A DNA stretch of 64,000 nucleotides from the NCBI GenBank assembly GCA_025965695.1, contig JAOPWM010000133.1:1-64000 (forward strand), read 5' to 3'. The translations under genes were made by a program, and so were the position numbers. Below are positions 1-64,000 of the stretch, piece by piece. The notes under the pieces were generated by a model. The model was not told the DNA's origin, searched no databases, and worked only from the letters and a program-made list of their open reading frames with translations. The first letter of the stretch is position 1, and every line of letters starts with the position of its first letter. This DNA comes from Blastococcus sp. (GTDB lineage Bacteria; Actinomycetota; Actinomycetes; Mycobacteriales; Geodermatophilaceae).

Positions 1-300
1 GCCGCTGGGCCCGGCGGGGCCGCTGGGCCCGGCGGGGCCGGGAGGTCCTATGGTGCCGGCGGGGCCGGGAGGTCCACTGGCGCCGGCAGGGCCCTGTGCA
101 CCCGGAGAACCGGCGGCTCCCGGAGAACCTTTCTCCCCTGCGGTGGTGATCCAGCCCGTGGCCGGAAGGAGCAGCGCAAGAAGCAGTGCAAGGAGCGCGA
201 CGGCGAGCGCCGAGGCCGCTAGCCAGAACGCTCCGTCCCTTCTACGACGCGGCCGCCGAGCTCGCGACGGCGGATCAACATCATCCTCAGGCTCGGCCAT
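1..300 (-). CDS. Collagen-like Gly-X-Y repeat membrane protein (3' end beyond window edge)
   Basis: Reverse-strand reading from ATG at 300: MAEPEDDVDPPSRARRPRRRRDGAFWLAASALAVALLALLLALLLPATGWITTAGEKGSPGAAGSPGAQGPAGASGPPGPAGTIGPPGPAGPSGPAGPSG. Basic N-terminus, one TM segment, then uninterrupted GXY triplets to the edge. Absent from the ORF track because there is no stop inside the window. Confidence 0.85.
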   Translation of the reverse strand, partial: MAEPEDDVDPPSRARRPRRRRDGAFWLAASALAVALLALLLALLLPATGWITTAGEKGSPGAAGSPGAQGPAGASGPPGPAGTIGPPGPAGPSGPAGPSG

Positions 301-690
301 GACGAGGTGCCTCCCAGAGCAGGATCGGCATCCGGCGCGACAGGCCTGGCGGCCCATGTCACCGGACGGGTTCGGGAAGCACCTGCTCTTTGGTCCCCGC
401 TGCTCCCAGTGCGGAGAGAGATCGCGGATGGCGTCTCCAGCCGCCATTCACCCACGGCCGTTGCCGCGTTTCGTCGAATGTTCGCCGTCGGCCCGTTCAT
501 GTTCGCCGGTGGGTGTCACCGCGACGTCACGCGACCGTGACAGGCACCCAGCCGCCTCTGATGACGTACAGCCTCGTGAGTTCAGGGCCCGCACCGGCGG
601 TCCGTTGTCGGCGCATGACGGACATCCGGACCGCACGTCGCCCCGCCCGGGGTACGGCAGCTGCCCGAAGGACAGGCGAGGTATCGGAGC

Positions 691-1422
691 TCAGTACCGG
701 GTGACCAGCGTGGCATAGACCACCACGTTGCTGAGGTATGTGCGGCGGGAACGGTCGAACGTCCCTCCGCAGGTGATCAATCGAAGAACGGGTTCCGGGG
801 TCTGGCCGTAGACCGCCTCGGTGGGGAAGGAGCGCTTGGGATAGGTGCGCACCGACTCCACGGCGAAGACGGCGGTGCGGCCGTCGGCGAGGCCGACGAA
901 GATGTTGTCGGCAGGTTGAAGTTGATTGAGCCGGTAAAAGACTGCAGGCCCCTCGTACGTGTCGACGTGCCCGAGGAGAATTGCGGGTCCGGGCTCGCCG
1001 GGGGACGCAAGGTACTGATACCAACCTGCGGGAGCGTGCGGATCCGTGGGCGGCACCGCGACCGTTCCGTCCGGGTTCAGTCCCAGTGCGATGAGGTCGC
1101 TATGCACCTCGATGCGCGGAATGTCGAGGTGCACGGGAGCGGGGGCCACGGGCGGAGCTCCCCGGGGCGGAGCATTCGGCTGCTCCGGAACATCGGCGCC
1201 GGGAGTCGCCGGGACAGCCCGTGCAGCCGTCTCTGCCGGCACGAGTGACGCCGCGGAAACGTGCAGGCCCAGCACGAGCAGCACCACGCCGATTCCACCG
1301 AGGACCAGCCCGGTCGCACCGGCGGCTCGACGCCGGCCGATGTGGAGCCTGGGAAGCCCTCCGTCTGGTGCCGGCCGCAGTGGGTGACTGATCGAGAACC
1401 GTCTCAGGCGAAAATCGGTCAT
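691..1422 (-). CDS. Class F-type sortase
   Basis: TM segment then sortase fold with LGHVDT (His), LITCGG (Cys) and a downstream Arg (RSRRTYLSN). ATG at 1422 (MTDFRLRRF) preferred over the longer 1626 start. Confidence 0.85.
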   Translation of the reverse strand: MTDFRLRRFSISHPLRPAPDGGLPRLHIGRRRAAGATGLVLGGIGVVLLVLGLHVSAASLVPAETAARAVPATPGADVPEQPNAPPRGAPPVAPAPVHLDIPRIEVHSDLIALGLNPDGTVAVPPTDPHAPAGWYQYLASPGEPGPAILLGHVDTYEGPAVFYRLNQLQPADNIFVGLADGRTAVFAVESVRTYPKRSFPTEAVYGQTPEPVLRLITCGGTFDRSRRTYLSNVVVYATLVTRY

Positions 1423-1876
1423 GGTCGGACGGGATGCCCTCCCGTCGTCGTACAGCGCTGACCCGGCACTGCCGGTCGCGATCTCGGCGGCCGGTCCGGG
1501 AGTGGCACTGGGTCCAGTCCGACCGGCCACGCCTGGGGTAGAGCCCACCGGAGTCGTGTCCTCGCAGCTGACCGGCAGGACCTCGGAAGTGGTCACGACG
1601 AGTTCCATTCTCCTGCACCCGACCATGTGGGCCGGTCACGCCGGTTGGTGCCGGGCGGCACCGCCTGCACCGCAGAGCCCGAGGGCGGCAGTCACCTCGG
1701 TCGTCGGGTCGGCCGGAGCCCCTGACGCAGCGCCCGGGGCAGCGAGGAGATCGTCACCGAACAGCGTCACCACGCCGTCAGCGGAACGTCACTCCTCCAG
1801 GCCTGCGCCGATCGTCCTAGCCCGACCCGCGACGGCGGGCATCGGTGCGCCGGCCGGCCGGACGACGGCCCCGGCC

Positions 1877-2614
1877 TCACAAGCGGACCGCCGCGGTTGC
1901 GCTTCGCCCCGGGAGGGTGTCGATGAGTCGACACATCTGCGGCGTCGGTGCGGCTCCGATCTCATCGGCCAACATGGCCTGGAACGACTCATATGCGCGG
2001 ACCGCCTCGGCAACATTTCCCTCAGCCAAGTGAACGCGCACGACCGTGCGGTGGGCACTCTCTCGTAGCGGCTCGACTCGCACAGCGGCGTACGCCGCTT
2101 GTACGGCCTCTCCATAGCGGGCGGCCGCCGCGAATTTCTCGGCCAGTGCCTCGAGGGCGTGCATACGAAGCTGCCGCAGCCGTTCACGCTCCAGCAGGAC
2201 CCAGTCGTCGTACCAGCCGGGGAGCAGCTCGCCCGGCAGCCCGAGGTTGCCCGCCGTCAGGCTGTCGGTGGCCGAGCAAGGATCCATGGCACGCCGTGCC
2301 CAGTCGGTCAGTTCATGGACGTCGACTCGCACATCGTGGGCGATCGACAACGCGTCACCGGACACCGTGATGAGTGCCGGTGCGACCTTGTGCACGCGCC
2401 ACAGGGTGGAACGCAGGCTGCCGTGCGCATGCTCTTCAGAGACGTCCGGCCACAGTTGACCTGCGATCGCCGTCCGCGCCGGCCTTCCGGAGAGGCTGAG
2501 GTGTGCGACGAGGCGCTGCACCGCTCGTGGCAGGTCCGGGGTCGAACCGGGATCAGCCCCGGCTAGGTGGAGGCTGAAGCCATCCAGCAGGCAGACTCGT
2601 GTGGCACGGTCCAT
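1877..2614 (-). CDS. BTAD/SARP-type transcriptional regulator (short, no ATPase)
   Basis: Winged-helix N-terminus (LLDGFSLHLAG...AGQLWPDVSEEHAHGSLRSTLWRV) and BTAD-like TPR region (ALEALAEKFAAAARYGEAVQAAYAAVRVEPLRESAHRTVVRVHLAEGNVAEAVRAYESF). Confidence 0.85.
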   Translation of the reverse strand: MDRATRVCLLDGFSLHLAGADPGSTPDLPRAVQRLVAHLSLSGRPARTAIAGQLWPDVSEEHAHGSLRSTLWRVHKVAPALITVSGDALSIAHDVRVDVHELTDWARRAMDPCSATDSLTAGNLGLPGELLPGWYDDWVLLERERLRQLRMHALEALAEKFAAAARYGEAVQAAYAAVRVEPLRESAHRTVVRVHLAEGNVAEAVRAYESFQAMLADEIGAAPTPQMCRLIDTLPGRSATAAVRL

Positions 2615-2694
2615 TGGTTCCCCCTTGGCGCCGGCAGTGTCATTCGGAGGACGGGTTTTCGGGTGCCACAGGGTCAGAAATGCTTGAGCAGCCG

Positions 2695-2961
2695 CTAGTC
2701 GCTGTCAATCTGCTTCAGTGCGTCACGGACGAACTCGTGCAGCCATTCACTCACCGCATCCGTCACCTCACGCGGAGACGACGCCACGGCCACTGTGACC
2801 TCATCGCCGAGCGACGATCCGGCGGAGGTAGTGGCAGCGGTCAACCGGCTGCGGAACTGATCGGATTCACCTTCAAGCCATACACGAATGACCAGCGCAG
2901 CGCTCCGGTCGTCGTCCAAGGTCACCATCCATCGGCGCAGGCCACGGAGCGTCGTACGCAC
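2695..2961 (-). CDS. Small hypothetical protein
   Basis: 88 aa ORF (MRTTLRGLRRWMVTLDDDRSAALVIRVWLEG...) upstream of the SARP gene on the same strand. Confidence 0.5.
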   Translation of the reverse strand: MRTTLRGLRRWMVTLDDDRSAALVIRVWLEGESDQFRSRLTAATTSAGSSLGDEVTVAVASSPREVTDAVSEWLHEFVRDALKQIDSD

Positions 2962-3354
2962 GGGCCCAGGGCAGCAGTGCTCCTTTGGCAGGGCTCGGCC
3001 GAACGAACCTTTCCCGTTGCATCACGTAATGGCGATTGCCCGAATGGATGACAAGACACTCCGTGCCGACTGGCCCCCGGCTCGGCCCGGCGCGTCTCGG
3101 ATCTTCCCTGCGGGTCCGACTGCACGCGATGGTGCGCTCGGCCAGCAATGCTCCCGCCTGCACCACCGCCTGTACGACATCGACCTGATGGCCGGGTGCG
3201 GGTCAACTGGCTGGGCGAGCACACACGTCACTGGGTGGCAGCTACGACGTCCGTGGGGTGCGTAACGCCCGACGGCGATGCGGCAGTGGACGGCGGCCCC
3301 CTGCACGGCCCTCGTTCCTACGGGCACCGGTGTTGTGACGTGATTGCGCCGCCT

Positions 3355-3368
3355 GCATGCATGCATGC
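3355..3368. repeat. (GCAT)3GC palindromic tetranucleotide repeat
   Basis: GCATGCATGCATGC, 14-nt perfect palindrome, about 65 bp upstream of the small membrane protein gene. Confidence 0.9.
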
Positions 3369-3434
3369 CTGCGGGTCCATACGGGTAGTCCCCGCACGTG
3401 CGGACCCCCTCCGCACCCTTCTCAGGAGGTCGTC

Positions 3435-3596
3435 ATGTTTCTGGCCGTTGCTGCTGTTCTCGCCATCCTGTGGCTCCTGGGCCTTCTGGCCTTCCACGTC
3501 ACAGCCTTCGCGATCCACCTGCTGCTGATCGCAGCGGTCATCGCCGTGATCGCCCACTTCGTCGGAGGCAGGCGGTCGGGGCGAACTCGAGTCTGA
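3435..3596 (+). CDS. Small hydrophobic membrane protein (lmo0937/DUF5670-like)
   Basis: MFLAVAAVLAILWLLGLLAFHVTAFAIHLLLIAAVIAVIAHFVGGRRSGRTRV; strong SD (AGGAGG at 3424-3429) before ATG 3435; two TM segments. Confidence 0.8.
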   Translation: MFLAVAAVLAILWLLGLLAFHVTAFAIHLLLIAAVIAVIAHFVGGRRSGRTRV

Positions 3597-3604
3597 CCCC
3601 CGCT

Positions 3605-3643
3605 ACGGGGCGCCCGGGGAGATACGGTGCCCGGGCGCCCCGT
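3605..3643 (+). terminator. Stem-loop terminator-like
   Basis: ACGGGGCGCCCGGG (3605-3618) / CCCGGGCGCCCCGT (3630-3643), perfect 14-bp stem, 11-nt loop, 9 bp after the stop of the preceding gene. Confidence 0.75.
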
Positions 3644-3719
3644 CCGGTCCGGCCAAGACGCTGACACGTGCGGGCACTCGGGTTGAGGGCGCACTCGATC
3701 GGTGGGGAGGCAGAGGCGC

Positions 3720-3899
3720 ATGACGGTCCCAGAGGCGACCTCGGAGGCGGACGTCGACACCATCGCGATGCTCTCGACCCGGGTGCATCCGGATCTTCGC
3801 AAGCGCCTGAAGCGCTATTCCGTCGAATCGGGCAAGTCCATGCAGGAGATCGTCGAAACCGCGATCACGCGCTACCTCGATGCCGAGGAGGGAAGCTGA
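3720..3899 (+). CDS. Ribbon-helix-helix (CopG/Arc-like) small protein
   Basis: MTVPEATSEADVDTIAMLSTRVHPDLRKRLKRYSVESGKSMQEIVETAITRYLDAEEGS: RHH-like pattern. Confidence 0.65.
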   Translation: MTVPEATSEADVDTIAMLSTRVHPDLRKRLKRYSVESGKSMQEIVETAITRYLDAEEGS

Positions 3900-4041
3900 A
3901 CCTGCTGTGTGACTCCGGCCCAGTGGCGCTATCGTCCCGGCGGACATCACCGCCGGCGTGACGCGTCGGTGACGACGACTCTCTACCGTCCCTGCCTCGG
4001 GTCGCTGCAGGCCTTGGATCGCCGACCGGAGCGGAGTGGCC

Positions 4042-5061
4042 ATGCCCTTGAAGAATTACGGCGTGCTCGCCGCTCGGGTGTTCGACACCCGTGCCGAGGG
4101 GGGCTCCGGCGCCCCCCATTTCCAGATCAGGGCGCGCGGCGGCGACGTCGATTTCCGGGTTGCCGTCAACGTGCTCTCGCAGCAGTCACCCTCCGAACTG
4201 CTGTACGCCGCGGACGAAGCCTTCGAGCATCCCGTCCTGAACGCTCTTCCGGACCTGCCGGACGGGTTCTCCGGTCTGCCGAGCACCCCAGGCCAGGGCG
4301 CCTTCGACTACATCAGAGGGAACCTTTTCGACCGGGAGTCGCTGCGTCCGCTGCCGGCGACCGCTCCAGGACCTGACAACGACCTCGCCGACAAGTTGCA
4401 CCACTACGTCGACCGGGCGCAGGCCGACCCATCGGCCCGGCTGTACGCGTTCGGTGAGCGGTGGGGCCCGGAGAAGGGCCTCGCGGACAAGATCTTCGGC
4501 TTCTCGCCTGGGAACGGCGTCCACGACATCCACATGAACCAGGGCAACACCGGCCAGTTCCGACGCGACGACGGTGTCTGGCAGGACGGCGGACTGCTCC
4601 TGCACTACCCCGCCGCCCAGCAGTGGGTTGCCATCTTCCTGGCCTTCCAGAGCCAGTCATGGCACACCGACGATCGCACGGGGCACACCCTCCCCGGAGT
4701 GCAGGCCGCCGGGCCGGTACCCGGACCGGGGGAACCGGATCACGCCGTGCGGATCGTCGCCGCTCTGGTGACCGATGCTGGACAGCAGCCCGGCCGGGAG
4801 ACCGTCACGCTCCTGAACACCGGGGTGCAGGACCTGGATCTCGCCGGCTGGGCGCTCCTGGACGCCCGGGAGCAGCGGATGCCCCTGCCGTCGACCCGGC
4901 TTCCCGCGGGGGAGGCGGCGCGCATCCCTGTGCAGCCTCCGTTCGGGCTCGGCGGGGAGGGCGGCCTGCTGACCCTGCTCGACCCGGCAGGTCTGAAGGT
5001 CGACGGCGTCGCCTACACCGAGCGCCAGGCGCAGTCGGAGGGCCGGACCATCGTGTTCTGA
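4042..5061 (+). CDS. DUF2278 (YukJ-like) protein with C-terminal lamin-tail-like domain
   Basis: N-terminus MPLKNYGVLAARVFDTRAEGGSGAPHFQIRA; GVHDIHMNQGN motif; C-terminus ETVTLLNTGVQDLDLAGWALLDAREQRMPLPSTRLPAGEAARIPV...LLDPAGLKVDGVAYT resembles LTD. Confidence 0.8.
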   Translation: MPLKNYGVLAARVFDTRAEGGSGAPHFQIRARGGDVDFRVAVNVLSQQSPSELLYAADEAFEHPVLNALPDLPDGFSGLPSTPGQGAFDYIRGNLFDRESLRPLPATAPGPDNDLADKLHHYVDRAQADPSARLYAFGERWGPEKGLADKIFGFSPGNGVHDIHMNQGNTGQFRRDDGVWQDGGLLLHYPAAQQWVAIFLAFQSQSWHTDDRTGHTLPGVQAAGPVPGPGEPDHAVRIVAALVTDAGQQPGRETVTLLNTGVQDLDLAGWALLDAREQRMPLPSTRLPAGEAARIPVQPPFGLGGEGGLLTLLDPAGLKVDGVAYTERQAQSEGRTIVF

Positions 5062-5153
5062 GGGGCCGGGAGGACGCGCGGAACGCCGGCCTCCGACCCG
5101 GCGGAGTGGCGCAGTGGGATCGCGAATCACGGCAGTCGAGAGGAGCCCCGCCG

Positions 5154-6230
5154 TTGGACGAGGACGCCCCACCCCGGGTCGAGCAGGCAGCTCTCGACGA
5201 CCTCCGGGCTCGGCTGCGGGCCTGGCGCCAGGTGGAGTTGACCGGCACTCCCGGCTGGGACCGCGGCACCGAGCCCGGCTACCTCGCAGACCTGGTGCGC
5301 TCCTGGGCCGAGGACTACGACTGGCGGATGCACGAGAAGCGGATCCGCGCGCTGCCGTGGGTTCGCACGTCGCGGGCACGGCTGGTGCACCAGCGAGCGG
5401 CGAACCCGGATGCGACCGCCGTCGTCCTGCTGCACGGGTGGCCGGACTCGGTGCTGCGCTACCAGCGGGTGCTGCCGCTGCTGACCGACGTCCACGTCGT
5501 CGTCCCGGCGCTACCCGGCTACCCGTTCGCCGCGCCCCTGGCGGAGAAGAACCTGTCCTCGGCGGACATGGCCACTGTGGTCGCAGGGGCGCTGGCGGAG
5601 CTGGGGTACGAGCGGTACGTCGTCTCGGGTGGCGACATCGGCCGCGGCGTCGCCACGGCGCTGGCCGCCGACCACACCGAGCGCGTCGCGGCACTGCACC
5701 TCACCGACGTGCCGACCGCTGCCGGGTCGACCGCTGATCCCGAGACGCAGACCGATGACCAGCGCGACCACCGGGAAAGGGGCGAGCGCTGGCGGAGCGC
5801 CGAAGGCGCTTACCTGCTGGAGCAGGCGACCAAGCCGCACACGCTCGCGGTGGCTCTCGGGGACTCCCCCGCCGGGCTCGCGGCCTGGCTGGTCGAGAAG
5901 CTGCGCTCCTGGAGCGACTGCGGCGGCGACGTCGAATCTGTCTTCCCGCGCGGGGAGCTACTCACCTGGATCACCGCGTATTGGGCGACCGGGACGATCG
6001 GGACGTCGTTCGCCCCGTACGCACGGTCGAGCCCACCGGTCAGGTGGATCGACGTGCCGACCGTGGTCAGCCAGTTCCCGGGGGAACCGGTGCGGGCGCC
6101 GCGGTCGGTCGCCGAGCGATTGTTCGACCTGCGGGTCTGGCAGGAGGGCAGCGCCGGCGGGCACTTCGCCGCGTGGGAACGGCCGGAGGAATTCGTGGAC
6201 GGGGTTCGTGCCGCGCTCGCCCTGAGCTGA
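5154..6230 (+). CDS. Epoxide hydrolase-like alpha/beta hydrolase (EHN-type N-terminus)
   Basis: TTG start after GAGGAG; RLRAWRQVE..PGWDRGTEPGYLADLVRSWAEDYDWRMHEKRIRALP, then LLHGWPDS and GGDIGRG nucleophile elbow, HFAAWERPEEF His region. Confidence 0.8.
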   Translation: MDEDAPPRVEQAALDDLRARLRAWRQVELTGTPGWDRGTEPGYLADLVRSWAEDYDWRMHEKRIRALPWVRTSRARLVHQRAANPDATAVVLLHGWPDSVLRYQRVLPLLTDVHVVVPALPGYPFAAPLAEKNLSSADMATVVAGALAELGYERYVVSGGDIGRGVATALAADHTERVAALHLTDVPTAAGSTADPETQTDDQRDHRERGERWRSAEGAYLLEQATKPHTLAVALGDSPAGLAAWLVEKLRSWSDCGGDVESVFPRGELLTWITAYWATGTIGTSFAPYARSSPPVRWIDVPTVVSQFPGEPVRAPRSVAERLFDLRVWQEGSAGGHFAAWERPEEFVDGVRAALALS

Positions 6231-6355
6231 GGAGCCGGGCCCGGACGCCTGCTACGACCCCCGCCGCACAGCCTGCGTCACCGCGCGCCGAATGTAACGA
6301 GACGGGAACACGAGCGACGGTCCACTGGAACAAGTGGACGACTAAGTTCCGGGAG

Positions 6356-8914
6356 GTGCGCGCAGAGCTGACGCTCGGCGCCGAGGAGGAACTCCACCTC
6401 ATCGACCTCGGCAGCTGGGAGCTGTCCGCCCGCGCCCCACAGCTGCTGAGCCGGCTCCCCTCCTCCTCCTACGCTGCCGAGATCCAGCGGACGACGGTCG
6501 AGACCAACACCGCCGTCGTGACCTCGCTGTCCGGCCTCCGCGAGGAGTTGCTGCGGCTGCGCGCCGGACTGGTCGACGTCGCCGGCAAGGAGGGGCTCGG
6601 CGTGGCCGCGGTCGGCACGGCGCCACGCTCGACGTTCGCCGACTTCGAGCTGACCACCACCGGTCGGTACAGCCGCATGCACGAGCAGTACCGACTGCTC
6701 GTGGACGAGCAGCTGAACAGCGGCACGCAGGTGCACGACGGCGTCTCCGACCGCGACCTCGCGGTCGAGATCGCCCAGCGGGTCGCCCGCGACCTCCCGG
6801 TCCTCCTCGCGCTGTCGGCCAGCTCCCCGTTCTGGAACGGCCAGGACACCGGCTACGCCAGCATCCGCACGATCATCTGGCAGCGCTGGCCGACCGCCGG
6901 GTCCACCGGCCCGCTGGCCTCGGCCCGCGAGTACGACGACCTGATCGCCGACCTCATCGACTCCGGCGTCATCGCCGACGCGAAGATGGCCTACTTCGAC
7001 GTCCGGCCGTCCTCCCACGCGCCGACCCTCGAGCTGCGGGTCTGCGACGCCTGTCCCTTGGTCGACGACGCCGTACTCATCGCCGGAGTGTTCCGCGCCA
7101 TGGTTCGCGCGGCGGAGCTGGACATCGGGGCCGGCCGGCCGCATGTGCCGGCACCCGCCCCGCTGCATCGGGCCGGGGTCTGGCAGGCGGCCCGCGCGGG
7201 CCTGTCCCGGGATCTCGTCGACGGCGCGCGGCGTTCCCTGCCGCGACCGGCAGCTGACGTGGTCAGAGGTCTGGTGCAGCGATTGCGCCCGCAACTGGAG
7301 GAGCTCGACGACTGGGACGTCGTCACCGAGCTGACCGAGACAGCCCTGGCACGCGGCAACTCCGCCGACCGGCAGCGGACGGCGTTCGCCGAGCGGGGAG
7401 ACCTCACGGACGTCATGCGGCTCGTCGTCGAGGAGACCCACGGCCCGGCCGGCGGCCCCGAGCCCGCCGGCCCGGCCCTGCGCCGCTACCGCTCCCGCGC
7501 CGGCGACGAGGCGATCGGCTCCGGGTCGGTACCCCGGGCGGCCTACCGGAATCTGCTGGAGGTCGTGTCGGCCCTCCCTCACGAGGAGGTGGCACGGCGT
7601 GAGCGGGCCCGCGACGAGTGGCTCCGACAGCAGGGGGTCACCTTCCGGGTGGACGGCCGGGAGCAGCTCTTCGGTGTCGACCTCGTCCCTCGCGTCATCA
7701 ACCGGCACGAGTGGCGGGAATTGGGCGAGGGGCTCGTCCAGCGCAGCCGTGCGCTCGAGCTGTTCCTCCGGGACGTCTACGGGGAGCAGCGCGTGCTCGA
7801 CGACGGCGTAATCCCGCGGGACGTCGTCCTCGGCTCGCCGGGCTGGCGCGAGGAGGCCACCAGGCTGCCGGCGGACGCAGTCCGCGCACCGGTGATGGGC
7901 TTCGACATCGTCCGCACCGAGTACGGCGGCTGGCGGGTGCTCGAGGACAACGTCCGCTCCCCCAGCGGTGCCGCGTACGCCATCGCCGCGCGCCGGCTCA
8001 TCGACGCCGTCATGCCCGACCTGCCCCGCCCACCCGGACTGTCGAACCCGGCCGTCGCCTACGAGCTGCTGCGCTCGACCCTGCTCGCGCGTGTGGAGCC
8101 CGGCACGCACGCTGCCCTGCTGTCCAGCGGGCCGGAGAGTTCGGCGTGGTTCGAGCACCGGCGGCTCGCCGAGGGCGCCGGCCTTCTGCTCGTGACCGCA
8201 GACGACCTCGACGTCGTCGGCGGGCGGGTCGTGCACCGGGGTGGCGGGCAGCAGATCGGCGCCCTCTACCTGCGACTGGACGACGAATTGATCGACGTCG
8301 TCGATGAGGATCGACGGCCGGTCGGCGCCGAGCTGCTCGACGTCGCAGCTGCGGGGTCGGTCGTGTTGGCGAACGCTCCCGGCAACGGCGTGGCCGACGA
8401 CAAGGCGATGTACTGCTCGATGCCGGAGCTGATCGGTTACTACCTCGGCGAGCGTCCGCTGCTGGAGTCGGTGCCGACGTACCGGCCCAGCGACGAGGTC
8501 GAGCGCCGAGCCGTCCTGGAGCGCATCGGCGACCTGGTCACCAAACCGGTCGACGGCTACGGCGGCGCCGGGGTACTGATCGGTCCGGTGGCCACCGCGG
8601 CCGAGGTCTCCCAGCGGCGGGCCGACCTGGCCGAGCGTCCGGATGCGTTCGTGGCGCAGGAGGTCGTCTCGTTGTCCTCGGCCCCGGCTCTCGACACCGC
8701 CGGGCTGCACCCACGTCACATCGACCTGCGCGCCTTCGTCTACCTCACCGGCACGCGCACCGAGGACTGCCGGTTCGCCGACGTCGCCCTCACGCGAGTC
8801 GCCGCTCGCGACAGCCTCGTCGTCAACAGCTCACGCGGCGGCGGCGCCAAGGACACCTGGATCGTGCTCGGACCCGACGAGAGGGGACACGCGGATGTGC
8901 GGACTGGCAGGTGA
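6356..8914 (+). CDS. Carboxylate-amine ligase (GCS2/YbdK-like) fused to circularly permuted type-2 ATP-grasp
   Basis: VRAELTLGAEEELHLIDLGSWELS... GCS2-like half; then GVTFRVDGREQLFGVDLVPRVI...FLRDVYGEQRVL...GFDIVRTEYGGWRVLEDNVRSPSGAAYA...KPVDGYGGAGVLIGP typical CP-ATP-grasp. GTG 6356 start inferred. Confidence 0.85.
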   Translation: MRAELTLGAEEELHLIDLGSWELSARAPQLLSRLPSSSYAAEIQRTTVETNTAVVTSLSGLREELLRLRAGLVDVAGKEGLGVAAVGTAPRSTFADFELTTTGRYSRMHEQYRLLVDEQLNSGTQVHDGVSDRDLAVEIAQRVARDLPVLLALSASSPFWNGQDTGYASIRTIIWQRWPTAGSTGPLASAREYDDLIADLIDSGVIADAKMAYFDVRPSSHAPTLELRVCDACPLVDDAVLIAGVFRAMVRAAELDIGAGRPHVPAPAPLHRAGVWQAARAGLSRDLVDGARRSLPRPAADVVRGLVQRLRPQLEELDDWDVVTELTETALARGNSADRQRTAFAERGDLTDVMRLVVEETHGPAGGPEPAGPALRRYRSRAGDEAIGSGSVPRAAYRNLLEVVSALPHEEVARRERARDEWLRQQGVTFRVDGREQLFGVDLVPRVINRHEWRELGEGLVQRSRALELFLRDVYGEQRVLDDGVIPRDVVLGSPGWREEATRLPADAVRAPVMGFDIVRTEYGGWRVLEDNVRSPSGAAYAIAARRLIDAVMPDLPRPPGLSNPAVAYELLRSTLLARVEPGTHAALLSSGPESSAWFEHRRLAEGAGLLLVTADDLDVVGGRVVHRGGGQQIGALYLRLDDELIDVVDEDRRPVGAELLDVAAAGSVVLANAPGNGVADDKAMYCSMPELIGYYLGERPLLESVPTYRPSDEVERRAVLERIGDLVTKPVDGYGGAGVLIGPVATAAEVSQRRADLAERPDAFVAQEVVSLSSAPALDTAGLHPRHIDLRAFVYLTGTRTEDCRFADVALTRVAARDSLVVNSSRGGGAKDTWIVLGPDERGHADVRTGR

Positions 8915-10685
8915 GCTGCGCTTGGACGGAGGGCGGGTCGACGTCGCGGCGCTCGACCGGATGACTTCCTGCCTGGAGCACCGCGGGCCCGACGGCAGCG
9001 GGGTCTGGGCGCGTGGGCCGGTCGGACTGGGGCACCGGAGGCTGTCGATCATCGACCTCTCGGAGCAGGGCGCCCAACCCATGGTGGACCCGCACCTCGG
9101 GCTCACCGTCGTCTTCAACGGGATCATCTACAACTACAAGCAGTTGCGCGCGGAGCTCCAGGCGGCCGGGCACCGCTTCTTCTCGACCTCCGACACCGAG
9201 GTCGTGCTCAAGGCCTACGCCGAGTGGGGCGCCGCCTGCGTCGACTCCTTCCTCGGCATGTTCGCCTTCGCTGTCGTCGAGCACCGCACCGGCCGGCTCG
9301 TGCTGGCCCGCGACCGACTGGGCATCAAGCCGATGTACATCGACGCCCGGCCCGATCGCATCCGCTTCGCCTCCACCGTGCAGGCGCTGCTTGCCGGCGG
9401 CGGTGTCGATACGTCGATCGACCGCACGGCACTCGCGTACTACATGACCTTCCACTCCGTCGTCCCCGCGCCGCGCACGGTCCTCGCCGGCGTGCGCAAG
9501 CTGCCCCCGGCGACGGTGCGTGTCATCGAGCCGGACGGCACCAGCCGGGACACCGTCTACTGGCGCGCCGACTTCACCCGCGACGAGAGCCGGAGCGACT
9601 GGACCTCCCGGGACTGGGAGGAGGCATTGCTCGATCAGCTGCGGGTCGCCGTCGAGCGGCGGATGGTCTCCGACGTGCCCGTCGGGGTGCTGCTGTCCGG
9701 CGGCATCGACTCCAGCCTGGTCGTCGCGCTCCTGGCCGAGAAGGGGCAGACCGGCCTGGCCACGTTCAGCATCGGGTTCGAGTCCTCCGGCGGGGAGTCC
9801 GGCGACGAGTTCGAGTACTCGACGCTGGTCGCCCAGCGGTTCGGCACCGACCACCACCGCATCGCCATCGACAACTCCCGGCTGCTCCCCGGCATCGATG
9901 CCGCCGTCGGGGCGATGAGCGAGCCGATGGTCAGCCACGACTGCGTCGCCTTCTACCTGCTGTCCCAGGACGTGTCCCAGCACGTGAAGGTCGTGCAGTC
10001 CGGGCAGGGCGCCGACGAGGTTCTCGGCGGCTACGACTGGTACCCGCCGCTGGCCGACGTCCCCCGCGACGATGCGGTGGAGGCCTACTCGCGGGTCTTC
10101 TTCGACCGCCGGTGGACGGCAATGGCCGAGGTGCTGGAACCGGAGTGGCTGGTCGCGAAGGACTCCCCGACCGCGCTCATCACGGAGCTGTTCGGGCAGC
10201 CGGGCGCGCAGACCGCGGTGGACGCCGCGCTCCGCAACGACACCACGATCATGTTGGTCGACGACCCGGTGAAACGCGTGGACAACATGACGATGGCCTG
10301 GGGGCTGGAGGCCCGCGTGCCGTTCCTCGACCACGAGTTCGTCGAGCTCGCCGGCCGGATCCCGCCGGAGCTCAAGCTCGCGGACGGCGGTAAGGGGGTG
10401 CTGAAGCGGGCCGCCCGCGGGATCGTCCCCGACGAGGTGATCGACCGGCCCAAGGGATACTTCCCGGTGCCGGCGATCCGGCAGCTGGACGGCCCGTACC
10501 TGGAGCGGGTGCGCGAAGCGCTCACCGACCCGGCCGCCAAGCGCCGCGGCCTGTTCCGGCCGGACATGGTGGAGCGCATGCTGCGCGAGCCGAACGTCGC
10601 GCGGACGACGCTCGGATCCAACGCGCTGTGGCAGCTGGCGTTGCTGGAGATGTGGCTGCAGAAGGTGGAGGACCTGGCACGGTGA
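8895..10685 (+). CDS. AsnB-like glutamine amidotransferase (N-acetylglutaminylglutamine amidotransferase-like)
   Basis: MCGLAGEL (catalytic Cys2), HRGPDGSG, HRRLSIIDLS, VLLSGGIDSSLVVALLAEKG PP-loop. Overlaps the upstream ORF by 20 bp. Confidence 0.9.
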   Translation: MCGLAGELRLDGGRVDVAALDRMTSCLEHRGPDGSGVWARGPVGLGHRRLSIIDLSEQGAQPMVDPHLGLTVVFNGIIYNYKQLRAELQAAGHRFFSTSDTEVVLKAYAEWGAACVDSFLGMFAFAVVEHRTGRLVLARDRLGIKPMYIDARPDRIRFASTVQALLAGGGVDTSIDRTALAYYMTFHSVVPAPRTVLAGVRKLPPATVRVIEPDGTSRDTVYWRADFTRDESRSDWTSRDWEEALLDQLRVAVERRMVSDVPVGVLLSGGIDSSLVVALLAEKGQTGLATFSIGFESSGGESGDEFEYSTLVAQRFGTDHHRIAIDNSRLLPGIDAAVGAMSEPMVSHDCVAFYLLSQDVSQHVKVVQSGQGADEVLGGYDWYPPLADVPRDDAVEAYSRVFFDRRWTAMAEVLEPEWLVAKDSPTALITELFGQPGAQTAVDAALRNDTTIMLVDDPVKRVDNMTMAWGLEARVPFLDHEFVELAGRIPPELKLADGGKGVLKRAARGIVPDEVIDRPKGYFPVPAIRQLDGPYLERVREALTDPAAKRRGLFRPDMVERMLREPNVARTTLGSNALWQLALLEMWLQKVEDLAR

Positions 10686-12637
10686 CGACGGACGCGGGCC
10701 CGGCGGCGGAGCGCGTACAGGGGGTCGGGGCACGCGACGGAGACGATCTGCGGGGAGAGGCCGCGGGGACTGCCGCGGTCGAGGCCGCGGTCGCACTCGG
10801 CGAGGGCCTCGTCGACGCCTGGGGCAGCTGGGGCCCGAACATGACGCCGGACGCCCGGCAGGTCGCCTTCATCAGCGACCGCTCCGGCACTCCGCAACTG
10901 TGGATCCAGGATGTCGTCCTCGACGGCCTCCAGCCGCCGGCCAGGCACCTGGCGCTGTCGCCGGACCCCGTCGTCTCGGTGCGGTGGGCGGCGGACAGCC
11001 GCTGGCTCGCCTGCGAGGTGGCGACCGACGGCGGGGTGCGCACCGCGGTGTGGGTGGTGCGACCCGACGGGTCCGACGCCCGGCGCATCGCCGGGGACGC
11101 CGGCCAGCACGCCGAGCTGGGGCCCTGGACCCGCAGCGGACACCGATTCGTCGTCACCTTTCCCGGGTCGGCGGCGGGCCAGCCGACGCGGTCCTACCTC
11201 GCCGATCCCGCGACCGGTCGGCTCGACGACCTGGCCTCCGGCGAGCTCATCCACGTGCTCGACGTGTCGCTCGAGGAGCGGTTCATCGTCCTCCGGGACG
11301 GCGAGCGCGGGCAGCAGTTCGTCGTCGTCGTCGACCGGCTCACCGACGAGGACTTCAGCGCGCTCCCCCACGGCGCGACCGGCTCCACCGACGTGGCGCT
11401 GCTCCGCCCGGCTCCCGACGACCACACCGGCCCGGTCTACGTGTACCTGGCCTCCGACGTCGGTCTCCCACGCCGCCAGCTGATCGGGCTGCCGTTCGGG
11501 CCGAACGGTTGGCGAGGAGAGCCGCGAACCCTGGCGGCCCGGGACGACGCCGAACTGGAGTTCGTCGACTCCGACGACGCGGGCCGGTTGCTGTTGCTCG
11601 TGTGGAACGTCGCCGGCTCCAGCGAGCTCGAGCTGTTCGACACCGCGACGCTGGCGCGCACCCCGATCGCCGGCCTGCCCGGCCTGGTGGCGGCCGACCC
11701 GGTGCTCAGCCGCGACGGGTCCAGCGTGGTCCTCGGCGTGCAGGGTCCGGAGCGCCCTCGCGAGCTGTGGCACCTGGACACCACGACGCACGCCTGGACG
11801 CGGGTGACCTCCGCCCCGCCGCTGCCGCAGCGGGCGCTGGTCGTCCCGACGCTGGAGACCTTCGTCGGACGCGATGGCCTGCCGCTGACCGGTTGGCTCT
11901 ATCGGGTGGCCGGGAACACCGGGCCGGGGCCGGCGGCGCTGAGCCTGCACGGCGGCCCGGAGGCTCAGGAGCGGCCGACGTTCGACCCGCAGCACCAGGC
12001 CCTGGCCGCTGCCGGCGTCACGGTGTTCGCGCCGAACATCCGCGGGTCGTCGGGCTTCGGCCGCGACTTCGTGCACGCCGACGACCTGAACCGCCGGTAC
12101 GACGCCTTCTCCGACGTGCTCGCCTGCGCAGAGCACCTGGTCCACACAGGTATCGCCGACGCCGCCCGGATCGCGGTCACCGGCCGGTCCTATGGCGGCT
12201 ACCTGACGCTGGCCTCGCTGGCCTTCTCGCCGGGGGTGTTCGCCGCCGGGATCGACATCTGCGGCATGTCCGACCTGGTGTCCTTCTACCGGGATTCGGA
12301 GCCGTGGATCGCCGCCGCGGCGGTGTCGAAGTACGGGCACCCCGAGCGCGAGCGCGCGCTGCTCGAGGACCTCTCGCCGCTGGCCTTCGCCGACCGGATC
12401 GACGTGCCGCTCCTCGTGGTCCACGGAGAGCACGACACCAACGTGCCGGTCAGCGAGTCGCGCCGGGTCGTCGCGGCGCTCCGGTTACTCGGCGGACCGG
12501 TCGAGTACCTGGAGCTGGAGGGCGAAGGGCACGCCTTCAGGCGGGCCGACTCCCGCAAGCGGCTGTTGCGGGCGATGCTGCGCTTCCTCACCTCGCACCT
12601 GAGCGCGACGACAGTGGGGCGCCCGGCGTCGCCCTAG
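10682..12637 (+). CDS. S9-family prolyl oligopeptidase-like peptidase
   Basis: Beta-propeller-like N-terminal half; GRSYGGYLTL nucleophile, HGEHDTNVPVSES, GEGHAF. GTGA overlap with the upstream stop. Confidence 0.88.
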   Translation: MTTDAGPAAERVQGVGARDGDDLRGEAAGTAAVEAAVALGEGLVDAWGSWGPNMTPDARQVAFISDRSGTPQLWIQDVVLDGLQPPARHLALSPDPVVSVRWAADSRWLACEVATDGGVRTAVWVVRPDGSDARRIAGDAGQHAELGPWTRSGHRFVVTFPGSAAGQPTRSYLADPATGRLDDLASGELIHVLDVSLEERFIVLRDGERGQQFVVVVDRLTDEDFSALPHGATGSTDVALLRPAPDDHTGPVYVYLASDVGLPRRQLIGLPFGPNGWRGEPRTLAARDDAELEFVDSDDAGRLLLLVWNVAGSSELELFDTATLARTPIAGLPGLVAADPVLSRDGSSVVLGVQGPERPRELWHLDTTTHAWTRVTSAPPLPQRALVVPTLETFVGRDGLPLTGWLYRVAGNTGPGPAALSLHGGPEAQERPTFDPQHQALAAAGVTVFAPNIRGSSGFGRDFVHADDLNRRYDAFSDVLACAEHLVHTGIADAARIAVTGRSYGGYLTLASLAFSPGVFAAGIDICGMSDLVSFYRDSEPWIAAAAVSKYGHPERERALLEDLSPLAFADRIDVPLLVVHGEHDTNVPVSESRRVVAALRLLGGPVEYLELEGEGHAFRRADSRKRLLRAMLRFLTSHLSATTVGRPASP

Positions 12638-12857
12638 CGGCCGGTCTGTCGGAGCCCTGCGCGGAACCGGCGGTCGGGCCGCGAACGTCGAGCCAGTGGA
12701 CCCGGGACTGCGCCACTGCGCCCGAGGTGCGGAGAGGAACACGATGCGCAGGGCCATCCCGCGGCACGACCCTGCTCCCGGTCCGGAGCGAGCGCCCGTG
12801 GGGACCCGTCCCGGCGACCGGCGGGCGCGCTCCGGCCGGGGCAGGCTGTCCGGCTCG

Positions 12858-13664
12858 TCAGTGCGCTCCGGCCAGACGCAGCACGTATGCCCGCTCCTCC
12901 GGCCCGAACCACGGCGGCGACCCTGCGGCGGCGTTCTCCAGGAGCCGGTCGGGATGGGCGGTGGCGGCGAGCGAGACGTGGACGCGCAGGTCGCTCAGGC
13001 CCCACTTGATGAGGGCCTGCACCCAGGTGGTGACACCGAAGGCGTGCAGGGGCGCGAGCTCGGCCGGGCTGGGCTGTCGGCGCACGAGCCGCCCCTCGCC
13101 GAGCGGGCGCATGAGCAGGACGCCGAGGCCGAGCTCCTCAGCGAGCGGCAGGATCGTGCGCTCGACCTCGCGCTGCAGCGGGTTGTAGGGCACCTGGACC
13201 GTGTCGATGCGGCCGGTGGCCATGAGGTCGACGAGTTCGGGGAAGGCAGCCGAGGAGTAATGGGTGGCACCGATCAGGCCGACCCGCCCCTGAGCGCGGG
13301 CGGCCTCGAGCATCGGGAGGTGCGCGGGCCAGGCCACGAGGTTGTGGATCTGCATGAGGTCGACGCGGCCGCCGTACCAGTTCACCGCGCGGGCGAGCTG
13401 TACCACGCCCTCCTCCGGGGACGCGGTCCAGACCTTGTCGGCGACGACGACCTGGTCGCGCTTGCCGTCGAGCGCGTCGGCGAGCAGCCGCTCCGCAGCG
13501 CCGTACATGGGTGAGGTGTCGACGAGCCGGATGCCGGCCGCGATGGCGGTGTCGATGAGCTCGCGGTGCCGGCCGGCGGCAGCGGCGGCCTCGAGCCGCC
13601 GCCAGGTGCCGAGCCCGACCGCCGGCACGCTTACCCGGCCCCGGCCCAGGCTCCGGTTCTCCAT
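12858..13664 (-). CDS. Aldo/keto reductase
   Basis: VPAVGLGTWRR..., RLVDTSPMYGAAERLLADAL, KVWT, DLMQIHN, VGLIGATHYSS; ATG at 13664. Confidence 0.88.
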   Translation of the reverse strand: MENRSLGRGRVSVPAVGLGTWRRLEAAAAAGRHRELIDTAIAAGIRLVDTSPMYGAAERLLADALDGKRDQVVVADKVWTASPEEGVVQLARAVNWYGGRVDLMQIHNLVAWPAHLPMLEAARAQGRVGLIGATHYSSAAFPELVDLMATGRIDTVQVPYNPLQREVERTILPLAEELGLGVLLMRPLGEGRLVRRQPSPAELAPLHAFGVTTWVQALIKWGLSDLRVHVSLAATAHPDRLLENAAAGSPPWFGPEERAYVLRLAGAH

Positions 13665-13970
13665 GTCGGCCCCTCGCTCGGTTCGGTCTCCGGCCCCCTC
13701 ATGCCCATTCTCCCCGCCCTCGAGGAGCCGTTCGTCGAGCTGGTCCTCTGGACGTGGCGGTGGCCGTGACGAGGGCCCCCGCACAGCGCGTCCCACCTGC
13801 GGGAGCGTGTGACTGCCTGAGCCCTGCCTGTGGGGCGGCGGCCAACCCGTGGACGCTCGACCGCACCTCAACTTCTACCTCGTCCGTGCTTCCCCTGCCG
13901 TTCTGGAGGACGTCCGCGTAGCGGCTCTGCCGGGGCGCGTGCCGAGCCCGCAGCCGGGCACTGGACCGCC

Positions 13971-14718
13971 ATGAACCACGCGAGCTTCGACTTCACCGAC
14001 TCCGTCGTTCTGATCACCGGCGGGGGCAGCGGCATCGACCTCGCCATGACCCGCGCCTTCCTCGACGCCGGCGCAACGGTGGCGGTCACCGGCCGACGCA
14101 AGGACCGCCTCGAGCAGGCGCTGGAGGGGTATCCGGCCGAGCGCACCGCGGCCATCTCCGCCGACGTCTCCGACGGCGCCCAGGTGGCCGGCCTGGTGCG
14201 GCCGGTGGTCGACCGGTTCGGCCGGCTGGACGTCGTCGTCAGCAACGCGGCCGAGTACGCGACCGGGCCGGTCACGGAGCTCAGCGACCATCACCGACTT
14301 CGTTCGTTCCCTTGCCCTGGACCGGGGCGAGCACGGCGTGCGGCTCAACGCCGTGGCGCCCGTGTTCACGCTGACCGACCTGACCGAAGGTGTCGGGCGG
14401 GACGAGCAGTCGCTGGCGCCGTTCGTCAACCGGATCGCCCTGGGCCGTCCCGGCCGACCGGAGGACGTCGCTCTCCCGGTTCTCTTCCTGGCCAGTGACG
14501 CCGCGCGTTACGTCACCGGCGTCGTGCTCCCGGTGGACGGCGGTACCAGCGCGTCGACCGGGCAGCCGCACGTCGAGGTCCGGCCGGAGCGCCTGTGCCG
14601 CAGACCAGACCCCGGTCCGCCGAAGCAGGCGTCGGGCTTCGTCCACCGGCGGGCCGTCCGGCCCGCCTCGGGGTGTAATGCTGCAGGTCAGGCGATGACG
14701 GGAGTGGGCGGGCGGTGA
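13971..14718 (+). pseudogene. Short-chain dehydrogenase pseudogene (internal deletion plus frameshift)
   Basis: Frame A: MNHASFDFTDSVVLITGGGSGIDLAMTRAFLDAG...RLDVVVSNAAEYATGPVTELSD; then frame B: ITDFVRSLALDRGEHGVRLNAVAPVFTLTDLTEG...RPEDVALPVLFLASDAARYVTGVVLPVDGGTSAS. The S/YxxxK segment is absent. Confidence 0.85.
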
Positions 14719-17096
14719 CTGGGACGGCTGCACCACCGCCACGGTCCCCGCAGGTCGACGTCGTCGAGTCCTGGCCCACCCGGATCCACCGGCCGCTGGA
14801 TCTGTTCCGCCTCCTCGCCCTCGTCGTCGTCCTCCTGCTGCTGACCGGACTCGCGGTGGTCGCCCGCGAGACCAGTCGTGGTGCGAGTGCCGACCTCGCG
14901 CGCCTGCTGGGTGCCCTGCCGTCGTTCTTCGCTCAGGCGTTGCGGCTTGTCTCAGCCTTCGGCGCCCTGGCCGTTCCCCTGGCGCTGATCGTGCGAGAGA
15001 TCGTGCGCGGGAGCCGGCGTCGTCTGATCGAGGCGGTTGTCACGGGACTTCTCGCGATGGGGGTGGCGCAAGGCGTCGATCGGGCAGTCGCCGCATTTCC
15101 GTCGAGCGCGCTGTACGCGGCGCTGACCCGCCTGCCCGGCGGCGCGACGCCCCAACCGATGGATACGTATCTGACCGCCCTTTTCGCATTCGCGGCGGTG
15201 GTCGGCGTCGCTCACGAAAAGCTCTGGCGCAGATTGCTCGGGGCAGTCACGGCGGTGTACGTGATCTCGGCGTTCATCGCTGCCCAGGCCACGTTGCTGT
15301 CCCTGACGTCGAGTGTGGTCCTCGGGACGGGGGTCGGCTTCGCCGTCCGCTTTGCCGCGGGCATCGTCAACGACCGCCCGGACGGGAACAGAGTCGCGCA
15401 GGCCGTGGGACGGCAGGGCTTCGACCTCGTACGCCTCGAGGCGGTCGCCGCGGACCCGGACGACCATCGTGAGTACCTGGCAACGACCCGCACCGGCGAG
15501 CAGCTCACCGTGCAGGTGTTCGATCGGGAGCTGATCGCATCGGGCGCGGCGTACAACTTCTACCGGATACTCCGGCTCCGCGCCGAACTGGCACCCGCGC
15601 CGGCGCTGTCCCTGGAAAGGGTGACCGAGCACCGTTCCCTGCTGGCGATGGCGGCGTGGACAATCGGCGTCCGGACCCCTCGTCTACTCGCGGGGCTGCC
15701 GTGCGGTGCGGACTCGATCGTGCTCGTCTACGAGTGCGCAGTCGCCACGGCGCTGCAGGACCCCACCGACCCTCAGCTCGACGAACTGTGGCGCAGCGTC
15801 GGCAAGCTGCACGTCCACCGGGTGACCCACCGCGGTCTGACGGCGGGCAAGATCCTCGTCGACCCGACGGGTCAGATCGTCTTGCCGATCCCGGTCGACG
15901 GCGCGATGTTCGCCAGCGATCTGCGGGTGAGTCTGGACAGGGCGCAACTGCTGATCACTACCGCGCAGCTGGCAGGCGCGGAGCGGGCAGTCCGCAGCGC
16001 GCGCAGCAACATGACGGACGAGGAGATGGCTGCGGTCCAACCGGTCCTGCAGCCCATCGCGCTTCCCGGAGCAACCCGCCGGGCGGTCAAACAGCACGCC
16101 GGGCTGCTCGAGTCGGTGCGTGACGAGATCCAGGCGCAGACCAATCACCGGCCGCCCGAGCTCGTCGAGGTCGAACGCATTCGGCCGCGGGCGATCCTGT
16201 CGATCGTCGCGATCATCGTCGCCGGCTACCTGATCGTCAGCCAGCTGAGCTCCGTCAACCTCGTGACGGTGCTCTCAGAGGCGCGGTGGCAGTGGCTGCC
16301 ACTCGTTCTGCTCGCGTCGGCAGTGACCTACGTCGCGGCCGCCGTGTCGCTGATGGGATATGTGCGCGAAAGGCTGTCCCTCGCCCGGACGGTCCTCGCC
16401 CAGGTCGCGGCGTCCTTCGCAGGATTCGTCACGCCCCCTGCGGTCGGCGGACTCACGATCAACATCCGATACCTGCAGAAGTCGGGGGTGGCGGCGGCGG
16501 GCATCGCCACCAGCCTGGGACTGTCCCAGGCCGTGAACGCGGCCCTGCACGTCGTTCTGCTCCTCGCCGTCGCCGCGGCGACGGGCGCCTCCACGAACGA
16601 AGGTCTCCCGGTCCCCGGATGGGCCTTCGGCGTACTGGGCGGCGTGGCCGGGTTGGGCCTGCTCGCACTGGCGATCCCGGGTGCTCGGCGCTGGCTCTCC
16701 GGCCGCCTGCTGCCACCGCTGCGCCAGTCGCTGTCACGGCTGGCCGACCTCCTCACCACTCCCCCGAAGCTCGCCCAGGCACTCCTGGGGTCGCTCGCCC
16801 TGAACGCCGCCTACATCGCGGCGTTGTGGTTCGCGGTCCGTGCGTTTCACGGGCCGATCGGACTCTCGGGGGCGGCCGTGGTCTATCTGACCGGCGCAGC
16901 CATCGGGTCCGTCGCGCCGACACCCGGCGGACTCGGCGCGGTCGAAGTAGCGCTGTCCACGGGCCTGGCCGCCATCGGTGTGCCCAGTACGGCGGCGGTG
17001 AGCGGCGTGCTGTTGTTCCGAGTCGCAACCTTCTGGCTGCCCGTCCCACTCGGCTGGCTCGCTCTGCGGTGGTTACGCCGCCGCGACGCCGTCTAG
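14715..17096 (+). CDS. Lysylphosphatidylglycerol synthase TM-domain (UPF0104-like) protein with kinase-like middle region
   Basis: N-terminal TM helices; kinase-like segment (GTESRRPW..FDLVRLEAV...LYECAVATAL..GKLHVHRVTHRGLTAGKILVD); C-terminal UPF0104-like region (AGFVTPPAVGGLTINIRYLQKSGV, APTPGGLGAVEVALSTGL). Confidence 0.82.
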   Translation: MTGTAAPPPRSPQVDVVESWPTRIHRPLDLFRLLALVVVLLLLTGLAVVARETSRGASADLARLLGALPSFFAQALRLVSAFGALAVPLALIVREIVRGSRRRLIEAVVTGLLAMGVAQGVDRAVAAFPSSALYAALTRLPGGATPQPMDTYLTALFAFAAVVGVAHEKLWRRLLGAVTAVYVISAFIAAQATLLSLTSSVVLGTGVGFAVRFAAGIVNDRPDGNRVAQAVGRQGFDLVRLEAVAADPDDHREYLATTRTGEQLTVQVFDRELIASGAAYNFYRILRLRAELAPAPALSLERVTEHRSLLAMAAWTIGVRTPRLLAGLPCGADSIVLVYECAVATALQDPTDPQLDELWRSVGKLHVHRVTHRGLTAGKILVDPTGQIVLPIPVDGAMFASDLRVSLDRAQLLITTAQLAGAERAVRSARSNMTDEEMAAVQPVLQPIALPGATRRAVKQHAGLLESVRDEIQAQTNHRPPELVEVERIRPRAILSIVAIIVAGYLIVSQLSSVNLVTVLSEARWQWLPLVLLASAVTYVAAAVSLMGYVRERLSLARTVLAQVAASFAGFVTPPAVGGLTINIRYLQKSGVAAAGIATSLGLSQAVNAALHVVLLLAVAAATGASTNEGLPVPGWAFGVLGGVAGLGLLALAIPGARRWLSGRLLPPLRQSLSRLADLLTTPPKLAQALLGSLALNAAYIAALWFAVRAFHGPIGLSGAAVVYLTGAAIGSVAPTPGGLGAVEVALSTGLAAIGVPSTAAVSGVLLFRVATFWLPVPLGWLALRWLRRRDAV

Positions 17097-17390
17097 CACC
17101 GCACCTGCTCAATGCCGCCCGGGGAGCATCGCGCGCGCCGTGGTGACGTCTCCTTCGCCCGCCGGCCGCCCGCCGACTCGACGTCATTCGGTCGGCGCCT
17201 TCACCGTCGTCGGCGGTAGCCGGCATCGGGCCGCCGCGCGGAAATCCGGAGATCCTCTGCGGATGGTCGGTGCACACCCAGCGACGCCTCGGCGCTCGGT
17301 CGGTCACCGTGACCATCGAGACCCTTCGACACCGCGACGCCGAGTGGAACTCTGCCCGTTCCACGCCACTGCGAGGTCGGCTACCACGCC

Positions 17391-17625
17391 ATGACCGACC
17401 CGAAGCTGCTGGGATTCGAACAGCCGGCCCCGGCTGCGCCGCCACCTGTGACACGCAAACCGACAACGGCGACTACGGACTCGGCATCCGGCGCTCCGGA
17501 TCGTGGCTGTGGTGGGCCCCTATCTGAGCGGCGTCAGCGCGACGGAGGCGTACCTCCCCTCCGAGAAGATCGCTATCGCGGTGGCGATCACCTATCTGAA
17601 GGCGTCGGGCCTCGAAAGCCCCGAG
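17391..17625 (+). pseudogene. Decayed serine hydrolase (beta-lactamase-like) C-terminal remnant
   Basis: Three successive frames: MTDPKLLGFEQPAPAA; CDTQTDNGDYGLGIRRSGSWLW; VGPYLSGVSATEAYLPSEKIAIAVAITYLKASG. Confidence 0.7.
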
Positions 17626-17911
17626 AGGGGGCCGACTACGACGTGCCCGCTTGTCGGCGGTACCCCGACACCGCCCACCCGGGGCGTGAGCCGACGTCAT
17701 CCGCGCTGGGCCCACGCTCGGAGACCCCCGGCGGATCACTTGACGGTTCAAGCAGCTGCCATAGGATCCCCGAGCGAGTGGCGGAATCGGCACGCCCGCC
17801 GCGACCACCATCTCGACGGCACGCATGGCACCGTCGACGCCGACAGCGACCTGCGTTCAGCCGTGACTCCACCAGGACGTTCGCGGCCGAGCTGACACCA
17901 CGAGGAGAACC

Positions 17912-18712
17912 ATGACCCGGCTCGCCGACCTGACCATCGAGGCCGATCACCGCACCTACGAGCGGCTCGCCCGCCTGGTGGGCGCGCTGACCGACGACCA
18001 GTTGACGCAGATGTCCGGTGCGTCCGAGTGGACGGTGGCCCAGGTGCTGTCCCACCTCGGCAGCGGCGCCGAGATCACCCTGGAGACGCTGCGGGCCGCG
18101 CAGGCGGGCGTCGATCGAGCCTCGGACGCCAACAACGCCGTCTGGGCCCGATGGAACGCCATGAGCCCGCGGGAGCAGGCCGACGGATACCTCCGGGCCG
18201 GCGGGGAGCTCGACCGGGCCTACGCGGCGCTGGACTCCGTACAGCGCAGCGACCTGCGCGTCCCGATGGCGTTCCTGCCAGAACCGGCCGGGATCGACCT
18301 GTTCACCGGTATGCGACTCAACGAAGCGGCGCTCCACGCCTGGGACGTCGAGGTCGTGTTCGACCCGACGACAACCATCCCCGACGACGTCGCCGCCGTT
18401 CTCGTCGAGCAGTACCTCGGCCCGCTGGCCTTTCTGCTCGGCTTCACCGCGAGGACAGCGGAGCTGAGCAGCCGCCCGATCACGCTCACCGTCCGGGCGA
18501 CGTCACCCGACAGGACCCTCGGACTCACGCTCGGGGAACAGGCGCGATTGACCGAGGCGCCCGCGCGGTCCGACGGCGAACTGCGTCTGCCGGTGGAGGC
18601 ACTGCCGAGACTGCTCACCGGCCGCCTACGCGAGTCGGACAGCGCAGGGAGCATCCGCGTGGACGGCGCCGTGTCACTGGACGACCTCCGCCGGGTGTTC
18701 CCCGGGTTCTGA
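17912..18712 (+). CDS. Maleylpyruvate isomerase family mycothiol-dependent enzyme (DinB-like)
   Basis: MTRLADLTIEADHRTYERLARLVGALTDDQLTQMSGASEWTVAQVLSHLGSGAEI...; MRLNEAALHAWDVEV; SD GAGGAG. Confidence 0.85.
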   Translation: MTRLADLTIEADHRTYERLARLVGALTDDQLTQMSGASEWTVAQVLSHLGSGAEITLETLRAAQAGVDRASDANNAVWARWNAMSPREQADGYLRAGGELDRAYAALDSVQRSDLRVPMAFLPEPAGIDLFTGMRLNEAALHAWDVEVVFDPTTTIPDDVAAVLVEQYLGPLAFLLGFTARTAELSSRPITLTVRATSPDRTLGLTLGEQARLTEAPARSDGELRLPVEALPRLLTGRLRESDSAGSIRVDGAVSLDDLRRVFPGF

Positions 18713-18731
18713 ATCCCCGCGGGCACCGGAT

Positions 18732-18768
18732 GGGCGGTGGCGGCGCTGCCGGAGCGCCCCCACCGCCC
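18732..18768. terminator. Bidirectional stem-loop between convergent genes
   Basis: GGGCGGTGG (18732-18740) / CCACCGCCC (18760-18768) with inner GGCGCT-GCCGG-AGCGCC. Confidence 0.7.
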
Positions 18769-18821
18769 GTCGGCCGGAGGGGCTCTGGTGTCCGATCACC
18801 GACCCGAGGGCCGGGCGACTC

Positions 18822-20255
18822 TCAGTCGACGCGGGCCTCCACCGCCTGCTCGTCCGCAGCCGATGCCGGACGGCCCCCGTGGCGCGATCCCAGGACCGCG
18901 TACAGCCCACCGGCCACGACGACCCCCGCCAGCCAGGACAGGTCGATGTTGCCCAGCATCTTGGCGCCGGGGCCCTGGAGCACCGTGGGGATGCCGAACT
19001 CGAAGAACCAGGTGGCGGCGATGCCGGCGAGGAACGACACCATCGCGTCCCACCGGACGTCGCCGAGACGCGAGCGCCCCGGCGGGTCGTACAGCGCCTC
19101 GATGTCGATGCGCTGACGGCGGATGAAGTAGAAGTGCACCGCCATGATCGACGCCCACGGGGCAACCCAGACGACCAGGCTGGCCAGCCAGCCGTCCAGG
19201 GCGTGCGCGAAGCTGTCCTGGAAGATCAGCACGACGGTGAAGGCCATCGCGAACGCGCCGACGAGGTAGGCCATCACCCGCCGCGAGATCTTCAGGTCCA
19301 CGGTGAGGGCACAGAGGGCACAGCTGTAGATGTTCAGGATGTTCGTCGCGATCGGCCCGTGAAGGACGAGGAGCAGCACGGGCACGGCGAGCGCGCCGAA
19401 CACCGCCACGATGAGCTTTCCCGGGTCGGCCTCCTGGCCGATGGTCGCGACCGAGGCGCCGAGGACGCCGAGCCACACGACCGGGATGAACTGCCCCAGC
19501 ACACTCGCGGCATAAAGCTTGCGAGGGGGCACCGATCGCGGGACGAACCGCGAGTAGTCGGAGGCGTATGCCAGCCAGGTGATGCCCCAGCCGATGCCGA
19601 TCGCCGTCATCACGGTGCTCATCGCGCTCAGCCGGGCGGTGCCCGTGAGGCCGGCACCGGCGTACCCCCAGTCGATGTCCAGCTTGGTCCACGCGACGAC
19701 GCTCATGACCAGCAGCACGACCAGCGTCACCGGCACGGTGTACTTCTCGAAGGCGGCGATCCACCGGAACCCGTTCGCGGCGATCCACGTCTGCAGCGCC
19801 ATGACGACGGCGACGATCGCGATCTTCATCCCCACGCCGCCGTCGACCCCGAGCTGGCCCAACAGCGCCACCACCAGGTCCAGCACGATCCAGGTGTTGA
19901 TCGCGCACCAGCCGGCGGACGTGACGCCCTGGATGATCGCCGGCAGGTACGCGCCTCGTCGGCCGAACGCGCTCCTGGTGAGCACCATCTGGCTCACGCC
20001 GGTGCGCTGTCCCATGAGCACGAAGAACCCGAAGACGGCCATGCCGACGAGGTTCCCCAGCACCAGGACCAGGACGGTGTCGGTGAGGCTCAGGCCGAGC
20101 ACGATGCCGAGCGCGCCGAGAACCCAGTTGATGGGCGCGATGTTGGCACCGGCCCAGATCCAGAACTGGTGCATGGCGGTGGATTCCCGGCGCCCGTCCG
20201 GAATCGGGTCGAGGGCGTGCTGGTCGTCGAGGTCCGGACCTGCTGCAGTCGTCAT
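18822..20255 (-). CDS. NCS1 purine/cytosine permease
   Basis: STAMHQFWIWAGANIAPINWVLGALGIVLGLSL; multiple TM; YASDYSRFVPRS; next to a cytosine-deaminase-like gene. Confidence 0.88.
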   Translation of the reverse strand: MTTAAGPDLDDQHALDPIPDGRRESTAMHQFWIWAGANIAPINWVLGALGIVLGLSLTDTVLVLVLGNLVGMAVFGFFVLMGQRTGVSQMVLTRSAFGRRGAYLPAIIQGVTSAGWCAINTWIVLDLVVALLGQLGVDGGVGMKIAIVAVVMALQTWIAANGFRWIAAFEKYTVPVTLVVLLVMSVVAWTKLDIDWGYAGAGLTGTARLSAMSTVMTAIGIGWGITWLAYASDYSRFVPRSVPPRKLYAASVLGQFIPVVWLGVLGASVATIGQEADPGKLIVAVFGALAVPVLLLVLHGPIATNILNIYSCALCALTVDLKISRRVMAYLVGAFAMAFTVVLIFQDSFAHALDGWLASLVVWVAPWASIMAVHFYFIRRQRIDIEALYDPPGRSRLGDVRWDAMVSFLAGIAATWFFEFGIPTVLQGPGAKMLGNIDLSWLAGVVVAGGLYAVLGSRHGGRPASAADEQAVEARVD

Positions 20256-20289
20256 GTCGATGTCCCTGTCGTCGATGGGAGGTGCCGGG

Positions 20290-20748
20290 TCAGGAGGGGT
20301 CCTCGACGCCGATGTCCTCGTTCCAGAGCGCCGGCTCGGCGGCGATGAACTCGGTCATCAGGTCGACGCACTCGGGACGGTCGAGGACCACGACGTCGAC
20401 GCCGTTCGCGCGCAGCCACTGCTCGCTGGCCTCGAACGTGCGGTTCTCGCCGATGACGATGCGGGGAATGCCGTAGAGCAACACCGTGCCGGCGCACATC
20501 TGACACGGCGAGAGCGTGGTGTAGAGGGTCGCGCGGTGGTACGTCGCAGCCGGCAGCCGGCCGACGTTCTCCAGGCAGTCGGTCTCACCGTGTCGGATCG
20601 CGCTGCCCAGTTGCACCCGCCGGTTACGGCCGACGCCCAGCACCTCACCGTCGACGACGAGGGCGGCGCCGATGGGAATGCCGCCCTCCTGCCGGCCGAT
20701 CCGCGCTTGCTCCTCCGCGAGTTCCATGAATGCCAGGTGCTCGTCCAT
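20290..20748 (-). CDS. Nucleoside/cytosine deaminase (yeast Fcy1-like CDA fold)
   Basis: HGETDCLENVGR...TLYTTLSPCQMCAGTVLLYGIPRIVIGEN...WNEDIG: zinc motifs HxE and PCxxC. SD AAGGAGG. Confidence 0.9.
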   Translation of the reverse strand: MDEHLAFMELAEEQARIGRQEGGIPIGAALVVDGEVLGVGRNRRVQLGSAIRHGETDCLENVGRLPAATYHRATLYTTLSPCQMCAGTVLLYGIPRIVIGENRTFEASEQWLRANGVDVVVLDRPECVDLMTEFIAAEPALWNEDIGVEDPS

Positions 20749-20895
20749 GCGTCCTCCTTGTTGCCGCCGCCCGAGCAGACGGCGCTGAACCGGACAGGAG
20801 TCTGTGACCTGCGGCATACGCACACGCAGGGGCAGGACGTCCCCTTGTGAGCGTGATCGCTTGACGATCTGTCCAGGGACGGCGAGCGTGGGCGT

Positions 20896-22455
20896 GTGCT
20901 CGTCCCGCTGTCACACGTGCTGGCACTGCCGGAGGTCGCCGCAGCCTCCCCCGCCGTCCTGTTCGGCGACCCCGACGGGACGCTGATCCGGTGGGTGCAC
21001 TCGTCGGAGGTCTTCGAGATGGGGCCGCTGCTCACCGGTGGCGAACTCCTGCTCACCACCGGCCTCGGCCTCCGGGGAACCTCCGCCGCAGCGCAGGAGC
21101 GGTACGTCGAGGCTCTCGCCGACGCGGGCCTCGCCGCGCTGGCCCTCGAACTGGGCCGCACCTTCTCCGAAGTGCCGGAGGGCCTCCTCCGCGCGGCTGA
21201 CCGACGTCACCTCACCCTCGTCTCGCTACGGGAAGTGGTGCCCTTCGCGGTGATCGTCGAGACCTTCCACCGGCTCGTCATGGACCAGGAGATCGCCGGT
21301 CTGCGGCGAGGCGAGCGCATCTGGCGGGAGCTGACGAACGGCGTGCTGGACCGCGGGGGTCTGCACGCGCTGGTCGGGCGCATCGCCGAGCTGGCGGGTG
21401 GCGCCGCCTTCCTGGTCGCGCGCGACGGCCGGTTGGTGGCCGCATCGCATCCGGCGACCGAGGTGCCGCGGGCGACCGGCGACAACAGCCGGCCGGTGGA
21501 GTTCGGACGCGCGTCCTGGGGGACGCTGATCCTCGACACCCGGCGCGGCCAACTGCGCGGCGCAGTCCTCGACCGCGCCGCCTCCGTCGTTGCGCTGGAG
21601 CTGATGCACGCCGGCTCCGCCCAGGACACTGTGGCCCTGACGAGTGCCCTGCTGTACGACCTCGTCCACGATCGTCTTCCCTCGGGCGAGGAGCTCCGCA
21701 CCCGGTGCGAGATCGCGGGATTCCCCACTCGACGTGGCCGGCCTCTGGTCGCACTCTCCGTGGCCGCGGACCGGCGCCTGCAGCGAGCACTGCTCCGCTC
21801 GAGTGCCCAGCGAGCGTGCACGGAGATCTTCGGCGCGTGCCTCGTCGGTGAGGTGGACGACGAGGTGCTGATGGTCGTCCGGGTGCCCCGAGGAGGGGAA
21901 GCAGACCTCAGGCAACGGCTCGACACGCTCTCCAGCAAGCTCTCCGACTCCATGGAGCGCACCACCGGCCACTCGATCATCGCGGTGACGGCCGGATCCC
22001 CCGTCGACGAGATCGACGAAGTGGCCCGGTCGATCGCCCAGTCACGCGAGGTCGCCACCATCGCCCGCCGCCTGGGCACGCGCCGCAGCGCCATGCTGGC
22101 CCGCGATCTGGGGATCTACCGGCTCCTGGTGCAGCTGCAGAGCGGCCCCGAGCTGTCGGTGTTCCTCCGGGAACAGCTCGGCGTGCTGCTCGACCACGAC
22201 ACCGCTCACGGCACCGAGCTGGTGCGCACCCTCGACGCCTACTTCCGGCACGGGCTGGCCAAGACCGAGACCGCTGGCGCTCTCGGTGTCCGCCGGCAGA
22301 CGCTGTACAACAGGCTGGCCCGCATCGGGGAACTGCTCGGAGGCGACCCGCTGACCGACTACGAGCGCCGGACCGCACTCAGCGTCGCGCTGCACGCCTG
22401 GCAGCTGCGCACGGGACTCGACCCGGGACAACGACGTCCGTCGACCAGCGGCTGA
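20896..22455 (+). CDS. PucR-family transcriptional regulator
   Basis: N-terminal PucR-like domain (VPLSHVLALPEVAAASPAVLFGDPDGTLIRWVHSSEVFEMGPLLTGGELLLTTGLGL) and C-terminal HTH (LVRTLDAYFRHGLAKTETAGALGVRRQTLYNRLARIGELLG). Confidence 0.9.
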   Translation: MLVPLSHVLALPEVAAASPAVLFGDPDGTLIRWVHSSEVFEMGPLLTGGELLLTTGLGLRGTSAAAQERYVEALADAGLAALALELGRTFSEVPEGLLRAADRRHLTLVSLREVVPFAVIVETFHRLVMDQEIAGLRRGERIWRELTNGVLDRGGLHALVGRIAELAGGAAFLVARDGRLVAASHPATEVPRATGDNSRPVEFGRASWGTLILDTRRGQLRGAVLDRAASVVALELMHAGSAQDTVALTSALLYDLVHDRLPSGEELRTRCEIAGFPTRRGRPLVALSVAADRRLQRALLRSSAQRACTEIFGACLVGEVDDEVLMVVRVPRGGEADLRQRLDTLSSKLSDSMERTTGHSIIAVTAGSPVDEIDEVARSIAQSREVATIARRLGTRRSAMLARDLGIYRLLVQLQSGPELSVFLREQLGVLLDHDTAHGTELVRTLDAYFRHGLAKTETAGALGVRRQTLYNRLARIGELLGGDPLTDYERRTALSVALHAWQLRTGLDPGQRRPSTSG

Positions 22456-22561
22456 GAAGCCTCAGTCGGTCAGGGCCGACGAAGCCACGCTGTGGAGCCA
22501 CGACGGCCCGTCGGCTCGTAGGGCGCAGACTGTCCCCCCACCGGACGGGAATGGGGGGCAC

Positions 22562-23260
22562 ATGCGCCCGTTGATCGGCATCAGCACGTATCGCGAGCAG
22601 GCGCGCTGGGGAGCCTGGGACCTTCCGGCCGTCCTGTTGCCGGCGTCGTACGCGGACGCCGTCGCCGACGTGGGAGGCGAGCCGGTCCTGCTGCCGACCG
22701 GCGCCGTGAGCGCCGAGGTGGTCCGGCGGCTGGACGGGCTCGTCCTCGCCGGTGGTGCCGACGTCGATCCGGCGCGCTACGGGCATGCGGCGGGGCCCGC
22801 CACCACCGTGCTGCGCCCGGAGCGGGACGCCGCCGAGCTCGCCGTCCTCCAGGCCGCCCTGGACCGTGACCTGCCGCTGCTCGCCATCTGCCGAGGGATG
22901 CAACTGCTCAACGTCGCACTCGGCGGCGACCTGCTGCAGCACCTGCCCGACATCCCCGACACGGAGTCCCACGACCCCGGTCCGGGGCTGTTCGCGCGCC
23001 GGAAGGTCCGCACGGCCCCGGGGACCGAGCTGGACCGCCTGCTGGGGCCGACCGCAGCGGTGGACTGCCACCACCACCAGGCGCTGGACCGGGTCGCCCG
23101 GGAGCTCACGTCCTCGGCCTGGGCGGAGGACGGTCTCGTGGAGGCCGTCGAGGCAGCCGACCGAAGGTTCTGCCTGGGGGTCCAGTGGCACCCGGAGGCG
23201 GGGAATGACCGACGCCTGTTCGCGGCGCTGGTGGACGTCGCGCAGGTGCCGATCGGGTAA
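22562..23260 (+). CDS. Gamma-glutamyl-gamma-aminobutyrate hydrolase-like (peptidase C26)
   Basis: MRPLIGISTYREQARWG...; DGLVLAGGADVDPARYG; LAICRGMQLLNVALGG; GVQWHPEA. Confidence 0.9.
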   Translation: MRPLIGISTYREQARWGAWDLPAVLLPASYADAVADVGGEPVLLPTGAVSAEVVRRLDGLVLAGGADVDPARYGHAAGPATTVLRPERDAAELAVLQAALDRDLPLLAICRGMQLLNVALGGDLLQHLPDIPDTESHDPGPGLFARRKVRTAPGTELDRLLGPTAAVDCHHHQALDRVARELTSSAWAEDGLVEAVEAADRRFCLGVQWHPEAGNDRRLFAALVDVAQVPIG

Positions 23261-23360
23261 CGCCGGCCCCACGGCCTTGTGGACCGTCGAGCGAGCGCCT
23301 TAGGGTCCGGATCCCGACGCATGTGCCGAGGTCAGCGAGCTGTCAGAAGGTAGGACCTGC

Positions 23361-24911
23361 ATGAGCAGCAGTGAGTCCGAGAGCCGAGCCGGCGCTCCCG
23401 AGCAGCACGACAGCGACACCTCACGTCTGCACCAGCTCGGCTACGCGCAGGAGCTGGCCCGGCACATGTCCGGGTTCTCGAACTTCGCCGTCTCATTCAC
23501 GATCATCTCGATCCTGTCCGGCTGCCTGACGCTGTACGGGTTCGGGCTGAACACCGGGGGCCCGGCGGTCATCGTCTGGGGCTGGCCGTTCGTCGGTCTC
23601 ATGACCCTGTTCGTCGGGCTGGCGATGGCCGAGGTGTGTTCGAGCTTCCCGACGGCCGGCGGCCTCTACTACTGGTCGGCGAAGCTGGCCAGGAAGAACT
23701 CCGCAGCCTGGTCCTGGTTCACCGGCTGGTTCAACTTCCTCGGCCAGGTCGCCGTCACGGCCGGGATCGACTTCGGCGCGGCCTTCTTCCTCAACGCCTT
23801 CCTCGACCTGCAGTTCGGGTTCGACGCGCGGCCCTGGCACACGATCCTGCTCTTCGGCCTGATCCTCCTGCTCCACGGCGCCCTGAACCAGTTCGGCGTC
23901 CGGGTGGTCGCGCGGCTCAACGACATCAGCGTCTGGTGGCACGTCGTCGGCGTGGCAGTCATCGTCGGCGTGCTGGCCTTCGTGCCGGACGAGCACCAGT
24001 CGGCGTCCTTCGTGTTCACCGAGTTCGTGAACAACACCGGCTGGCAGTCGAGCCTCTACGTCGCCCTGATCGGACTGCTTCTCGCGCAGTACACGCTGAC
24101 CGGTTTCGACGCGTCCGCGCACATGACCGAGGAGACCAAGGACGCCTCGGTCGCGGGGCCCCGCGGCATCGTGATGTCCATCGTCGTCTCCATCGTGGCC
24201 GGCTGGATCCTGCTGATCGGCCTGACCTTCGCCATCCAGAGCTACGACAGTGCGACGGGCACCGCGACGGGTGTGCCGCCGGCGCAGATCTTCATCGACG
24301 CCGTCGGCAACACGGGCGGCAAGTTGCTGCTGCTCATCGCCATCGGCGCGCAGCTGTTCTGCGGCATGGCCTCGGTGACCGCCAACTCGCGGATGATCTA
24401 CGCCTTCTCCCGCGACGGCGCGCTGCCCGCCTCCTCCTTCTGGCACCAGATCAACCCGCGCACGCGGACGCCGACCAACGCCATCTGGCTCGCCGCCGGC
24501 GGCGCGTTCGTGCTGGGGCTGCCGTACCTCTGGAACGCCACGGCCTACGCCGCCGTGACGTCGATCGCCGTGATCGGCCTGTACATCGCTTACGTGCTGC
24601 CCACGTTCCTGCGGCTGCGCCAGGGCGAGGAGTTCGAGCGCGGGCCGTGGCACCTGGGCCGGTGGAGCCGCCCGATCGGCATCATCGCCGTGACGTGGGT
24701 CGCCTTCATCACCGTGCTGTTCATGCTGCCGACCACCAGCCCGGTCACGCTGAGCTCCTTCAACTACACGCCGCTGGCGGTGCTGGCCGTCCTGGGCTTC
24801 GCCGGCATCTGGTGGCTGGTGTCGGCGCGCAACTGGTTCACCGGCCCGAAGGTGCAGGGTTCCCCGGAGGAGCTGGCCGCGGCGGAGCGGGAGCTGGAGA
24901 GCCTTGCCTGA
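23361..24911 (+). CDS. APC-family amino acid/amine permease
   Basis: 12-TM-like; MSGFSNFAVSFTIISILSGCLTLYGFGLNTGGP; GFDASAHMTEETKDA. Confidence 0.9.
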   Translation: MSSSESESRAGAPEQHDSDTSRLHQLGYAQELARHMSGFSNFAVSFTIISILSGCLTLYGFGLNTGGPAVIVWGWPFVGLMTLFVGLAMAEVCSSFPTAGGLYYWSAKLARKNSAAWSWFTGWFNFLGQVAVTAGIDFGAAFFLNAFLDLQFGFDARPWHTILLFGLILLLHGALNQFGVRVVARLNDISVWWHVVGVAVIVGVLAFVPDEHQSASFVFTEFVNNTGWQSSLYVALIGLLLAQYTLTGFDASAHMTEETKDASVAGPRGIVMSIVVSIVAGWILLIGLTFAIQSYDSATGTATGVPPAQIFIDAVGNTGGKLLLLIAIGAQLFCGMASVTANSRMIYAFSRDGALPASSFWHQINPRTRTPTNAIWLAAGGAFVLGLPYLWNATAYAAVTSIAVIGLYIAYVLPTFLRLRQGEEFERGPWHLGRWSRPIGIIAVTWVAFITVLFMLPTTSPVTLSSFNYTPLAVLAVLGFAGIWWLVSARNWFTGPKVQGSPEELAAAERELESLA

Positions 24912-26268
24912 CGCGCGCTTCCCCGTGCTCACCGTCGAGGACCTCCGTCGTCAGGTCGAGTCCGGTGCCGTGGACACGGTTCTCGTCGCGATCACCGACA
25001 TGCAGGGCCGACTGCAGGGCAAGCGCCTGCACGCGCGGTACTTCCTGGACGTCGTCCTGGAGCATGCGACCGAGGGCTGTAACTACCTGCTCGCGGTGGA
25101 CGTCGACATGAACACCGTCGAGGGCTACGCGATGTCGTCGTGGTCGAGCGGCTACGGCGACTTCGTGATGCAGCCGGACCTGTCCACCCTGCGGCCGGTG
25201 CCGTGGCAGGAGGGCACGGTCATGGTGCTGGCCGACCTGCAGTGGGAGGACGGCACCCCGGTCGTCGCCTCGCCGCGCCAGGTGCTCGCCCGGCAGACGG
25301 CGCGCCTCGCCGAGGCCGGGATGGCGGCCTACGTCGGGACGGAGCTGGAGTTCCTCGTCTTCCGCGACACCTACGAGCAGGCGTGGACCGCCGGTTACCG
25401 GAACCTCACGCCGGCCAACCAGTACAACGTCGACTACTCCATGCTGGGCACCGCGCGGATCGAACCGCTACTGCGCCGGATCCGCAACGACATGACCGGT
25501 GCCGGCCTGGTCGTCGAGTCGGCCAAGGGCGAGTGCAACCTCGGCCAGCACGAGATCGCCTTCCGCTATGACGAGGCGTGCCGGGCGTGCGACGGCCACG
25601 TGATCTACAAGAACGGGGCGAAGGAGATCGCCGCACAGGAGGGCGTCGCGCTGACGTTCATGGCGAAGTTCGACGAGCGCGAGGGCAACTCCTGCCACAT
25701 CCACTGCAGCTTCCGGGGCACCGATGGCTCCATGGTGATGGCCGACGGTGACGGCATGTCCCCTCTGGGCAAGTCGTTCGTCGCGGGCCAGATCCGCTAC
25801 ATGCGCGAGCTGACGCTGCTCCTGGCGCCGAACATCAACTCCTACAAGCGCTACGTCGAGGGATCGTTCGCCCCGACGGCGCTGCGGTGGGGCCGGGACA
25901 ACCGCACCTGTGCGTTCCGGCTGGTCGGACACGGCGCCTCGCTGCGGCTGGAGAACCGCATCCCGGGCGGCGACGTGAACCCCTACCTGGCCACGGCGGC
26001 CGTGATCGCCGCCGGCTTCGCGGGTATCGAGGAGGAGCTGGAGCTCGAGCCGGCGTACGAGGGGAACGCCTACGGCGACCCCGACGCCCCTCGCGTGCCC
26101 ACGACCCTGGCCGAGGCACTCGACCTGTGGCGGGGCAGCGATTTCGCGCGCCGTACATTCGGCGACGACGTGGTCGAGCACTACGCCAACATGGCCGCCG
26201 TGGAGCTGGCGGCCTTCGGCAGGTCGGTCACCGACTGGGAGCGCTTCCGGGGGTTCGAGCGGTTGTGA
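24904..26268 (+). CDS. Glutamine synthetase-like gamma-glutamyl-amine ligase
   Basis: TTG start; TDMQGRLQGKRL; GTELEFLVF; ESAKGECNLGQHEIAFRY; NSCHIHCSFR; NINSYKRYVEGSFAPTALRWGRDNRTCAFRLVGHG; GGDVNPYLATAA. Confidence 0.92.
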   Translation: MPDARFPVLTVEDLRRQVESGAVDTVLVAITDMQGRLQGKRLHARYFLDVVLEHATEGCNYLLAVDVDMNTVEGYAMSSWSSGYGDFVMQPDLSTLRPVPWQEGTVMVLADLQWEDGTPVVASPRQVLARQTARLAEAGMAAYVGTELEFLVFRDTYEQAWTAGYRNLTPANQYNVDYSMLGTARIEPLLRRIRNDMTGAGLVVESAKGECNLGQHEIAFRYDEACRACDGHVIYKNGAKEIAAQEGVALTFMAKFDEREGNSCHIHCSFRGTDGSMVMADGDGMSPLGKSFVAGQIRYMRELTLLLAPNINSYKRYVEGSFAPTALRWGRDNRTCAFRLVGHGASLRLENRIPGGDVNPYLATAAVIAAGFAGIEEELELEPAYEGNAYGDPDAPRVPTTLAEALDLWRGSDFARRTFGDDVVEHYANMAAVELAAFGRSVTDWERFRGFERL

Positions 26269-27659
26269 GCAGCACGTTGACCGTGGACGTCACGTCCTAC
26301 GACGTCGTCAACCCGGCCACCGAGCAGGTGATCACGACTGTCCCCCTGGCCGGGGTCGCGGAGACCGACGCCGCCGTCGCGCGGGCCAAGCGCGCGTTCG
26401 ACTCGTGGCGGCTCGTCGCGCCGGCCGACCGCGGGCGACTGCTGCGCCGGTTCGCGGAGCAGGTGGAGAACCACCTCGAGGAGCTCGCGCAGCTCGAGGT
26501 GCGCAACGCCGGGCACACCATCGGCAACGCACGCTGGGAGGCCGGCAACGTCCGCGACGTCCTGACCTACTACAGCGCCGCCCCCGAGCGGCTGTTCGGC
26601 CGGCAGATCCCCGTGGCCGGCGGCGTGGACATCACGTTCCACGAGCCGCTCGGCGTCGTGGGCGTCATCGTCCCGTGGAACTTCCCGATGCCCATCGCCG
26701 GCTGGGCGTTCGCCCCGGCCCTGGCGGCCGGCAACACGGTGGTGCTCAAGCCCGCCGAGCTCACGCCGCTGACCGCGATGCGACTGGCGGAGCTCGCCCT
26801 GGAGGCCGGGCTCCCCCAGGACGTCCTGACCGTCCTGCCGGGCAAGGGATCGGTCGTCGGGCAGCGGCTCGTGGAGCACCCGGACGTCCGCAAGATCGTC
26901 TTCACCGGCTCGACCGCCGTCGGCAAGTCCGTGATGGCCGGCTGTGCCCACCGGGTCAAGCGGCTGACGCTCGAACTCGGCGGCAAGAGCGCGAACGTGG
27001 TCTTCGCCGACGCCGACCTGGAGAAGGCCGCGGCCACCGCGCCCTACGCCGTCTTCGACAACGCCGGGCAGGACTGCTGCGCCCGGTCCCGGATCCTCGT
27101 CCAACGTTCGGCCTACGACCGGTTCCTCGAACTGCTGGAGCCCGCCGTCAAGGGCCTGCGGGTCGAGGACCCGTCGTCCGAGACAGCGGAGATGGGGCCC
27201 CTGATCAGCCGGAGCCAATGGGACCGGGTCGCGTCCTACGTGCCGGACGACGCGCCGGTTGCCTTCCGCGGCAGCGCGCCCGACGGCCCCGGGTTCTGGT
27301 TCCCGCCGACCGTGCTCGCGCCCGTGGACCCGCAGGACCGCGCGGTCACCGAGGAGATCTTCGGTCCGGTCGTGGCGGTCGTGCCCTTCGAGGACGAGGC
27401 GGACGCCGTCCGGATCGCCAACCAGGGCGAGTACGGCCTGTCCGGCTCGATCTGGACCCGCGACCTCGGCCGGGCGCTACGCGTCTCCCGCGGTATCGAG
27501 GCGGGCAACCTGTCGGTCAACAGCCACTCGTCGGTGCGCTACTCCACGCCCTTCGGTGGCTTCAAGCAGTCCGGGCTGGGCCGCGAGCTCGGCCCGGACG
27601 CGCTGCACTCGTTCACCGACGAGAAGAACGTGTTTCTGTCTACCGAAGGGGAAGCGTGA
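26265..27659 (+). CDS. Aldehyde dehydrogenase
   Basis: PWNFPMPIAGWAFAPALAAGNTVVLKPAE; FTGSTAVGK; LELGGKSANVVF; NAGQDCCARSR; EIFGPVV. GTGA overlap with the GS-like gene. Confidence 0.93.
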   Translation: MSSTLTVDVTSYDVVNPATEQVITTVPLAGVAETDAAVARAKRAFDSWRLVAPADRGRLLRRFAEQVENHLEELAQLEVRNAGHTIGNARWEAGNVRDVLTYYSAAPERLFGRQIPVAGGVDITFHEPLGVVGVIVPWNFPMPIAGWAFAPALAAGNTVVLKPAELTPLTAMRLAELALEAGLPQDVLTVLPGKGSVVGQRLVEHPDVRKIVFTGSTAVGKSVMAGCAHRVKRLTLELGGKSANVVFADADLEKAAATAPYAVFDNAGQDCCARSRILVQRSAYDRFLELLEPAVKGLRVEDPSSETAEMGPLISRSQWDRVASYVPDDAPVAFRGSAPDGPGFWFPPTVLAPVDPQDRAVTEEIFGPVVAVVPFEDEADAVRIANQGEYGLSGSIWTRDLGRALRVSRGIEAGNLSVNSHSSVRYSTPFGGFKQSGLGRELGPDALHSFTDEKNVFLSTEGEA

Positions 27660-28438
27660 GCGAGCAGGTAGTGGTGCGCCGGCTGGTCGACCGGGTCGCG
27701 GTGGTGACCGGCGGGGCAAGCGGCATCGGACTGGCGACCGCCCGCCGGTTCGCCACGGAGGGGGCTCACGTCGTCATCGGGGACGTCGATCCGGTGAGCG
27801 GCAAGGCCGCCGCGGATGAGGTCGGCGGGTTGTTCGTCCAGGTCGACGTGACCTCGCCCGAGCAGGTCGACGCGCTGTTCCAGGCCGCTGTCTCCACGTA
27901 CGGCGGACTGGACGTCGCCTTCAACAACGCGGGCATCTCGCCGCCCGACGACGACTCGATCCTCACGACCGGTCTGGACGCCTGGCGCCGCGTGCAGGAG
28001 GTCAACCTCACCTCCGTGTACCTCTGCTGCAAGGCGGCGATCCCGCACATGCAGGCGCGCGGTCGTGGCTCGATCATCAACACTGCGTCCTTCGTCGCGC
28101 GCATGGGCGCTGCGACGTCGCAGATCTCCTACACGGCGTCCAAGGGCGGCGTCCTGGCGATGTCGCGGGAGCTAGGGGTGCAGTTCGCGCGGGAAGGCAT
28201 CCGCGTCAACGCGCTGTCGCCGGGACCGGTGAACACCCCGCTGCTGCGGGAACTCTTCGCGAAGGACCCGGAGCGCGCCGCCCGTCGCCTCGTCCACATC
28301 CCGATGGGCCGGTTCGCCGAGCCGGACGAGATCGCCGCCGCCGTCGCCTTCCTGGCCTCGGACGACTCCTCGTTCATGACCGCGTCGGAGTTCCTCGTGG
28401 ACGGCGGCATCAGCGGGGCCTACGTCACGCCGCTCTGA
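27656..28438 (+). CDS. Short-chain dehydrogenase/reductase
   Basis: VVTGGASGIG; NNAGIS; TASFVARMGAATSQISYTASKGG catalytic; NALSPGPVNTPL. Overlaps the ALDH stop by 4 bp. Confidence 0.92.
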   Translation: MSEQVVVRRLVDRVAVVTGGASGIGLATARRFATEGAHVVIGDVDPVSGKAAADEVGGLFVQVDVTSPEQVDALFQAAVSTYGGLDVAFNNAGISPPDDDSILTTGLDAWRRVQEVNLTSVYLCCKAAIPHMQARGRGSIINTASFVARMGAATSQISYTASKGGVLAMSRELGVQFAREGIRVNALSPGPVNTPLLRELFAKDPERAARRLVHIPMGRFAEPDEIAAAVAFLASDDSSFMTASEFLVDGGISGAYVTPL

Positions 28439-28712
28439 CCCCTCCGGCGGGGAGGTGCCGGCCCGGGGCGTCGGATGACCACGGTCTCGGGCGGCTCCGG
28501 CGTTCAAGGCCCGGCTCGCCGGGTACGCAGACAATGCCGGCAATCGCCCCATCGGGCGCCGGCCCCGACCGACAGAGCGGGAGTTCGGGACATTCGCTGC
28601 GTCGCGGTGTTCCAGCCGTTGCGACCCGCGGTCACGAATGACGAGCGTGAGGAACTGCTGGCGGAGCCGCCCCGCGAGCACACAGCGTTGCTGATCGAGA
28701 GCGAGTGAACCG

Positions 28713-29084
28713 GTGGACGAGAAGGCCTTCCATGCCGCCGTTGCCGAGCGTGCCGGACTCTCCAAAGAGGAAGCGCGGGACCTGACCCGGGCGACCCTGG
28801 AGGGGCTCGCCGGCCAGATCAGCGGCGGGGAGGTCCAGCAGCTCAAGGTGGCGCTGCCGGACTGGCTCGCGCCGCACCTGCCCCGTCATGACGGGCGGGC
28901 ACACCCGAAGCAGCTGACCGAGTTCGTCCGGGAGCTCAGCCGGAGGACCGGGCTGAAGGAGGAGGAGACCCGAGCCGGCCTGAGAGCGCTTCTGACCGTG
29001 CTGCACGAGGCCATGGACCGCAGGCACCTGGATCACGCGCTGTCCCAGCTCCCCAAGGACTACCGCCAGCTCGAGGCGGCCTGA
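28713..29084 (+). CDS. DUF2267 domain protein
   Basis: MDEKAFHAAVAERAGLSKEEARDLTRATLEGLAGQISGGEVQQLKVALPDWL... DUF2267-like. Confidence 0.75.
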   Translation: MDEKAFHAAVAERAGLSKEEARDLTRATLEGLAGQISGGEVQQLKVALPDWLAPHLPRHDGRAHPKQLTEFVRELSRRTGLKEEETRAGLRALLTVLHEAMDRRHLDHALSQLPKDYRQLEAA

Positions 29085-29098
29085 AGGCGGCCGGCGGC

Positions 29099-30088
29099 TC
29101 AGAACCGGCGCGGGCCGGAGTCGCCGGCCCGCGGTGCGGCGGCCAGGTCGGCACGCAGCCACTCCACCGTCTCGGCCAGTCCGGTCCGCAATCCGGTCTG
29201 CAGCTCCCAGCCCAGCAGCTGCCGGGCCCGCGCGGCGTCCAGGGCCGATCGGTGCAGCTCTCCGGGTCGGGCAGGCTCCATGCGGGGCTCGTCGGGGGCG
29301 CCGCAGAGCCCGGCCAGCTCGGTGTGCAGCTGCCGGACCGAGGTCTCCACTCCCGTACCGATGTTGAGCCGCAGTCCCTCCACCGGTAGCTCGCAGGCCA
29401 GGAGGAAGGCGGCGGCGACGTCCTTGACGTACACGAAGTCCCGGGTCTGGCTGCCGTCGCCGTAGATGGTCGTCGGGAGCCCGGCCAGCATGCGCGCGGA
29501 GAACAGCGAGATCACCCCGGCCTCACCGGCCGGATCCTGGTGCGGGCCGTAGACGTTCGCGAGCGCCAGCGCCGTCCACCGCAGGCCGTGCAGGCGATGG
29601 AAGGTCTGCAGCCACAGCTCAGCGGCGGCCTTGCTCGCTGCATAGGGCGATTCCGGAGCAATGACTGCCGACTCCGCGACCGGTGGCGGAGTGGCCGACC
29701 CATAGATCGAGCCCCCGGAGGACGCGAAGACCACCTTGCCGACATCTGCCTGGCTCGCCGACTGGAGCACGGCGACCGTGCCGACCACGTTGCGCAGCGC
29801 GTCCTGGACCGGGTCGGCCACGGAGGCGCGGACGTCGATCGCCGCGGCCAGGTGGCAGACCACCTGGACCTCGGCCGCCCGCAACGCCGATGCGAGCACG
29901 GGATCTGCGACGTCCGCCTGCAGCAGGTCGATGTCGCCGGCGACGCCGTCCAGGTTGGCTGCAGAGCCGGTCGACAGGTCGTCGACGACGAGCACCCGAT
30001 GGCCGGCCGCGGCCAGCGCCGCGGTGACGTGCCCGCCGATGAAGCCGGCACCGCCGGTGACCGCCACCGGCACGGGTCGCCGGGTCAC
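29099..30088 (-). CDS. NAD-dependent epimerase/dehydratase (UDP-sugar epimerase-like)
   Basis: VAVTGGAGFIGGHV; DDLSTG; ASSGGSIYG; SPYAASKAAAELWL; ALALANVYGP. Confidence 0.9.
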   Translation of the reverse strand: MTRRPVPVAVTGGAGFIGGHVTAALAAAGHRVLVVDDLSTGSAANLDGVAGDIDLLQADVADPVLASALRAAEVQVVCHLAAAIDVRASVADPVQDALRNVVGTVAVLQSASQADVGKVVFASSGGSIYGSATPPPVAESAVIAPESPYAASKAAAELWLQTFHRLHGLRWTALALANVYGPHQDPAGEAGVISLFSARMLAGLPTTIYGDGSQTRDFVYVKDVAAAFLLACELPVEGLRLNIGTGVETSVRQLHTELAGLCGAPDEPRMEPARPGELHRSALDAARARQLLGWELQTGLRTGLAETVEWLRADLAAAPRAGDSGPRRF

Positions 30089-30756
30089 CGGGGCGCCCGG
30101 CCGACCAGCAGGTGGTGCGGATGCACCCGGCCGCGATCCAGGCGACGCGCTCGGACGTCCTCCAGTCCGGCCGCGACCAGCCAGCGGGCCCGCTCGTCAG
30201 GATCGGTGAACACGAACTCCGGCGATCCTTCGGTGATCTTCAGGATCCGGACCGACAGCGCCTCCTGCATGGCGTTCCACCCGGCCTTCCAGCGGGGCCG
30301 GGTGGCCATGTCCTTGACGACGAGCACCCCACCCGGGGCCAGCACCGACGCACAGGATCCCAGCAGCGACCGCTGAGCCGCCTCGTCGAGCAGGTAGAGC
30401 ACGTCCACCAGGACGACGGCATCCCACGGACCCTCCGGGACGGAGCCGGACTCGCCGACCGCGAAGTCCAGTCGGCCGCCGGTGAGCGGCTCGGCCGCCG
30501 CTGCGACCGCGATCTTGTCCGCATCGATGTCCACCCCGTGCACCTGCAGTCCCGGCGAACGTCGGGCCAGATACCCGCTGAACAGTCCGTGTCCGCAGCC
30601 CACCTCGAGCACCCTGCCCTTGGACGGGAGCACCTCGACGACCGGCGGGAACGGGCAGGTCAGCCAGCGCACGAGCACATGCAGGCGGTCCCCGAGCGGC
30701 GCCTCCCGGTAGGCGCGGAGCGCCGCCCGCGCCGCGGCATCGGGCCGGCGACTCAT
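30085..30756 (-). CDS. Class I SAM-dependent methyltransferase
   Basis: GRVLEVGCGHGLFSGYLARR; VHGVDIDADKI; DAVVLVDVLYLL. ATG at 30756. Confidence 0.88.
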   Translation of the reverse strand: MSRRPDAAARAALRAYREAPLGDRLHVLVRWLTCPFPPVVEVLPSKGRVLEVGCGHGLFSGYLARRSPGLQVHGVDIDADKIAVAAAAEPLTGGRLDFAVGESGSVPEGPWDAVVLVDVLYLLDEAAQRSLLGSCASVLAPGGVLVVKDMATRPRWKAGWNAMQEALSVRILKITEGSPEFVFTDPDERARWLVAAGLEDVRARRLDRGRVHPHHLLVGRAPR

Positions 30757-31592
30757 GCGGCCGCCGCCACGTCGGCGAAGGTGCCCAGCCGCCAGCCGAG
30801 CCGCTCGACCATCGCCCGGGTCGACGGCGACGTCAGCATGGCCAGCTCGTCGGACCAGCGGTATCCCCAGCCGAACCGGGCGAGGTCGGGCTCCCCCGCC
30901 TCGCCCGGATGGCTGTTGACCTCGGCCGTCACCGCACCCCCGTCGGTGAGCTGCTGCAGCGCACCGGCGAACCGCTCGCCGTCCAGATGCCCTGCTTCGT
31001 CCAGCCCGGCATAGGCGTCGGTGGTGACCAGCGCGGCCCGGTCGAGCCGGCGCCGGAGCCGTCGGGCCAGCAACCGCACCCCGGTGCCCACCGGCCCACG
31101 TCGCCGGCTCCCGGGCAGCCGGACGCAGCGAATGCCGGCCTCGCGGGCCAGGTCCACCACGACGGCGGCGACCGCGGGCCACAGGTGCGTGTGCTGGTGG
31201 GTGTCCAGGTGGGTGACCGGCACCCCGATCCCCCGGACCCGGTCCAGCTGGGCGCGGAACTCCCGGGCGACGTCGTCGGCGTCTATCCGCCCGGCGGCCC
31301 CACGCGCGACCACGGTCCGGTAGGAGAGCGGGAAGCGGCCCTCCCGGTCGACGAGCGTGGGCACCTCGCGGGCCGACAACAACGGGCGGTCCTCCCCCAC
31401 GATCGCCAGGTGGGCGCCGAGGGCCAGGTCGCCGGCCTCCCGCACGGTGGTCGCGGCCTGCTCGAATGCCGTCCCGACGGCGAGCACCGACGTCGAGGTG
31501 ACCACGCCGTGGGTGTGCGCGCGCCGGACGGCGCGGCAGACCCCGGGGGTGAGGCCCATGTCGTCGGCATTCACCACCAGCAGGCGGCTCAC
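30753..31592 (-). CDS. ChbG/HpnK (YdjC) family deacetylase
   Basis: LLVVNADDMGLTPGV; LGAHLAIVGEDRPLLS; THLDTHQHTHLWP; EVNSHPGE. GTG at 31592. Confidence 0.9.
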   Translation of the reverse strand: MSRLLVVNADDMGLTPGVCRAVRRAHTHGVVTSTSVLAVGTAFEQAATTVREAGDLALGAHLAIVGEDRPLLSAREVPTLVDREGRFPLSYRTVVARGAAGRIDADDVAREFRAQLDRVRGIGVPVTHLDTHQHTHLWPAVAAVVVDLAREAGIRCVRLPGSRRRGPVGTGVRLLARRLRRRLDRAALVTTDAYAGLDEAGHLDGERFAGALQQLTDGGAVTAEVNSHPGEAGEPDLARFGWGYRWSDELAMLTSPSTRAMVERLGWRLGTFADVAAAA

Positions 31593-32338
31593 CGGGCGAC
31601 CGGGGCGAGTCGGGCCAGCTCGGCCCGCAGCTGACGCATCTCCTTGAGCATCCGGCGGATGACGGCCAGGGAGGACAGCGTCGAGACCCCGCGGGAGCGG
31701 GGGAAGTAGTCCACGCCGATCTGCACGATGTGGAAGCCGAGCCTCTGGGCCCGGATGACCAGCTCGGCGTCGATGAACGAGCCTTCGCTGACCGGCCGGG
31801 CGACGTCGAGGACGCGCCGACGGACCAGCTTGAACGCGAAGTTGATGTCCCGTACGCGGGTGCCGAAGGTCACCTGCACCAGGGAGTTGTAGACGAAGGA
31901 GTAGACGGCGCGGCGAGGTCCCTCGCCGGTGCGGTCCAGCCGGTAGGCGCTGACCATGTCCGCCTCGTAGTGACGCAGCACCCGCAGGGCCCGGCCCAGC
32001 TCGAGCATCTCGAAAGGCAGGTCGGCGTCGGTGTAGAGGATGACGTCGCCGCGCACGGAGTCGAACCCGGTCTTGATGCTGCCGCCCAGCCCGCGATTGA
32101 CCGGATGGTGCACCACCCGGATCCGGGAGTCGGCCGCGGCGAGGGCATCGGCGATCTCGGGCGTGCGATCGGTGGAGCAGTCGTCGACGATCACCAGCTC
32201 GTACGCGGCGATCTCCCCGACACCGATCAGCCGTTGACACTCCTCCTCAGCGGCGCGCACGGCCCGCTCGACGTAGTCCTCCTCGTTCCACATGGGAAAG
32301 AAGATCGACAGCAGGTCGACCTTGGCCGACTCGTTCAC
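31589..32338 (-). CDS. Family 2 glycosyltransferase (DPM/dolichyl-P-sugar synthase-like)
   Basis: LLSIFFPMWNEEDYVERAV; ELVIVDDCSTDRTPEI; NRGLGGSIKTGFDSVRGDVILYTDADLPF. GTG at 32338. Confidence 0.9.
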   Translation of the reverse strand: MNESAKVDLLSIFFPMWNEEDYVERAVRAAEEECQRLIGVGEIAAYELVIVDDCSTDRTPEIADALAAADSRIRVVHHPVNRGLGGSIKTGFDSVRGDVILYTDADLPFEMLELGRALRVLRHYEADMVSAYRLDRTGEGPRRAVYSFVYNSLVQVTFGTRVRDINFAFKLVRRRVLDVARPVSEGSFIDAELVIRAQRLGFHIVQIGVDYFPRSRGVSTLSSLAVIRRMLKEMRQLRAELARLAPVAR

Positions 32339-33645
32339 GAGACCTCCACGCCGTTGACGTACGCGACCGTGGCGGTGCACAGCCCGACAAAAAGTACTGC
32401 GAGTACGACCGGCAGCAGCCATCGCGGGCGCCGGTCGCCGGCAAGCACCACCGCCGCGGCGGCCAGGACAGGGTAGGCGTCCAGCGCGTAACGGCCCGAA
32501 CCCATGAAGTCCTTGGTGCCGATGATCGGGATGGCCAGCGAGACCACGGTATAGGCGGCGTAGCCCCAGCCGAACCGTCGCCAGACCGTACGCACCAACA
32601 GCACCGCGCCGAGGGAGACCAGCGCCTGCGGCACCACCAGGACGACGAAGTTCCAGTGCCTGTAGTAGATATGACCGAAGAAGGGCAGCTTGAACCAGGT
32701 GCGCGGTCCCCCACCCTGGTCCCAGCCGGGGGCCCCCTGGACGGTGGCGAAGGCGAGCGGGTCGCCGAACCGGACTCCCAGGTAGACCATCCATGCGAGG
32801 AGTCCGGCGCCGGAGACCAACAGCGCGGCCTGACGCCAGCGCAGGAACCGAACTGCCTGCACCAGGTCGCGGAGCGGCACGGGCCCGGACCGCACGGTCT
32901 CAGGGGCATCAACCGGCATTCCGGCGGGGGGCCCGGGGCTCGCGCCACCGCCGACGAGCACCCCCACGCTCAGGCGGGCGGCGGCCCGGTCTTGGGCGAT
33001 CAACTCGAGCGCTCGGACGACCAGGCCCACGGCCACCGCGACCCCGACCGGCCGGCCCCCTGTCGCCAGCGCGCCGACCATCCCGGCCAGCACGTAGTGC
33101 CGACGCTCGAGCAGGGCAAACGCCCCCAGGACACTCAGCAGGAACGACGCATCGCCGTAGCCGCTGCCGTACAGGAAGAAGCTGTAGGGATAGATCAGCA
33201 GAACGGCCACGGCGACGACGGCGGTGCGGGGGTCCACCCGCGAGCGCACCCAGTCGGCGAACAGCATGACGACGCCCGCCGCACAGACGAGGGTCACCAG
33301 GCCCGCGGCCGTGGAGACATCACCGCCGAGGACCGTGCCGACTCCGCGGACCAGGAGCGGATAGGCCGGGAAGAACGCGATCGAGGACTGCTGGCCGGGC
33401 GTGTAGAAGTAGCCATCCTTCGCGATCCGGTAGTACCAGCCCGAGTCACCCTGGAACCACGCATCGAGCCACCCGGGACCGTCCAGGTACCGGTGGCCCG
33501 GGGTCGGGCCCACGGTGTGGTAGGTCACCCAGGCGAGCACCGACGCCAGCACGGCCACGAGGACGAACGCACCCAGGGCGTAGAGAGGCAGGCGGCGGAC
33601 GACGACCTCGAGCCTTCCCCCCTGCGGCTGCGTCACGACCGGCAA
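32335..33645 (-). CDS. PIG-V/Gpi18-like multi-pass mannosyltransferase-type protein
   Basis: Multi-TM; WFQGDSGWYYRIAKDGYFYTPGQQSSIAFFPAYPLLVRGVG; YPYSFFLYGSGYGDASFLLSVLGAFALLERRHYVLAG, PIG-V-like. Confidence 0.78.
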   Translation of the reverse strand: MPVVTQPQGGRLEVVVRRLPLYALGAFVLVAVLASVLAWVTYHTVGPTPGHRYLDGPGWLDAWFQGDSGWYYRIAKDGYFYTPGQQSSIAFFPAYPLLVRGVGTVLGGDVSTAAGLVTLVCAAGVVMLFADWVRSRVDPRTAVVAVAVLLIYPYSFFLYGSGYGDASFLLSVLGAFALLERRHYVLAGMVGALATGGRPVGVAVAVGLVVRALELIAQDRAAARLSVGVLVGGGASPGPPAGMPVDAPETVRSGPVPLRDLVQAVRFLRWRQAALLVSGAGLLAWMVYLGVRFGDPLAFATVQGAPGWDQGGGPRTWFKLPFFGHIYYRHWNFVVLVVPQALVSLGAVLLVRTVWRRFGWGYAAYTVVSLAIPIIGTKDFMGSGRYALDAYPVLAAAAVVLAGDRRPRWLLPVVLAVLFVGLCTATVAYVNGVEVS

Positions 33646-33782
33646 CCTATGTCAGCGGAGAAATCGAGCACAGGGAGACTCGCAATACGCACCAGATCGT
33701 GGACGGGAATCTGCCCAGTCCACCATGGACCTCCAGCGGCCGGTCACTGCGACCGGCCGCCACGCACACGAAGGAGGACGCG

Positions 33783-34661
33783 GTGCTGCTGTCGGTGCTC
33801 GCCGTCGCCGGGGCGGCGCTCTGTTACGGCGCGTCCGCCGTCTTGCAGGCGTCGGCCGTCGCCCGGTCCCGCCGGACCGACCTGACCGGGTTGCTCGGCG
33901 GCCTCGCCCGTGACCCGCGCTACCTGTGCGGCCTCCTCCTGGTCGCCGGTGGCTTCCTGCTGTCCGTGGTCGCCATCCGCGCGCTACCGCTGTTCGTGGT
34001 GCAGGCCGGGCGCGCGTCCAGCCTCGGGGTCACCGCCGTGCTGGCCGCACTCGTGCTGGGCACGCGCCTGCACCACCGCGAGAAGCTCGCCCTCTGCGGG
34101 GTCGGCGTCGGACTCGTGGCGGTGGCGCTGGCTGCGACGCCGCAGGGACCCGCGGTCGTACCTGGCGCCGTCCGGTGGGCGGTGCTGGCCGCCGCCGTCG
34201 TACTCGCCGCCCTCACCGTCGCCGCTGCCCGAACCCGTTCCTCGGCCCGCGCGGCTGCCCTCGTCGCGGCGCTGGCAGGCAGCTGCTTCGGGTTGCTCGC
34301 GCTGGGCGCGCGTGTCCTCGGTCCGATCGCGCTGCCCGGAGTGCTCGCCGATCCCAGCGTGTACGCGGTGGGCGTGGCCAGCGCCGCCGGGCTGGTCGGC
34401 GGCGCCCTGGCCCTCCAGCGGGGCAGCGTGGTCGCGGTGACGACGACGATGGTGGCCACGGAGGCCGTCCTGGGGTCGCTGCTGGGCCTGGCGGTCGGCG
34501 ACCGACCGGCCGACGGGATGGCCTGGCTGGCCGCCGCGGGCTTTCTCGTGACAGTCGGGAGTGCCCTGCTGCTGGCCCGCTTCGGCGTCCCCGAGGCCGT
34601 CCCGGACACTCCCGGCGATGCCGACCGGGCGCCGCACCCAGCGAGGACCCGCGACGGCTGA
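33783..34661 (+). CDS. DMT/EamA-like multi-pass membrane transporter
   Basis: GTG after GAAGGAGGAC; repeated TM helices with GGALALQRGSVVAVTTTMVATEAVLGSLLGLAVGDRP. Confidence 0.78.
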   Translation: MLLSVLAVAGAALCYGASAVLQASAVARSRRTDLTGLLGGLARDPRYLCGLLLVAGGFLLSVVAIRALPLFVVQAGRASSLGVTAVLAALVLGTRLHHREKLALCGVGVGLVAVALAATPQGPAVVPGAVRWAVLAAAVVLAALTVAAARTRSSARAAALVAALAGSCFGLLALGARVLGPIALPGVLADPSVYAVGVASAAGLVGGALALQRGSVVAVTTTMVATEAVLGSLLGLAVGDRPADGMAWLAAAGFLVTVGSALLLARFGVPEAVPDTPGDADRAPHPARTRDG

Positions 34662-34792
34662 GTCCCGCCTCACGACAGGACCAGGTCGGCTCGCCGATGA
34701 GTTCCGCAGCGCGACGCCGTCAGGACTGATGCAGCGCAGGGCCGTCACCATCGGCGGCGGCCACACCGTGGGACACGACCGGAAGTGACACT

Positions 34793-35626
34793 GTGGAGAC
34801 ACTGACGAGCAGGGACGGCACCACCATCGGCTATCAGCAGACGGGAGCGGGCCCCACGCTGGTCCTGGTGGTGGGGGCCTTCTGCGACCGGTCGTCCACG
34901 GCCTCGCTCACCCCACTGCTGGCACCGCACTTCACCGTCTACGAGTATGACCGGCGGGGACGCGGCTCCAGCGGGGACAGCGACCATTACTCCGTCGACG
35001 GCGAGATCGACGACCTGGCGGCTCTGATCTCGGCGGCCGGGGGCTCGGCCCTGGTGTACGGCCACTCCTCCGGCGCGGTGCTGGCCCTGGAAGCCGCGGC
35101 GCGGGGTGTCCCGATCGTGGGCCTGGCGGGGTACGAGCCGCCGTACACGGCCGCGGACGACGGCAGCGGCGGGTCCGAGGAGCTCCTCGAGGGAATACGG
35201 GCACGGATCGGTGCCGGCGACCGCGACGGCGCCGCTGCGCTGTTCATGCAGGGCGTCGGAACCCCGCCCGAGGTCGTCTCCATGATCCAGCAGGGGCCGA
35301 CCTGGCCGCGGATGCGCGAGCTCGCACCCTCACTCGTCTACGACCTCACCCTCTGCAACGGCGGGATCGTGCCCAGGGAGCGGCTGGCGCGGATCGACGT
35401 CCCCACCCTCACCATCTCGGGCGGAGCCAGTCCCGAGTGGGCCGGCCGGGCCTGCGCGACCGTGGCCGGGGCCGTGCCCGGAGCACGGCACGTGGTGCTC
35501 GACGGCCAGACCCACGCCGTCGACCAGGAGGCGCTCGCGCCGGTGCTCATCGACAACTTCCGCCCCCTGAGCCCGGCACCCGGCGTGGGAACGATGGCTG
35601 ACGGTGCAGCGCCTCACCCGGTGTAG
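34793..35626 (+). CDS. Alpha/beta hydrolase
   Basis: VETLTSRDGTTIGYQQTGAGPTLVLV; YEYDRRGRGSSGDS; YGHSSGAVLALEAA; DGQTHAVDQEAL. Confidence 0.85.
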   Translation: METLTSRDGTTIGYQQTGAGPTLVLVVGAFCDRSSTASLTPLLAPHFTVYEYDRRGRGSSGDSDHYSVDGEIDDLAALISAAGGSALVYGHSSGAVLALEAAARGVPIVGLAGYEPPYTAADDGSGGSEELLEGIRARIGAGDRDGAAALFMQGVGTPPEVVSMIQQGPTWPRMRELAPSLVYDLTLCNGGIVPRERLARIDVPTLTISGGASPEWAGRACATVAGAVPGARHVVLDGQTHAVDQEALAPVLIDNFRPLSPAPGVGTMADGAAPHPV

Positions 35627-35905
35627 GCGTCCTGACTGGCGCCACGTGGCGGAAGGAACAGTCCCTCGCGGAGCAGGCGGACGGCCAGCCCGGTCCGCGA
35701 CGGGACAGCCGGCAGACGCATGCATCGGTGGATGCAGTCGGCCACTGCCCGCGCGGCGATCTGCTCGTCGGAGAGCCCGCCACGAGGTATCCGACGGTCT
35801 GCAGTTCTCGGTAGGTCAGGCCGCGCGGATCCGGGTCCGGCGAGACCAGGACGACGGCTCGCAGGTGGTCGAGGTTCTCGCCGCGACAGTCCGGCAACGC
35901 TGACC
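35614..35905 (-). pseudogene. LuxR-type HTH regulator remnant (frameshifted)
   Basis: Frame 1: CRGENLDHLRAVVLVSPDPDPRGLTYRELQTVGYLVAG; after a shift: DEQIAARAVADCIHRCMRLPAVPSRTGLAVRLLREGLFLPPRGASQDAYTG*. Confidence 0.75.
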
Positions 35906-35922
35906 CGCAGCAGCGCCCCGGC

Positions 35923-37368
35923 TCAGGCCTCGACGGCCGCGGCGTCCTCGTGACCGCGTGACCCGAGGTCGGCCCCCTGCCGGATGAGCTCGGCCTGCAC
36001 GGCACCGATCTCCACCCGACGAGGGGCGCAGCCGCGAGCGGCGGCCAGGGCGGCGCAGACCCCGGCGGCCTGCCCGGTCGCCATCGCGGTGGGCGTGACG
36101 CGGTAGGAGGAGTGCGCCTCATGGGTCCCTGAGATGCAGCGCCCGGCCGTCAGCAGGTCATCGACGTCGCGCGGCAGGAGGCAGCGCAGGGGGACGTCGT
36201 AGGCGTCGCCGGCCGGCACCGAGCGGAGCACCGTCCCCTTGCCGTGGGGGTTGTGGATGTCGACGGGATACGTACCGCGCGCGATGACGTCATCGAACTT
36301 CCGTGCCGTGAGGATGTCCTCGCCGGTGAGCACGTAGCCGCCGAGGATCCGGCGCGTCTCGCGGACGCCGACCTGCACGCCGCTCTGGGCCACGTAGGAG
36401 TCGGCGAAGCCGGGCACGTAGTCCCGGAGGAAGGCCGCGACCTGGCTCATCTGGCGGTGGCTGACCGCTTCCGCGCGCGTGAGTTCGAAGACGTCGGTGC
36501 CGAAGACCTGGGAGACCCGGGTCGAGTTCACTGCGACCTCGCCCGGGTGCGCGGAGCCGAAGAACAGGATGTCCTCGCGGGCGAGGTCGAGGTCGCCGGC
36601 TGCCGTCGCCTCGTCGACCAGGTCCCACAGCCCGTGCACACTGCGCCACTGGTCGGGGTGCTCGCCCACGTAGGCACCGAAAGCTGCGGCGTCGTAGCCG
36701 ACCAGCCGGAACATCAGGGTCATGGGCTGCACCAGCCCGTCCGGCTCACGTCCGATCTCGAACGGGGCCCCGGCCGCGGCCGCGACGTCCCCGTCGCCCG
36801 TGCAGTCGATCGTCGCGCGTGCGGTGACGACGACGGGCCCTGACTTGGTCTCGAACACCACCTCCGCGGCCCGGCCCGGCGTGCGGACCCCGCTGGCGAA
36901 GGCGTGCACCAGGTAGCGCACGCCGGAGGCGTCGAGCAGGTCGAGCGCGACCGTCTTGAACACCTCAGGATCGAACGGAACGGTGTAGCCGGTCGCCACC
37001 GACGGCGGGAGGGCCCCGCCGGCTTCGATCAGCCGGTCGATGACCTCGATGTGTTTTCCGGCGACGACGGGCTCCCCCTCGCCGTGGTCGGTGGGGAACA
37101 GGCCCACGTCGCCCAGCCGCGGTGGCTGCGGGCGGCGCGTGTGGAACGACATCCACGGCATCACGAGCGCCGCCGTCGCGTTGCCGCCCAGGAAGCCGTA
37201 CCGCTCGACGAGGACGACGTCGGCTCCGGCATCGGCTGCTGCCAGTGCTGCCCCGAGACCGGCCGGCCCGCCACCGACGACGAGGACGTCGGCCTCAGCT
37301 GCCTGCAACGCTGAGCGCGGGGGCAGCGTCAGCCGTCCCGCTGCGACCGGCCGGGTCAACGGCGGCAC
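35923..37368 (-). CDS. FAD-dependent oxidoreductase (FAD_oxidored type)
   Basis: ADVLVVGGGPAGLGAALAAADAGADVVLVERYGFLGGNATAALV; TIDCTGDGDVAAAAGAP; DDLLTAGRCISGTHEAHSSYRVTPTAMATGQAAGVCAALA. Start uncertain (GTG 37368 or ATG 37398). Confidence 0.87.
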   Translation of the reverse strand: MPPLTRPVAAGRLTLPPRSALQAAEADVLVVGGGPAGLGAALAAADAGADVVLVERYGFLGGNATAALVMPWMSFHTRRPQPPRLGDVGLFPTDHGEGEPVVAGKHIEVIDRLIEAGGALPPSVATGYTVPFDPEVFKTVALDLLDASGVRYLVHAFASGVRTPGRAAEVVFETKSGPVVVTARATIDCTGDGDVAAAAGAPFEIGREPDGLVQPMTLMFRLVGYDAAAFGAYVGEHPDQWRSVHGLWDLVDEATAAGDLDLAREDILFFGSAHPGEVAVNSTRVSQVFGTDVFELTRAEAVSHRQMSQVAAFLRDYVPGFADSYVAQSGVQVGVRETRRILGGYVLTGEDILTARKFDDVIARGTYPVDIHNPHGKGTVLRSVPAGDAYDVPLRCLLPRDVDDLLTAGRCISGTHEAHSSYRVTPTAMATGQAAGVCAALAAARGCAPRRVEIGAVQAELIRQGADLGSRGHEDAAAVEA

Positions 37369-38527
37369 ATCGCTCTCCCTTCTGCTGGGTCGGCGCACCG
37401 CCGGCCCCGGCGGTCGCCCGTGTCGATGTCCGGGGCAGCACGTCGAGGACGTGTTGCAGGGGTGCGGCGGCCCGGGGCTTGAGCTTCTCGATCCGGCTCC
37501 GTGTCCGTCCGGCGTTGGCCAGACGCTCGTCCCAGAGCCGGTCGACCGCCGAGAGAAGGGGCCCCACCGCGTACCGGTCGAGGCTCCCCGGCGTCGCGAT
37601 GCCGAGGGTCCGGGCGAAGTCGGCCACCTTGCCGGCGTAGGGCAGCGGCAGGAAGGGGACGTCGGAGAGGGCGGCGAAGACCAGGAAGTGCAGGCGCATG
37701 CCGACCGCGAGATCCATGTGCTGCATCAGGCCGAGCATCTCCCGGGGCCCGTACGTGCCGTGGAGGACCCGTGCCCGCTCCGGGGCCACCATGTGGGCCA
37801 GAACGGCGTGACTCTCGCGGACGTCGCCGCGCTCCATGGGAACGAACACCACCTGGCCGTCGTAGCGGTGCACCGCGAAGTCGGCCACCGCGGCGAGCGT
37901 GGAGTGGTAGACGTCCACGGCAAGGTGCGGTGCGGCCCGCCCGGGCTCGCGCACCGACATCGCGATCAGCCGTCCAGAGGTGTCCAGCCCGTTGCGGAGC
38001 AGTGCGTCGGTGGGGAACGGCTCCGGGGTGAGCAGCAGCGCAGGGTCGGCCACCACCCCGATGGGCCGCTCGACGCCGACCTCCTCCAGCACCCGCCTGC
38101 TGTCCTCGTCCCGCACGGTCACCTGGGTCATCGCGGAGACGACGTCGCGTACGGCGCGGCGGTCCTCCGCGGTCGTGAGCGGCCCGACACCGACCGCGTA
38201 GGCGATCGTCGGTACCCCGTTCCGGTGGGCCGTCCGCACGTGACGGAGATACTCCGTCGCCTCGCCGTCGTACAACAGCCCGCCCCCGCCGAGCACCAGG
38301 ACGTCCAGGGCGGCGATCTCCTCGTTGACGGCGTCACAGCGTCCCCGGCGGGCGTCGACCACCCGATCGACGGAATGAGCGGCGCGCGTGTGCGCCGCGT
38401 CGCGGGAGAAGACCACGACCTCGGCGAAGGGCAGCGCCTCGCGCAAGGAGTCGAGCACGGACGTGAGGATCGCCTCGTCGCCGATGTTGAGCCCACCGTA
38501 GGAGCCGAGCAGTCCGATGGTTGCCAT
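37295..38527 (-). CDS. Polysaccharide pyruvyl transferase family protein (CsaB-like)
   Basis: MATIGLLGSYGGLNIGDEAILTSVLDSLREALP; LVLGGGGLLYDG; IAYAVGVGPL; MDLAVGMRLHFLVFAAL. ATG at 38527. Confidence 0.88.
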   Translation of the reverse strand: MATIGLLGSYGGLNIGDEAILTSVLDSLREALPFAEVVVFSRDAAHTRAAHSVDRVVDARRGRCDAVNEEIAALDVLVLGGGGLLYDGEATEYLRHVRTAHRNGVPTIAYAVGVGPLTTAEDRRAVRDVVSAMTQVTVRDEDSRRVLEEVGVERPIGVVADPALLLTPEPFPTDALLRNGLDTSGRLIAMSVREPGRAAPHLAVDVYHSTLAAVADFAVHRYDGQVVFVPMERGDVRESHAVLAHMVAPERARVLHGTYGPREMLGLMQHMDLAVGMRLHFLVFAALSDVPFLPLPYAGKVADFARTLGIATPGSLDRYAVGPLLSAVDRLWDERLANAGRTRSRIEKLKPRAAAPLQHVLDVLPRTSTRATAGAGGAPTQQKGERCAAVDPAGRSGTADAAPALSVAGS

Positions 38528-38969
38528 CCCGTTCTCTCCTGTCGAGGGGCTACCGGTGGTTGCGGGTCGGAGGGACGCCGGCAGCTCGAGCGAGAAGCGA
38601 CGTGTTCGACACCGGGGACCGGGTGGTGGCCCTGGTCCTCGGTGCGGACATCGGGATCCGGACCCGGCCCGGGCGACGTTCAGGGCGTGACCGCGTCCTG
38701 CCCGTCGGTGCGGTGTTGTCCAGGATCCCCGCGGACGTTCCCGGCGCACTCGGTAGAACGGCCGATTTCGGTACGGGTTCGCTCTTTCGCCGGCGCCGTC
38801 GCGTCAGCGCCCCAGGGCGACGGGCCGGCAACGCAGACATGGGCAGACCTCCGTATGGACGCCGGCAGCGGACCGCAGCAGCGTGGGGGCGGCGGCGCCA
38901 CCGGCCGAGTTGCGGGGCCGACCGCGGGAGTGGCGTGCCCGGGCAGCCACGGAGCCGGATGGAGGAGTC

Positions 38970-39188
38970 GTGAGCGAGTCAGAACTCGAGGAGACAGGAA
39001 CCGGGGCGGCCGCCAAGCGCATCGGTCAGGCGCCGACGACCACGGACGTGACCGATCCGGAGCGGTCCTCCCGGAACACCGCTGCCGGCTCCGGGTCCGA
39101 GCCCGGCGAGGGTCCCGTTCACCCGGACGCCGATGAGGGGGTGGACCCCTCCGCCAGCATCGAGCCCCACAACGAGGGGCTGGTCTGA
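38970..39188 (+). CDS. Small acidic low-complexity hypothetical protein
   Basis: GTG after GGAGGAG; VSESELEETGTGAAAKRIGQAPTTTDVTDPERSSRNTAAGSGSEPGEGPVHPDADEGVDPSASIEPHNEGLV. Confidence 0.5.
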   Translation: MSESELEETGTGAAAKRIGQAPTTTDVTDPERSSRNTAAGSGSEPGEGPVHPDADEGVDPSASIEPHNEGLV

Positions 39189-39209
39189 CCCACCTCGTCG
39201 GGCCAACGC

Positions 39210-40871
39210 TCAGTCGGCGTCGGCCCAGGACTCCACGACCGAGACGTCGAGGGGGAAGTCGACGGGGAACCCGCCGAACAGCAGACGGCCCGCCGTGTCC
39301 GCGGCGTGGCGTACCTCCTCGACGACGGCCTCGGCCAGGTGCTCGGGTGCGTGGACGACCACCTCGTCATGGAGGAAGAAGACGAGGTGCGGTCGCTCGC
39401 TCACCGTCCCGGTGCCGCCCAGTCGCCACAGCCGGTTGCGGAGATCGGCCAGCCAGCACAGGGTCCACTCGGCACCGGTGCCCTGGACGACGAAGTTGCG
39501 GGTGAACCGCCCCCAGGCGCGGCGGGCGCGGTCGCGCTCCTCTTTCGACCCCCCGTCGTCGGAGGGCTCGCCGAACTCGACCGGACGCTCCACCCAGGCA
39601 CCCGTGGGGGCCGGGGCCCCGCGGCCGAGCAGTGTGTGCACCACCTCGCCGCGTTCCCCCGCGCGGGCGGCCTCCTCCACCAGCGCGATGGCCCGGGGAT
39701 ACCTCCGGGCCAGCCGGGGCATCATGCGTCCGCTCTCGCCCCGGGTGCCGCCGTACATCGCCCCGAGCATGCCGACCTTGGCCTCGGCCCGGGTCGCCAC
39801 TGCGCCGCCGGCAACCATGCCCTGATAGAGGTCGGACGACCGCGCCGCCTCGGCCATGGCCGAGTCCGCGCTCATGCCCGCGAGGACGCGCGGTTCCAAC
39901 TGAGCGACGTCGGCGACGACGAAGCGCCATCCGTCGTCGGCGACCGCCGCCGGGCGCACCTGCGTGGGGACCGACAGCGCGCCGCCCCCGTTGGACGCCC
40001 ATCGCCCGGTCACCACACCACCGGGCAGGAAGTACGACCGGAACCGGCCGTCCCTGACCCAGGTGTCCAGCCAGTTCCAGCCGTTGGCCTGGAGCAGCCG
40101 GGACAGCTTCTTGTACTCGAGCAGGGCCGGGATACCGGGGTGCTCGATCTGCTCGAGCGTCCAGGAGCGGGTATCGCTCACCGGCAGCCCCGCGGCCTGC
40201 AGCGCGCGCAGGACTTCGCCGGGCGAGTCGGGATTCAGGCCCGGGGCCCGGAACGCCGCACGGATCTCCGCCGACAGCCGCTCGAGCACCGCCGGTCGCC
40301 CGCCGGGCACCGGCCGGGGGCCCAGCAGTTCGGTCAGCAGCCGCTCGTGCACGTCGGCCCGCCACGGCAACCCGGCATGCGCCATCTCGGCGGCCACGAG
40401 CGCACCGGAGGACTCGGCTGCGAGCAGCAGACCGAGCCGACCCCGCTCGCCCGATGCCGCCACGGCCGCCTGTTGACGAGCGTGCTCGGCCACTGGGTCG
40501 AGGCGGTCGGCAGGGTCCTCGAGGGGGAAGAGCGCATGGTCGGTGGCCGTGACGGGCTGCAGCGCATCCCAGCCCGGGCTCTGGGCGTCGGCGAGCAGCG
40601 ACTGGTCCACGAACGGCGACCGGCGCAGGACCGCGTGGGTGAGCCTCAGGTCCGTGCAGCGCTCCACCCGGACGCCGGCCCGGAGCAACGCCGGGTACCA
40701 CCGGGTGGTGTCGTCCCACACCCAGCGAACCGGCTCGAGCTCCCGAACACACACGAACCGGGCGAGCTCCTGGACGGCGACCCGGGTCACCTCCACCTTC
40801 GTCCCGTCGTCGGCACGCTCCTGCGCCTCCACGGCCGCCTCGCCGCGGCGCAGGAGGACGACGAGCTTCAC
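39210..40871 (-). CDS. Family A DNA polymerase-like protein (bifunctional 3'-5' exonuclease/DNA polymerase type, no 5' nuclease)
   Basis: Motif A DVAQLEPRVLAGMS, motif B RAEAKVGMLGAMYGG, motif C FFLHDEVVVH. GTG 40871 (VKLVVLLRRGE) chosen; the 1224-aa ORF extension is antisense to pckG. Confidence 0.85.
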   Translation of the reverse strand: MKLVVLLRRGEAAVEAQERADDGTKVEVTRVAVQELARFVCVRELEPVRWVWDDTTRWYPALLRAGVRVERCTDLRLTHAVLRRSPFVDQSLLADAQSPGWDALQPVTATDHALFPLEDPADRLDPVAEHARQQAAVAASGERGRLGLLLAAESSGALVAAEMAHAGLPWRADVHERLLTELLGPRPVPGGRPAVLERLSAEIRAAFRAPGLNPDSPGEVLRALQAAGLPVSDTRSWTLEQIEHPGIPALLEYKKLSRLLQANGWNWLDTWVRDGRFRSYFLPGGVVTGRWASNGGGALSVPTQVRPAAVADDGWRFVVADVAQLEPRVLAGMSADSAMAEAARSSDLYQGMVAGGAVATRAEAKVGMLGAMYGGTRGESGRMMPRLARRYPRAIALVEEAARAGERGEVVHTLLGRGAPAPTGAWVERPVEFGEPSDDGGSKEERDRARRAWGRFTRNFVVQGTGAEWTLCWLADLRNRLWRLGGTGTVSERPHLVFFLHDEVVVHAPEHLAEAVVEEVRHAADTAGRLLFGGFPVDFPLDVSVVESWADAD

Positions 40872-41063
40872 CCCCGGAGTGTCGCCGAGGGGTCGGACAG
40901 GGCGGTGGAGGCCGGCGCGTCGGTCCGGCCGGACCCGCGATGGCGAACCCACGCGCGACCGGAAGTAGCGTGTCGCCCCTCGGACACCGAGCCGAATCTC
41001 CACGGCCTCCAACCGCTGGAACTGGCTTGCTCGCGTCCCGCAGGAGAAGGTGGTCGAAACCTG

Positions 41064-42920
41064 ATGGAGAGGAAGCTCGTGGCTGGCATTGACGCCGTTC
41101 TCGACGAAGCCGGACTGAAGAACGATCACGTTCGGTCCTACGTGAAGCACTGGGCGCAGCTCACCGGCGCCGAGCGGATCGAGGTGATCAACGCTTCCGA
41201 CGACGCCCGGCTGCTGCGCGAGGCCGTGGAGGCCGGCGAACTCCTCCCCGCGGGCGAGGGGCGGTACTACTCGCGGAGTCACGTCAAGGACACCGCTCGC
41301 TCCGAGGAGCGCACCGTCGTCGCCACCAACAACCCCGCTGACAAGGGGATCTACAACAACTGGCGCCCGGCAGCAGAGATGCGGCCCCTCCTCGAGGAGA
41401 AGATGCGCGGCGCGTCGGCCGGCAAGACCATGTACGTCGTCCCGTACCTGATGGCACCGCCGGGCTCGCCGCTGGAGGCCTTCGCCGCCGGTGTGCAGCT
41501 CACCGACACCCGCACCGTCGTGCTGCACATGATCCGCATGGCGCGGGTCGGGGTGACCCAGATCAACGACCTCGCCGACCCGGACAGCTTCGTCCGCGCC
41601 GTGCACGTCACCGGTGACCTGGACAGCCTCGGGCAGGGAACTCCGGAGGACCAGCGCTACTTCGTCACCGTCGCCGACGAGCGGACGATCCTGCACTACG
41701 GGTCGTCCTACGGCGGCAACGCGCTGCTGGGCAAGATCGCCCATGGCCTGCGGCAGGCCGCGTACGACGGGTGGGCCTCGGGACAGTTCCTGGCCGAGCA
41801 GTTCATGCTCCTGGGGATCACCGACAAGGAGACCGGCCGGACGTACCACATCTGCGGTGGCTTCCCGAGTGCGTCGGGCAAGACGAACCTCGCGATGATG
41901 CTGCCCCCCGATGCGCTGGGCGACCGGTACAAGGTCCACTTCTACGGCGACGACATCGCCTGGCTGCGCGTCGATCCGGAGGACGGGCGGGTCTACGGCA
42001 TCAACCCCGAGTTCGGCGTGTTCGGCGTCGCGAAGGACACGAACGAGGTGACCAACCCGACAGCGGTCGACGCGATCGCCGAGGGCACCGGCACGATCTT
42101 CACCAACGTCGCCTACAACGAGACCACGGGCGAGGTCTGGTGGGAGGGCAAGACGCCCCAGCCGCCGGCCGACACCGCGGGGTGGCGGGACTGGACCGGG
42201 CAGCTCATCTCCGAACGGCCGGAGAACGTGACGGGCGCCTCGTGGGCGCACCCGAACAGCCGGTTCACCACCACCCTGGCCCGGGTGCCCAACATCGCGC
42301 CCGACTTCGAGAGGCCCAAGGGCGTCCCGATCGACGGGATCATCTTCGGCGGCCGCACCCGCGACCGGGAACCGCTCATCCGGGCCATCACCGACCTCGC
42401 CGAGGGCGTCTACGACGGCCTCACCCTCGGCGCGGAGGCGACCTTCGCCGCGGAGGGCACCGAAGGCGTCCTGCGCTACGACCCCATGTCGATGCGCCCG
42501 TTCATGGCCTACCCGGAAGGCGCCTACGCCGCGCACTGGCTGAAGATCATCGGCGCCGCGACGAACCAGCCGATCTTCGCCCACGTCAACTGGTTCCAGC
42601 GGGATCCCGAAGACGGGCACTTCCTGTGGCCGGGCTACCGCGACAACCTGCGCCCCCTGCTCTGGCTGATGCGGCTCAGGGACGGCGAGGTCACCGGAAC
42701 GCAGACCCCGGTCGGCATCATCCCCACCAAGGAGGAGCTCGAGCTCGACGGCGTCGAGATCAGCCCGGACGACCTCGACACGATCCTGACCATCGACACC
42801 GCACGCTGGCGTCAGGAGATGGCGAACCGCCAGGAGCACCTGGCCCAGTTCGACGGCCTGCCCGAGGAGATCTGGGAGGCGCACCGCCGCGTGGCAGCCG
42901 CCCTGGACGCCCAGGAGTAG
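41064..42920 (+). CDS. pckG: Phosphoenolpyruvate carboxykinase (GTP-type)
   Basis: NNWRPAAEMRPLLEEKMRGASAGKTMYVVPYLMAP; YGSSYGGNALLGKIAHGLR; FPSASGKTNLAMM; GDDIAWLRVD; FAHVNWFQRD. Confidence 0.9.
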   Translation: MERKLVAGIDAVLDEAGLKNDHVRSYVKHWAQLTGAERIEVINASDDARLLREAVEAGELLPAGEGRYYSRSHVKDTARSEERTVVATNNPADKGIYNNWRPAAEMRPLLEEKMRGASAGKTMYVVPYLMAPPGSPLEAFAAGVQLTDTRTVVLHMIRMARVGVTQINDLADPDSFVRAVHVTGDLDSLGQGTPEDQRYFVTVADERTILHYGSSYGGNALLGKIAHGLRQAAYDGWASGQFLAEQFMLLGITDKETGRTYHICGGFPSASGKTNLAMMLPPDALGDRYKVHFYGDDIAWLRVDPEDGRVYGINPEFGVFGVAKDTNEVTNPTAVDAIAEGTGTIFTNVAYNETTGEVWWEGKTPQPPADTAGWRDWTGQLISERPENVTGASWAHPNSRFTTTLARVPNIAPDFERPKGVPIDGIIFGGRTRDREPLIRAITDLAEGVYDGLTLGAEATFAAEGTEGVLRYDPMSMRPFMAYPEGAYAAHWLKIIGAATNQPIFAHVNWFQRDPEDGHFLWPGYRDNLRPLLWLMRLRDGEVTGTQTPVGIIPTKEELELDGVEISPDDLDTILTIDTARWRQEMANRQEHLAQFDGLPEEIWEAHRRVAAALDAQE

Positions 42921-42948
42921 CGACCCCCCGGTGCACGAGCCGGCGGCA

Positions 42949-43013
42949 TGATCAACAGCCGGTCCGTCGGGGTCTCCGCTCGCGCGAGGGCCCCGCGGAC
43001 CGGCTGTTGATCA
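42949..43013. terminator. Long inverted repeat / terminator-like hairpin
   Basis: TGATCAACAGCCGGTCCG (42949-42966) / CGGACCGGCTGTTGATCA (42996-43013), perfect 18-bp arms; inner CGGGG/CCCCG and palindrome CTCGCGCGAG. Confidence 0.8.
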
Positions 43014-43067
43014 ACGCTCCGGCTCGGCGGGCAGTCGGACCACGAAACCCGATGAAGGAGCCCACCT

Positions 43068-44096
43068 GTGCCCACGCCCTCGGTGCCGTTGGAGAAGCTC
43101 GGCTTCCTGACCATCGGCTCGTTCGACGGTGCCGACCCCGGGCGGGGGCATCGGGCGACGCTCGACGTCATCGAGCTGGGTGAGCGGCTCGGATTCGACA
43201 GCGCCTGGGTGCGCCACCGTCACCTGCAGTACGGCATCTCTTCGCCGATCGCCGTCCTGGCTGCCGCTTCACAGCGCACGCAGCGCATCGAACTGGGCAC
43301 GGCGGTCATCCCGCTCGGCTGGGAGAACCCCTTGCGCCTGGCCGAGGACCTCGCCACCGTCGACGTACTCTCCGGCGGCCGGCTCAACCCGGGCGTGAGC
43401 GTGGGGCCGCCCATGCACTGGGACGACGTCAAGGGAGCCCTGTACCCCGACACCGCGGACGCCGAGGACTTCAGCTACGAGCGCGTCGCGCGCCTCCTAC
43501 GGTTCGTCGGCGGGGAACCTGCCGGCACGTTCTCCGGGCGCGAGGGGGTCGTCGAGGAGTGGTCCGACCGGGTGCAGCCCCACTCCCCCGGCCTGCGCGA
43601 CCGGCTCTGGTACGGCGGTGCCAGCTCGAGCTCCGCGCGGTGGGCGGGCGAGCACGGCATGAACTTCCTGACCAGCAGCGTGGTCAGGGCCGAGGAGTCG
43701 CAGGCCTTCGACGAGATCCAGCGGTCGCACATCCGCACCTTCCGCGCCGCCCATCCCGCCACGGACGCGGCCCGCGTCTCCCAGGGCCTGGTGGTCATCC
43801 CGACCGACAGCGCCACTGCGGCCCAGCGAGCGAGATACGCCGCCTATGTCGAGGCGCGCACCCCGAGGACCACGAGCCCCCAGGGGCCGGCCCGGCTGCT
43901 GTTCGCCCCCGATCTCCTGGGCACCTCGGAGCAGATCGCCGAAGCGCTGTACGCACACGCCGGGTTCCAGGAAGTCACGGAGGTCGCCTTCGCCCTGCCC
44001 TTCAGCTTCGAGGACGAGGACTACGAGCAGATGCTCACCGACATGGCGACCCGCCTGGGCCCGGCGCTGGGCTGGCAGCCGAGCTCACCCGGCTGA
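43068..44096 (+). CDS. LLM-class flavin-dependent oxidoreductase
   Basis: LGERLGFDSAWVRHRHLQYGISSPIAVLAAASQRTQRIELGTAVIPLGWENPLRLAEDLATVDVLSGGRLNPGVSVG. Confidence 0.9.
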   Translation: MPTPSVPLEKLGFLTIGSFDGADPGRGHRATLDVIELGERLGFDSAWVRHRHLQYGISSPIAVLAAASQRTQRIELGTAVIPLGWENPLRLAEDLATVDVLSGGRLNPGVSVGPPMHWDDVKGALYPDTADAEDFSYERVARLLRFVGGEPAGTFSGREGVVEEWSDRVQPHSPGLRDRLWYGGASSSSARWAGEHGMNFLTSSVVRAEESQAFDEIQRSHIRTFRAAHPATDAARVSQGLVVIPTDSATAAQRARYAAYVEARTPRTTSPQGPARLLFAPDLLGTSEQIAEALYAHAGFQEVTEVAFALPFSFEDEDYEQMLTDMATRLGPALGWQPSSPG

Positions 44097-44179
44097 GGCG
44101 ATACGGCGGGTCCGGACGGGCCGACGGCCGGGTGCGCGCGCCCGGCGACAGGCCCCGGGTGGCGGCGTAGCGTGCCCGC

Positions 44180-46756
44180 GTGGGCCTGCCCACGGGCACC
44201 GTCACCTTCTTCATGACGGACATCGAGGGGTCGACCAGGCTGCTGGCAGACCTCGGTGACGACTACGCCCGCCTCCTCCTCGACCACCACGCCATCGTGC
44301 GGGGCGAGCTGGTCCACCACCACGGTGTCGAAGTGTCGACCGAAGGGGACTCCTTCTTCTGCGTCTTCGGCTCGGCCGTCGATGCGGTGGAGACAGCGGT
44401 CGCGGTGCAGCGCTGCCTGGCCACGCACTCGTGGCCCCGAGGGCGGCAGGTGCGGGTCCGGATGGGTCTCCACACCGGCGAGGGTGTGCCGGGCGGCGAC
44501 GGCTACGTCGGGATGGACGTGCACCGGGTCGCCCGGGTCACCGCTGCCGGGCACGGCGGGCAGATCCTGCTGACGGCGGCGACCCAGACTCTGCTGGACG
44601 GGCACTGGGCCGCCGGGATGAGCGTGGTCCGGCTGGGGGTCCACCGGCTCAAGGACCTCCCGGCCCCCGAGACGCTCTACCAGCTGCTCGCCGACGGGCT
44701 GGCCACCCGGTTCCCCCCGCTGCGCAGCCTCGAGGCGCCGGCCTACGACCTGCCGGCGGAGCCCGCGCCCATCGTCGGCCGGGAAGGCGACGCGGCCAGG
44801 GTCGCCGAGCTGATGGCGGGACACCGGCTGGTCACCCTGACCGGGCCGGGCGGCGTGGGCAAGACGCGGCTGGCGCTGCACCTCGCCGGACTGCTGCGCG
44901 GCGACTTCCCGGACGGCGTGGCCTTCGTTCCGCTCGCGGAGGTCCGCGACCCGGAGCTGGTCCCCGACGAGATCGCCCGCGCGCTGGCGCTGCCCGCGGC
45001 GTCCTACGGCGGCCCCGAGGGCATGGCCCGTCTGGCCGACCACCTCCGCGGCCGACGGGTGCTGCTCGTCATCGACAACGTCGAGCAGCTCGGCGACGGC
45101 GCCGAGGTGATCGCCCGGCTGCTCCAGGCAGCGCCGGGGCCGCGCGTCCTGGCCACCTCGCGCGGGCCGCTGCGACTGCGGGAGGAGCAGCGGTACCCGG
45201 TGGAGTCGCTGACTCGCGACGCAGCCGTGGAGGAGTTCGCGGAGCGGGCCCGCGCGGTCCGCCCCGACCTGCGCCTCGGGCCGCCGGAGCTGGACGCCGT
45301 CGCCCGGATCGTGGACGGCGTGGGGCGGCTGCCGCTGGCCGTCGAACTCGCCGCGTCGCGCGTGGGGACCCTCAGCACTGCCGAGATCGCCGACCGCCTG
45401 GGCTACCAGCTCGGACTCCTGCGCAGCGGGCCCCGTGATCTGCCACGCCGCCAGCAGACTCTGCGCAGCACGCTGCTGTGGAGCTATGACCTGCTCGACG
45501 AACCGGCACGCCGCATCTTCGCCGCGTTCGCCGTCTTCCCCGGAGGGGCGACCCTGGAAGCGATGGATCAGGTCGTGCCCCGGTTCCAGGCCGATGCCGA
45601 TCCCCTGGAGCCCATGGCGGCCCTCGTCGACCAGGGCCTGGTGCGGCGCGGTGTCGACGGCTCGGAGCGGTTCTCGACGCTGCAGGTGGTGCGGGAGCTC
45701 GCCGCCGAACTGCTCGAGGCCGGCGGGGACGGTCCCGAGGTGTGGCGGCGCGCGGCCGAGCGGCTGGCCGCACTGGCCGGGCTCGCCGGGCGGCTTCTGG
45801 TGACGGCGGATCGGGCGGACTGGCTGGACCGGCTGCAGGCCGAGCACGACAACCTGCGTGTGGCGCTGGCGTGGGCCACCGAGCACGACCCCGTGCTCGC
45901 CGCCGGCATGGCGGCACAGCTGTGGCGTTACTGGCAGATGCGGGGCTACCTGGGAGAGGGACGGATCGTGCTCGAGACCCTCCTGTTGCGGCTGGGTCCC
46001 GACGACGTGCCGGCGCGCTATGCGGCCCTGGCCGCGCTGGGCGGCGTGGCGTACTGGCAGCGCGACCTGCCGGCCGGGGAGACGGCCTGCACCGAGGCAG
46101 TCCGCCTCGCCGAACAGCTGGGCGACCCGCACGCCCTGGCGGAGTCGCTGTACAACCTCTCCTTCCCCGTGTGGCAGCAGGGCCGGCTGGACGAGGCGGG
46201 GCGGCTCGCCGATCGCAGTCAGCAACTGTTCGCCCAGCTCGGGGACGGCAACGGCACAGCCCGGACCCTCTGGCTGCACGGCATCCTGGCCGTGCTGACC
46301 GGCAGGCTGGACACGGCCGAACAGCTGCTCGAGGAGTCCGTCGAACGGCACCGCGGCAGCCCCGACGTCTTCCATCTCGGTTGGTCGCTGCGCATGCTCG
46401 GCCGGACGCAGCTGCTGCAGGGGCGGGCGGCGGCGGCCCGGCAGCGGATCGAGGAGAGCATGCGACTGCTCGCCCCGGCGGGTGACGTCTCCGCGATCCT
46501 GCTCCACCTGGCCGACTTCGCGGGCATCGCTGCTCTCGAGGGGGACGTCGACCGGGAGCTGCGGCTGGTCGGCGCCCTGCGGCACCTGAGGGGGCTGACC
46601 GGCACCGACCTCGTCGACCACCCGGTCAACGCGGTCTCCCGGATCGAGGAGACGGTCGCCCGCTCCGGCGCCGCAGGCGAGCGGCTGCTGGCCGAGGGCG
46701 CCGCGATGAGCGTCGCCGAGGTCGTGCGGTACGCACTGCGGGAGCTTTCACCCTGA
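44180..46756 (+). CDS. Class III adenylate/guanylate cyclase-NB-ARC ATPase-TPR regulator
   Basis: TFFMTDIEGSTRLLADLGDDYARLL; VSTEGDSFFCVF; LTGPGGVGKTRLALHLA; VLLVIDNVEQLGDG; TPR-rich C-terminus. Confidence 0.88.
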   Translation: MGLPTGTVTFFMTDIEGSTRLLADLGDDYARLLLDHHAIVRGELVHHHGVEVSTEGDSFFCVFGSAVDAVETAVAVQRCLATHSWPRGRQVRVRMGLHTGEGVPGGDGYVGMDVHRVARVTAAGHGGQILLTAATQTLLDGHWAAGMSVVRLGVHRLKDLPAPETLYQLLADGLATRFPPLRSLEAPAYDLPAEPAPIVGREGDAARVAELMAGHRLVTLTGPGGVGKTRLALHLAGLLRGDFPDGVAFVPLAEVRDPELVPDEIARALALPAASYGGPEGMARLADHLRGRRVLLVIDNVEQLGDGAEVIARLLQAAPGPRVLATSRGPLRLREEQRYPVESLTRDAAVEEFAERARAVRPDLRLGPPELDAVARIVDGVGRLPLAVELAASRVGTLSTAEIADRLGYQLGLLRSGPRDLPRRQQTLRSTLLWSYDLLDEPARRIFAAFAVFPGGATLEAMDQVVPRFQADADPLEPMAALVDQGLVRRGVDGSERFSTLQVVRELAAELLEAGGDGPEVWRRAAERLAALAGLAGRLLVTADRADWLDRLQAEHDNLRVALAWATEHDPVLAAGMAAQLWRYWQMRGYLGEGRIVLETLLLRLGPDDVPARYAALAALGGVAYWQRDLPAGETACTEAVRLAEQLGDPHALAESLYNLSFPVWQQGRLDEAGRLADRSQQLFAQLGDGNGTARTLWLHGILAVLTGRLDTAEQLLEESVERHRGSPDVFHLGWSLRMLGRTQLLQGRAAAARQRIEESMRLLAPAGDVSAILLHLADFAGIAALEGDVDRELRLVGALRHLRGLTGTDLVDHPVNAVSRIEETVARSGAAGERLLAEGAAMSVAEVVRYALRELSP

Positions 46757-46768
46757 GCCCGTCCTCCC

Positions 46769-48322
46769 TTGGACTGGCACCATGACGCGGTGCTGCTCGC
46801 CGACGTCGTCGCCGCCTCCGCCGCGGTCACGGCCACCCGGTCCCGCACCGGCAAGGCAGGGGCGATCGCAGAGCTGCTGCGGCGGGCCGACACGGACGAG
46901 GTGGAGCCGGTCACCGCCTGGCTCGCCGGGGAACCCCGACAGGGCCGGCTCGGGGTCGGCCGGCGCACCCTGTCACAGATGGTGGGTGACCACGCCCCGG
47001 CGCCCTCGTTGAGGGTGGCCGCCGTCGACCGGACGCTGACCGAGCTCGCCGAGACCAGCGGGGCCGGCTCCGCAGCGCGGCGGAACGCGCTCCTCACCAC
47101 GCTGCTGTCCGCCGCGACCGCCGACGAACAGCAGTTCCTCGTGCGCCTGCTCACCGGAGAGCTCCGCCAGGGCGCCCTCGAAGGGGTCGTCCTGGACGCC
47201 GTCGCCACCGCAGCCGGCGTGCCCGCCGCGAGCGTCCGGCGCGCGTTCATGCTCTCCGGCCGGCTGCCCGAGACCGCAGGAACTGCGCTCGCCGGCGGGG
47301 TCGAGGCGCTGGACGCGGTGCACCTACAGGTCGGCCGTCCCGTGCGGCCCATGCTGGCCAGTCCCGGCTCGTCACTGGACGCCGCCCTCGCCGATCTGGG
47401 TACCGACGTGACCGTGGAGTTCAAGCTCGACGGCGCCCGCATCCAGGTCCACCGCGACGGCGACGTGGTCCGGGTGTGGACCCGCACGCTGCGCGAGGTG
47501 ACCGACGGCGTGCCCGAGCTCGTCGACCGGGTCCGGGCCCTGCCCTGCGAGTCCGCCGTCCTCGACGGCGAGACCCTCGCGCTGGACGACGACGGCCGGC
47601 CACGCGCGTTCCAGGACACGAAGAGCCGCTTCGGCAGTGACGCTTCCGACGACAGCGTGCTCCTCAGCCCGTTCTTCTTCGATCTCCTGCACCTCGACGG
47701 GCGCGACCTCCTCGACGAGCCGCTGCACGTCCGCCTGGACGCACTCGCCGAGTTGCTGGCCGACGACGAGCACGCGGCCCTCCGGATGCCCGGCGTCCGC
47801 AGGGCCGCACCCGAGCAGGCGGCCGAGGTGCTGGACGGCGCCCTGGATGCCGGCCACGAGGGGGTCGTCGTCAAGGCACTCGACGCGACCTACGCCGCGG
47901 GCCGGCGCGGCAAGGCGTGGCAGAAGGTCAAGCCCGTACACACCCTCGACCTCGTCGTGATCGGCGCGGAGTGGGGGTACGGCAGACGCTCGGGGAAGCT
48001 GTCGAACATCCACCTGGGTGCTCGCGACCCCGACGGTGGCGAGCCGGTCATGGTGGGCAAGACCTTCAAGGGCATGACGGACCAGCTGCTGGACTGGCAG
48101 ACGCGGAGCTTCCCGATTCACGCCCGGGAGCACACCGACTGGGGGGTGCTGCTGCGGCCGGAACTGGTGGTCGAGATCGCCCTCGACGCCGCGCAGCGCA
48201 GCACCCGCTACCCGGGCGGCGTCGCGCTGCGGTTCGCCCGCGTGCTGCGGTACCGGCCGGACAAGACCCCCGCCGAGGCCGACACCCTCGACGCCGTCCG
48301 CGCCCTGCTCGCCGGATCGTGA
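46769..48322 (+). CDS. ATP-dependent DNA ligase
   Basis: VEFKLDGARIQVHRDGDVVRVWTRTLREVT (KxDG motif), LDGETLALDDDGRPRAFQ, HEGVVVKALDATYAAGRRGKAWQKVKP. Confidence 0.92.
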   Translation: MDWHHDAVLLADVVAASAAVTATRSRTGKAGAIAELLRRADTDEVEPVTAWLAGEPRQGRLGVGRRTLSQMVGDHAPAPSLRVAAVDRTLTELAETSGAGSAARRNALLTTLLSAATADEQQFLVRLLTGELRQGALEGVVLDAVATAAGVPAASVRRAFMLSGRLPETAGTALAGGVEALDAVHLQVGRPVRPMLASPGSSLDAALADLGTDVTVEFKLDGARIQVHRDGDVVRVWTRTLREVTDGVPELVDRVRALPCESAVLDGETLALDDDGRPRAFQDTKSRFGSDASDDSVLLSPFFFDLLHLDGRDLLDEPLHVRLDALAELLADDEHAALRMPGVRRAAPEQAAEVLDGALDAGHEGVVVKALDATYAAGRRGKAWQKVKPVHTLDLVVIGAEWGYGRRSGKLSNIHLGARDPDGGEPVMVGKTFKGMTDQLLDWQTRSFPIHAREHTDWGVLLRPELVVEIALDAAQRSTRYPGGVALRFARVLRYRPDKTPAEADTLDAVRALLAGS

Positions 48323-48426
48323 GCCCTCGCTGAGCCGCAGGAGCGGCGGCCTCCCGAACCGGCCGGCACCGTGCTTCGCTGCTCGCACGGCGGTCGCGTG
48401 CGGCACCGCCGGGGAGGGAGTCCCCG

Positions 48427-48801
48427 ATGCCCGTCCAGCTGAACCACACGATCGTCGCCGCGCACGACAAGCAGGAGTCCGCGCGCTTCCTGGCCGCCCT
48501 GCTGGGCCTGGCGCCGCCCACCACGTTCGGGCCGTTCTCGGTGGTGCAGCTCGACAACGACGTCTCCCTCGACTTCATCGACGACCCCGAGGTGCACCCC
48601 AGGCACTACGCGTTCCTGGTGACCGAGCAGGAGTTCGACGACATCTTCGGGCGGATCCGCGCGCGGGGGCTCGACTTCTGGGCCGACCCGTTCCAGCACT
48701 CCCCCGGGGAGATCAACACCAACGACGGGGGCCGGGGCGTGTACTGGCTGGACCCGAACGGGCACGTCCTCGAGATCATCACCCGGCCCTACGGCGGGTG
48801 A
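48427..48801 (+). CDS. VOC/glyoxalase family protein
   Basis: MPVQLNHTIVAAHDKQESARFLAALLGLAPP...; NDGGRGVYWLDPNGHVLEIITRPYGG. Confidence 0.88.
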   Translation: MPVQLNHTIVAAHDKQESARFLAALLGLAPPTTFGPFSVVQLDNDVSLDFIDDPEVHPRHYAFLVTEQEFDDIFGRIRARGLDFWADPFQHSPGEINTNDGGRGVYWLDPNGHVLEIITRPYGG

Positions 48802-48863
48802 CGCCACGATGCCGAGCGAGCGGGTGCCCCGGCTCGACGAGCACGTCCCTGCCCGGGCGGGAG

Positions 48864-49712
48864 TCAGCCCAGACCGAGCACCGTCATGGCCCGGGCGGCC
48901 ATGCGGGACTCCCCCAGCGCGTTGGGGTGGACGATCACCGCATTCGTGCCCTGCAGCACCGGCTCGACCCAGCGGACGCCGAGCGGCTGGCAGGCGTCGT
49001 GGCCGTTGGAGACCCGGTTCATGTTCACGTAGGTGGCTCCGGTGGCGGCGGCAGCCCGGCGCACGGCGTCGTTGAGGGTCGCCTGGATCCCCCGCAGGTA
49101 GGGGACGTCCCCCGCCGCGATCGGCATCTTGTCGAAGCAGCCACCGCTCGCCGGCAGGATCCACGGGTACCCCAGGATGGCGACCTCCGCATCGGGCGCC
49201 GCGGTGCGAACCGCCCGGAGCGCCTTCACCAGCGACGGGTAGGTCGTGGTGCGGATCGTGTCCTCGAAGGACGAGCCGTACCGGTCCTTGCAGGGACTGC
49301 CCTGACCGACGGTCGACAGGCCGGCGGCGCCGCACTCCACGATCGAGTTGATGAAGACACCGCTGTCGTTGCCACCGATGGTCATCGTGACCAGCTCGGT
49401 GTCCACCCCCACCGCGTCGAGCTGGGGGGCGATCCCGGAGTACTGCGAGGTGAAGAAGTCCTTGGTCTCCGCCGCGCCGCAGGTCACATCGGTGAGCTGC
49501 GCGCCGGTCGCCACGGCGATGACGTGCGGGTAGTTGCTCGTCGAACGCAGGCAGGACGGCGGGGCCGCGGGGTCCGGGGGGAGGACGCCGGAGGCGGCAC
49601 TGTAGGAGTCGCCCAGTGCGACGTAGCTGATCGGCGAGGACGCCTGGGACGACGGAGCCCCGATCAGCACGAATACGAGAGCGGCAAGGACACACGCGGC
49701 AAGACGCTTCAC
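48864..49712 (-). CDS. Secreted SGNH/GDSL hydrolase
   Basis: Signal peptide MKRLAACVLAALVFVLIGAPSSQASS; YVALGDSYSAASGV; TIGGNDSG; VHPNALGE. Confidence 0.9.
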   Translation of the reverse strand: MKRLAACVLAALVFVLIGAPSSQASSPISYVALGDSYSAASGVLPPDPAAPPSCLRSTSNYPHVIAVATGAQLTDVTCGAAETKDFFTSQYSGIAPQLDAVGVDTELVTMTIGGNDSGVFINSIVECGAAGLSTVGQGSPCKDRYGSSFEDTIRTTTYPSLVKALRAVRTAAPDAEVAILGYPWILPASGGCFDKMPIAAGDVPYLRGIQATLNDAVRRAAAATGATYVNMNRVSNGHDACQPLGVRWVEPVLQGTNAVIVHPNALGESRMAARAMTVLGLG

Positions 49713-50036
49713 GGGCTACTCCATCGGAGCCGAAGGAAACCTACTGACCAGTACAACGGAGGACGACGGCTCCAGTTACGGCCGTCACATCGGCTCGTCG
49801 GTCGGTAGCTCGCGACGAAGCGGCTCCGCGCACCCTGAGCAGGGTCCTGGCCCGGCGCGGTCGGGAGGACCGAAGTGTGGCGAGCGCGGGAAGTCGCCTC
49901 ACAGCTTGGGGCGAAGCGCTGCTTCCCCACGCTCGGCGCCGAGGCGGCCGGGCTCACGGCGGCGCAGCACGCGAGGAGCGGGACGCAGCGTCCTGGCAGT
50001 TCCACGCCGCCCGGGATACTCGTGGTCCTCGTCTCC

Positions 50037-50681
50037 TCAGATCCCCAGGGACACGGCGGCGCCGATACCGATCAGCGAAGCGCTGAGGAGTCGCTCGAGC
50101 CAGAACTCGACAGGGGGACGCCGGAGCCAGCCGAGGGCGGCGTCGGCAAGCCGCGCCAGGACGAGCAGCCACGTCAGTGCCACGGCGATGTCGATCGCAC
50201 ACAGCACGACGGAGTAGCCGAGCACCGGCTCGCCCGGGGGAATGAACTGCGGCAGCACCGCCACGTAGAACAGCGCGATCTTGGGGTTCAGCAGATCGCT
50301 GAGGCACCCCGCAGCGAACGCGTTCCTGGGGTTCCCCGTCCGCGGCACCTGGCTCCGCCCATCGTCCCGCCACGGCCGGCAGTCGGGCCGGCTTCGTCCG
50401 CGGAACTGCGCAACGAAGCCCGCGACACCGAGCGTCACGAGGTAGACCGCGCCGGCCGAGCGGATCAGGTCGTACGCCAGGCCCGACCGGGAGATCACCG
50501 CGGCCAGTCCGATGGCGGTGACGCTCCCCCACACCAGGGTGCCGACGGCAACGCCGGCAGCGGCGGCCGTTCCGCAGCGGGAGCCGCACCCCACCGTGTA
50601 GCGCAGCACCAGGACGTCGTCCGGCCCGGGGGTCGCCGACAGGGCCACGGTCAGGACGAGGAAGCCCACGAGGTTGCTCAC
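50037..50681 (-). CDS. LysE-family amino acid exporter
   Basis: VSNLVGFLVLTVALSATPGPDDVLVLRYTVGCGSRCGTAAAAGVAVGTLVWG; LNPKIALFYVAVLPQFI. GTG at 50681. Confidence 0.85.
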   Translation of the reverse strand: MSNLVGFLVLTVALSATPGPDDVLVLRYTVGCGSRCGTAAAAGVAVGTLVWGSVTAIGLAAVISRSGLAYDLIRSAGAVYLVTLGVAGFVAQFRGRSRPDCRPWRDDGRSQVPRTGNPRNAFAAGCLSDLLNPKIALFYVAVLPQFIPPGEPVLGYSVVLCAIDIAVALTWLLVLARLADAALGWLRRPPVEFWLERLLSASLIGIGAAVSLGI

Positions 50682-50831
50682 CGGTCCACCCCTCCCCGGG
50701 CCACGCCACCAGGAGCGCCGCCCCCTGGAGAGAGGCGCCTCGGCGCACGCGGGATGCCTCGGCCACGAATGAGGTCCGCCCGGCGGGGGCGTCGTCCTCC
50801 GCGACGACATCGTGCGGACCCGGCCTCCACC

Positions 50832-51029
50832 GGTGACCTCCACGGGGTTTCCGCGGTGTGCACGCATCAGGCCTGCACCGTCGACCCGGTGGCCGACGGG
50901 ACCGTCGACTGCCCGTGTCAGGGCAGCAGGTTCGACTCGAACCCCGGTGCGGTGCGGAACGGCCCCGCGTCGCGGCCCCTGCCGCCCATCACGGTGACCG
51001 TCCGAGCCGGGAGCGTCTACGTGTGGTGA
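50832..51029 (+). pseudogene. Rieske [2Fe-2S] domain remnant (N-terminally truncated, ligand changed)
   Basis: GDLHGVSAVCTHQACTVDPVADGTVDCPCQGSRFDSNPGAVRNGPASRPLPPITVTVRAGSVYVW*; no plausible N-terminal half; box II is CPCQ rather than CPCH. Confidence 0.7.
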
Positions 51030-52030
51030 CGCCGCTGGCCTGACTGATCGCGGCTGCGCCGACGCTGCTGTGGCTGCTGTCCACCGGCTTCGCCGTCGGC
51101 ATCCTGACCGCCCTGGGCTGACCGCTGCCCGTCGCCGGCGGCTGCCACCGGCGATCGCGCGTCCGGCCGGGTCCGCTGCTCGCCGGTGCGGGCGAGCACG
51201 ACGACGCCGACGGCGGCGACGACGGCGGCCGGGAGCCAGACGACGGCGTGGCCGGGTTCGAGCCGCTCCCCCAGCAGCAGTCGCGCCGCCGGTACCGCGG
51301 CGAGCGGGTCGAGCAGGATGAGGGCCGGCAGCGACCAGGCCAGCGAGCCGCGCGCGTAGGCCTGCTGCCCGCCCAGCACGGCGACCACGGCCACGACGAC
51401 GGCTCCCCAGACCGCGACGCCGGCGAAGGCGTGCACCCAGCCGCCCTCCCGGAGGCTCCGGATCCCGATGGAGATGAGCACGGCGCCGATACCCGCGGCG
51501 ATCCCGGCTGCGGCCCCGCACGCGAGCGCTCCGTGGGCGCCGTGCCCGAAGAGGGTGGCCCCGGCGACGAGGGCGACGGAGAGGACGACCGCGAGGACGA
51601 CCTCGAGCGAGGACGGCGGGACCTCGAGGGCACCGCGGGCCGGCTGGGCGGTGAGCAGGAAGACCGCCAGGCCACCGGTCGTCAGCGCGGCGCCGAACAG
51701 TTCCAGCCGCAGCGGGGCCTGCCGGTTGCGGATCGCCCGCAGCCCGAGGGCCACGACCAGGGCCACCGCGAGCATCGGCTGCACCACCGCGACCGGCGCC
51801 ACCGCCAGGGCCGCCACCTGCGACGCGGTGCCGAGCATGGTGGCGGCCTGGCCCAGCATCCACCGGCGCCGTCTCACCAGGAGGCGCAGGCTCAGCCCGC
51901 CGGCCGACGTGCTGCGTTCGGCCGCCTCGTGCTGCAGGACCGCACCCACCGCGAACAGCATCGCTGCCAGCGTCGCCAGCAGCAGGCCTGCACCGGGGGC
52001 ACCCGACCGTGCGTGCGCCAGCTCGTGCAT
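51017..52030 (-). CDS. DMT-family membrane transporter
   Basis: MHELAHARSGAPGAGLLLATLAAMLFAVGAVLQHEAAERS...; repeated TM; LSLRLLVRRRRWMLGQAATMLGTASQVAALAVAPVAVVQPMLAVALVVAL. Confidence 0.82.
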   Translation of the reverse strand: MHELAHARSGAPGAGLLLATLAAMLFAVGAVLQHEAAERSTSAGGLSLRLLVRRRRWMLGQAATMLGTASQVAALAVAPVAVVQPMLAVALVVALGLRAIRNRQAPLRLELFGAALTTGGLAVFLLTAQPARGALEVPPSSLEVVLAVVLSVALVAGATLFGHGAHGALACGAAAGIAAGIGAVLISIGIRSLREGGWVHAFAGVAVWGAVVVAVVAVLGGQQAYARGSLAWSLPALILLDPLAAVPAARLLLGERLEPGHAVVWLPAAVVAAVGVVVLARTGEQRTRPDARSPVAAAGDGQRSAQGGQDADGEAGGQQPQQRRRSRDQSGQRRHHT

Positions 52031-52204
52031 GCCATCAGGTTGCCCTACGGGTGCCTCCCCCCGACAGGGACGGACCACCGATCTGCTGCGGATGACACGC
52101 CCGGGCGCGCGTCGCTGGCCTCACATCGGGTAGAACGGGTCACGCGAGACAAGCGGAACGTGACCGCTGCCAGCGGGGGGCTAGTCGACTGGCAAGGAGA
52201 CCAC

Positions 52205-53458
52205 GTGCTTTCCGACAGATCCCGACCCGTGATCGAGGCGACGCTTCCCGTCGTCGCGGCGAACATCGAGGACATCGCGACGCGCTTCTACAGCCACCTG
52301 TTCAGCGCACACCCCGAACTGCTCGACGGCGTCTTCAACCGCGGCAACCAGGCCGAGAAGACCCAGCAGCTGGCCCTCGCCGGGTCGGTCGCGGTCTTCG
52401 CCAGCTCCCTGGTGCAGGTGCCCGAGCAGGTGCCCGAGCGCCTGCTCTCCCGGATCGCGCACAAGCATGCGTCCCTCGGGATCACGCCGGCGCAGTACGA
52501 CGTCGTCCACGACAACCTGTTCTGGGCGATCGTCGACGTGCTCGGCGACGCCGTCACGCCCGAGGTCGCCGCTGCGTGGGACGAGGTCTACTGGCTGATG
52601 GCCTACGCGCTGATCAACCAGGAGCGCGGCCTCTACAGCGCCCGTGGCGTGCGGCCGGAGACGGTCTGGCGCGAGTGGGAGGTCGCCGAGCGGATCCAGG
52701 AGACCGAGGACGTCGTGACGTTCCGGGTGCGACGGACCGACGACCGGCTCGTGAAGACCTCGCTGCCCGGCCAGTACGTGACCGTGCAGGTGCCGGTGCC
52801 CGACGACGTGCGTCAGCCCCGGCAGTACAGCCTGACCCGGGCCGACGACGGGGAGCACCGCGAGTTCGCGGTCAAGCGCGTACGCGGGGAGGACGGCAAG
52901 CCGGACGGTGAGGTGTCGAGCCTGCTCTTCGCGACGGTGCAGGTCGGTGACCGGCTGACGATGTCGCTGCCCTTCGGGGACGTCGTCCTCGACGACTCCC
53001 GCCCGGTCGTGTTCGCCAGCGCCGGTATCGGGGTCGCCCCGATGGCGGGCATGCTCTCCCACCTGGTGGCCGCGGGGTCGCGCCTGCCGATCACGTTCCT
53101 GCACGCAGACCTCGACGAGGCGTCCTTCGCCCTCCGCCGCCAGGTGCTCGACGACGTCCGGGCGCTGCCCGGGGCGACGGCGCACGTCTGGTACGAGCAC
53201 GGCGCGGAGAGCACGCTGCCGGTCGAGGTGCATGCGGGCCGGATGGACCTCGACGACGTCAAGCTGCCGTCCGACGCCACCTACTACCTGTGCGGTCCGT
53301 TGCCCTTCATGCAAGCGGTCCGCAGCGCCCTCATCGAGCAGGGGGTGGCACCCCGCGACATCCAGTACGAGGTGTTCGGCCCCGACCTCTGGCAGGCCGA
53401 CCTCGTCACCGAGGAGACCCCTGGCGCTGGCGACCGGAGCACCCAGGCACCCCACTGA
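52205..53458 (+). CDS. hmp: Flavohemoprotein / NO dioxygenase (globin-FAD-NAD)
   Basis: GTG after AAGGAGA; globin TRFYSHLFSAHPELLDGVFNRGNQ...RIAHKHASLGI; FAD RQYSLTRADDG; NAD FASAGIGVAPMAGML, YLCGPLPFM. Confidence 0.92.
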   Translation: MLSDRSRPVIEATLPVVAANIEDIATRFYSHLFSAHPELLDGVFNRGNQAEKTQQLALAGSVAVFASSLVQVPEQVPERLLSRIAHKHASLGITPAQYDVVHDNLFWAIVDVLGDAVTPEVAAAWDEVYWLMAYALINQERGLYSARGVRPETVWREWEVAERIQETEDVVTFRVRRTDDRLVKTSLPGQYVTVQVPVPDDVRQPRQYSLTRADDGEHREFAVKRVRGEDGKPDGEVSSLLFATVQVGDRLTMSLPFGDVVLDDSRPVVFASAGIGVAPMAGMLSHLVAAGSRLPITFLHADLDEASFALRRQVLDDVRALPGATAHVWYEHGAESTLPVEVHAGRMDLDDVKLPSDATYYLCGPLPFMQAVRSALIEQGVAPRDIQYEVFGPDLWQADLVTEETPGAGDRSTQAPH

Positions 53459-53541
53459 GGTCGGCCGCCCCGTCGACCGTTCCGACCCGGCGGGCACCAC
53501 CCCGGCACCGGCCGGACGACCATCTACCGAGGAGAACGCTC

Positions 53542-54681
53542 GTGGACATTCCCGCGATGCGGGCCAACTTCGCCAAGTCCGCCGCGACCGGGGACGAGGC
53601 CCCGCTGTACTTCTACTCGCACCTGTTCCTCAGCCATCCGGAGACCCGCCAGCTGTTCCCGGTGTCGATGGCGCACCAGCGCGACCGGCTGTTCGCGGCC
53701 CTCGGCGACGTCGTGGCCCGGGTCGACGACCTCGAGGCGCTGGTACCGATCCTCCAGCAGCTCGGCCGCGACCACCGCAAGTTCGGAACGCTCGCGGCGC
53801 ACTACCCGGCCGTGGGCGGCAGCCTGCTCGCAACGCTGGAGCACTTCGACGACGAGTGGTCCCCCGAGCTGGCCAAGGACTGGACCGAGGCCTACACCCT
53901 GGTCGCCGAGGTCATGATCGAAGCGGCCGAGGAGGCTGCTGAGCAGCCGCCGTGGTGGGAGGCGGACGTGGTGGCCCACGAGCGCCGCACCATCGATGTC
54001 GGCGTCCTGCAGGTGCGCCCGCGTAAGCGCTACGACTACCTGCCGGGTCAGTCGGTCTCCCTCGAGACCGACCTGCGCCCGCGCCTCTGGCGCTACTACT
54101 CCCCCGCCAACGCACCGCGCCCGGACGGCCTCCTGGAGATCCACGTCAAGGCGCGGGACGGCGGCCCCGTCAGCTCGGCGCTGGTTCGCCGGGTCGGGGT
54201 CGGTGACGTGCTCCGTCTCGGACCCCCCATGGGGCACCTCGCCCTGGACCGCGAGAGCGACCGTGACCTCCTGCTGGTCGCCGGCGGCATGGGACTGGCG
54301 CCGTTGAAGGCCCTGATCGATCAGGTGGTGCGCAATGGACCGGCCCGACGGGTGGACCTGTTCGCCGGGTTCCGCACCGAGGACCAGATCTACGACCGCG
54401 CGGACCTGCAGCGCCTCGAGCGGGAGAACCCCTGGCTGACCGTTACGCTCGTCGTCTCCGAGGACAAGCTCTCCTCCCTGGAGCACGGGGACGTCGGTGA
54501 CGTCGTCCTGCGCAACGGCCCGTGGCTCAGCCGGGAGGTGTTCGTGGCCGGCCCCGCCGTGATGGTGGACGACACGGTGACCCGGCTCGTCCAGCACGGC
54601 GTACCGAGACAACGGATATCCAGCGAGGTCTTCGCCCCCAGCCGACCGGGGCCCAGTGTTGACGGAGAGGTGACCGAATGA
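53542..54681 (+). CDS. Second globin-FAD/NAD flavohemoglobin-like protein
   Basis: GTG start; globin LYFYSHLFLSHPETRQLFPVSM...LGRDHRKFGTLAAHY; FAD WRYYSPANAPRPDG; NAD LLVAGGMGLAPLKALI; VFVAGPAVMVDDTV. Confidence 0.88.
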   Translation: MDIPAMRANFAKSAATGDEAPLYFYSHLFLSHPETRQLFPVSMAHQRDRLFAALGDVVARVDDLEALVPILQQLGRDHRKFGTLAAHYPAVGGSLLATLEHFDDEWSPELAKDWTEAYTLVAEVMIEAAEEAAEQPPWWEADVVAHERRTIDVGVLQVRPRKRYDYLPGQSVSLETDLRPRLWRYYSPANAPRPDGLLEIHVKARDGGPVSSALVRRVGVGDVLRLGPPMGHLALDRESDRDLLLVAGGMGLAPLKALIDQVVRNGPARRVDLFAGFRTEDQIYDRADLQRLERENPWLTVTLVVSEDKLSSLEHGDVGDVVLRNGPWLSREVFVAGPAVMVDDTVTRLVQHGVPRQRISSEVFAPSRPGPSVDGEVTE

Positions 54682-55412
54682 CCACCGAGCATGACGCGTC
54701 CGCGACCGACGACCGGAGTTTCACACCGGCCGACTTGCAGCACGTGCAGTTCGCCCGTGCCTCCATGCTGCGTCCCGGCTACGTCGACTCGGAGGTGGAC
54801 CGGGTCCTGAGCCGCGTCGCCGAGGAGCTCGGCCGCCTCTACGCGGAGAAGGCGGCGTTGCGGGACGAGGTGCGGTCCCTGCGGGCCCAGGTCGACGGCG
54901 TCGTGACCCCCGTGGCGCCCAGCGAGCAGGCTGTGCGCATCCTGTCCGTCGCTCAGCAGACCGCGGACAACTACGTCGCGGAGGCGGAGGAGTTCAGCCG
55001 CCAGGTGACCAGTGAGGCCCGGAGCGAGTACGAGGAGCAGGTCCGCCAGGCCCGGGAGAACGCGGGGGCGATCATCCAGGCGGCCCAGGAGGCCGCCGCC
55101 CAGCTCTCCAGCGGGGCGCCGCGCGCGGACGCGACCGGTCAGCGCAGTGTCGAGGAGCTGCAGGAGCAGGTCGCCTACCTCAAGGCCTTCGCGCAGGCCT
55201 GCAGAGTCCAGCTGCGCTCGTACCTGGAGGCGCTGATCGGCGACGTGGAGACCGAGTGGGGGCGCGCCGACCCTGCCGCGCTGCCGCAGGCGCCGCAACG
55301 CCCTCCAGCCCAGCGCGCAGGGACGACGTTCGAAGCCAACACCGCCGGGGAGCCGCCGCCGGAAGACGCGGACGACCTCTCGGCGACTGCGGGGTCCCGG
55401 TCCGCGACCTGA
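54678..55412 (+). CDS. DivIVA/Wag31-like coiled-coil protein
   Basis: FTPADLQHVQFARASMLRPGYVDSEVDRVLSRVAEEL (DivIVA-like N-terminus) followed by long coiled coil; ATGA overlap with the globin gene. Confidence 0.85.
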   Translation: MTTEHDASATDDRSFTPADLQHVQFARASMLRPGYVDSEVDRVLSRVAEELGRLYAEKAALRDEVRSLRAQVDGVVTPVAPSEQAVRILSVAQQTADNYVAEAEEFSRQVTSEARSEYEEQVRQARENAGAIIQAAQEAAAQLSSGAPRADATGQRSVEELQEQVAYLKAFAQACRVQLRSYLEALIGDVETEWGRADPAALPQAPQRPPAQRAGTTFEANTAGEPPPEDADDLSATAGSRSAT

Positions 55413-55499
55413 GGCCTGTGCCCTGGCGACCCGTATCCGGGCACAAGGGCCTTACATCGCCCGGGCGGCGGTCGTAACCTCCGCCGCGGGGTGAGTCAT

Positions 55500-56534
55500 A
55501 TGACGACGGGGTCGATCGGTCATCCGTCGCGCGGTCGCGACGGACGCCGGCAGTCCGCATCGCTCGCGCTGACGGCCGTCGTGGTGCTCGCACTCGGGGC
55601 CTGCGGCGGTAAGAGCAGCGGAAGCGAGAGCGGAAGCGGGCAGTCCCAGGCGCTGACGCTCTACACCTGCGTCAACGACGCGACGATCCAGCCCGTCATC
55701 GCGGCCTTCGAGAAGGCCGAGTCCGGTAGCCACGTCGACCTGTTCCGCGCACCCACGGGTGAACTGAACGCGCGGGTGGCAGCCGACGCGCGGTCAGGGG
55801 GGCTTCGTGCCGACGTCGTCTGGGGGTGCGATCCGCTCACCGTGCAGGCATTCGTCGACCAGGGGCTGGTCGGCGGCTGGACGCCGCCGGACGCCGACGC
55901 CGTCCCCGCCGAGTTCCGTACCGACGACTACGTCGGCGCGCATGTGCTCTACATGGTGGCCGTGCACCGCACCGACGTCCCGGCGCCGCGGACCTGGGCG
56001 GACCTGGCCGGTCCGGGCTACACCGCCCTGGCCGTGCCCGACCCCTCCGTGGCCGCCTCCGCACTCGGCACGCTCGGCTACTTCGCCGCGGACCCCGCGT
56101 ACGGCGTGGACTTCTACCGGAGCCTCAAGGACCACGGTGCCGTGCAGGTGAGCACGCCCGACAACGTGACCACCGGCGTCGCCCAGGGCGTCTACGACGC
56201 GGGCATCACCACCGCTTCGTCGGCGTACGCCGCGAAGGACGACGGCTCGCCCGTGGACGTCGTGTGGCCGGAGCCCGGCGCGGTCGCGATCTACGGTCCG
56301 ATCGCGCTGGCCACGCACAGCGCCGACTCCGGGGCGGCCAAGGCGTTCATCTCCTTCGTCGTGAGCAAGGAGGGGCAGACCGTGCTGGGCGGAGCCGGCT
56401 CCTACCCGACGCTGCCGGGCGTCGGCGGGCCCACCGTCCCCGCCGGCGCCCCCGTCGTCTCCCCCGACTGGGCGGCGATCGGCGCCGACAAAGCCAGCAT
56501 CCTGGCCGACTACCAGCAGGTCTTCGGCGGCTGA
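55500..56534 (+). CDS. Fe3+-type ABC transporter substrate-binding lipoprotein
   Basis: Lipobox LGACGG; LTLYTCVNDATIQPVIAAFEKAESGSHVDLFRAPTGELNARVAADARSGGLRADVVWG. Confidence 0.87.
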   Translation: MTTGSIGHPSRGRDGRRQSASLALTAVVVLALGACGGKSSGSESGSGQSQALTLYTCVNDATIQPVIAAFEKAESGSHVDLFRAPTGELNARVAADARSGGLRADVVWGCDPLTVQAFVDQGLVGGWTPPDADAVPAEFRTDDYVGAHVLYMVAVHRTDVPAPRTWADLAGPGYTALAVPDPSVAASALGTLGYFAADPAYGVDFYRSLKDHGAVQVSTPDNVTTGVAQGVYDAGITTASSAYAAKDDGSPVDVVWPEPGAVAIYGPIALATHSADSGAAKAFISFVVSKEGQTVLGGAGSYPTLPGVGGPTVPAGAPVVSPDWAAIGADKASILADYQQVFGG

Positions 56535-56537
56535 CCG

Positions 56538-58211
56538 ATGCGCCCCCGCGGCACGCCGACCGTGGTCCGGGCCGGCGTTCCGGTCCCGCTCGCCCTGCCG
56601 GTCGCCGTGCTCCTCGGCGTCCTCGTCGCCCTCCCCCTGCTACGCCTCGTCCAGGTGCTGTGGCAGGAAGGGGACCTCGCGGGGATCCTCGGCTCCCCCG
56701 GCCTGGGCACGGCGATCGGCCACACCGTCGTCCTCGCTGTCGCCGTCACGGTCACCGCCGTGCCGATCGGCGTCGCGCTGGCGCTGGCCCTGCGCCGACC
56801 CGACCTGCCCGGACGGGCGTTCTGGCGGGCCGCCGTGCTCCTGCCGGTGGTCGTGCCCGACTTCGTCCTCGGCTACAGCTGGACCCAGGCCTACGCCCGG
56901 GCCGGCTTCACCGACACCCTGCTCGGGCTGCACTGGGACGGCCTGCTCGGCCCCGTCGGCGTCTGGCTCGTCCTGGTGGTGAACGCGGCACCGCTGGCCT
57001 ACCTGGTCGTCGCCGTCGGGCTGGCCGCACGGTCGGAACCCGATCTGGAGCGCGCCGCCCGGGCGTCGGGCGCCGGCAGCACCACAGTCCTGGTCACCAT
57101 CACCCTCCGGCTGGTGTTGCCTGCGGTGGCGGCCGCCTCGGTGCTGGTGTTCGTCCTGACCCTCGGGACGTTCGCGATCCCGCAGGTGCTCGGCACACCT
57201 GCGGGCTTCCGCACGGTGACCACCCGGATCTACGCCGACCTCTCGATCGGGGGCGACCCGACCTCCTTCCTCGAGGCGGTGTCGCTCGCGCTGCTCCTCG
57301 TGCTCGTCGCGGTCGTCTGCGTGGCCCCGAGCGACGCCCTGCTCGGCCCCCGCCTCCGGAGTGCGCGGCCGGCCGACGCGCAGGGGCAGCAGAGCGTGCC
57401 GGGGGGGCGCGCGGCGCGCCGCGGCCAGGCCGTGGGCGTGGGCCTCTACCTGCTGCTGACCATGGCGGTTCCGCTGGCGGCGCTGGCGCTGTCGTCGGTC
57501 ACCCGAGCCCTCGGGGTGCCGCCGACGCCCGGCAACTGGACTCTCGACCACTTCCGGCAGGTGCTCACCGTCCGCACCGTGGAGGCCCTCGGTCGCAGCG
57601 TGGGCCTGGCCGTCGTCGCGGCATCGCTGCTCGTCCTCCTCGGCGGCCTGGTCGCGGTCGGCGAACGCCGCCGAGCCGGACGGGCGACGGCGACCCTGAT
57701 CACCCTCACGCTCGTCCTGCCGGGCTCCACCCTCGCGGTCGCACTGCTGATCACGTACGGGCGCTGGCTGTCGGGAACGCTGACCCTGATCCTGCTGGCC
57801 TATCTCGCCAAGCTGTGGGCCTTCGCGCACCGGCCGATCGCCGGCGCACTCGACCGGCTGCCTCCCGACGAACTGCACGCCGCGCGGGCGAGCGGGGCGG
57901 CCTTGCTCACCGCCGTCCGCACGGTGGCCCTGCGGCCGTTGGCGCCCGCCCTGCTCGGTGCGTGGCTGATCTGCTTCCTCACCGCCCTGCACGAGGTCAC
58001 GATGTCGAGCCTGCTCTACGGGCCGGGCAGCGAGACGTTGGCCGTGGTGGTGCTCAACAGCCAGGAGCTCGGCCGGATCGGACCGACGGCGGCCCTGTCC
58101 GTCGTCCTCACGGTGCTCGTGGCTGCGCCGGCGCTGCTGCTCTCACCGGTGGTCGGACGACTGCGCGTGCCACACGACGGTCCACGCGCCGAGGTGGCGC
58201 GTGTCGGCTGA
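56538..58211 (+). CDS. ABC transporter permease (duplicated, FbpB-like)
   Basis: Two BPD permease halves: LERAARASGAGSTTVLVTITLRLVLPAV and LHAARASGAALLTAVRTVALRPLAPALLGAW. Confidence 0.9.
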   Translation: MRPRGTPTVVRAGVPVPLALPVAVLLGVLVALPLLRLVQVLWQEGDLAGILGSPGLGTAIGHTVVLAVAVTVTAVPIGVALALALRRPDLPGRAFWRAAVLLPVVVPDFVLGYSWTQAYARAGFTDTLLGLHWDGLLGPVGVWLVLVVNAAPLAYLVVAVGLAARSEPDLERAARASGAGSTTVLVTITLRLVLPAVAAASVLVFVLTLGTFAIPQVLGTPAGFRTVTTRIYADLSIGGDPTSFLEAVSLALLLVLVAVVCVAPSDALLGPRLRSARPADAQGQQSVPGGRAARRGQAVGVGLYLLLTMAVPLAALALSSVTRALGVPPTPGNWTLDHFRQVLTVRTVEALGRSVGLAVVAASLLVLLGGLVAVGERRRAGRATATLITLTLVLPGSTLAVALLITYGRWLSGTLTLILLAYLAKLWAFAHRPIAGALDRLPPDELHAARASGAALLTAVRTVALRPLAPALLGAWLICFLTALHEVTMSSLLYGPGSETLAVVVLNSQELGRIGPTAALSVVLTVLVAAPALLLSPVVGRLRVPHDGPRAEVARVG

Positions 58212-59181
58212 GCCGGTACCGGAGGCCGCTGCCGTCGAGATTGTGGACCTCGTGGTGGAGTACGACGGGACGACGGCGCTGCGCGGGGTGAGCCTGACCG
58301 TCGGGGCGGGTGAGGTGCTCGCGCTGCTGGGCCCCTCGGGGTCGGGGAAGTCGACGCTCCTGCACGCGGTGGCCGGGTTCCTCGAGCCGCGTGCGGGCAC
58401 CATCCGGCTCGCCGGAACGACCGTGAGCGGCGACGGACGGCCCGTGCCGCCGGAGCGCCGGGAGCTCGCGGTGGTGTTCCAGAACTACGCCCTGTGGCCG
58501 CACCTGTCGGCACTGGACACCGTCGCCTACCCGCTCCGCCGCCGCGGCGCTCCCCGCGTGCAGGCCCGCGCCGAGGCGCTCGAGATCATGCGGCGGCTGC
58601 GGGTCGACCACCTGGCCCAGCGACGACCGGCGGAACTGTCCGGCGGGGAGCAGCAACGGGTGGGCCTGGCCCGTGCCCTGGCCCGTCGTCCGTCGGTGTA
58701 CCTGTTCGACGAACCGACGGCCCACCTGGACACCCATGTCCGCGGGGTCTTCCTGGACGAGCTCGTCGCCCGCCAGCAGGACAGCGGTGCCGCCGCCGTC
58801 TATGCCACGCACGACGCGGAGGAGGCTCTCGGGCTGGCCGACCGGGTCGCCCTGCTGGACCATGGGCATGTGCTGCAGGTCGGCACCCCGCAGCAGGTCT
58901 ACGACGAACCCGTGGACCTGTTCGCCGCCCGGCTCACCGGCCCTGCCTCGGCGATCGACGACGGACAGCTGCTGGTCCGCCCCGGGTGGGCCCGGCTCGG
59001 CGGCCCCCTGGAGGGCGACGTGCGCGCGGTCCGGTTCCGCGGCCCGCACTCGGACTACCTGGTGCACAGTCCCCGCGGCGAGGTCCTGATCCGCGAGGCC
59101 GGGTCCCCGCGACATGCCGTCGGCGCTCACCTGGGCTGGACCCTCGAGCACGGCTGGCCGCTGGCGGGGGGCGCGATCTGA
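58201..59181 (+). CDS. ABC transporter ATP-binding protein (FbpC-like)
   Basis: LLGPSGSGKSTLLHAVAGFLEP; ELSGGEQQRVGLARALARRPSVYLFDEPTAHLD; overlaps the permease by 11 bp. Confidence 0.94.
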   Translation: MSAEPVPEAAAVEIVDLVVEYDGTTALRGVSLTVGAGEVLALLGPSGSGKSTLLHAVAGFLEPRAGTIRLAGTTVSGDGRPVPPERRELAVVFQNYALWPHLSALDTVAYPLRRRGAPRVQARAEALEIMRRLRVDHLAQRRPAELSGGEQQRVGLARALARRPSVYLFDEPTAHLDTHVRGVFLDELVARQQDSGAAAVYATHDAEEALGLADRVALLDHGHVLQVGTPQQVYDEPVDLFAARLTGPASAIDDGQLLVRPGWARLGGPLEGDVRAVRFRGPHSDYLVHSPRGEVLIREAGSPRHAVGAHLGWTLEHGWPLAGGAI

Positions 59182-59258
59182 CGGGTCGGCCGGATGGCCG
59201 GCCTGCGGTGCCCCACGGTGGGCAAGCAGCCGGCGGTGCAGGTGAACGTGCCGACGAC

Positions 59259-59297
59259 GCGACAGCGCCCCTCCCGCAGAGGGAGGGGCGCTGTCGC
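59259..59297. terminator. Bidirectional stem-loop terminator
   Basis: GCGACAGCGCCCCTCCC (59259-59275) GCAGA GGGAGGGGCGCTGTCGC (59281-59297): perfect 17-bp stem, 5-nt loop, between convergent genes. Confidence 0.9.
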
Positions 59298-59343
59298 GCT
59301 CTGTGTCACGAACGGTCGCGCATGCGACGGCCCGGCGAGGGAC

Positions 59344-59922
59344 CTACTTGGTGTCGGCCTCGACCAGGCGCTCGACGAGCTCGTCGACCGTGCCGGTCTT
59401 CGGCAGGTCGCGCTGGGCGGCCTGGTCGGCAAGCTCGGTCTTCGTGAGGCCCTCGTAGCGCTCGCGCGCCTTGTCGTGGGCCTCCTTGCGCTCCTGTCGC
59501 TCGGCCTTGGCGGCCTCCTTGGCCTGCTGGCGCTCCGCCTGCTCGGCCTGGTCGGCCTGGTCGCGGACCGTCTGCTCGAGGGTGTCGACGCCGTTCCGGG
59601 CGGCCTCGGAGAGACCCTGGACCTGGTCACGCACCGTGGTGCGGGCCGACTCGATCTGGTGGCGCGTGACGCCGGCGACCGTGTTCGCGACCTCGGCCAG
59701 CGTGCGGGCGTAGTCGTGGTTGAGGTCGACCAGCTGCTTGATGAAAGCGAACTGACGCTCGACGGCCTCGGTGGCGTCCAGCTGGGGGAAGCTGCCCACT
59801 GTCGGCAGGTTCCGGAACTGGTCGGTGACGGAGGCGAGCCCGTCCCTCCAGCTGGCCAGCGTGCTGGAGAAGATCGTCTCGGCCTGGCGGGTTGTGGCGG
59901 CGTAGTCTGTGGGGGAGGTCAC
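59344..59922 (-). CDS. Phasin-like coiled-coil protein with C-terminal SAP/Rho-N-like segment
   Basis: FIKQLVDLNHDYARTLAEVANTVAGVTRHQIESARTTVRDQVQGL phasin-like; charged linker (KEAAKAERQERKEAHDKARERYE); YEGLTKTELADQAAQRDLPKTGTVDELVERLVEADTK SAP/Rho-N-like. Confidence 0.72.
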   Translation of the reverse strand: MTSPTDYAATTRQAETIFSSTLASWRDGLASVTDQFRNLPTVGSFPQLDATEAVERQFAFIKQLVDLNHDYARTLAEVANTVAGVTRHQIESARTTVRDQVQGLSEAARNGVDTLEQTVRDQADQAEQAERQQAKEAAKAERQERKEAHDKARERYEGLTKTELADQAAQRDLPKTGTVDELVERLVEADTK

Positions 59923-60074
59923 GGGGGGCTCCAGAAGTAGTAGGTCTCCGTACCGCGATAACTATGCCAAGCATCTGCGCAGTATGTCAAGCGCGCTCGG
60001 CATCTCCCTGGATGTGACCGGCCGCACCCGCTGGATGTGGATGGTCGGGCGTGCCGCCGACGCTGACATGACGC

Positions 60075-60887
60075 ATGACCCTTCTGGCTTTCGATCGAAC
60101 CGGGCACGGTGAGCCGCTCCTGCTGCTCCATGGCATCGGCTCCACCCGCGACGATTTCTCCGCGCTCGTCCCTCGACTGGCGGAGCACTTCGACGTCCTG
60201 TCGGTGGACCTGCCGGGGCATGGGGAGTCGCCGATCGGCACCTGGCCGCCGACCGTGGCGGCACTGACCGATGCCGTGGAGGCCGACCTCGACGCCCGAG
60301 GCCTGCAGCGGGTACACATCCTCGGCAACTCCCTCGGCGCCCGCATCGGCATCGAACTCGCCGCCCGCCACCGGGCCCGCTCCGTGGTCGCGCTCTCCCC
60401 CTCCGGCCTGGGCCTGCCGGCCGAGCGGGTCCACCAGGGAATCCTCATGGCCACCGCGCGCACCATGACCCGGACGCTTCGACCCCTGCTCGGCGCCCTG
60501 GCGAGCTCGGCTGCCGGTCGAACCGCCCTGCTCACCGGGATGCGTGCCCGCCCGTGGGAGGCGAGCGAGACCGAGGCGCTCGCCATGCGCGGTGGATTCG
60601 CCGACTCGACCGGCTTCTGGTCCATGCTGTGGTGGGCGGTCCTGCAGGACGTCCCCACCGGCCTGCACCGCGTGGACTGCCCGGTGATGCTCGCCCAGGG
60701 CGCGGTCGACGTGGTGGGCGCCGGACAGACCCCGCGCTACCTGGCGCTGATCCCGGGGTCCCGTTTCCAGCTGTTGGCCGGCGCCGGGCACGCACCCCAG
60801 TCCGACGCCGCGGACGCCATCATCGCCCTGGTCCGCCGGACCGCCGAGCGCGCGGACACCCACGCGGCTGCCGCGCTGCCGGCCTGA
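60075..60887 (+). CDS. Alpha/beta hydrolase
   Basis: MTLLAFDRTGHGEPLLLLHGIGSTRDDFSALVP; SVDLPGHGESP; LGNSLGARIGIELAAR; GAGHAPQSDAAD. Confidence 0.88.
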   Translation: MTLLAFDRTGHGEPLLLLHGIGSTRDDFSALVPRLAEHFDVLSVDLPGHGESPIGTWPPTVAALTDAVEADLDARGLQRVHILGNSLGARIGIELAARHRARSVVALSPSGLGLPAERVHQGILMATARTMTRTLRPLLGALASSAAGRTALLTGMRARPWEASETEALAMRGGFADSTGFWSMLWWAVLQDVPTGLHRVDCPVMLAQGAVDVVGAGQTPRYLALIPGSRFQLLAGAGHAPQSDAADAIIALVRRTAERADTHAAAALPA

Positions 60888-61092
60888 GCGCAGGGCAATG
60901 CCCAGCCCTTTCCGGTCGACGCGTCATCCTGCGACCGACGGCCCGGAACGGGTGGCCCGTGCCCGCTCAGCGGAGATCGCCATGCCGCGGGGGGACGCTC
61001 CGGTCCTGACCTCGGCCGGACGCGGCAACCGGATCCACCGGGGATGACACGGGCGTCACCCACCGGCAACCATCACCCGGGAGCATGCAGAC

Positions 61093-61308
61093 ATGGCAGT
61101 GACTCGAATTCTCGGCCGGTGGCGGGACCGCCGGGCCCGGAAGCTCTACCAGCGGTACGGGGCGCGGCCCTGGCCCCTGCTCGACGATCGCACCCGCGGG
61201 CACTACCGGCAGCTCGTCGTGGACGGGATCGACGGCGCCGGCCGGCCGCTGCGTCGGCGGCCCTTTCCGGACCGCCGACGCCGGCAGTCGCCTGCCTCCG
61301 ACTACTGA
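61093..61308 (+). CDS. Small basic hypothetical protein
   Basis: 71 aa: [71 protein letters not shown]. Confidence 0.5.
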
Positions 61309-62516
61309 GACGCGGAGCGCCCGGCCGCCGACGCCAGGAAGAACCGGATCATCTCGGCGGACGCGTCGGGACCCACGGGATCGGTGTACGAGCCGACGGG
61401 GCTTCCGCCGTACCAGGCATGCCCACCGCCGTGCACCGTCCAGTTCTCCACGAGAACCGTCCCGTCGACGTCGGCGTACACGGTCCTCGTACAGGCGCGG
61501 CCGGCCTGTCCGCCCATCCGTGTCGTGTCCGACACCGACGTCCCGCCCGTCGCCAGCCGCGCGGCCACCAGCTTCTCGGCGTTCACCGGGGCCACGATCC
61601 CGTCCTGGTCGCCGTGGAACACGATCAGCGGCACGGCGCCCGCCGGTGCCGGCGATCCGCCCGTCCGCATGGCGGCGAAGGCCGACACCATGTCGTGCGC
61701 CGCGCCGTACGCGATCCCGGAGTGGACGCCGACCCCGGTGAAGAGCTCCGGGTGGGTGGCGGCCATCACCGCCGCCATCGCCCCGCCGGCAGACAGCCCG
61801 GCGACGAACACCCGTCCCGGGTCGACGGCGTGGTCGCCCATGACCTGCCGGGTGATGCCGGCGATGATCGACGGCTCGCCCGTCCCGGCCTGCTGGTCGG
61901 CCGGGGAGAACCAGTTCCAGTACCCGCCGCTGTTGGCCGCGACGGACTGCTCCGGATAGGCGACGAGAAAGGTGTTCTGCTCGGCGAGATCGTTCATCCG
62001 GGTGCCGGCAGCGCAGTCCGCCGCGTCCTGCTTGCCGCCGTGCAGCATGACGACCAGGGGCACCGGGGCGCCGGTGTATCCCGTGGGGATGTACAGGTCA
62101 TACGAGCGGGTCCCGGCCGGCTCGGTGTGGCTGAGGTGGCGGATCTGGCCGCCCGGTGCGGCGGCTGCCTCGGCCGCGCCGGCGCGTGCTCCACCCGGAC
62201 CGCCGGTGAGCAGGCTCCCCGACAGGCCGCTCAGGGCGCCGGGCAGCCCCACACCGGACTGTCCGGCGAACGCGCCACGGAGCTTGTCGATCAGACGACC
62301 CGCTCCCGGCGCGTCGTCCATCCCCGCGATCGGCCTGGACGGGGTCCTCCGGAACGGCGGCCCGGAGCGGTCCGGGCCGGTGCCGGGTGCCCCGGGGGAC
62401 GCCGGCGTGGATCCGGCGCCGAGCGAGCGCTGCATGACCGCGAACGCTTCATTGAGCTGCCCTGCGCGGGTGAGTCGGAGTGCTTCGGACATGCCGGAGA
62501 TACGGTCGTCGTCCAC
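61302..62516 (-). CDS. PHB depolymerase family esterase (LpqC-like)
   Basis: [131 protein letters not shown]. Start GTG 62516 or ATG 62492. Confidence 0.88.
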
Positions 62517-62610
62517 GGGAAAGCCCCTTCGGGGGTGCGGAGACGGCGGAGACCGGTCGGTCGGCGCCGTGTCGGGACTGCCTTCGCCAGCCGGTCGGCG
62601 GGCGGGTGCT

Positions 62611-63006
62611 TCAGGTGGTGCGCGAGGCCAGTGCGGCCTTGACCGCCCGCGGCGCTCGGAAGGCGCCGAGGACCTCGACCACCGAGATCGTGGCCAGGGC
62701 GAGCTCGGGTGTGACGTCGTCGGCGATGGTGGCAAGCCCCAGCACGCGGAGTGGCACGGTCTTCCCCGCATCTCGGAGTTCCTCGAGCTCACGCCGGCCG
62801 AGGTGCTGGGATCCCAGCGTCAACGTCCGGCGCGCGACCGTGTCGTCGACGGCGGTGGCCCGGGTCTCGAGCTGCCGCCGGATCGCCGTCCGGATGAAAT
62901 CCGTCCGGTTGGCGTAGAACCCCTCGTCGACCAGCAGGTCGATCTGCCCCAGGTCGACAAGACCGATGTTGATGGTGATCTTCTCGCTCTTGTCGATCTC
63001 CGCCAT
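62611..63006 (-). CDS. Ribbon-helix-helix (CopG-like) transcriptional regulator
   Basis: [53 protein letters not shown] before ATG 63006. Confidence 0.82.
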
Positions 63007-63024
63007 GGGTCCTCCCTCGCTGGC

Positions 63025-63074
63025 ACCATCCTGCCACCATCCCACAGGATGGTCAACGGGAGGTTTGACCTCCC
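63025..63074. promoter_or_regulatory. Two inverted repeats in the divergent intergenic region (candidate RHH operator)
   Basis: ACCATCCTG (63025-63033) / CAGGATGGT (63045-63053), plus internal ACCATCC in the spacer; second repeat GGGAGGT-TTG-ACCTCCC (63058-63074). Confidence 0.6.
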
Positions 63075-63225
63075 CTGAGCACGGGTCGCACCCCGCGCTC
63101 CATCCGTTCTTCGGATGAAACCGACACGTCTCCGGCCGCACGTGTGGCGCACACCACTGCGGGTTACCGTCGGATGACCGGTCGCACAGGCGACGAGGCC
63201 GGCCGGCCCGCACAGAAGGACGGAC

Positions 63226-64000
63226 ATGCTGAGCATCGACAATCGCACCTCCTCCGGTCCGGCGAGGCCGTCGACCCCGGTTGCCGTCCTGAGCCGCCAC
63301 GCGGCGACGAGCACGGCCGCGAGCCTGGCCGAGATCGCTCAGGCGTCGCGTCGCGCCTGGACCGGCGCCGCCGCCCGCCGGGCGACACCACTGGACCTCG
63401 CCGAACGCGGCGCGCGGTGGTGGACCAGCATGGCCGACCGGCGTGTGCCCGGCTGGCACCTGCCGCACCGGACTGTGCTCAGCACCCCGTTCGCGTACGT
63501 GCACGACTTCTCCCCCGCCGACGCGGACACCGACGTCGTCCCCACGCTGGTGTTGCCGCCGCAGGCCGGCCACTCCTCGCACGTCGTCGACTTCGCCCCC
63601 GGCCAGAGCCAGCTCGCCGTGCTCCTCGAAGCAGGGCTCACCCAGCTCTACGCGATGGAGTGGCGCGCAGCCACTGCCGCGACCCGCGACGTCACCATCA
63701 CCGACTACCTCGACGTCATCGACCGGGCGGTGATCCAGGCAGGCGGGTGCGCCAATCTGGTCGGGGACTGCCAAGGCGGCTGGCTGGCGACGATCTACGC
63801 CGCGCTGCACCCCGAGCGTGTGCACACCCTGACCCTCGCCGGCGCGCCGATCGACTTCCATGCCGGTGAATCGCTGATCGCCGCATCCACGCATGTGCTG
63901 ACCCGCGCCATGGGCATGGCGCCCTACCGGGCACTGGTCGCCCTCAACGGCGGCAACATGTCCGGGCGGGCCGTCCTGACGAACTTCATCCTGATGCAGC
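63226..64000 (+). CDS. PhaC-like alpha/beta hydrolase with GxCxGG nucleophile (3' end beyond window edge)
   Basis: Own translation from ATG 63226: MLSIDNRTSSGPARPSTPVAVLSRHAATSTAASLAEI...VPTLVLPPQAGHSSHVVDFAPGQSQLAVLLEAGLTQLYAMEWRAATAATRDVTITDYLDVIDRAVIQAGGCANLVGDCQGGWLATIYAALHPERVHTLTLAGAPIDFHAGE... No stop inside the window, so absent from the ORF track. Confidence 0.82.
   Translation, partial: MLSIDNRTSSGPARPSTPVAVLSRHAATSTAASLAEIAQASRRAWTGAAARRATPLDLAERGARWWTSMADRRVPGWHLPHRTVLSTPFAYVHDFSPADADTDVVPTLVLPPQAGHSSHVVDFAPGQSQLAVLLEAGLTQLYAMEWRAATAATRDVTITDYLDVIDRAVIQAGGCANLVGDCQGGWLATIYAALHPERVHTLTLAGAPIDFHAGESLIAASTHVLTRAMGMAPYRALVALNGGNMSGRAVLTNFILMQ

Follow-up and report, generated by a model that had tools for sequence, protein, structure and literature searches.

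A compact cassette of genes in a 64,000-nucleotide window from Blastococcus sp. (the window being the whole stretch of DNA analyzed) probably encodes, at odds that we put at roughly 60%, a self-contained pathway for the transfer of an amino sugar carried on polyprenyl phosphate, similar to the Arn, Lgm and NaxD systems. What was observed comprises the gene set, the folds and families of its products, their catalytic residues, the conserved gene order and the co-occurrence of the genes. The gene of a putative DMT transporter (DMT), the gene of a PIG-V-like GT-C protein (PIGV), GT2 and YdjC form the conserved core, and a methyltransferase (MT) and an epimerase (EPI) are variable rather than core members. 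The locus is laid out as follows:

29099–30088, minus strand: predicted GalE-type UDP-hexose/HexNAc 4-epimerase (EPI), optional member (PF01370)
30085–30756, minus strand: predicted class I SAM-dependent methyltransferase (MT), optional member (PF08242/PF13649)
30753–31592, minus strand: predicted YdjC/ChbG-superfamily carbohydrate de-N-acetylase (PF04794)
31589–32338, minus strand: predicted GT2 polyprenyl-phosphate sugar transferase of the ArnC/DPMS class, 249 aa (PF00535)
32335–33636, minus strand: PIG-V-like GT-C protein; GTG 33636 is the more likely start, judging from the orthologue starts, the longest ORF running from TTG 33645
33637–33782, no strand: intergenic region separating the divergent GT-C and DMT genes, a probable promoter region by its position only
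33783–34661, plus strand: putative EamA/DMT-superfamily transporter, proposed lipid-phosphate-sugar flippase (weak NF038012 match, weak EamA match, adjacency)

An initial sequence-only reading described five minus-strand ORFs at 29099–33645 joined by four consecutive 4-bp overlaps. All five ORFs are intact and the overlaps are exact at 4/4 junctions (32338/32335, 31592/31589, 30756/30753, and 30088/30085; GTGA or ATGA). Because such overlaps are frequent in dense high-GC operons, four of them in a single genome are little proof of anything. The tight coupling claimed for the genes is instead borne out by conservation across loci, where the −4 overlap is kept between GT2 and YdjC in 36/36, between PIGV and GT2 in 32/36 and between YdjC and MT in 28/33 cases. 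The family calls for GT2 (PF00535, 3e-29), the ChbG/YdjC deacetylase (PF04794, 3.9e-61, 207.7 bits against a curated cut-off of 29.7), the methyltransferase (PF08242, 2e-14; also PF13649) and the epimerase (PF01370, 1.6e-56) likewise stand. All five listed genes are thus present, but the list had treated MT and EPI as equal members and had missed the DMT transporter.

Dozens of actinobacterial loci share the order PIGV-GT2-YdjC, which is held in Geodermatophilaceae, Cellulomonas/Actinotalea, Nakamurella, Phycicoccus, and one Pseudonocardiales MAG; conservation of gene order, chosen beforehand as a check, therefore extends past close relatives. Three rearranged loci hold the same gene set together: in L071, PIGV and EPI run in one direction, DMT in the other, and GT2, YdjC, and MT again in the first; in L056, PIGV has moved behind MT; and in G385, DMT lies between PIGV and GT2. 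In 14/14 genomes PIGV and YdjC occur together and, contig breaks aside, have the DMT gene next to them. The five proteins have correlated pairwise distances across 31 cassettes (r = 0.80–0.88), which is consistent with inheritance as a unit but may simply reflect shared organismal history. Genes flanking the cassette change from one genome to the next and are unrelated (PEPCK, DNA polymerase A-like, MDMPI, GCS2, Rieske), giving no clue to the acceptor. Six genomes of the genus that are negative for the cassette were compared beside the DNA polymerase A-like gene; none carries the cassette there, and the variable neighborhood leaves no clean insertion junction.

The divergent DMT gene adjoins the cassette in 33 of the 34 cases where the flanking sequence is long enough to show it; the divergent cassette L078 shows no DMT gene in the 4.9 kb available upstream. 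In the window, a ribosome-binding site (AAGGAGG) precedes the GTG start at 33783. Matches at the family level are weak, with 20.8 bits against NF038012 (cut-off 50) and EamA in 5/15 orthologues (best 5e-4). We propose the DMT protein as a sixth cassette member and a candidate flippase of the EamA/DMT type.

A Pfam search with the GT-C protein of the window gave no match at 1e-3, and PF04188 (PIG-V, GT76) is matched weakly by 19/24 orthologues (best 3.9e-6). The label “PIG-V-like,” which the sequence-only reading had given to the protein, therefore derives from the family and not from this sequence; by these matches the protein is a remote PIG-V relative only. Its sequence profile found no match among solved structures. 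Structure prediction, which had been suggested as a check, yielded an AF2 model (pLDDT 86.7, pTM 0.88) with a multi-TM GT-C fold that matches solved GT-C enzymes. In a Foldseek search against the PDB, ranks 1–28 are all GT-C fold proteins or complexes containing one (probability 0.8–1.0, E values just above 1e-3), and the confident matches include OST, Pmt4, ArnT, ALG9, GPI-MT-I, and PimE, with OST, Pmt4, and ArnT ranked above GPI-MT-I and PimE. D67, W70, and Y71 are invariant among the orthologues. The modeled fold thus identifies a predicted integral membrane glycosyltransferase of the GT-C superfamily.

For GT2, the best NCBIfam model is PRK10714 (ArnC; 1.2e-17), with 63.9 bits lying below the curated cut-off of 529, which indicates a protein of the same class as ArnC and not ArnC itself. 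The top three PDB matches of its profile are ArnC structures (2e-18, 3e-16, and 4e-16), followed by 3bcv (an unnamed glycosyltransferase), DPMS (5mlz, 1.5e-13), and GtrB (5ekp, 6e-12). Together with an invariant DxD motif (D104-A-D106), these nearest solved relatives place GT2 in the predicted polyprenyl-phosphate class of ArnC, DPMS, and GtrB. Acidimicrobiia orthologues (60–66%) occur without the other cassette genes, in the examples examined beside an L,D-transpeptidase gene, so that GT2 is not dependent on deacetylation everywhere.

The same relationships bear on the possibility of a GPI-like or PIM-like lipid, where GT2 would make a polyprenyl-P-hexose (e.g., mannose), the PIG-V-like protein would mannosylate a membrane glycolipid and YdjC would remove an N-acetyl group at another site of that glycolipid. 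PIG-V is indeed the only family matched by most GT-C orthologues, the fold matches include GPI-MT-I and PimE and the relatives of GT2 include DPMS, but GT2 scores higher against ArnC than DPMS (70 vs. 54 bits), OST, Pmt4, and ArnT outrank the two mannosyltransferases, a family search of the cassette found no PIG-A or PIG-L type gene, and the variable flanking genes are not lipid-assembly genes. The GPI deacetylase has an LmbE fold. A lipid of this kind is unlikely, and the GPI-type analogy drawn from the sequence is not supported, given the remoteness of the PIG-V relationship and the weakness of the PF04188 match.

The YdjC protein belongs to the PF04794 carbohydrate deacetylase family and has intact metal and catalytic residues: D11, H61, and H132 are invariant in 25 orthologues and align with D11, H61, and H125 of 7vi8, a chitooligosaccharide deacetylase and the best solved relative (6e-33). 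This kinship would suit a catabolic or recycling locus in which a ChbG-like YdjC acts on chitooligosaccharides and the other genes serve unrelated envelope tasks in a coincidentally packed operon. Such a locus is most improbable, as a family search of the cassette found no PTS, phospho-glycosidase or sugar-import genes, the GT2/YdjC junction is kept throughout and the genes stay together after rearrangement. Hopanoid-glycan tailoring, with GT2 as HpnI and YdjC as HpnK producing glucosaminyl-bacteriohopanetetrol, would mirror the sequential action of HpnI and then HpnK in the hopanoid pathway (PMC12583986) and has HpnK (TIGR03473) as the best NCBIfam model for YdjC, but we reject both this reading and the earlier analogy to it, since squalene-hopene cyclase was found in 0/19 genomes (14 cassette-positive, 5 negative), YdjC scores 187.5 bits against the HpnK cut-off of 232.6, GT2 has no match to the HpnI model at 1e-3 and the hpnI-hpnK-hpnJ set includes no GT-C or DMT protein. 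The Blastococcus genome that contains the window is 81.5% complete, but completeness reaches 90% or more in nine of the cassette-positive genomes.

Among the optional members, MT has a predicted class I MTase fold (AF2 pLDDT 90.4), and a fold search returned generic class I MTases only, which do not indicate the acceptor; the sole hint at N-methylation is a very weak NodS-like match (2.2e-4). MT is missing from the cassettes L028, L038, and L057. In the examined loci it never occurs without YdjC and YdjC does occur without MT, the pattern expected if methylation follows deacetylation. EPI is linked behind MT in L002, L007, L009, and L032. Its best PDB match is the UDP-glucose 4-epimerase 7ys8 (284 bits), with the catalytic Ser/Tyr/Lys aligned; Ser121, Tyr146, and Lys150 of this relative correspond to the catalytic residues reported for the UDP-GalNAc 4-epimerase Rv3634c (PMC5389812).

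For the amino-sugar pathway we infer every reaction, the order of the steps, the sugar and the acceptor. Where present, EPI would supply UDP-GalNAc or a related UDP-HexNAc, which the cytosolic GT2 would load onto polyprenyl phosphate to give polyprenyl-P-HexNAc. YdjC, which might instead act on a nucleotide sugar or a polymer, would strip the N-acetyl group to leave polyprenyl-P-HexN, and MT, where present, would methylate the sugar, perhaps on the freed amine. The EamA/DMT protein would then flip the sugar, still lipid-linked, across the membrane, and on the outer side the GT-C protein would hand the amino sugar on to an acceptor outside the cytoplasm, probably a lipoglycan or a cell-wall polysaccharide. 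To judge from the protein families, the gene set would provide an enzyme type for each needed step (GT2, deacetylase, DMT transporter, GT-C transferase). The initial proposal of a pathway dedicated to a lipid-linked glycan with deacetylated and methylated sugar agrees with these findings and is strengthened by the conserved order, the co-occurrence and the linked transporter, but MT and EPI are not core parts of it. More tentatively, the cassette could mediate an undescribed actinobacterial decoration, a free and possibly N-methylated hexosamine placed on a cell-wall polymer in Gram-positive soil actinobacteria by a YdjC-deacetylase and DMT-flippase route. In other bacteria, cationic surface amino sugars affect charge, phage binding and antimicrobial peptide resistance. 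A literature search returned nothing directly relevant on a surface amino sugar of this kind in Blastococcus or Cellulomonas or on a YdjC-GT2 actinobacterial operon, and the cassette appears uncharacterized, though bacteria are known to have several systems with a comparable task.

Polyprenyl-P-amino-sugar pathways of the Arn, Lgm and Flm-NaxD type appear to be closer analogues than GPI or hopanoid synthesis. The Arn pathway (ArnC, ArnD, ArnE/F, ArnT) adds L-Ara4N to lipid A through a GT2 acting on undecaprenyl phosphate, an N-deformylase, a small DMT flippase and a GT-C transferase. A gene set of this type (GT2, deacylase, candidate flippase, and GT-C) is present in one locus here, by family and not by activity. 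The four-step logic is shared, the nearest solved structures to GT2 are those of ArnC and ArnT is a fold match of the GT-C protein; in contrast to Arn, the deacylase is of the YdjC family and not NodB-like as in ArnD, the GT-C protein resembles PIG-V, if remotely, the candidate transporter consists of one full-length DMT-type protein and these actinobacteria lack lipid A. NaxD and LgmC are YdjC-family proteins partnered by a GT2 and an ArnT-like transferase. The Lgm (Bordetella) and Flm/NaxD (Francisella, Acinetobacter) systems modify lipid A with hexosamine: NaxD, which deacetylates GalNAc, is implicated in the addition of GalN (PMC6635527), and lgmA-C are needed for that of GlcN (PMC4993483). 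The acceptor must differ, the cassette adds a methyltransferase and an epimerase, and the GT-C family is another. HpnI-HpnK shares the pairing of a GT2 with a YdjC-family deacetylase, but the GT2 differs, the genomes lack the hopanoid cyclase and the cassette has extra membrane proteins.

The mycobacterial and corynebacterial PpgS-Rv3779 pathway to galactosamine-modified arabinogalactan uses a UDP-GalNAc 4-epimerase, a GT2 polyprenyl-P-GalNAc synthase and a GT-C transferase, its flippase and deacetylase being “as yet unidentified” (PMC9671496). The cassette resembles it in these three enzyme types and in a weak PpgS match of GT2 (4.6e-7), and differs in including a YdjC deacetylase and a candidate DMT flippase. 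YdjC proteins of any kind occur in only 11/200 genomes of the window’s order, in 8 of these 11 with this cassette type, and were absent from the mycobacteria sampled, so the PpgS-Rv3779 pathway must use another deacetylase. If the decoration reading is true, the cassette would bring together types of enzyme for flipping and for deacetylation, the two steps still unassigned in this analogous pathway. It also suggests which kinds of protein may fill such gaps in related pathways. Widely shared and with every step in one place, it provides a small testable model of surface decoration in Gram-positive actinobacteria.

The five open reading frames of the minus-strand operon (29099–33645) and their four 4-bp overlaps were recovered at exactly the coordinates of the sequence-only reading. 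They encode a PIG-V-like GT-C glycosyltransferase (PIGV), a putative polyprenyl-phosphate sugar transferase (GT2), a de-N-acetylase family protein (YdjC), a methyltransferase (MT) and an epimerase (EPI). The window lies on contig 213 of a draft high-GC actinobacterial genome (4.09 Mb, 81.5% complete), whose closest named relatives by GT2 search are Blastococcus (Geodermatophilaceae; GT2 identity up to 95%). Overlaps of the ATGA/GTGA type are commonplace in dense high-GC operons, and four of them in a single genome are therefore unremarkable. The same overlaps recur across 36 other loci holding a YdjC gene, at the GT2/YdjC (36/36), PIGV/GT2 (32/36) and YdjC/MT (28/33) junctions, so the proposed translational coupling is conserved.

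When one genome per species was searched with GT2, nearly half of the best 80 loci held the cassette, and its gene order extends beyond Blastococcus, Modestobacter and Klenkia to Cellulomonas, Actinotalea, Nakamurella, Phycicoccus, a Pseudonocardiales MAG and several Actinomycetota MAGs. Next to it, in 33 of the 34 loci with enough flank, lies a previously missed sixth member:

33783–34661, plus strand, EamA/DMT-like transporter gene (DMT), divergent neighbour of the cassette

MT is absent from three cassettes (L028, L038, L057), and EPI follows MT solely in the window, L002, L007, L009 and L032. Many Cellulomonas loci instead carry a 36–42% identical epimerase convergent with DMT, and in L071 an epimerase sits immediately behind PIGV, overlapping it by 4 bp. 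The core consists of DMT, PIGV, GT2 and YdjC. The rearranged loci L056, L071 and G385 keep the same genes in different orders, a pattern that favours a functional unit over frozen synteny; pairwise distances between the cassette proteins also correlate (r 0.80–0.88), which may reflect shared organismal history. One cassette record, L008, is titled 'Bacillus sp. AZ43' (UNVERIFIED_ORG); its cassette and flanks are Blastococcus-type, and 82% nucleotide identity to B. litoris L003 across 5.6 kb of flank makes the Bacillus label look wrong.

The distribution is patchy. The GT-C gene occurs in 7/16 genomes of the genus, and a quick search of 297 genomes sampled evenly across the class, with only six candidates scored per genome, gave a strong match only in the window and one other. 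PIGV and YdjC occurred together, with DMT adjoining, in all 14 genomes tested (split across two contigs in two fragmented genomes). Any YdjC protein was present in 11/200 genomes of the order, eight of them with the cassette type. Within the family several chromosomal sites are used: one near a DNA polymerase A-like gene (window, L002, L005), another common to L003, L004 and L008, and a third to L009 and L010. In six cassette-negative relatives the position next to the polymerase-like gene held no cassette. In the window, about 4.6 kb (34662–39212) separate DMT from this gene:

within 34662–39212, alpha/beta hydrolase
35923–37398, FAD-dependent oxidoreductase
37295–38749, polysaccharide pyruvyl transferase-like protein (PF04230, 4e-40)

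The two flanking genes are adjacent in L002 (Blastococcus), so the stretch was gained in the window or lost in L002. The pyruvyl transferase gene, close to the cassette here, was not found adjoining it in the other loci examined.

Against solved structures, the GT2 profile matched ArnC first (three sequences, 2e-18 to 4e-16), followed among named enzymes by DPMS and GtrB; with its invariant DAD motif, GT2 is predicted from sequence to belong to the enzymes charging polyprenyl phosphate. Orthologues in Acidimicrobiia (60–66%) occur without other cassette genes near an L,D-transpeptidase gene, with argG also nearby in two of three examples examined, so GT2 is also used elsewhere. In L039, L051 and L023 (Acidimicrobiia and related MAGs), a 62–65% identical GT2 immediately precedes a gene whose product combines a peptidoglycan-binding domain with a YkuD L,D-transpeptidase domain, so that a lone GT2 of polyprenyl-P type neighbours a wall-crosslinking gene; argG is near this pair in L039 and L051. 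Five MAGs titled Bifidobacterium breve (L033, L034, L062, L065, L072) hold an Acidimicrobiia-type GT2 and no cassette, and these titles look unreliable.

The structure model of the PIG-V-like protein (pLDDT 86.7, pTM 0.88) resembles GT-C enzymes, with PIG-V as its nearest, weakly matched family. Solved GT-C enzymes matched by the model include OST, Pmt4, ArnT, arabinosyltransferases, ALG9, GPI mannosyltransferase I and PimE (E values about 1e-3, the best matches approaching a Foldseek probability of 1). That the cassette makes a GPI- or PIM-like mannolipid seems rather improbable. YdjC matches its family strongly, and its invariant catalytic Asp and metal-binding His align to a solved chitooligosaccharide deacetylase. 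The hopanoid analogy drawn earlier is unlikely, as squalene-hopene cyclase was not found in 19 genomes, the HpnK score of YdjC fell below the cut-off and GT2 gave no HpnI match; a chitin-catabolic role finds no supporting neighbour genes. MT is a class I SAM methyltransferase whose fold and family matches gave no clue to its acceptor. EPI is GalE-type, and its catalytic Ser, Tyr and Lys align to 7ys8, presumably Rv3634c. These residues of 7ys8 are numbered S121, Y146 and K150, as in the published description of Rv3634c, an enzyme epimerising UDP-GalNAc (PMC5389812).

The five-gene pathway for a lipid-linked, deacetylated and methylated glycan is thus partly supported and becomes, in refined form, a proposed cassette of six genes for amino-sugar transfer, with DMT added and MT and EPI outside the core. 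GT2 would convert UDP-HexNAc to polyprenyl-P-HexNAc, from which YdjC would produce polyprenyl-P-HexN; an optional methylation by MT could follow, consistent with MT not being found without YdjC. DMT would then flip the lipid-linked sugar and the GT-C enzyme transfer it outside.

By analogy, the cassette would follow the logic of known polyprenyl-phosphate routes by which outer acceptors receive an amino sugar. Arn, comprising a GT2, a deformylase, a DMT-type flippase and a GT-C enzyme, resembles it in step logic via a polyprenyl-phosphate intermediate. Like the proposed YdjC step, NaxD deacetylates GalNAc for addition of GalN to lipid A (PMC6635527), and GlcN addition in Bordetella depends on lgmA-C (PMC4993483). 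In mycobacteria, where flippase and deacetylase are unidentified, an epimerase, PpgS and Rv3779 place galactosamine on arabinogalactan (PMC9671496).
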